Of a DNA stretch of 22,373 nucleotides, positions 1-22,373 are shown piece after piece. Position 1 is the stretch's first letter, and each line of letters begins with the position of its first letter. A program made the position numbers and the translations under genes. The notes below the pieces were generated by a model. The model saw only the letters and a list, made by a program, of their open reading frames with translations, did no database searches and was not told the DNA's origin. The DNA comes from a virus: IMG/VR virus record IMGVR_UViG_3300010296_000104, positions 1 to 22,373 of that record. One strand, 5' to 3'.

Positions 1-213
1 CGAAAACATAGACTTAATAGAGGAGTTACAAGAGATATGAATGCAGCCGCTGGAACTTTAGTAAATACTAAAGATGCTTACAGCGTTGGTGGCATGAGAT
101 ACGGTGCATCACCTAAAGCTATCGGACCAAGATTTGGTAAGACTCTTAATCCAAAAGGTGCTAGATTTAGCAAAAAAGGTGCAGGCAGAATATTACCAAG
201 AAGAGGTAGATAA
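1..213 (+). CDS. C-terminal part of a small basic phage protein (5' end outside window)
   Basis: An open frame runs in from the left edge with no stop and ends at TAA 211-213, giving 70 residues. The visible part is strongly basic and rich in Gly, Arg and Lys. It ends in PRRGR, much as the two genes further downstream end in IKRRR. There is no recognisable domain. Its stop overlaps the start codon of the next gene (TAATG), so the two are probably translationally coupled. The composition suggests a nucleic-acid-associated or minor virion protein, but that is inference only. An internal Met at codon 13 could be a start, although the open frame continues upstream of it to the edge. Confidence 0.7.
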   Translation, partial: RKHRLNRGVTRDMNAAAGTLVNTKDAYSVGGMRYGASPKAIGPRFGKTLNPKGARFSKKGAGRILPRRGR

Positions 214-461
214 TGAAAGCAGTATTAAGAGATGGTAAAATTGTACTAAAAGGCGGACATACTGATGCTGCTTCTGCTATGAACAGTTGCAAGACTATTA
301 TGTCCCATTGTCAGATGATACTTGACAATATTGATGAAAATGCACAAATGATGCCCACTTGGTGGACAAATAAATTAGCAGTTTCAGAATACGAAGTAGT
401 ACAAGCCGCTAACGCTTTAGTTAACGGATTGGACGATGATCATGGCACTGACGAAAGCTGA
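213..461 (+). CDS. hypothetical protein, 82 aa
   Basis: I do not recognise this protein. It starts at ATG 213, which overlaps the stop of the preceding gene (TAATG), so coupled translation explains the lack of a strong ribosome binding site. The product is mixed in charge and probably helical. It has two cysteines (Cys26 and Cys33), a TWW motif near residue 49 and an acidic C-terminus (DDDHGTDES). There is no signal peptide or membrane segment. Its 3' end overlaps the next gene by 20 to 26 nt in another frame. Tight packing and consistent strand support it being a real gene of the packaging-proximal operon; its function is unknown. Confidence 0.65.
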   Translation: MKAVLRDGKIVLKGGHTDAASAMNSCKTIMSHCQMILDNIDENAQMMPTWWTNKLAVSEYEVVQAANALVNGLDDDHGTDES

Positions 462-783
462 GGCAAGTAGATTAAAACGAGCTGGTTTAACAAGATTAAA
501 TAAACCCAAGTTTACACCAAAACATAAAACAAAGAAAGCAGTTGTAGCAACACGAGTCGGTGGTAAATTAAAAATCATACGATTTGGTGCACAAGGCATG
601 GGGCATAACTACAGTCCTGAAGCTCGAAAAAGTTTCAAAGCGAGACATAGAAAAAATATCGCAAGAGGTAAAACATCACCTGCTTATTGGGCAAATAAGT
701 TTCTATGGGCAGGAAAAGGTGGAAGTAAAAAACGACCACCAAAATCACAAAAATACGTTAGAGGAATTAAACGCAGGAGATAA
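442..783 (+). CDS. small basic phage protein with SFKARH...NI..GK motif
   Basis: This 113-residue, very basic protein (115 if the ATG at 436 is used) starts TKAEASRLKRAGL. It carries a conserved-looking block at about residues 65-88 (SFKARHRKNIARGK then TSPAYWANKFLW) and a short KKAVVATRVGGKLKIIRFGAQG stretch before it. I recall closely similar small proteins in marine podo- and siphophages, where they remain functionally uncharacterised. The C-terminus is IKRRR. The two possible start codons are six bases apart: ATG 442 has GGA at 431-433 in plausible position, whereas 436 has little. The last 19 bases of the gene are an exact copy of the last 19 bases of the following gene. Nucleic-acid binding is plausible from charge only. 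Confidence 0.8.
   Translation: MALTKAEASRLKRAGLTRLNKPKFTPKHKTKKAVVATRVGGKLKIIRFGAQGMGHNYSPEARKSFKARHRKNIARGKTSPAYWANKFLWAGKGGSKKRPPKSQKYVRGIKRRR
765..783 (+). repeat. 19-bp direct repeat, copy 1 (C-terminus + stop + RBS cassette)
   Basis: AATTAAACGCAGGAGATAA occurs here and again, identically, at 1049-1067. Both copies are read in the same frame to encode IKRRR and the stop, and both carry the AGGAG that serves the next gene's start codon. This copy closes the SFKARH-motif gene and supplies the ribosome binding site for the secreted protein. Confidence 0.9.
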
Positions 784-785
784 TT

Positions 786-1067
786 ATGAAAACTTATTTA
801 CTACCTCTAGTATTTGCAACACTTTTTACTTCTAGTGTTTTTGCAGATTCTGAGATGAAAAGAAAAGATATTAAAACTGTTGAAGATGTAAAAGAATATC
901 GAGCAATGGTTATTAATAAAATGACAGATAGACTTAATTCAGGTGACCTAACCGAAGAAAGAGCAATTTTGTTAGAGAAAAGAATTGCAAGATTTGAAAG
1001 CAAACCTCTACCAACTCAAGAACAAATTAATTGGAGATTGGCAAACCCAATTAAACGCAGGAGATAA
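786..1067 (+). CDS. small secreted protein with Sec signal peptide, 93 aa
   Basis: The N-terminus is a textbook type I signal peptide: MK-TY, a hydrophobic core LLPLVFATLF, then SSVFA before Asp21 (Val at -3, Ala at -1). No lipobox cysteine is present, so the product should be a soluble periplasmic or secreted protein of about 73 residues. The mature part is highly charged and predicted helical (LTEERAILLEKRIARFES) and ends in NPIKRRR. The ribosome binding site AGGAG at 775-779 lies six bases before ATG 786, inside the last codons of the upstream gene. Its place among packaging genes is unexpected. A role at the host envelope (superinfection exclusion, lysis modulation) is possible, but nothing in the sequence decides it. 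It has neither the lipoprotein nor the membrane anchor of a spanin. Confidence 0.75.
   Translation: MKTYLLPLVFATLFTSSVFADSEMKRKDIKTVEDVKEYRAMVINKMTDRLNSGDLTEERAILLEKRIARFESKPLPTQEQINWRLANPIKRRR
1049..1067 (+). repeat. 19-bp direct repeat, copy 2
   Basis: Identical to 765-783. This copy ends the secreted-protein gene (IKRRR, TAA) and its AGGAG (1059-1063) is the ribosome binding site for the probable small terminase gene. The flanking bases on both sides differ from copy 1. Confidence 0.9.
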
Positions 1068-1068
1068 A

Positions 1069-1302
1069 ATGCAAAAAGTAATTGATGGAAGAAAAGCATG
1101 GTTAGATGAAAATCAAGTTCATGCTGGAACATTTCTTTCCCAAATGTTCCACGTGGAAAGCAGAAGATTATTATCTCCTGCTGAAGAAAAGTTTAAACAT
1201 TTAGCTGCTGCGTATATTTATCTCTACGAAAAAGCACAACAAAAGGGTGTCCTTGACCAAGAGGATTTAGAGTATTTATTTGAAAACGAGACACTTCATT
1301 GA
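1069..1302 (+). CDS. probable terminase small subunit (by position), 77 aa
   Basis: A helical 77-residue protein (MQKVIDGRKAWLDENQVHAG...) lies directly upstream of the large terminase and overlaps its start. The open frame extends back to 985, but ATG 1069 is the better start: AGGAG at 1059-1063 sits five bases before it, and the extension would lie wholly inside the upstream gene. Size, acidic C-terminus (EDLEYLFENETLH) and position fit a small terminase subunit, which recognises the packaging site and hands DNA to the large subunit. I see no clear helix-turn-helix, so the assignment rests mostly on synteny. The gene contains two overlapping perfect inverted repeats (1126-1158), which could be a recognition site. 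Confidence 0.55.
   Translation: MQKVIDGRKAWLDENQVHAGTFLSQMFHVESRRLLSPAEEKFKHLAAAYIYLYEKAQQKGVLDQEDLEYLFENETLH
1126..1158 (+). promoter_or_regulatory. two overlapping perfect inverted repeats, one parS-like
   Basis: GGAACATTT (1126-1134) and AAATGTTCC (1142-1150) form a perfect 9-bp inverted repeat around a 7-nt loop. The right arm overlaps a perfect 12-bp palindrome, TTCCACGTGGAA (1147-1158). The 16 bases at 1145-1160 match the symmetric ParB-site form TGTTCCACGTGGAACA at 14 positions. The two structures share 1147-1150 and cannot both form as hairpins. The element is inside the probable small terminase gene, where packaging sites of several phages lie. Chance and coding constraint (FLSQMFHVE) are possible explanations. 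Confidence 0.4.
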
Positions 1303-2597
1303 TAACAGTTTCTAGAAAAGATATTTTACACGACTCTCTCATGGAGTTCGATGAGCGTAAGTTCATAAAGTTACCAATCGATGGCTATATGGATTTATTA
1401 GGAATATCTCCAAACAGCTCACAACATGCAATTATTAACGCAATAAACAATCCTAAATATAGGTTTGTGTGCGCAGCCGTGTCCAGAAGACAAGGCAAAA
1501 CTTATATAGCAAACATTATTGGACAACTAGTAACATTAGTACCAGGCAGTAATGTACTACTAATGTCACCTAACTACTCACTATCGCAAATCTCATTTGA
1601 TTTGCAAAGACAATTAATCAAACATTTTGATTTAGAGGTAATAAGAGATAATGCAAAAGATAAAGTTATTGAACTTTCAAACAATTCAACGATTCGTATG
1701 GGTTCCGTTAATCAAGTCGATTCAGTGGTGGGTCGATCTTACGATCTCATCATATTTGACGAAGCAGCCCTTGTTGACGGCAAGGATGCTTTCAATGTCG
1801 CGCTTAGGCCCACACTAGATAAAGAAAACTCAAAAGCACTTTTTATATCTACTCCAAGGGGTAGAAATAATTGGTTTGCTGAGTTTTGGCACAGAGGATT
1901 CTCAGACGAGTTTGGTGAGTGGTGTTCTGTTCGAGCAACTTATCATGAAAACCCACGACTCTCAGAAACTGATATAGAAGAAGCAAAAAGAACTATGTCA
2001 GAAGCAGAGTTTAATCAAGAATACTTAGCTGACTTTAATGTCTTTGAAGGACAGGTCTGGGCGTTTAATCACGAAGAATGTGTAGCAGATTTATCAGAAC
2101 TTGAAACTCACAAAATGGATATCTTTGCAGGAATGGACGTTGGATACAAAGACCCGACAGCTTTTTGTGTCTTTGGGTATGATTGGGACACAGAAAAATA
2201 TTACTTACTAGATGAGTATTTGGATTCAGAAAGAACTACAGAGCAACATGCTGTAGAGATTCGCAAACTAATTGATAAGTGGAATATAGATTATATCTAC
2301 ATTGATTCTGCAGCACAGCAAACTCGATTCGATTTTGCACAGAATTATGATATTACTACTATCAATGCAAAGAAATCAGTATTAGATGGAATAGGACAGG
2401 TAGCGGGAATAGTTGATAATGATAAATTAATTGTTCATCAATCCTGTAAAGAAGCTCTAATCAGTCTAGACCAATATCAATGGGATCCAAATCCAAACTT
2501 ATTAAAAGAAAAACCCAAACACAATTATGCATCTCACATGGCAGACGCGATTCGATACGCTTTATATTCATTCGAAACAAGTGCCACTACATTTTAA
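1299..2597 (+). CDS. terminase large subunit (ATPase-nuclease)
   Basis: This is the DNA-packaging motor that pumps DNA through the portal and cuts the concatemer. The 432 residues show the full set of motifs. A Walker A-type loop SRRQGKT is at 62-68, Walker B LIIFDEAA at 150-157 (Asp154, catalytic Glu155) and the coupling motif STP at 184-186. A C-terminal RNase H-like nuclease has acidic residues Asp280 (GMDVGYKDP), Asp336 (YIDSA) and Asp416 (HMADAIRYA). The length is normal for the family. The longest frame begins at TTG 1299, overlapping the TGA of the upstream gene. ATG 1341 (MEFDERKF) is an alternative start, and neither has a strong ribosome binding site. The HNH and portal genes follow. 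Confidence 0.97.
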   Translation: MITVSRKDILHDSLMEFDERKFIKLPIDGYMDLLGISPNSSQHAIINAINNPKYRFVCAAVSRRQGKTYIANIIGQLVTLVPGSNVLLMSPNYSLSQISFDLQRQLIKHFDLEVIRDNAKDKVIELSNNSTIRMGSVNQVDSVVGRSYDLIIFDEAALVDGKDAFNVALRPTLDKENSKALFISTPRGRNNWFAEFWHRGFSDEFGEWCSVRATYHENPRLSETDIEEAKRTMSEAEFNQEYLADFNVFEGQVWAFNHEECVADLSELETHKMDIFAGMDVGYKDPTAFCVFGYDWDTEKYYLLDEYLDSERTTEQHAVEIRKLIDKWNIDYIYIDSAAQQTRFDFAQNYDITTINAKKSVLDGIGQVAGIVDNDKLIVHQSCKEALISLDQYQWDPNPNLLKEKPKHNYASHMADAIRYALYSFETSATTF

Positions 2598-2605
2598 TTT
2601 ACCCC

Positions 2606-2626
2606 TGTCAAAAATAGTTCTTGACA
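2606..2626 (+). promoter_or_regulatory. inverted repeat overlapping the -35 box, possible operator
   Basis: TGTCAA (2606-2611) and TTGACA (2621-2626) are perfect inverse copies. Extending inward to TGTCAAAAA / TTCTTGACA gives 9-base arms with one mismatch around a 3-base centre. The right arm is the -35 hexamer itself, so a dimeric protein bound here would block RNA polymerase. No cognate repressor gene is visible in the window, so the operator role is inferred. Confidence 0.4.
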
Positions 2627-2649
2627 ACAACTCAAAATCATTGTATAAT
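2621..2649 (+). promoter_or_regulatory. sigma70-type promoter, perfect consensus
   Basis: TTGACA (2621-2626), a 17-base spacer, then TATAAT (2644-2649): both hexamers and the spacing are the bacterial housekeeping consensus. It lies in one of the few non-coding gaps, after the terminase stop. Transcription should start near 2656, leaving a leader of roughly 14 nt before the ATG of the HNH gene. It would drive the HNH, portal and capsid genes as far as the terminator at 6567. Confidence 0.85.
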
Positions 2650-2669
2650 TCTTGTATAGAAGTAGGTTT

Positions 2670-3041
2670 ATGACTTTAAAAAGAGATTTAGTTAAGTATG
2701 TTCGTGACAAAGCCAAGTCTAAGTATAAAAAAGAGGCGGAATGTTACATTTGCGGAAGTACAGAGAATCTGGACTTTCATCATTTTTACGGACTAACCGA
2801 GTTACTAGAATGGTGGATGCGAGAAAGAGGCGTCACTATTGAAACAGAGGAAGAAATACTAAGTTTAAGAGAAAAGTTCATCGAGGAAAACCGAGAACAG
2901 GTTTATGACCACGCTGTCACTTTATGTCATATGCACCACCTTAGATTGCATGGGATATACGGAAAAAGACCAAAGTTGATAACAGCAAAGAAGCAACAAA
3001 ATTGGGTGGAGATACAAAGGAAAAAATATGGCATGGTATGA
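2670..3041 (+). CDS. HNH endonuclease-like zinc protein
   Basis: The 123-residue protein has paired zinc ligands and histidines of an HNH/treble-clef nuclease: Cys25 and Cys28 (CYICG), His37-His38 (LDFHHF), and Cys86-x2-His89-His90 (LCHMHH). The basic N-terminus (MTLKRDLVKYVRDKAKSKYKK) suggests DNA contact. HNH proteins beside the terminase are known in cos-type phages to help the terminase cut, so a packaging role is more likely than homing. The frame is open back to TTG 2652, but the promoter would start transcription near 2656, so ATG 2670, with AGTAGG at 2661-2666, is the sensible start. It overlaps the portal gene by 14 nt. Confidence 0.85.
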   Translation: MTLKRDLVKYVRDKAKSKYKKEAECYICGSTENLDFHHFYGLTELLEWWMRERGVTIETEEEILSLREKFIEENREQVYDHAVTLCHMHHLRLHGIYGKRPKLITAKKQQNWVEIQRKKYGMV

Positions 3042-4239
3042 TTTTTTAGTTGGCAGACAAGCAGAGGTTGAGAAAGACAATCCTGCTCAGTATGTCATCA
3101 GTCGTGACGAAGGAATTACGATTGATAGTAGAGAAAACACTACTAATTATAGAAATGCATATGAAACATTAGAAGTTGTAAACAGAGCAGTCAACATGAT
3201 AGTGGATGACGCGGCTGAGATACCTTTTGATGTTGGACCTCAAATAGTAGGAATGAATCCTATTAAGAAAAACCTACGAAGAACACGAGTAGAGTTACTA
3301 CTAAACAGAGAGCCAAATCCATTTCAAGATGTAAGCACATTTAAAAGAAATCTTTTGATAGACTTACTGATTGATGGAAATATCTTTGTTTATTTCGATG
3401 GTGCACATCTGTACCATCTTCCAGCAGAGCATGTAACTATCTATAGTGACGAGGATACATATGTAGAAAAGTATACATATGACCATACTATAGATTACAA
3501 GCCATCAGAGATTATTCATATCAAAGAAAACAGTTTCAATTCTATTTATAGAGGAGTTCCTAGATTAAAACCAGCTTTCAGAACCATGCAATTACTTGGA
3601 AGCATGAGAAGATTTCAGGATAACTTCTTTAAAAATGGGGCAGTACCAGGATTGGTACTAAAGTCACCAAACACGCTTTCTGAGAAAATCAAAGAAAGAA
3701 TGTTACAGGCATGGGTTGCTAGATATAACCCACAGTCTGGTGGAAGAAGACCATTGTTCTTAGATGGTGGTCTTGAAGTGGAAAACTTAAGTGAAGTAAA
3801 CTTTAAGAATCTGGATTTCCAAGAAGCAATAGCTTCTAATGAGAAAACAATTCTAGAGGCGTTAGGTGTACCACCAATTTTGATGGATAGCGGTAATAAT
3901 GCAAACATTAGACCAAATCATCGATTATATTATTTAGAAACCATACTACCTATTGTTAATAAAATAGCGTATGCTTTCGAGAGATACTTCGGTTTCAAAC
4001 TTGATGAAAATGTATCAGGAATACCTGCTTTACAACCAGAGTTAAGAGACCAAGCAAGCTATTATGCTACACTTGTAAACACTGGTATTATGACACCGAA
4101 TGAAGCAAGGGAGGCATTAAGACTTGAAAGAGTACCAGGATTTGATACACCAAGAGTTCCTGCGAATATCGCAGGTTCAGCCGCAAATCCCGAAGAAGGT
4201 GGTAGGCCACAAGAGACCCCACCAAACGAGGAAAATTAA
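3028..4239 (+). CDS. portal protein, HK97-like
   Basis: The portal forms the dodecameric ring at one capsid vertex through which DNA enters and leaves, and it docks the terminase. The 403 residues are standard for the HK97-type portal family. Family features include the early ALxxVNRAVNMI-like helix (ETLEVVNRAVNMIVDDAAEIP), RTRVELLLNREPNP, LIDGNIFVYFDG, IHIKENSFNSIYRGVPRLKPA, the EALGVPPILM segment and the terminal LVNTGIMTPNEARE block. The C-terminal 25 residues are Pro/Glu/Asn-rich. AAAGGA at 3016-3021 precedes ATG 3028, within the overlap with the HNH gene. The protease-capsid gene two genes downstream fits the usual portal-protease-capsid order. Confidence 0.95.
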   Translation: MAWYDFLVGRQAEVEKDNPAQYVISRDEGITIDSRENTTNYRNAYETLEVVNRAVNMIVDDAAEIPFDVGPQIVGMNPIKKNLRRTRVELLLNREPNPFQDVSTFKRNLLIDLLIDGNIFVYFDGAHLYHLPAEHVTIYSDEDTYVEKYTYDHTIDYKPSEIIHIKENSFNSIYRGVPRLKPAFRTMQLLGSMRRFQDNFFKNGAVPGLVLKSPNTLSEKIKERMLQAWVARYNPQSGGRRPLFLDGGLEVENLSEVNFKNLDFQEAIASNEKTILEALGVPPILMDSGNNANIRPNHRLYYLETILPIVNKIAYAFERYFGFKLDENVSGIPALQPELRDQASYYATLVNTGIMTPNEAREALRLERVPGFDTPRVPANIAGSAANPEEGGRPQETPPNEEN

Positions 4240-4241
4240 AA

Positions 4242-4508
4242 ATGACAAAAGATATGATGATAAAGGCTTTATCCGATTTTATGGCGAAAGAAGGCGTTGA
4301 TACAATGGATTTAGTCACTTATAAAGGTTTCGAGAATAAAGTTCCTGTCAAAGATTATATGCTCAGAAGAGCATTTGGTTCATGGAGCAGAGTTCTTGCA
4401 GTAATGACAAAAAGATACCCTGTCAAGCTAGTAGTAAAAGAAGCACCTAAAAAAGTTGCTCCTAAAAAAGCTACTGTAAAAAAGGAAGTTAAAAATGTCA
4501 AAGACTAA
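4242..4508 (+). CDS. small protein with FGSW motif and lysine-rich tail, 88 aa
   Basis: No firm family assignment. The N-terminal 60 residues are helical and include VPVKDYMLRRAFGSWSRVLA (about residues 34-53). This resembles the short helix-turn-helix repeat with an FGSW core found beside some homing endonucleases. The C-terminus (residues 64-88) is a lysine/alanine/proline tail (EAPKKVAPKKATVKKE) like that of histone H1-type or nucleoid proteins. Together these suggest DNA binding, but that is inference. CGAGGA at 4227-4232 precedes ATG 4242. The end overlaps the protease-capsid gene by 14 nt, so the two are probably coupled. Its position between portal and protease could also suit a small head-assembly protein. 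Confidence 0.75.
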   Translation: MTKDMMIKALSDFMAKEGVDTMDLVTYKGFENKVPVKDYMLRRAFGSWSRVLAVMTKRYPVKLVVKEAPKKVAPKKATVKKEVKNVKD

Positions 4509-6552
4509 AATATTTCACTGGACTAATACTTTTAAATCGTTAGGCGAAGACGACGATGGCGGAGTTAATATTAAAGGATCTGCAAGTACAAATGCACTAG
4601 ACAGAGCTGGAGATATAATAGAAGCAGAAGCATGGACAAAAGGAGGACTAGAGAACTTTAAACAGAATCCTATCCTACTTTTTAACCATGACTATAACAG
4701 ACCTATCGGTAAAGCTACATCCTTAGAAGTCACTGACAAAGGATTAGAAATTACTGGTAGAATCTCAAAAGCTGCTGGCGAGATAAAAGAATTAGTTAAA
4801 GATGGTGTCCTTGGAGCGTTTTCCGTTGGTTTCAAGGTCAAGGATGCTGATTATATGACAGAAACCGATGGATACAAAATTAAGGACGCAGAATTATTCG
4901 AAGTATCAGTAGTATCAATACCTTGCAATCAGGGTGCAACCTTTGGATTGTCAAAATCATTTGATAGTATAGACGAATATAATGAGTTCAAAAAGCAATT
5001 TTTAAAGGCTAACTCGGTCGAATCAGCAGACGCTGTTAAGATTGAGCAGCCAAGAGAGGAGAAATCCTCAACAAAGGAGACTGATATGTCAGAAGAGAAA
5101 AAATCTCCTGAAGTAGCTTTCGACTTAGAATCATTTGCAAAACAAGTAGCAGAAAAAACTGCAACTTCAATTGCTATGAAACAAGCCGAGCAAAAAGCAG
5201 CTGAGCAAAAAGCACAACAAGAAGCCGCTGAAAAGCAGCATGAAGTTGAAGCTGAACAAAAGGCTGTTCAAGAAGCAAAACAGGAAGAGCAAAAAACTAT
5301 CATCGAAGCTGGCCTTTCAGGAGCTGAAAGACTTATGTCTGATGTTGAAAAGAGAGTTAACGAAAAACAAGAAGATCTTGAAAAAGTAGTTAGAGAACTT
5401 GAAAAAACATTAGCTGAGAAATCTGAAGAAATCATGAGTATTCGTGAATCAAAAAGAGTATTCTCAGACAGACAAGGTCAAGGCGACTGGAAAAAAGCTT
5501 TCGAGGCAGATATTTTAGATGCTAAGTTTGCTGGTCTTGCCACAGGCAAAGGCTGGGACAACAAATATGCTAAAGATGTAATGGAGAAAGTCAACGCACA
5601 TTCAGGTGTTGGTGTATCTTCAGCAGATTTTGAGCAGATTGTATCTACAAACATCGAAAGAGATATTCAAAACGAATTGGTATTAGCACCTCTATTTAGA
5701 GAGATTCCAATGACTGCAGCGAATATGATCATTCCAATCCTACCAGATGCAGGTTACGCAGAGTTTACCTCTAGCCAAACTGCAGCAGGTTCATCACCAC
5801 ACGGTAACTTAGCCGAAAGAGGTGACACATATGGTTCTCCATATGGTGGTAGTGATTTGACTGAAAGAACTCTTTCAACCAAAAAACTTATTTCACAATC
5901 ATACTTAGGTAATGAAACTGAAGAAGATGCAATTCTACCAATTCTTCCTTTAATTAGAGAGCAAATGGTAAGATCACACGCAAGAGCAATCGAGAATGCT
6001 ATTCTAGCAGGTGACGATGCTGACGGTGCTTTCGGTACTGGCGGTGCATCTTTCGAAGGTCTATTACACCTTGCAAGAAATGATTCAGACTACACACAGC
6101 CATCAGGGACTTTCGCGTCAACTGATTCTGTAACTGCAGCTGACCTTCTTGCTCTAAGAAAGAATATGGGTAAATATGGTGTCAACCCTTCAGACGTAGT
6201 TTATGTCGTATCACAAGATGTGTACTATAACCTACTAGAAGATGCTGAGTTCCAAGACGCTAACCTAGTTGGTGACATGGCTACTAAGCTAAGTGGTGAA
6301 ATCGGACAAGTATTCGGATCAAGAGTACTATTATGTGACGAGTTCGCAACTAAAGCCGCTGCTAAGTTTAACGCTATTGCAGTATACCCAAGAAACTATG
6401 TAATGCCAAGATTAAGAGGTGTTACAATTGAGTCAGACTACGAAGTAGCTAACCAAAGAAGAGTCCTTGTGGCTTCACAAAGACTTGGTTTCATCGATTT
6501 AATTGATGGCGCAACTTCAAAATGGGCACAAATGTATAAAGCTTCTGCTTAA
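4495..6552 (+). CDS. prohead protease - scaffold - major capsid fusion protein
   Basis: One 685-residue frame carries three head-assembly activities. Residues about 1-170 are an HK97-type prohead protease (family U35) with His65 (LLFNHDYNRPIG), Ser110 (LGAFSVGF) and the acidic ELFEVSVVSIP strand at 133-143. Residues about 198-320 are Glu/Lys/Gln/Ala-rich coiled coil acting as scaffold or delta domain. Residues about 330-685 are an HK97-fold major capsid protein (VSSADFEQIVSTNIERDI near the start, KWAQMYKASA at the end). AAAGGAA at 4481-4487 serves ATG 4495. A strong internal ribosome binding site and in-frame ATG 5086 probably give a separate scaffold-capsid product. The protease should remove the scaffold after assembly. 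Natural protease-capsid fusions are known. Confidence 0.95.
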   Translation: MSKTKIFHWTNTFKSLGEDDDGGVNIKGSASTNALDRAGDIIEAEAWTKGGLENFKQNPILLFNHDYNRPIGKATSLEVTDKGLEITGRISKAAGEIKELVKDGVLGAFSVGFKVKDADYMTETDGYKIKDAELFEVSVVSIPCNQGATFGLSKSFDSIDEYNEFKKQFLKANSVESADAVKIEQPREEKSSTKETDMSEEKKSPEVAFDLESFAKQVAEKTATSIAMKQAEQKAAEQKAQQEAAEKQHEVEAEQKAVQEAKQEEQKTIIEAGLSGAERLMSDVEKRVNEKQEDLEKVVRELEKTLAEKSEEIMSIRESKRVFSDRQGQGDWKKAFEADILDAKFAGLATGKGWDNKYAKDVMEKVNAHSGVGVSSADFEQIVSTNIERDIQNELVLAPLFREIPMTAANMIIPILPDAGYAEFTSSQTAAGSSPHGNLAERGDTYGSPYGGSDLTERTLSTKKLISQSYLGNETEEDAILPILPLIREQMVRSHARAIENAILAGDDADGAFGTGGASFEGLLHLARNDSDYTQPSGTFASTDSVTAADLLALRKNMGKYGVNPSDVVYVVSQDVYYNLLEDAEFQDANLVGDMATKLSGEIGQVFGSRVLLCDEFATKAAAKFNAIAVYPRNYVMPRLRGVTIESDYEVANQRRVLVASQRLGFIDLIDGATSKWAQMYKASA
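5056..5069 (+). other. small hairpin with GAAA tetraloop ahead of the internal start
   Basis: GAGGA (5056-5060) and TCCTC (5065-5069) pair around GAAA, a stable GNRA-type tetraloop. The left arm contains an AGAGGAG-like decoy ribosome binding site with no suitable start codon after it. The hairpin would hide this decoy while leaving the real AAAGGAG (5073-5079) exposed. The stem is short (5 bp), so its importance is uncertain. Confidence 0.3.
5073..5088 (+). promoter_or_regulatory. internal ribosome binding site and in-frame start codon
   Basis: AAAGGAG (5073-5079), six bases, then ATG 5086-5088. The ATG is codon 198 of the fusion frame (591 bases from ATG 4495). It falls exactly at the protease/scaffold boundary, where the residue sequence changes to MSEEKKSPEVAFDLE. 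This is among the strongest Shine-Dalgarno matches in the window. Confidence 0.75.
5086..6552 (+). CDS. nested scaffold-major capsid protein (internal start), 488 aa
   Basis: This is the same frame as the protease fusion, read from the internal ATG 5086. The product would begin MSEEKKSPEVAFDLE and contain only the coiled-coil scaffold region (about 120 residues) and the HK97-fold capsid protein. Its length and layout resemble the unprocessed HK97 capsid precursor (delta domain plus shell protein). Such a nested product would explain how the phage makes many capsid subunits but only few proteases from one gene. Lambda uses the same device for its protease and scaffold proteins. The case rests on the ribosome binding site and the domain boundary. 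It has not been shown experimentally. Confidence 0.65.
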   Translation: MSEEKKSPEVAFDLESFAKQVAEKTATSIAMKQAEQKAAEQKAQQEAAEKQHEVEAEQKAVQEAKQEEQKTIIEAGLSGAERLMSDVEKRVNEKQEDLEKVVRELEKTLAEKSEEIMSIRESKRVFSDRQGQGDWKKAFEADILDAKFAGLATGKGWDNKYAKDVMEKVNAHSGVGVSSADFEQIVSTNIERDIQNELVLAPLFREIPMTAANMIIPILPDAGYAEFTSSQTAAGSSPHGNLAERGDTYGSPYGGSDLTERTLSTKKLISQSYLGNETEEDAILPILPLIREQMVRSHARAIENAILAGDDADGAFGTGGASFEGLLHLARNDSDYTQPSGTFASTDSVTAADLLALRKNMGKYGVNPSDVVYVVSQDVYYNLLEDAEFQDANLVGDMATKLSGEIGQVFGSRVLLCDEFATKAAAKFNAIAVYPRNYVMPRLRGVTIESDYEVANQRRVLVASQRLGFIDLIDGATSKWAQMYKASA

Positions 6553-6566
6553 TACTACGATGGTTC

Positions 6567-6595
6567 TGGTGGGTTTCCTTAAACCCACCACTTTT
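6567..6595 (+). terminator. Rho-independent terminator after the capsid gene
   Basis: TGGTGGGTTT (6567-6576), loop CCTT, AAACCCACCA (6581-6590): a perfect 10-bp stem followed by CTTTT. The short T-run suggests a partial terminator, allowing some read-through into the connector gene that starts ten bases after the stem. Confidence 0.85.
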
Positions 6596-6600
6596 AAGAT

Positions 6601-7197
6601 ATGGCAGATTTAATAACAGTAGCACAATACAAAGACGCAGAGGGCATCCGAGGAGAAAAGGATGACGATCGTCTTGCAGTTATTGTTCCACAAGTCTCTG
6701 ACTTAGTGAAGAAATACTGTGGAGTATCTTTTATAGATTATTATAGCACGAGTAAAACTGAAACTTTTAGTATTAACGACAACTACACTAGTACCATAAT
6801 TGTGAGTGAAAGTCCGTTAGTTGCAGTTAGTTCAGTACAAGAAAGGACAGCTTATTCGGAAGACTATAAAACTTTAACTACAGGTAACTATGAGTACTTT
6901 GTAGACCTTGAGAGTGATTCCGTTGTAAGAACAACAAAAAATGGAGAACCCTCATCTTGGGCAAAAGGGATGGGTGCGGTAAAAATTACATATACCGCTG
7001 GATATGCAAGTACTCCCGCAGATTTGAAACTAGCTTTGTTCGACTTAGTTAATTACTACATGAAAGACGAACATAAAGAGAGAAGAACTTTAGGTGGCGC
7101 CCAAGTTCAGAATCAAGGAACTTCTGGTATAAGAACTTCGAGTGATTTTCCAGACCATATAAAAAGAGTTCTTGATTTGTATAGAGTTGTTATTTAA
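6601..7197 (+). CDS. head-tail connector (gp6-like adaptor)
   Basis: The 198-residue protein has the usual form of the head-tail adaptor that binds under the portal and closes the filled head: an N-terminal helical part (VAQYKDAEGIRGEKDDDRLAVIVPQ), a central beta region with the SPLVAVSSVQ strand, and a C-terminal VKITYTAGYASTPADLKLALFDLV block typical of the gp6 family. The position after the capsid gene fits. The start codon follows the terminator by only ten bases, and the sequence before it (TTTTAAGAT) has no good ribosome binding site, so expression should be low, as suits a protein needed in about a dozen copies. Its end overlaps the next gene at TAATG. Confidence 0.85.
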   Translation: MADLITVAQYKDAEGIRGEKDDDRLAVIVPQVSDLVKKYCGVSFIDYYSTSKTETFSINDNYTSTIIVSESPLVAVSSVQERTAYSEDYKTLTTGNYEYFVDLESDSVVRTTKNGEPSSWAKGMGAVKITYTAGYASTPADLKLALFDLVNYYMKDEHKERRTLGGAQVQNQGTSGIRTSSDFPDHIKRVLDLYRVVI

Positions 7198-8684
7198 TGT
7201 CTCGTACACTTAGAAGAAAATTAGCTCAAGAAATAAATAAGAGTTGGGCTAGAGATGGTAAGACAGCTTCACAAGGTGGAAACTATTTCAATCGTGGAGA
7301 AGTTAGAATTGTAAAGAAACAATTTGATGCAAAATTACAACAAATACTTAATAAAAAGTTTGGAAAAATTAGGCTTACAGATGTACCAGTAATTGATACT
7401 GACTTTGCTAAACTTCGTAGACATTTATTTGACTATGTTACAGCTGCTTCTAAAAAGAATGTTGCTTGGAAACTAGCAGATACACATAGAAGTAAAGGCA
7501 ATAAAACTTTAATTGCAATTAGCTATGTAAGAGGTTTTACAAAAAAAGGAACTCCAAGAGTTGGTAATATAGAACAGCTTTTTCAACAAGTTGTAAAAGA
7601 TGGAATTAAAGACTACTTAACAACAAATGGATTAGAAAGCTCAAATCTAGAATATGAGCATGGTGCAAAAAGAGAGAGTCAATTTAAACAAACTGCACCT
7701 GGATCAGACTTATTTGATAGAAAAGAAGCGTTTGGAGGAGCACAAGGTACAAATGCTGAGCAAGTATCTTTCATGGAAGTTGATAAATATTTAAGAGGAA
7801 CAGCTGCTGAAAAGATAACTAGAGATAAAAGACTTTTAGCTTCAGTTGATAAAGTGGTTACTTTTGGACTAGATAAACTTTTCGGAGTTAGTACAGTACT
7901 TAGCCAGCATAGAAGAGATAACGGTTTAAGAGACACTCTGATAATGCAAGGAGAGATTGTACCAGTAGAAGATAGAGATAATCCTGGAACATTAGATAAA
8001 GAGATAAAAAGGCAAATAAATCTATTACTAAAAGACCAAGCTACTTTTATTAAAAATGCTGTAGAGAGTGGAGCAGCTAGAGGCGAAAAAACAGCACTTA
8101 ATTTATTTAGGTCTTCACCAAACCCAGTGGATTCTCTTATTAAACTTGCTCCAAAACAGATTATACAAAATATGTTCCCTCATAAAAGTAATCCTGATAT
8201 GAGGTACAAAGTAAATAAATTATTACTGGCACAAGGTAAAGCAGCAAATAAAAGTGGAAGAAGCACAACAAAATCTGGTGTAAAAAGCAGAGCATATAAA
8301 GGCAGAGCTACAGCTGCAGCAGGAGCTGCAATAGTAAGTAAAAGAGGTAGCCAAGCTATGAGGACATCAAAAAACCCTTTAGCTTTAAGAAATCTACTAA
8401 ATGAACTTTTACCACAGACAGTTGCAAAAAATATGATAGCACCTGCACTACAATTTAGATCAGGTAGATTTGCAAACTCAGTAAGAGTAAATAATGTAAC
8501 ACAAGGGCCAAGAGGCGGAAATACAATGATTGAGACAAGTTATATGACTGACCCATACTCAACATTCGCACCTGGGGGTAGAAAATATACTCCTCAGAGA
8601 AACCCTGAAGCATTAATTCAAAGGTCAGTCAGAGAAATAGCGACTGGAATAGTCGGAACAAGATTTGGAGTAACAGTAGACTAA
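7197..8684 (+). CDS. probable neck/head-tail joining protein, long form
   Basis: A 495-residue basic protein sits between the connector and tail-terminator genes, where most siphophages have a neck or head-closure protein of 100-200 residues. The last about 100 residues, with LRNLLNELLPQTVAKNMI, FRSGRFANSVRV and TSYMTDPYSTFAPGG, look like the HK97 gp10/minor tail family, whose members share a (S/T)GR(L/F)xxS motif. The first 350 residues are unfamiliar, mostly helical and Lys/Arg-rich. An Ala/Gly/Ser/Lys-rich linker (about 348-389) joins the parts. The gene starts by TAATG overlap with the connector and ends the same way into the next gene. Its role in joining head to tail is inferred from position and the C-terminal likeness. 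Confidence 0.7.
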   Translation: MSRTLRRKLAQEINKSWARDGKTASQGGNYFNRGEVRIVKKQFDAKLQQILNKKFGKIRLTDVPVIDTDFAKLRRHLFDYVTAASKKNVAWKLADTHRSKGNKTLIAISYVRGFTKKGTPRVGNIEQLFQQVVKDGIKDYLTTNGLESSNLEYEHGAKRESQFKQTAPGSDLFDRKEAFGGAQGTNAEQVSFMEVDKYLRGTAAEKITRDKRLLASVDKVVTFGLDKLFGVSTVLSQHRRDNGLRDTLIMQGEIVPVEDRDNPGTLDKEIKRQINLLLKDQATFIKNAVESGAARGEKTALNLFRSSPNPVDSLIKLAPKQIIQNMFPHKSNPDMRYKVNKLLLAQGKAANKSGRSTTKSGVKSRAYKGRATAAAGAAIVSKRGSQAMRTSKNPLALRNLLNELLPQTVAKNMIAPALQFRSGRFANSVRVNNVTQGPRGGNTMIETSYMTDPYSTFAPGGRKYTPQRNPEALIQRSVREIATGIVGTRFGVTVD

Positions 8685-9145
8685 TGGAAGCAGGACTAGC
8701 AAGGAGACATACCACGCGACGCCGAGCAATAGTTGAAGCACTCGCATTAAAACTTGAGAATATAAATGGTACTCCACCTTTTAGAAGTGCAGTACAAAAT
8801 GTCGAAAGACGACTCAAGTTTTGGGACGAAGTTACAGAGTTTCCTGCAATCCATATAGGAGCAGGAACTGAAACCAGAGAATACGATGGCGGTGGCTTTC
8901 GATTTAGATTTTTAAGAATAACAATTCGATGTTATGTTTCAGATGATAGCGATGTCATCCAAGCACTCGAAGAATTGTTAGAAGACGTTGAAACAGTACT
9001 GGAGGATAATGATCCGCTCACGTACTATGATTCAACAGGTACATCTCAATCTACTGTACAGACAACAATCGGTACGGTGGATACAGATGAAGGAGTTCTC
9101 GAACCTCTGGGAGTGGGTGAAATCACTTGCGAGATTCGATATTAA
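8684..9145 (+). CDS. tail terminator protein (gpU-like)
   Basis: The 153-residue protein has the alpha/beta layout of tail terminators: an N-terminal helix (RAIVEALALKLENI), beta strands with FPAIHIGAGTETREYDGGG, FRFLRITIRCYV, a helix with ALEELLEDVETVLE, and final strands ending in LGVGEITCEIRY. The terminator ring caps the tail tube when it reaches the tape measure's length and provides the surface that joins the head. Its position directly before the major tail protein is the normal one. It starts by TAATG overlap with the upstream gene. A minor-tail protein of related fold is the only realistic alternative. Confidence 0.8.
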   Translation: MEAGLARRHTTRRRAIVEALALKLENINGTPPFRSAVQNVERRLKFWDEVTEFPAIHIGAGTETREYDGGGFRFRFLRITIRCYVSDDSDVIQALEELLEDVETVLEDNDPLTYYDSTGTSQSTVQTTIGTVDTDEGVLEPLGVGEITCEIRY

Positions 9146-9158
9146 ATAGGAGAGAAGA

Positions 9159-10403
9159 ATGGCATTTTTCTTTAGTAGAGATACCAAAGTGTTCATGTCC
9201 TTTGCTTATGATGGAACAACAACAAATACAGCCCTCTTTGAGATACCTGTACTAGACGGTTTTTCATTTAACCAAGGAACAAACACTTCTGAAGTTACTC
9301 TAAGTGAGGCAGCCAACTCCACTGGCTACAGTAAAAGAGGTAGAGCAATGTTTACTGACTCTTTTGCACCAGCGGAATGGAGTTTTACTACTTATATGAG
9401 ACCTACGGTGTCTGCTTCTGGTAATGCGGGAGCATCTAACCAGCACGCAGGTAACGCTCAAAAGTTTGCAGTAGAAGGCCCATTATGGGCAGCTATGTCT
9501 GCAAATACTTATGACAGGTCTATAGGAAGTAGTGGAACAGGCGATTTTGCAAATAATGCGGCAACTTATGAGCCGAATCATTTTGACTTTGCAAACTCAA
9601 ACCAAGTCACACTAGGAGTCTTTGACCTATACTTTGTATTAGGTGCTTCAAAAGATACAAATACAGAAGTGTATGCAACAGGAACAGAAGGAGTTACAGT
9701 TTATAAAGTAGCTAACTGTTCAGTTGGATCAGCTTCCGTAGACTTTGATATTGAAGGACTAGCACAAATTGCTTGGTCTGGAAATGGACAAACAGTTGAA
9801 GAAGTTGCCCAAATTAATACAGCTTCAAGTGGAACAACAGCCTTAGGCTTAGTTAACGAAGGTATTAGTTCAACAAGCAACTTTATTAGACAAAAACTAA
9901 CAGACTTAGCAATTAGCTTTGATGTATCAGCATCAACAGGTACATTAGGCGCATTGAACGTTGATGGTAGTGATGTTACTTATGATGTAACATTAACAGG
10001 TGGTAATATTACAATCGAAAATAATCTTACATACTTAACACCAGAAACACTAGGTACAGTTAACTTACCATTAGGACATGTAATGGGAACAAGAAGTGTC
10101 TCAGGTAACTTTACTTGTTACTTAAATGACACAGCAAACGGGTCTTTAGACTTGTTTGAAAGACTACAAGAGTCTAGAGGTGTGATTACAAACGCATTTG
10201 ATTTAACATTCAGCATTGGAGGCTCAGGTAATACTCCAAGATGTAATGTTCAAGTAGCTAAAGCACACTTAGAATTACCAACACATAGCTTTGAGGATGT
10301 AGTATCCGTAGATGTAGCCTTCCATGGCTTATCAACAGACTTATCTTCAGGAACTGCGGCTAACGCAACGAATGAAGTATCGGTCACATACGAAGCTAGT
10401 TAA
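9159..10403 (+). CDS. major tail protein (tail tube)
   Basis: This 414-residue protein forms the stacked rings of the tail tube. It is Ser/Thr/Asn/Gly-rich and mostly beta. It begins FFFSRDTKVFMSFAYDG and later shows repeated beta-sandwich strands (FDLYFVLG, SVDFDIEGLAQIAWSG, LTDLAISFDVSA, NVQVAKAHLELPTHS, VVSVDVAFHGLST). Evidence comes from position (after the tail terminator, before the G/G-T chaperones), the strong ribosome binding site TAGGAGA (9147-9153), and the terminator right after it. These mark a highly expressed structural gene. It is longer than the lambda tube protein, so an extra surface (Ig-like or decorating) domain is likely. Confidence 0.87.
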   Translation: MAFFFSRDTKVFMSFAYDGTTTNTALFEIPVLDGFSFNQGTNTSEVTLSEAANSTGYSKRGRAMFTDSFAPAEWSFTTYMRPTVSASGNAGASNQHAGNAQKFAVEGPLWAAMSANTYDRSIGSSGTGDFANNAATYEPNHFDFANSNQVTLGVFDLYFVLGASKDTNTEVYATGTEGVTVYKVANCSVGSASVDFDIEGLAQIAWSGNGQTVEEVAQINTASSGTTALGLVNEGISSTSNFIRQKLTDLAISFDVSASTGTLGALNVDGSDVTYDVTLTGGNITIENNLTYLTPETLGTVNLPLGHVMGTRSVSGNFTCYLNDTANGSLDLFERLQESRGVITNAFDLTFSIGGSGNTPRCNVQVAKAHLELPTHSFEDVVSVDVAFHGLSTDLSSGTAANATNEVSVTYEAS

Positions 10404-10416
10404 TTAGAATAAACTC

Positions 10417-10437
10417 GGGAGGGTGAAATGCCCTCCC
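10417..10437 (+). terminator. hairpin terminator after the major tail gene
   Basis: GGGAGGG (10417-10423), 7-nt loop, CCCTCCC (10431-10437): a perfect GC-only-but-one 7-bp stem, followed by ACTTTA. The T-run is poor, so it probably reduces rather than stops transcription. The ribosome binding site of the next gene (AGGAA 10445-10449) follows directly. Confidence 0.75.
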
Positions 10438-10453
10438 ACTTTATAGGAATATT

Positions 10454-10888
10454 ATGACAGAAGAAGTAAAAAAACAACCAGTATCACTGAAGAGTTTATT
10501 AACTCCAAGCAAGACAGTATCAATCGACTTTCCAGGATTTGAAGGATTCACTGTTGATTTGACTTACCTAAGTCGAGAAGAGTTACTAAAACTCAGAAGC
10601 AGATGCTTAAAAAACAAGTTTAACAAGAAGACTAGAGCATTTGAAGAACAACTCGATGAAGAAACATTCTTAACCGAATATTGTAAGGCAATCATCAAAG
10701 GTTGGAAAGGGCTAAAGTATTCTTACTTAGAAGAGCTTCTATTAGTAGATACAAGCGGAGTAGCCAAAGATGAAGAACTTGAGTATTCTCAAGAAAATGC
10801 TGAAACTCTAATGAGAAATGCAGCAGACTTCGATCAATGGGTTACTGATACTGTAGGAGATCTGGATAATTTTACTCAGCGCAAGTAG
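10454..10888 (+). CDS. G: tail assembly chaperone, G protein
   Basis: The 144-residue protein is the short form of the tail assembly chaperone pair, which coats the tape measure during tail assembly and is absent from finished particles. Length is very close to lambda gpG. It has an N-terminal beta part (VSIDFPGFEGFTVDLTYLS) and a helical, acidic C-terminus (FDQWVTDTVGDLDNF). Position between the major tail protein and the tape measure is diagnostic. AGGAA (10445-10449) is four bases from ATG 10454. A frameshift close to the end produces the longer G-T form. Confidence 0.85.
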   Translation: MTEEVKKQPVSLKSLLTPSKTVSIDFPGFEGFTVDLTYLSREELLKLRSRCLKNKFNKKTRAFEEQLDEETFLTEYCKAIIKGWKGLKYSYLEELLLVDTSGVAKDEELEYSQENAETLMRNAADFDQWVTDTVGDLDNFTQRK

Positions 10889-11265
10889 AACAAGTACTTG
10901 CGCTCATAAAAAGACATTTTCAAGATACAGGCATAGACCTTAATAAGTATCTTGCAATATGTGAGCAACTGAATCAAGAACCTGATCCAGATAAAATGCC
11001 TCTTACTATGGATAGATATCCAACAGAAGTACAAGAGGCATTTTTTGTACATAACTTACTTTCGGATCGTTGGGATGGTATGAGTGGCTACTACATGGGT
11101 AAAGATTTATCCGCTCTCGGTACTATTTTAGATATCTGGGAGATAGAAGACAAAAGAACTTGTATCTATTTTTTAAAGCACATAGAGCATGCTCATCAAG
11201 AAATGATGAACGCAAAAGTAAAGGCTCGACAAGACGCTGAAAAGCGTAAAGCGAAAGTAAAGTAA
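10454..11265 (+). CDS. tail assembly chaperone G-T, made by -1 frameshift (10454-10873, then 10873-11265)
   Basis: The T region (10870-11265) is open in the -1 frame relative to G. It has no ATG, GTG or TTG before ATG 10996, which itself lacks a ribosome binding site, so it should be expressed by frameshifting. If slippage occurs at TTT (10871-10873), the product has 140 residues of G and 130 of T, 270 in all, close to lambda gpG-T. The joined reading passes smoothly from GDLDNF into YSAQVEQVLALIKRHFQ. The T part ends in a charged helix (HAHQEMMNAKVKARQDAEKRKAKVK) and should bind the tape measure. The stop touches the tape measure ATG. Confidence 0.85.
10870..10904 (+). promoter_or_regulatory. 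programmed -1 frameshift site with stem-loop
   Basis: The run TTTT (10870-10873) lets the Phe tRNA on TTT re-pair perfectly one base back. The -1 frame has a stop at 10867-10869, and the G frame stops at 10886-10888, so the shift must fall between these. Four bases after TTTT begins a perfect 10-bp stem, AGCGCAAGTA (10878-10887) with TACTTGCGCT (10895-10904), loop GAACAAG. The site is not a canonical X-XXY-YYZ heptamer. Confidence 0.75.
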
Positions 11266-14200
11266 ATGGCAAAAAAGATTAAAGGCGCAACTATTACCAT
11301 CGAAGTTACTGATGGGGAAAGTCTTAAAAGTATAGCGCGAAAAGCAAAAGAAGCACAGAAAGGATTAGACGGTGCAGGTAAATCTGCGGGCGATGTTCGT
11401 AGAAATATGCAGGCTATGTCTGGTCGTGTTGAATCTGGCTCAAAAGCTTTTGCGCGTATGCAACAAGGAACGGGTGGACTTGTCCAATCTTATGCTGTTC
11501 TAGCATCCACCCTTTTCGCACTTGGAGCTGCATTTAGAGTTATGCAAAACGCTGCAGACTTTAAAGCATTACAACAATCACAAGCTGCGTTTGCTAACCA
11601 AACTGGTGTCAATATGAATATGATTGCAAAGCAGTTACAGGTAGCAACAGGTGCTCAGATTGACTTACAAAAAGCAGGTGCTTCAACTGCAATTATGGTT
11701 GCAAAAGGTTTTACTACTGATCAAATTACTGCAGTAGCAGAAGCTTCTAAAAATGCCGCTATCGCACTTGGTAGAAACTTTGAGGACACCTTCAATCGTA
11801 TCGTTCAAGGTACAACAAAAGCAGAACCAGAACTCTTAGATGAACTTGGTATTACACTAAGGCTAGAGACTGCTGCTCGTAAGTATGGTGCTCAAATAGG
11901 TAAAAACTATCAAGATTTAACTACTTATGAAAAATCACAAGCTGTTTTAAATGAAACATTAAGACAAGCCTCGGATAACTTTGATGCAATCGCAGGCAAA
12001 GTTCCGATTAATCAATTAAACCAATTAGCAACTACTTTCTCTGACTTGATGCAAGGTATTCTAAAGTTTATAAGTCCCTTAGCCAATTTCTTTGCAAATG
12101 TATTAAATGAAAATATTGTAGCAGCAGTAGCTGTTATTGGTTTATTCGCAAAATCTATTGCTGGACAAATATTTCCTTCCATTGATGGTATAGGAAACCG
12201 ATTTACAGCTGCAGCAAATCAATCCTCTCAAGCTGTTGAGCGTATGAAGGGACAAGTAGATTCTTTGAAAGCAAGAACTGACGCATTATCCGCTTCTGCT
12301 AGTGGAGACGGTCTGGGAATTGCAGGTAAAGCAGATTTGCGGGGTCAAGCAAAATCCATGCGTAGACAAGTTGGAACAAAGTCTCCTGTCTTAAAAAGAG
12401 CAATGCAAGGAACCATGACTGGTACAGATGAAGCGAACTTAAAGAAAGCTTTAAAGTCAGCAGAAATGCAGTATCAAAAACATGGACAAATAGTAAGTGG
12501 TATATTTAAAGGTGGTAGTATCAAAAACGTTAGAGCTATGGAACTTTCTTTTGCAAAAATGAAAGCAGGCAGTGCTACTACTTTCCAAAAACTAGGAATG
12601 CACATGGAAATCTTTGTAGGTAAAGCAAAAATGAAAACTTTAGAATTACAAGGATTTTTCCAAGCAATGTTTGCAGGTATATCTAGAGCAGGAGCCGCCA
12701 CTATGACTTTCTTAGGTAAAGTAATGGGTGCAGCAGGTGTTCTCGGTATAGTTATAATGGTAGTTAGCTCTATTGTACAAATTATAAAAAACTTTGATTC
12801 TGTTATTTTAGGATTTAGAAAAGCTATGGCAGGATTCAAAAATATGGCTGCAGGTGTTTTGGAGTTTTTTGGATTTGCAGACAAAGCCCATAAAATGAGA
12901 CTAAGTGCAATAGAGGATGAAGTATCAGCTCAGAAAAAATATGAAGCAGCAACAAAAGATAAAAAAGCTTTTGAAGCTAGAAAGAAAGTTATGGAGGAAA
13001 TGTATGATGCTGGTTTGCAGTTTTATGAAACCTTAGAACAATTTGAACTTGACCCTAAGTTTAGAAATACAACAAAAGAAGTCGAGATTTTTGCAAAACA
13101 AGTAGGAACTTCTGGTTTAGTAGGTCAGCTAAGACTACTTCAAAAACAACAAGATGTAAATACTGTAGAGTTTCAAAATCTAGAAAGAGTTGTTGCCGAC
13201 AATATAAATCAATTAAATAAGGTAAATCCATTATTTAGAAGGCTTGGCATAAGTTTTAGAACAAATGCTGATGATGTAGATACTCTAATTGTAAGAATGA
13301 ATAGATTAGGAATGGTATCAGCAGAATTAAAAGAAATAACAGAAAGTTTAGTTGATACAAGATCTTCTTTAATTAAACAAGTTGAAGGTTCTTTCTTTGA
13401 AAAAGAATTAGATTCTTTAAATAAAGCTACAGTTGTAATGGAACAATACAATGATGCCGTGTATGATAATACTAAGTTATATGACGATCAAGCAGAATAC
13501 ATAAAAACAATTGCAGGTGGTAATGCAGAAACAGTTCGTGAAGCCCAAAAACTATTACAACTTAGAAGAAATGAGTTACAAGTAATTGCTGATATGCAAA
13601 TTATCACAAAAAGATTAGAAGATAGGGCAAAAATAGAAAGCACTTTATTAGGTATATTCAACACAAAATTAAATGCAAGATTTAAAAAAGAAAATGACCT
13701 AATAGTATTAGCTGCAAAAAGAGCAACACTAGATGAAGAACAAACGTATACACTTGAAAGAATAAAAGAGCAATATGGAGAACATAGTCGAGAAGTTCAA
13801 GGATTAAAACAAGTACAAGAAGACCAACTAGGTATAATGGATGCCCAAATATTAGCATTACAAAGTCAGTTAAGTTTAGTAGGAGAAATAGCGACAACAT
13901 TTACAGAGACATTTGAAAAATTAGCACAACAAAACTTTGTAGATATACTACTAGGAGATAAAAGTAGTTACGAAGGTTTTTCAGCAATAAAAGACGGTAT
14001 TCAAAAACAATTAATGAATATAGGAGTTGAAAGATTTATAGTAAACCCAATGGTTGGTGGTTTTCAAAGAGCGTTTGATGCTCTTAGAGGTAATATTGCA
14101 CAACAATTAGGAATAGTACCAGGTCAAAATGTTCTTGAGATGACAAAAGAAGAACAAGCACAAAATCAACAACAAGCGTTATTTACATCACACGTAAATG

Positions 14201-15240
14201 GAATGGCTTCCGTAATGACTCAGCATGTACAAAACATGGCAGCAGTAATAAGCGGAGAAGGCCCAGCTGCAGTAGTTGCTGAAAGTGTAACTGACCAATC
14301 TACTCAACAAGCAGGACTCGGAATAATTTCTCATTACAAAGACCAACTTGAAGGATACGTAAATCAAATTAATAATACTATTGGAATACTTCAAGGACAA
14401 GGTCAAACTTTTGATGGATTTGGTGCCGCAACAAACTCACCTGCAATACAAGCTTTAGAAAAGGCGAGAACAGACCATTTGGGAAATATTGCAAATCTCG
14501 ATGCTAAAGCAGGAATAATAGGAGGCGGAGGTGTTGCAGGAACAGATTTAGCTTCTCGTATATTAGACTCCGCAAAAGCAGGAAAAGGTTTAGCAGGAGT
14601 ACTAGGAACTAAAAATAATCCAATGTCTGTTAGTATTGTAGATGATAAAACAGCAAAACTAACTGCAAGTGGAGCAGGTGCAGAGGGAAAAATATCTGAC
14701 GCTATTGGTGGAGCTTTGGGTGGAACAGAAGGCACTACAGGAGCAGCAGGTGGTCCATTAGGAGGCATACTAGGAAAGATACCAGGACTAGGTGGTTTAT
14801 TCGGTGGTGGCGGAGGCCTAGCAGGTGGAGGAATATTATCCTCTATTATAGGCATGATACCAGGATTAAATATGATAGCACCATTCTTATCTATTTTTGG
14901 ATTAGCAAAAGGCGGAATCATTGGACTAGCAAAAGGTGGTCTAATGCCAAGATATGCTGATGGTGGAATTGCAACTCAACCAACATATTTAGTTGGAGAA
15001 GGAAAACAAAATGAAGCAGTTGTACCACTACCAGATAATAGAAGTATACCAGTAAACTTAGGTAGAGGCGCGGGGTCTACAAATAACACAAGTATTAATG
15101 TAAATATTGATGGCTCAGGAGCAAGTGCTGATGTAACAGCAGACGGCGGTGCACAACTCGCTGAAGCAATTAACGCTTCTGTAATGGCAACAATTATAAA
15201 AGAACAAGCACCAGGCGGAATACTAAACCCAACAGGATAA
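11266..15240 (+). CDS. tail tape measure protein
   Basis: At 1324 residues this is the largest complete gene; it sets tail length and is ejected with the DNA. It has basic helical N-terminal coils, then SYAVLASTLFALGAAF and KALQQSQAAFANQTG, typical of the tape measure core. Hydrophobic membrane-like segments lie near residues 285-302 and 486-506. Long coiled coils fill about 530-900. A Gly-rich hydrophobic C-terminus (about 1150-1225) leads to the family signature at 1215-1255 (AKGGLMPRYADGGIATQPTY, VGEGKQNEAVVPLP). By the usual rule of about 1.5 angstroms per residue the tail would be near 200 nm. It starts right after the G-T stop and has only weak ribosome binding bases. No lysozyme or peptidase domain is evident. 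Confidence 0.96.
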   Translation: MAKKIKGATITIEVTDGESLKSIARKAKEAQKGLDGAGKSAGDVRRNMQAMSGRVESGSKAFARMQQGTGGLVQSYAVLASTLFALGAAFRVMQNAADFKALQQSQAAFANQTGVNMNMIAKQLQVATGAQIDLQKAGASTAIMVAKGFTTDQITAVAEASKNAAIALGRNFEDTFNRIVQGTTKAEPELLDELGITLRLETAARKYGAQIGKNYQDLTTYEKSQAVLNETLRQASDNFDAIAGKVPINQLNQLATTFSDLMQGILKFISPLANFFANVLNENIVAAVAVIGLFAKSIAGQIFPSIDGIGNRFTAAANQSSQAVERMKGQVDSLKARTDALSASASGDGLGIAGKADLRGQAKSMRRQVGTKSPVLKRAMQGTMTGTDEANLKKALKSAEMQYQKHGQIVSGIFKGGSIKNVRAMELSFAKMKAGSATTFQKLGMHMEIFVGKAKMKTLELQGFFQAMFAGISRAGAATMTFLGKVMGAAGVLGIVIMVVSSIVQIIKNFDSVILGFRKAMAGFKNMAAGVLEFFGFADKAHKMRLSAIEDEVSAQKKYEAATKDKKAFEARKKVMEEMYDAGLQFYETLEQFELDPKFRNTTKEVEIFAKQVGTSGLVGQLRLLQKQQDVNTVEFQNLERVVADNINQLNKVNPLFRRLGISFRTNADDVDTLIVRMNRLGMVSAELKEITESLVDTRSSLIKQVEGSFFEKELDSLNKATVVMEQYNDAVYDNTKLYDDQAEYIKTIAGGNAETVREAQKLLQLRRNELQVIADMQIITKRLEDRAKIESTLLGIFNTKLNARFKKENDLIVLAAKRATLDEEQTYTLERIKEQYGEHSREVQGLKQVQEDQLGIMDAQILALQSQLSLVGEIATTFTETFEKLAQQNFVDILLGDKSSYEGFSAIKDGIQKQLMNIGVERFIVNPMVGGFQRAFDALRGNIAQQLGIVPGQNVLEMTKEEQAQNQQQALFTSHVNGMASVMTQHVQNMAAVISGEGPAAVVAESVTDQSTQQAGLGIISHYKDQLEGYVNQINNTIGILQGQGQTFDGFGAATNSPAIQALEKARTDHLGNIANLDAKAGIIGGGGVAGTDLASRILDSAKAGKGLAGVLGTKNNPMSVSIVDDKTAKLTASGAGAEGKISDAIGGALGGTEGTTGAAGGPLGGILGKIPGLGGLFGGGGGLAGGGILSSIIGMIPGLNMIAPFLSIFGLAKGGIIGLAKGGLMPRYADGGIATQPTYLVGEGKQNEAVVPLPDNRSIPVNLGRGAGSTNNTSINVNIDGSGASADVTADGGAQLAEAINASVMATIIKEQAPGGILNPTG

Positions 15241-15244
15241 GATT

Positions 15245-15622
15245 ATGGCACTAGGATTTAATGTAGGTGGAACACTCGGAGTTGTAAATCCAGATAGAGG
15301 GTTTTCACTATCAAATGATACTGTAGTATTTAGAGCAGAGTTCGGTGACGGCTACGAACAAAGAATAGCAAACGGTATAAATAATATAAAACAAAAGTTT
15401 GAAATGGCATTTGTAAATAGACCAAAAGACGAAATAGATGATATTGTTGACTTCTTTGCAGGAAAGAATGGAGCAACAGCATTTGATTATACATTTGCAA
15501 ATACAAACGAAGGCGGAAACGAAGAAACAGTAAAAGTGGTAGTAGAAAGTTGGAATCAAACTTGGAAGTATGATGACTACTATGATTTAAAAGCAACATT
15601 TAGAAGAGTTTACGAAGCATAA
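15245..15622 (+). CDS. M: minor tail protein, gpM-like
   Basis: The 125-residue protein fits the lambda gpM family of tail-tip proteins. It has the typical FGDGYEQRIANGINN stretch near residues 37-51, a DDIVDFFAGKNGATAFDYTFA block at about 64-84 and the closing WNQTWKYDDYYDLKATFRRVYEA. In lambda, M joins the tail tip beneath the tube and works with L. AGGAT at 15234-15238 precedes ATG 15245. Its stop overlaps the start of the L gene at TAATG. Its place directly after the tape measure agrees with the lambda order H-M-L-K-I-J. Confidence 0.9.
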   Translation: MALGFNVGGTLGVVNPDRGFSLSNDTVVFRAEFGDGYEQRIANGINNIKQKFEMAFVNRPKDEIDDIVDFFAGKNGATAFDYTFANTNEGGNEETVKVVVESWNQTWKYDDYYDLKATFRRVYEA

Positions 15623-16854
15623 TGGCAGAAAAGATATTAGTAAAAGATTTACAAAAGTTAGACCCAGGCTCAGAACTGGTACAACTTTTTGAAATTGAAT
15701 ATGCTAAAAATAACTATGTATATGTAATGTCAGGGCTTGACTCTGATTTGACAGCAGTTCAAATGAGAGATTATACTAATAATGCAACTATAAGAACATA
15801 TACTGCTATACCAATTAAAGCCGAAGGATTCGAAACAAAAAATGATGGTGCACAACCAAAGCCCACACTATCGATTGCAAATGCAACAACAGCTTTTAGT
15901 GGTGCAATTGGTACTACTGATTACGAAAGTTTAGTTGGACTTAAAATTATCAGACGACTTACTCTAAAGAAATATCTATATGGAGAAAGCGGAGATGCAA
16001 GTCCACCAATAGAATACCCTAGACAAGTATGGTATGTAGATAGAATAAAATCAAGAAATAAAGTACAGATTACTTTAGAACTTGCTTCCCCATTTGATTT
16101 GAGTGGAATACAACTACCTGGTCGTTCTATTGTGGCAAATAGATGTCCTTTTATGTATCAGGGCGCAAGTGACCATTTACCAGAGTATAAAAAAGCACAG
16201 AGTGGATGTACTTGGAATATAGATGGGAAAAAGAAAATACAATATAGTAGCTATGACGGTGGAACAGAATATACCATTTATGCAAATGTAGACGATGAGT
16301 ATATTATTGATGAAAGTATTGTAAGTGGGTTAAGTCCATCTTCAACTCCAGCAAGTATTACAATAGATACATATTATAAAACACAAATAAGTGCAAATAG
16401 ATTTAATGCAAACGGAACAACAAGTAGTGTTACAAAAAACTTATACTGGCAAGCTACAGCAACAACAGCAAGTCCAGGCACAATAAGTGTAAGTAATAGT
16501 AACTTTAAACCAGTGAGAGTATATAATGCATACTCACATGGTACAGAATATTTTACATATTCAGATGATAGATATAACGATTATGTAACTTTTACTGACA
16601 ATGTATCAACCAGTGAAACTTACAACTATACTCTTATGTGGAAAGCAGTAAAACCTTCAGAAAGTGTAAAACCTGATTTTGGAGTTTACTGGCAAAGAGG
16701 AGATACTTGTAGTAAAAGTTTAGATGGATGTAAACTGAGATTTGGATTTCAACCAAAAGATTCAGCAAACTCTAGTACAACAGGAAAGGCAAAAACAAAT
16801 ACGGGAGCAGACCTACCATTTGGTGGATTCCCAGCAGCAAAGGCATTCTCGTGA
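15622..16854 (+). CDS. L: minor tail protein, gpL-like, with large insertion in the cysteine region
   Basis: The 410-residue protein belongs to the lambda gpL family, whose lambda member (about 230 residues) binds an iron-sulfur cluster through four cysteines in the tail tip. The N-terminal part is typical (KILVKDLQKLDPGSELVQLFE, MRDYTNN, PTLSIAN, IEYPRQVWYVDRIKSRN, ELASPFDLSG). The four cysteines are present: Cys175 (ANRCPFMYQG), Cys196 (SGCTW), Cys363 and Cys370 (GDTCSKSLDGCKLRFG), followed by the usual LPFGGFPAAKAF. About 160 residues (about 200-358), rich in Tyr, Thr and Ser and probably beta, separate the two cysteine pairs. This extra domain is what makes the protein so long. The start overlaps the M stop; the end overlaps the next gene. 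Confidence 0.9.
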   Translation: MAEKILVKDLQKLDPGSELVQLFEIEYAKNNYVYVMSGLDSDLTAVQMRDYTNNATIRTYTAIPIKAEGFETKNDGAQPKPTLSIANATTAFSGAIGTTDYESLVGLKIIRRLTLKKYLYGESGDASPPIEYPRQVWYVDRIKSRNKVQITLELASPFDLSGIQLPGRSIVANRCPFMYQGASDHLPEYKKAQSGCTWNIDGKKKIQYSSYDGGTEYTIYANVDDEYIIDESIVSGLSPSSTPASITIDTYYKTQISANRFNANGTTSSVTKNLYWQATATTASPGTISVSNSNFKPVRVYNAYSHGTEYFTYSDDRYNDYVTFTDNVSTSETYNYTLMWKAVKPSESVKPDFGVYWQRGDTCSKSLDGCKLRFGFQPKDSANSSTTGKAKTNTGADLPFGGFPAAKAFS

Positions 16855-17165
16855 TCGAAGATATTTTTGCTCATGCAGAATCAGCTGCGCCTGGTGAATG
16901 TTGTGGACTTGTTGTACAGGATGAAAACGGAGAAAAATATATTCCGAGTGAAAATCTCCACGAAGATAATTCGCAGTTTAAAATTGACCCAAAGTTATTC
17001 ATTCATCATCAATTAAAATCAAATATAAAATATGTTGTCCATAGTCACTACGACTCGGATTGTCGCCCAAGTGAGTATGACATAGATAATTGTAATGCGG
17101 TAGGTATTCCATATTTAATTGTTTCCTACCCACAAAAAGAGGTATTTATACTAGAACCAACATGA
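16851..17165 (+). CDS. K: JAB/MPN metallopeptidase domain protein, gpK-like
   Basis: The 104-residue protein is a zinc-dependent JAB (MPN+) domain. Glu16 (PGECCGLVV) and the full metal motif HSHYDSDCRPSEYD, that is HxH-x7-S-x2-D with His64, His66, Ser74 and Asp77, are present. Lambda gpK has a JAB domain plus an NlpC/P60 peptidoglycan hydrolase. Here only JAB is present, so wall cutting must be done elsewhere or is not needed. The start is GTG 16851, overlapping the L stop (GTGA); the end overlaps the I gene by ATGA. The JAB gene followed by a ubiquitin-like protein is the conserved tail-tip pair. Confidence 0.88.
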   Translation: MIEDIFAHAESAAPGECCGLVVQDENGEKYIPSENLHEDNSQFKIDPKLFIHHQLKSNIKYVVHSHYDSDCRPSEYDIDNCNAVGIPYLIVSYPQKEVFILEPT

Positions 17166-17857
17166 AAAGAAAGATAATATTATTAGGTAGAATGGGAGAA
17201 CTCTTTGGAAAAGAGCATAATCTCGTATGCAAAAATGTGCATGAAGCAATGCATGCTATCGACCAACTTAAGGGAGGCTTAAGAAAATATTTACTAGACT
17301 GTACTGATAAAGGTATAGAGTTTCATGTGGCAAAAGGAGATGAACTTCTTGAGTACGATAATCTACATTCAGATTTAGGAGAAAATGATTTAGTTATCAC
17401 ACCTTTACCACAAGGTGCAGATCTTCTAAAAACAATTATTGGTATTGCACTTATAGTTCTTGGAGCATTTACTTTTGGAGCAACAACAGCTCTTGGTATA
17501 GCACTTATAGTTGGAGGAGGATTACTTGCACTAAAAGGAATTGTAGATATGTTAACTCCAGAAATGCCCGATGATTCTTCAGATGAATCAAACTTATTCA
17601 AAGGGCCGATTAATAATGCTAAAGTTGGTATACCTGTGCCTCTCGCCTATGGAAAACTAGAAGTCGGTGGCGCACCTATAAACTTTGGATTTACAGATTC
17701 AAAAATAACTTCTGCACCAGGATTTACTTTTGGTAAAAAAGATGGAACAGGTGGAGGATACTCTGGTGGCAGTGGCGGTGGCGGCGCTGGAGGCGGCGGT
17801 GGCGGTGGCGGTGGCGGCCGTGAAAGAGACGCTATGAAATATTCGGAGCAAAAATAA
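17162..17857 (+). CDS. I: tail assembly protein, gpI-like, with glycine tail
   Basis: The 231-residue protein has the lambda gpI layout: an N-terminal ubiquitin-like beta-grasp domain (about residues 1-85; KRKIILLGRMGELFG, NDLVITPLPQGA), then a hydrophobic region of two helices (about 90-126), then the family strand motif GPINNAKVGIPVPLAYGKLEVGG (about 148-170). A nearly pure glycine stretch (about 197-219) and a charged end, RERDAMKYSEQK, follow. In lambda, gpI is needed for tail-tip assembly but is not in the finished particle. The glycine run is coded by GC-rich GGTGGC-type repeats that stand out from the AT-rich surroundings. Coupled to the JAB gene upstream (ATGA) and to J downstream (TAATG). 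Confidence 0.88.
   Translation: MKRKIILLGRMGELFGKEHNLVCKNVHEAMHAIDQLKGGLRKYLLDCTDKGIEFHVAKGDELLEYDNLHSDLGENDLVITPLPQGADLLKTIIGIALIVLGAFTFGATTALGIALIVGGGLLALKGIVDMLTPEMPDDSSDESNLFKGPINNAKVGIPVPLAYGKLEVGGAPINFGFTDSKITSAPGFTFGKKDGTGGGYSGGSGGGGAGGGGGGGGGGRERDAMKYSEQK
17753..17820 (+). repeat. GC-rich GGTGGC-type repeats coding for polyglycine
   Basis: An imperfect repeat of GGTGGC/GGCGGT units inside the I gene. It codes for a run broken only by single Tyr, Ser and Ala residues and ending in ten consecutive glycines. It is by far the most GC-rich stretch of the window and prone to replication slippage. Confidence 0.85.
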
Positions 17858-20800
17858 TGGCAGGTAATTCAAGATATAATAATTTTACAAAGACTACTAA
17901 ACATCAGACTGCTGTTATTTATGATGCTATATCAGAAGGCCCAATAGAAGGATTAGTTAACGGGCCAAATAGTATTATAATAGACGGAAACCCTGCGGCT
18001 TCTCAAAATGTTTCTACTTATTATCAAATGTTTAGGTCACCAAATGCTTCTTATGTATCTACTACAAGAGTTATTACAGATATTGGTGGTGGTAATATAT
18101 TTGATAACATTACTACAGCACAGGGGGAAAGATACGCTTCAGTTATTGCAGGTAAAAAACGAGCAACAGATTGTAGCACAACAGCAGGATCACGAATTAT
18201 TACTACAGCATCAGCTTTCTTTGCCGCAGATGATATTTATGATGAAGGAGTACCGCTCAATCAATTTATCAGAATCGAAGGAGCAGGTGTAGCAAATGGA
18301 GAATACGCAGGACAGATCGTACAATACATAAATACTACTGCGGTAAGAGTAGACTCAGCTCCCGCTCAAACAGTATCTTCCGCAAATGTTTCTATAGACT
18401 TAGTCGATAAAGTTGCAAGTTATTCTGGAAATACATGTACTTTAACAACAGGGGGTGGAATTAATACAAATCCAACTGCGGTTTTACTATCCCCACCAGC
18501 AGTATCTGCAGGAGAACCTTTAAAATATAACTTTAATAATTTTGGATGGGCATTTAGACCAGGTGAGAGAGACCAATCTTATTTATCCGCGCCTTCAGGA
18601 GTCGGAAGTGCATCTTCAGCACATTCAATAAATCAAGCTCTCGATCAAACAGACTTACGCTCTATTGGACAACCTACAAACTCAGCTTTAGGAATTGATA
18701 CTGATATTTCTCCAAATAGAAATGGAGAAAGTGGCATATCTAGAGTTGCATCTACAGGCATGAATATTGCAGACCCAGGTGAAATTGATTTTATTCGTGT
18801 AACTTTAAATCATGCACAAATGATTTCTCGAAAAGAAAATGGAAGAACAGGTAATGGATTTGCTGAGTATAGAATAGTATTTTCATATAAAACAGATTCG
18901 ACAGATGATTTTGCAAATAATGAAAAAGTAATTTTTGGTAGATCAAGTTTAGCAAGTAGTCCAGCATCTTATCATGCCAATACTCGTGTTAAATCTGGCA
19001 GTACTGGAATAATTGATACACAGACTCAATCACCTTTTAATAGTATTTTTAGTTTTGATATTTCAAAGTATCAACCATTTACTGATTACAAAATAGATAT
19101 ACAAAGAGTATCTCCAATTAACCAAAAAGAAAATAGCTGGCAACAAACAAACCAAGGTAGTGTTGTTTCAATTGAAAACATCATTACAGACAAATTAACT
19201 TATCCTTATACTGCATATGCAGGAGTAGTAGTTGATGCAGAAGATTTTGAAGATATTCCAGAAAGAGCTTATGAAATAAGAGGACTTCGCGTAAAAGTTC
19301 CTACTAATTACTTTCCTTTAGAAGAAATACATGATTCAACAGGAATAAGAAGAGCAGTTGCATCTTACACTAGAAATGTAACTACTGGTGTAGATACAGG
19401 AGCAGAAGTTGATTGGGACGGTAACTTTAGAGGAGATAAGAAAACTTTTGATGGTGCTTCTCCAAACTATGAAGCAGTATATTGTAATAACCCTGTATGG
19501 GTTTTTATGGACTTAGTCTCAAATCCAAGATATGGATTAGGTAAATATGTAGACCCAGATTTTGACTTTACACAAATTGATAAATATACATTATACAATC
19601 TAGCAAAATATTGTGACGAACTTGTACCAGATGGAAAAGGCGGAACAGAACCTAGATTTACATGTAATTTATATATTCAAAAAGGTCAAGACGCTTTAAG
19701 ACTATTAAAAGATTTAACTACTATGATTCGTGGTATGTTAATTTGGCATAATGGTCAAATAAGTTTAAACTCGAACAGAGAGAAAGGTGCTATATACACT
19801 TTTGGTAAATCAAATGTAATTGATGGAACATTTGAATATGCAGGAACTTCAAAAAGATTTAGAACAAATGAAATAAAAGTTACTTGGAATGACCCTGAGA
19901 ATAGATATAAACAAGCAGTAGAAATTGTTACAGATGACAATAATATTGCAGAAACAGGCAGAGTAGTAACAAAAGACTTACCAGCACTTGGATGTACTTC
20001 ACAAGGTCAAGCACAAAGACTTGGTAAGTGGCATTTACTTACTGAAAAATTAGAAAAAGAAGTTGTAACATTTAAAACAGGTATAAATGGTGGCGCACTT
20101 GTAGCAGGTGATGTAATTTTAATACAAGACGCAGATAATGAGAATGTTCAGTTTAGTGGTCGTATCTCTAGTGCAACATCATCAACTACTACTGTAATCG
20201 AAACAGACAGAGCAATCTCTCTCAATGGTACAGATAACTTTGACTTACATTTAATCTTTCCAAAAGGCGGTGCTTATATTGGACAACCAAGAGCAACTAT
20301 AAATGGAAGTTCTTATAGCGTTGGTGATTTAATATTAGAACACGCAAATGGTACTGCTATTACAACTCAGGCTTCCGCGTCACAATTAAAAGATGATGCA
20401 GGCGCACTTGTACAAGTTATCTGGTCAGAAGATCAAAGAATAGAAACAAAACCAATCTCATCATATAACTCATCAAATATTACAGTATCAAGTGCATTTA
20501 GTGAGGCTCCAAATAGTGAAGTAATGTATGCAATTACAGGACAAACAGCACAAGGAGCAGATGTTACAGGTAGTGCAAAAGAATACATAATTACTCGAAT
20601 TAAAGAAAATACAAAAGACATGACTTTTGAAATTACTGCAGCTGAGTATGATGTAGACAAGTTTTCAGAAATTGATAGAGGATGGGTAATTCCTGATATA
20701 CCAGATGTTATGCGTCCACCAAAAAGAACAGAAGTTGTACCTGTACCAGTGAATGTTTCCGTAGCTATTGTACCAGATGATGAAGGTGGAGACAATACCG

Positions 20801-22373
20801 ATGTAGAGAGTGCAACCACAAAATATAAAGCATTAGTACAATGGATTGCACCAAAGTCACTAAGAACAGATCAAGATGGAAATGCACTTGATGATGTATA
20901 TGAGCATTTGGCTGGATTTGATTTAGAACATGATGTTCCACAATCAGACAAAGTAAAAAATAATACAGGGTTTATTCGAGAAGCAATTAGATCTAGAGGG
21001 CAAAATAACTTTTCTATACGAAATGTATCAACAGGAGATGAGTTTAGAGTTCGTGTTAGAACAGTAAATACTCAAGGATATACTTCTGAGTTTATTCAAG
21101 CAAAGTTTACCTTTAGTCCAGAAGATATGGTAGTACCTACTTCTAACGTAATTGGAGCAGGAATCAATCAAGTAATTGCAAGAGGTGGTACATTGTCTAC
21201 AGGAATGACTATTAATACCTCTACAGGTGCAGTAAGTTTTGATTCTTCAACTTATACTTTTCAACCACCAACAGGAGTTCCTACAGTCTCTATAACAAGT
21301 GGAAATACTAATTTTACAGACGAGTCATTCAGTAGTTTAGCAAACGGTCAAACAGGATATTTATTATTTGACTATGATGGTAACTTAGCAAGAGGAGCAA
21401 CAAGAACAGATGTTTTAAGATCGATTGTTATAGCTTCAGATAATGTAGCAGCTTCCAATACAAGTAATGTACCATATTATTTTAATTTCTTTCAACGACT
21501 TGGACAAGCAAATAACGACTTAACACAAGCAAATGGTACTTTTAGTTTATCACAGTTTTCTTCAAATCTAACAGGTACTTCTACAACTTTTGAACTAGAT
21601 TATCAAGCAGGGGATGTAATAATTTTAGACGATGCAGGTGCTTCTCGATTCTGGGCAAGAGTTGCTCATGTAGAAAGTAACACATCAATGACTATTGTAA
21701 ATGCTTCAGATAGAGATTATTCAGGCGCAAACTTATTTAGACAAAGTCTAAGATTTGATAGACAAAAAGATTCAATTATAGCTTCGGTTACAAATACAGC
21801 AGGAACATTTAGTTTAGTTAACTTTGCTAGTGGAGAAAGAGGAGCAGATGGATTACCAGGTGCAAACGGTGCAGATGGAGCTGCAGGAATAGATTCAAGA
21901 ACAGTAAACTTAACTATAGGCGACCAAGCATTTACATATTCAAATACAGGAAGTAGCCCATCACCTTCAAGTACAACAGTAACAGCTACTGCATTAAATA
22001 CGACTGGAACAGTATACTACGAGTTTTTCTTAAATGATGTAAGTCAAGCAAATACTACCACTAATACTTATACATATACTCCACAGGCTTCTTTCAGCAA
22101 TATGCCTGATAAAATAGAAGTTCAAATTAGAGATAGTGGTGAAACTGCAATTAAAGCTAGAGACCAATTAACAACATACGGAGTTAAACCTGGAACAAAC
22201 GGAACAAACGGAACAAACGGAACAGATGGAAATGATGGTGCAGATGCGATAACTGTTATATTATCTAATGAGGCACATACACTTCCAACCACAAATGCGG
22301 GAGTAGTAACTTATACTGATTCGGGAACAGATATTCTAGTATACGACGGTACAACTCAAGTTCCTTACGATGA
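17857..22373 (+). CDS. J: host specificity protein J (central tail tip/fibre), cut by window end
   Basis: The frame stays open from ATG 17857 to the window end, over 1500 codons (lambda J has about 1130). The N-terminus HQTAVIYDAISEGPIEGLVNG is typical of J. The hub region includes VWVFMDLVSNPRYGLGKY (from about residue 548) and LYIQKGQDALRLLKDLTTMIRGMLIW. A fibronectin type III-like domain spans about 961-1085 (TKYKALVQWIAP to DEFRVRVRTVNTQGYTSEF). Then come unfamiliar beta regions and collagen-like Gly-X-Y runs at about 1326-1346 and 1446-1463, separated by an Ig-like domain. J forms the trimeric tip and binds the host receptor. GGAG at 17845-17848 and TAATG overlap with I set the start. 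The TGA at the window edge is out of frame. Confidence 0.95.
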   Translation, partial: MAGNSRYNNFTKTTKHQTAVIYDAISEGPIEGLVNGPNSIIIDGNPAASQNVSTYYQMFRSPNASYVSTTRVITDIGGGNIFDNITTAQGERYASVIAGKKRATDCSTTAGSRIITTASAFFAADDIYDEGVPLNQFIRIEGAGVANGEYAGQIVQYINTTAVRVDSAPAQTVSSANVSIDLVDKVASYSGNTCTLTTGGGINTNPTAVLLSPPAVSAGEPLKYNFNNFGWAFRPGERDQSYLSAPSGVGSASSAHSINQALDQTDLRSIGQPTNSALGIDTDISPNRNGESGISRVASTGMNIADPGEIDFIRVTLNHAQMISRKENGRTGNGFAEYRIVFSYKTDSTDDFANNEKVIFGRSSLASSPASYHANTRVKSGSTGIIDTQTQSPFNSIFSFDISKYQPFTDYKIDIQRVSPINQKENSWQQTNQGSVVSIENIITDKLTYPYTAYAGVVVDAEDFEDIPERAYEIRGLRVKVPTNYFPLEEIHDSTGIRRAVASYTRNVTTGVDTGAEVDWDGNFRGDKKTFDGASPNYEAVYCNNPVWVFMDLVSNPRYGLGKYVDPDFDFTQIDKYTLYNLAKYCDELVPDGKGGTEPRFTCNLYIQKGQDALRLLKDLTTMIRGMLIWHNGQISLNSNREKGAIYTFGKSNVIDGTFEYAGTSKRFRTNEIKVTWNDPENRYKQAVEIVTDDNNIAETGRVVTKDLPALGCTSQGQAQRLGKWHLLTEKLEKEVVTFKTGINGGALVAGDVILIQDADNENVQFSGRISSATSSTTTVIETDRAISLNGTDNFDLHLIFPKGGAYIGQPRATINGSSYSVGDLILEHANGTAITTQASASQLKDDAGALVQVIWSEDQRIETKPISSYNSSNITVSSAFSEAPNSEVMYAITGQTAQGADVTGSAKEYIITRIKENTKDMTFEITAAEYDVDKFSEIDRGWVIPDIPDVMRPPKRTEVVPVPVNVSVAIVPDDEGGDNTDVESATTKYKALVQWIAPKSLRTDQDGNALDDVYEHLAGFDLEHDVPQSDKVKNNTGFIREAIRSRGQNNFSIRNVSTGDEFRVRVRTVNTQGYTSEFIQAKFTFSPEDMVVPTSNVIGAGINQVIARGGTLSTGMTINTSTGAVSFDSSTYTFQPPTGVPTVSITSGNTNFTDESFSSLANGQTGYLLFDYDGNLARGATRTDVLRSIVIASDNVAASNTSNVPYYFNFFQRLGQANNDLTQANGTFSLSQFSSNLTGTSTTFELDYQAGDVIILDDAGASRFWARVAHVESNTSMTIVNASDRDYSGANLFRQSLRFDRQKDSIIASVTNTAGTFSLVNFASGERGADGLPGANGADGAAGIDSRTVNLTIGDQAFTYSNTGSSPSPSSTTVTATALNTTGTVYYEFFLNDVSQANTTTNTYTYTPQASFSNMPDKIEVQIRDSGETAIKARDQLTTYGVKPGTNGTNGTNGTDGNDGADAITVILSNEAHTLPTTNAGVVTYTDSGTDILVYDGTTQVPYD
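21832..21894 (+). other. collagen-like Gly-X-Y segment 1 in J
   Basis: Seven uninterrupted triplets (GER GAD GLP GAN GAD GAA GID) in the J frame, after a beta domain and before an Ig-like one. Collagen-like runs in phage fibres form stiff trimeric linkers between domains. Confidence 0.85.
22192..22245 (+). repeat. collagen-like Gly-X-Y segment 2 in J, with 9-bp tandem repeat
   Basis: GGAACAAAC is repeated three times exactly (22192-22218), then once with two changes (22219-22227), followed by two more Gly-X-Y codon sets: GTN x3, GTD, GND, GAD. The tandem DNA repeat could change length by slippage and so alter the fibre linker. Confidence 0.9.

Follow-up and report, generated by a model that had tools for sequence, protein, structure and literature searches.

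Sequence evidence for a programmed −1 frameshift in the tail assembly chaperone genes of a marine virus family, with a reduced slip site in one clade

A virus record of 22,373 bases, analyzed over its whole length and termed the window, was compared with its relatives. These comparisons indicate that a programmed −1 ribosomal frameshift very probably produces the G-T fusion form of this virus's tail assembly chaperone and that in the window's clade this shift would depend on a U_UU.U tetramer and a hairpin. The frameshift is of a known kind and the novelty is modest, consisting of a large family of marine viruses with a canonical slip heptamer that has undergone a natural one-base degradation in the window's clade. 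The original prediction of a −1 frameshift in a G/G-T pair was strongly supported by an invariant TTY codon, a covarying stem, and selection on T before ATG 10996.

Gene order and the chaperone pair

The window encodes a terminase, a portal protein, an apparent protease-capsid fusion, and a siphovirus tail module. Matches to PHROG families occurred in the order major tail protein, G, T, and tape measure, with the G/T pair (Table 1) flanked by the genes for the major tail protein (9159 to 10403) and the tape measure protein (11266 to 15240). As in lambda-type G/G-T pairs, two overlapping ORFs lie between these genes, and the downstream ORF is in a shifted frame, lacks a start of its own, and is conserved as a fusion. 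T is predicted to be translated only as part of a 270-amino-acid G-T fusion; the T part in such phages is missed by gene callers. G and T had no match in Pfam, searches of the PDB by sequence gave only marginal matches to Muskelin that were regarded as chance, nothing in the window matched Rfam, and no tRNA genes were found in the window. A scan of genome contigs detected only three relatives in MAGs, with mixed assignment. The head maturation protease and major capsid protein are apparently fused in one ORF of 685 amino acids (4495 to 6552), which has PHROG matches to both.

Table 1. Positions of the features of the chaperone pair and its frameshift site in the window
Feature	Coordinates	Strand	Remarks
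Gene G, tail assembly chaperone	10454..10888	+	ORF, 144 aa; TAG stop 10886-10888; PHROG 313 'Tail assembly chaperone', E 3.4e-14
SD-like AGGAG, possible 5' stimulator	10855..10859	+	Upstream of slip site
Slip site T_AAT_TTT	10867..10873	+	Degenerate form of family heptamer A_AAT_TTT
−1 frame TAA	10867..10869	+	Arises from A-to-T change at first heptamer base; relatives with A there have no TAA
Open −1 frame T	10870..11265	+	PHROG 3914 'tail assembly chaperone', E 5.7e-19; stop at 11263-11265
Hairpin stimulator	10878..10904	+	10 bp, −15.1 kcal/mol; arms 10878-10887 and 10895-10904; loop 10888-10894

The slip site in the window

The G-frame codons up to the stop are ...GAT AAT TTT ACT CAG CGC AAG TAG. 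The original prediction had confined slippage to about 20 nt between a −1-frame stop at 10867 and the G stop at 10886, an interval said to hold TTTT without an X_XXY_YYZ heptamer. Both stops were confirmed, as was the absence of such a heptamer from positions 10867 to 10888; the interval is indeed narrow, but the stretch open in both frames is 16 nt (10870 to 10885). The TTTT occupies 10870 to 10873 and has the Z_ZZN pattern, T_TTT, in phase with the zero-frame codon at 10871 to 10873, which is the only G-frame TTT codon in G to have a T before it. This U_UU.U tetramer is presumably the functional core of the slip site. A fusion through it would comprise 140 plus 130 residues, with the junction ...GDLDNF-YSAQ...; the expected length of 270 residues, which we take to be that of lambda G-T, was thus reproduced, but the module matches T5-like chaperones by sequence and not lambda G. 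The predicted perfect 10-bp stem-loop was also found. Its 5' arm is AGCGCAAGTA, its loop GAACAAG, and its 3' arm TACTTGCGCT; it begins 4 nt past TTTT, and the G stop straddles the 5' arm and the loop. An SD-like motif lies 8 to 9 nt from the slip site in 70 of 95 relatives; it may be a 5' stimulator, but its conservation is confounded with the coding of a conserved Val-Gly-Asp (Gly codon).

Conservation of the family heptamer and the tRNAs that would slip

Protein-guided scans of IMG/VR recovered 54 loci with T as the query and 80 with G, and a profile of diverse T proteins detected more than 580 relatives, 80 of which were fetched. T was in the −1 frame in all 148 distinct site-bearing relatives scored. 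Nearly all relatives read GAA AAT TTT AC, containing the canonical heptamer A_AAU_UUU. The 106 distinct sites of 51 nt had A as the first base of the heptamer in 99 cases (giving A_AAT_TTY), T in 4, and G in 3, followed by AATTTT in 104 and by AATTTC in 2. Conservation of TTTT in related phages had been proposed as a check on the prediction, and AAT-TTY was invariant at the slip site among the relatives (Asn AAT in 80 of 80; Phe TTT in 76 and TTC in 4). Elsewhere in G, conserved Asn and Phe positions use both of their codons, TTT accounting for 34 to 63 of 79 to 80 Phe codons (e.g., 34 TTT and 46 TTC).

A pattern scan for variants without the A detected a T at the first base in 16 other contigs, all belonging to the same clade as the window (identity in gene G, 91.7% or more), and a G in 6 contigs from three lineages; Phe TTC was present at the site in four contigs. 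A sequencing or assembly error as the origin of the T was ruled out, as 16 other contigs share it. A tree constructed with the site excluded requires five or more changes of the first base. The clade of 13 rows to which the window belongs contains T, G, and A (the last in L004 and L007), and A is probably the ancestral base because the surrounding groups hold it. A distant relative (L054, 2983 to 3010; 47% in G) carries A_AAA_AAC immediately ahead of the G stop, another canonical heptamer for the same −1 fusion.

In the proposed mechanism, most ribosomes would stop at 10886, yielding gpG (144 amino acids), while a minority would arrive at AAU-UUU while the hairpin occupies the mRNA entrance. 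The tRNA-Phe would then slip from UUU at 10871 to 10873 to UUU at 10870 to 10872, and reading would go on across the junction to 11265. In most of the family, tRNA-Asn could also slip on A_AAU_UUU (AAU to AAA), together with the move from UUU to UUU. In the window's clade, with U as the first base, only tRNA-Phe would re-pair and the U_UU.U tetramer would be driven by the hairpin. The frames, the conserved site, the covarying hairpin, and the continuing selection on T come directly from sequence and comparison, whereas the slippage itself, its frequency, which tRNA slips, and when are inferred. In the window, tRNA-Asn moving from AAU to UAA would pair at the middle base only, leaving tRNA-Phe alone with cognate re-pairing. 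Re-pairing of tRNA-Phe on its own is accordingly the most plausible mode for this clade. The proposal of reliance largely on tRNA-Phe is thus plausible for the clade, but the site is not a stand-alone oddity, being a one-base derivative of the predominant A_AAU_UUU.

It is less likely, though worth weighing, that tandem slippage persists in the clade, with tRNA-Asn and tRNA-Phe shifting together as on a canonical heptamer. Nearly the whole family carries the canonical A_AAU_UUU, and other systems have heptamers whose first triplet is imperfect (PMC5009743), but here only the middle codon base would stay paired and, since the first base is G in three other lineages, re-pairing at that position seems dispensable. 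We consequently favor single tRNA-Phe slippage and regard a tandem shift as unlikely.

Covariation and strength of the hairpin

The window hairpin gave a fold z-score of −3.2, with 2 of 200 shuffled sequences folding as well, and the window contained 3 perfect hairpins of at least 10 bp (loops of 3 to 12) versus 0.33 expected by shuffling. The other two, at 1125 and 6567, have loops of 7 and 4, respectively; the one at 6567 comes after the capsid gene and may be a terminator. Compensatory changes in the stem, the other comparative check proposed, were observed. Relative to shuffled sequences, contrasts that are inflated by kinship among the sequences, there were 33 double-changed cells versus 12.9 in the 38 sequences with the window's geometry, and helices of at least 7 bp were present at 88% of the 106 sites versus 8.6% of shuffles. 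In the same 38 sequences, 91.6% of pair cells were paired versus 20 to 38% when slid. A second geometry was found in 12 outer relatives, in which the unchanged 5' arm CAAGTA pairs with a more distant 3' arm and likewise covaries. That the hairpin signal is an artifact is made less likely by the slid controls and by the change in position of the partner arm. In L089, L100, L102, L111, and L116, the 5' arm GTCAAGTAG can pair with either a near or a far 3' arm about 30 nt past the slip site, an arrangement intermediate between the two hairpin geometries.

Two features of the hairpin count against this reading. The conservation of its invariant core CAAGTA (10882 to 10887), which begins 8 nt past the Phe codon, can partly be explained by coding (Gln-Val in the T frame). 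With its base just 4 nt past the Phe codon, the 10-bp hairpin would also melt in part when a ribosome is positioned there. The stems of all 15 rows with a base other than A at the first position were −12.1 kcal/mol or lower, compared with a median of −10.4 for those with A, a threshold picked afterwards; the tree gives only 4 independent pairs, 2 to 3 of which as a rule agreed and none of which opposed, with p not below 0.25. These values give only a hint that a stronger stem compensates for loss of the first heptamer base.

Selection on T

Upstream of ATG 10996, T shows purifying selection, with a pN/pS of 0.29 between the hairpin arm and this ATG among 80 relatives. This value opposes an independent start of T at 10996, the outcome that the original prediction had named as contradicting it. 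T would then be a separate gene expressed by reinitiation or leaky coupling, with no frameshift. In its favor, 77 of 80 relatives retain Met at the ATG, and in annotations of T5-like phages the T part is often given an ORF of its own, downstream of G. We nevertheless consider such a start highly improbable and rejected it on account of the upstream coding constraint and the lack of an evident Shine-Dalgarno motif. The 43 codons from the slip site to the ATG are under purifying selection (pN/pS, 0.29 to 0.38), a conserved CEQxxxEPDP motif upstream of the ATG would be removed by starting there, and no obvious Shine-Dalgarno motif is present within 30 nt upstream of 10996. A separate start also leaves the invariant AAT-TTY and the covarying hairpin unexplained.

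The degraded heptamer might alternatively signify that the clade with T at the first base has lost efficient frameshifting and that T is decaying. This reading is equally hard to sustain, as T is intact and under purifying selection between members of this clade (pN/pS, 0.08 to 0.24) and all such sites seen have a perfect 10-bp hairpin, one contig ending within it. Since T is still selected in these lineages, the reduced site is presumably still functional. Transcriptional slippage on the T run, producing mRNAs with an altered base count, can be set aside as extremely improbable: a run exists at the site, but it has four T's only and is broken to TTTC in one group, longer runs are usually required for transcriptional slippage, and an RNA hairpin 4 to 8 nt downstream suits ribosomal rather than transcriptional slippage.

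Comparison with known frameshift systems

All Z_ZZN tetramers were measured in Escherichia coli by Sharma et al. in 2014 (PMC4066793). In that study, U_UU.C and U_UU.U ranked just below A_AAG, the six best tetramers gave 0.26 to 5.6% frameshifting with the IS3 pseudoknot, a strong stimulator being required, and the rule for stimulation was a downstream hairpin 4 to 10 nt away of 7.6 kcal/mol or more. Under these rules, which are those of E. coli and are assumed for this phage, the window hairpin has suitable spacing and strength, with its outer pair 4 nt and its first G-C pair 5 nt past the motif and −15.1 kcal/mol; the four TTC relatives would fit the same rule as U_UU.C. Description of the slippage as an uncommon type was fair with respect to frequency, but no new mechanism is involved, U_UU.U being a recognized Z_ZZN tetramer of the sort found naturally in IS elements (PMC4066793). 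The site resembles those of IS elements and E. coli reporters in the probable cognate re-pairing of a single tRNA on U_UU.U or U_UU.C and in a hairpin 4 to 10 nt downstream; it differs in being a naturally degraded heptamer inside a phage family otherwise keeping the heptamer. The relatives form a natural mutational series on one frameshift site in the same proteins, with A, T, or G as the first base, TTT or TTC for Phe, and hairpins of about −3 to −18 kcal/mol, and this series could show how much heptamer erosion is tolerated before RNA structure has to make up for it.

Levin in 1993 and Xu in 2004 reportedly described programmed −1 frameshifting of the lambda G/G-T type in the tail assembly chaperones of phages (reviewed in PMC5009743). 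The slip sequence of lambda is GGGAAAG, in contrast to A_AAU_UUU with a hairpin in the marine family and only U_UU.U in the window's clade, and G and T of the marine family match T5-like chaperones by sequence, unlike lambda G. The systems share a short chaperone accompanied by a low-level −1 fusion (here predicted), a pair placed between the major tail protein and the tape measure, and a slip close ahead of the G stop; the function in tail assembly would be the one known from lambda. A tetramer without heptamer pairing should be weak, which counts against our reading, but the lambda fusion is needed in low amounts only (about 30:1; reviewed in PMC5009743), so a weak site can suffice.

Among sequenced phages, G matched T5-like phages (Demerecviridae) and Vibrio relatives. 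The T5-like pair (T5, Shivani, Athena, PR1, and others) has homologous G and T and, where G is about to end, a homologous TTT codon for Phe. In contrast to the marine family, T is in the +1 frame and a C comes directly after the Phe codon (TTT_CGN), allowing UUU to move to UUC, in 12 of 12 readable T5-like members and relatives, a set that includes T5 and two environmental sequences and of which several are close kin (L283 [T5], 1586 to 1612; L199, L197, L198, L284-L287, L289, L290, L055, and L282). In Vibrio phage 70E38.1, the G/T overlap is only about 11 nt and contains just the TTT_C site, and in Salmonella phage Shivani the chaperone CDS is annotated as joined. The likely +1 shift is mostly unannotated in T5-like phages, T being called as a separate downstream ORF. 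From frame and codon context, T5-like phages likely use a +1 shift at the homologous Phe codon (UUU_C). Phages are known to use −1, −2, or +1 shifts for chaperone fusion (PMC5009743); the use of one Phe codon in both directions was not seen in that review, and a literature search of incomplete coverage found no description of a T5-like +1 site at this codon. We tentatively suggest, as a possibility somewhat short of probable, that the homologous Phe codon pivots opposite shifts (−1 on A_AAU_UUU or U_UU.U in the marine family and +1 on UUU_C in T5-like phages) and that lineages losing the heptamer keep or gain a stronger hairpin. If so, lineages without the first base of the heptamer would represent a natural trade of tRNA re-pairing against RNA structure, and the comparison with T5 suggests that the direction of a shift can flip at a fixed codon.
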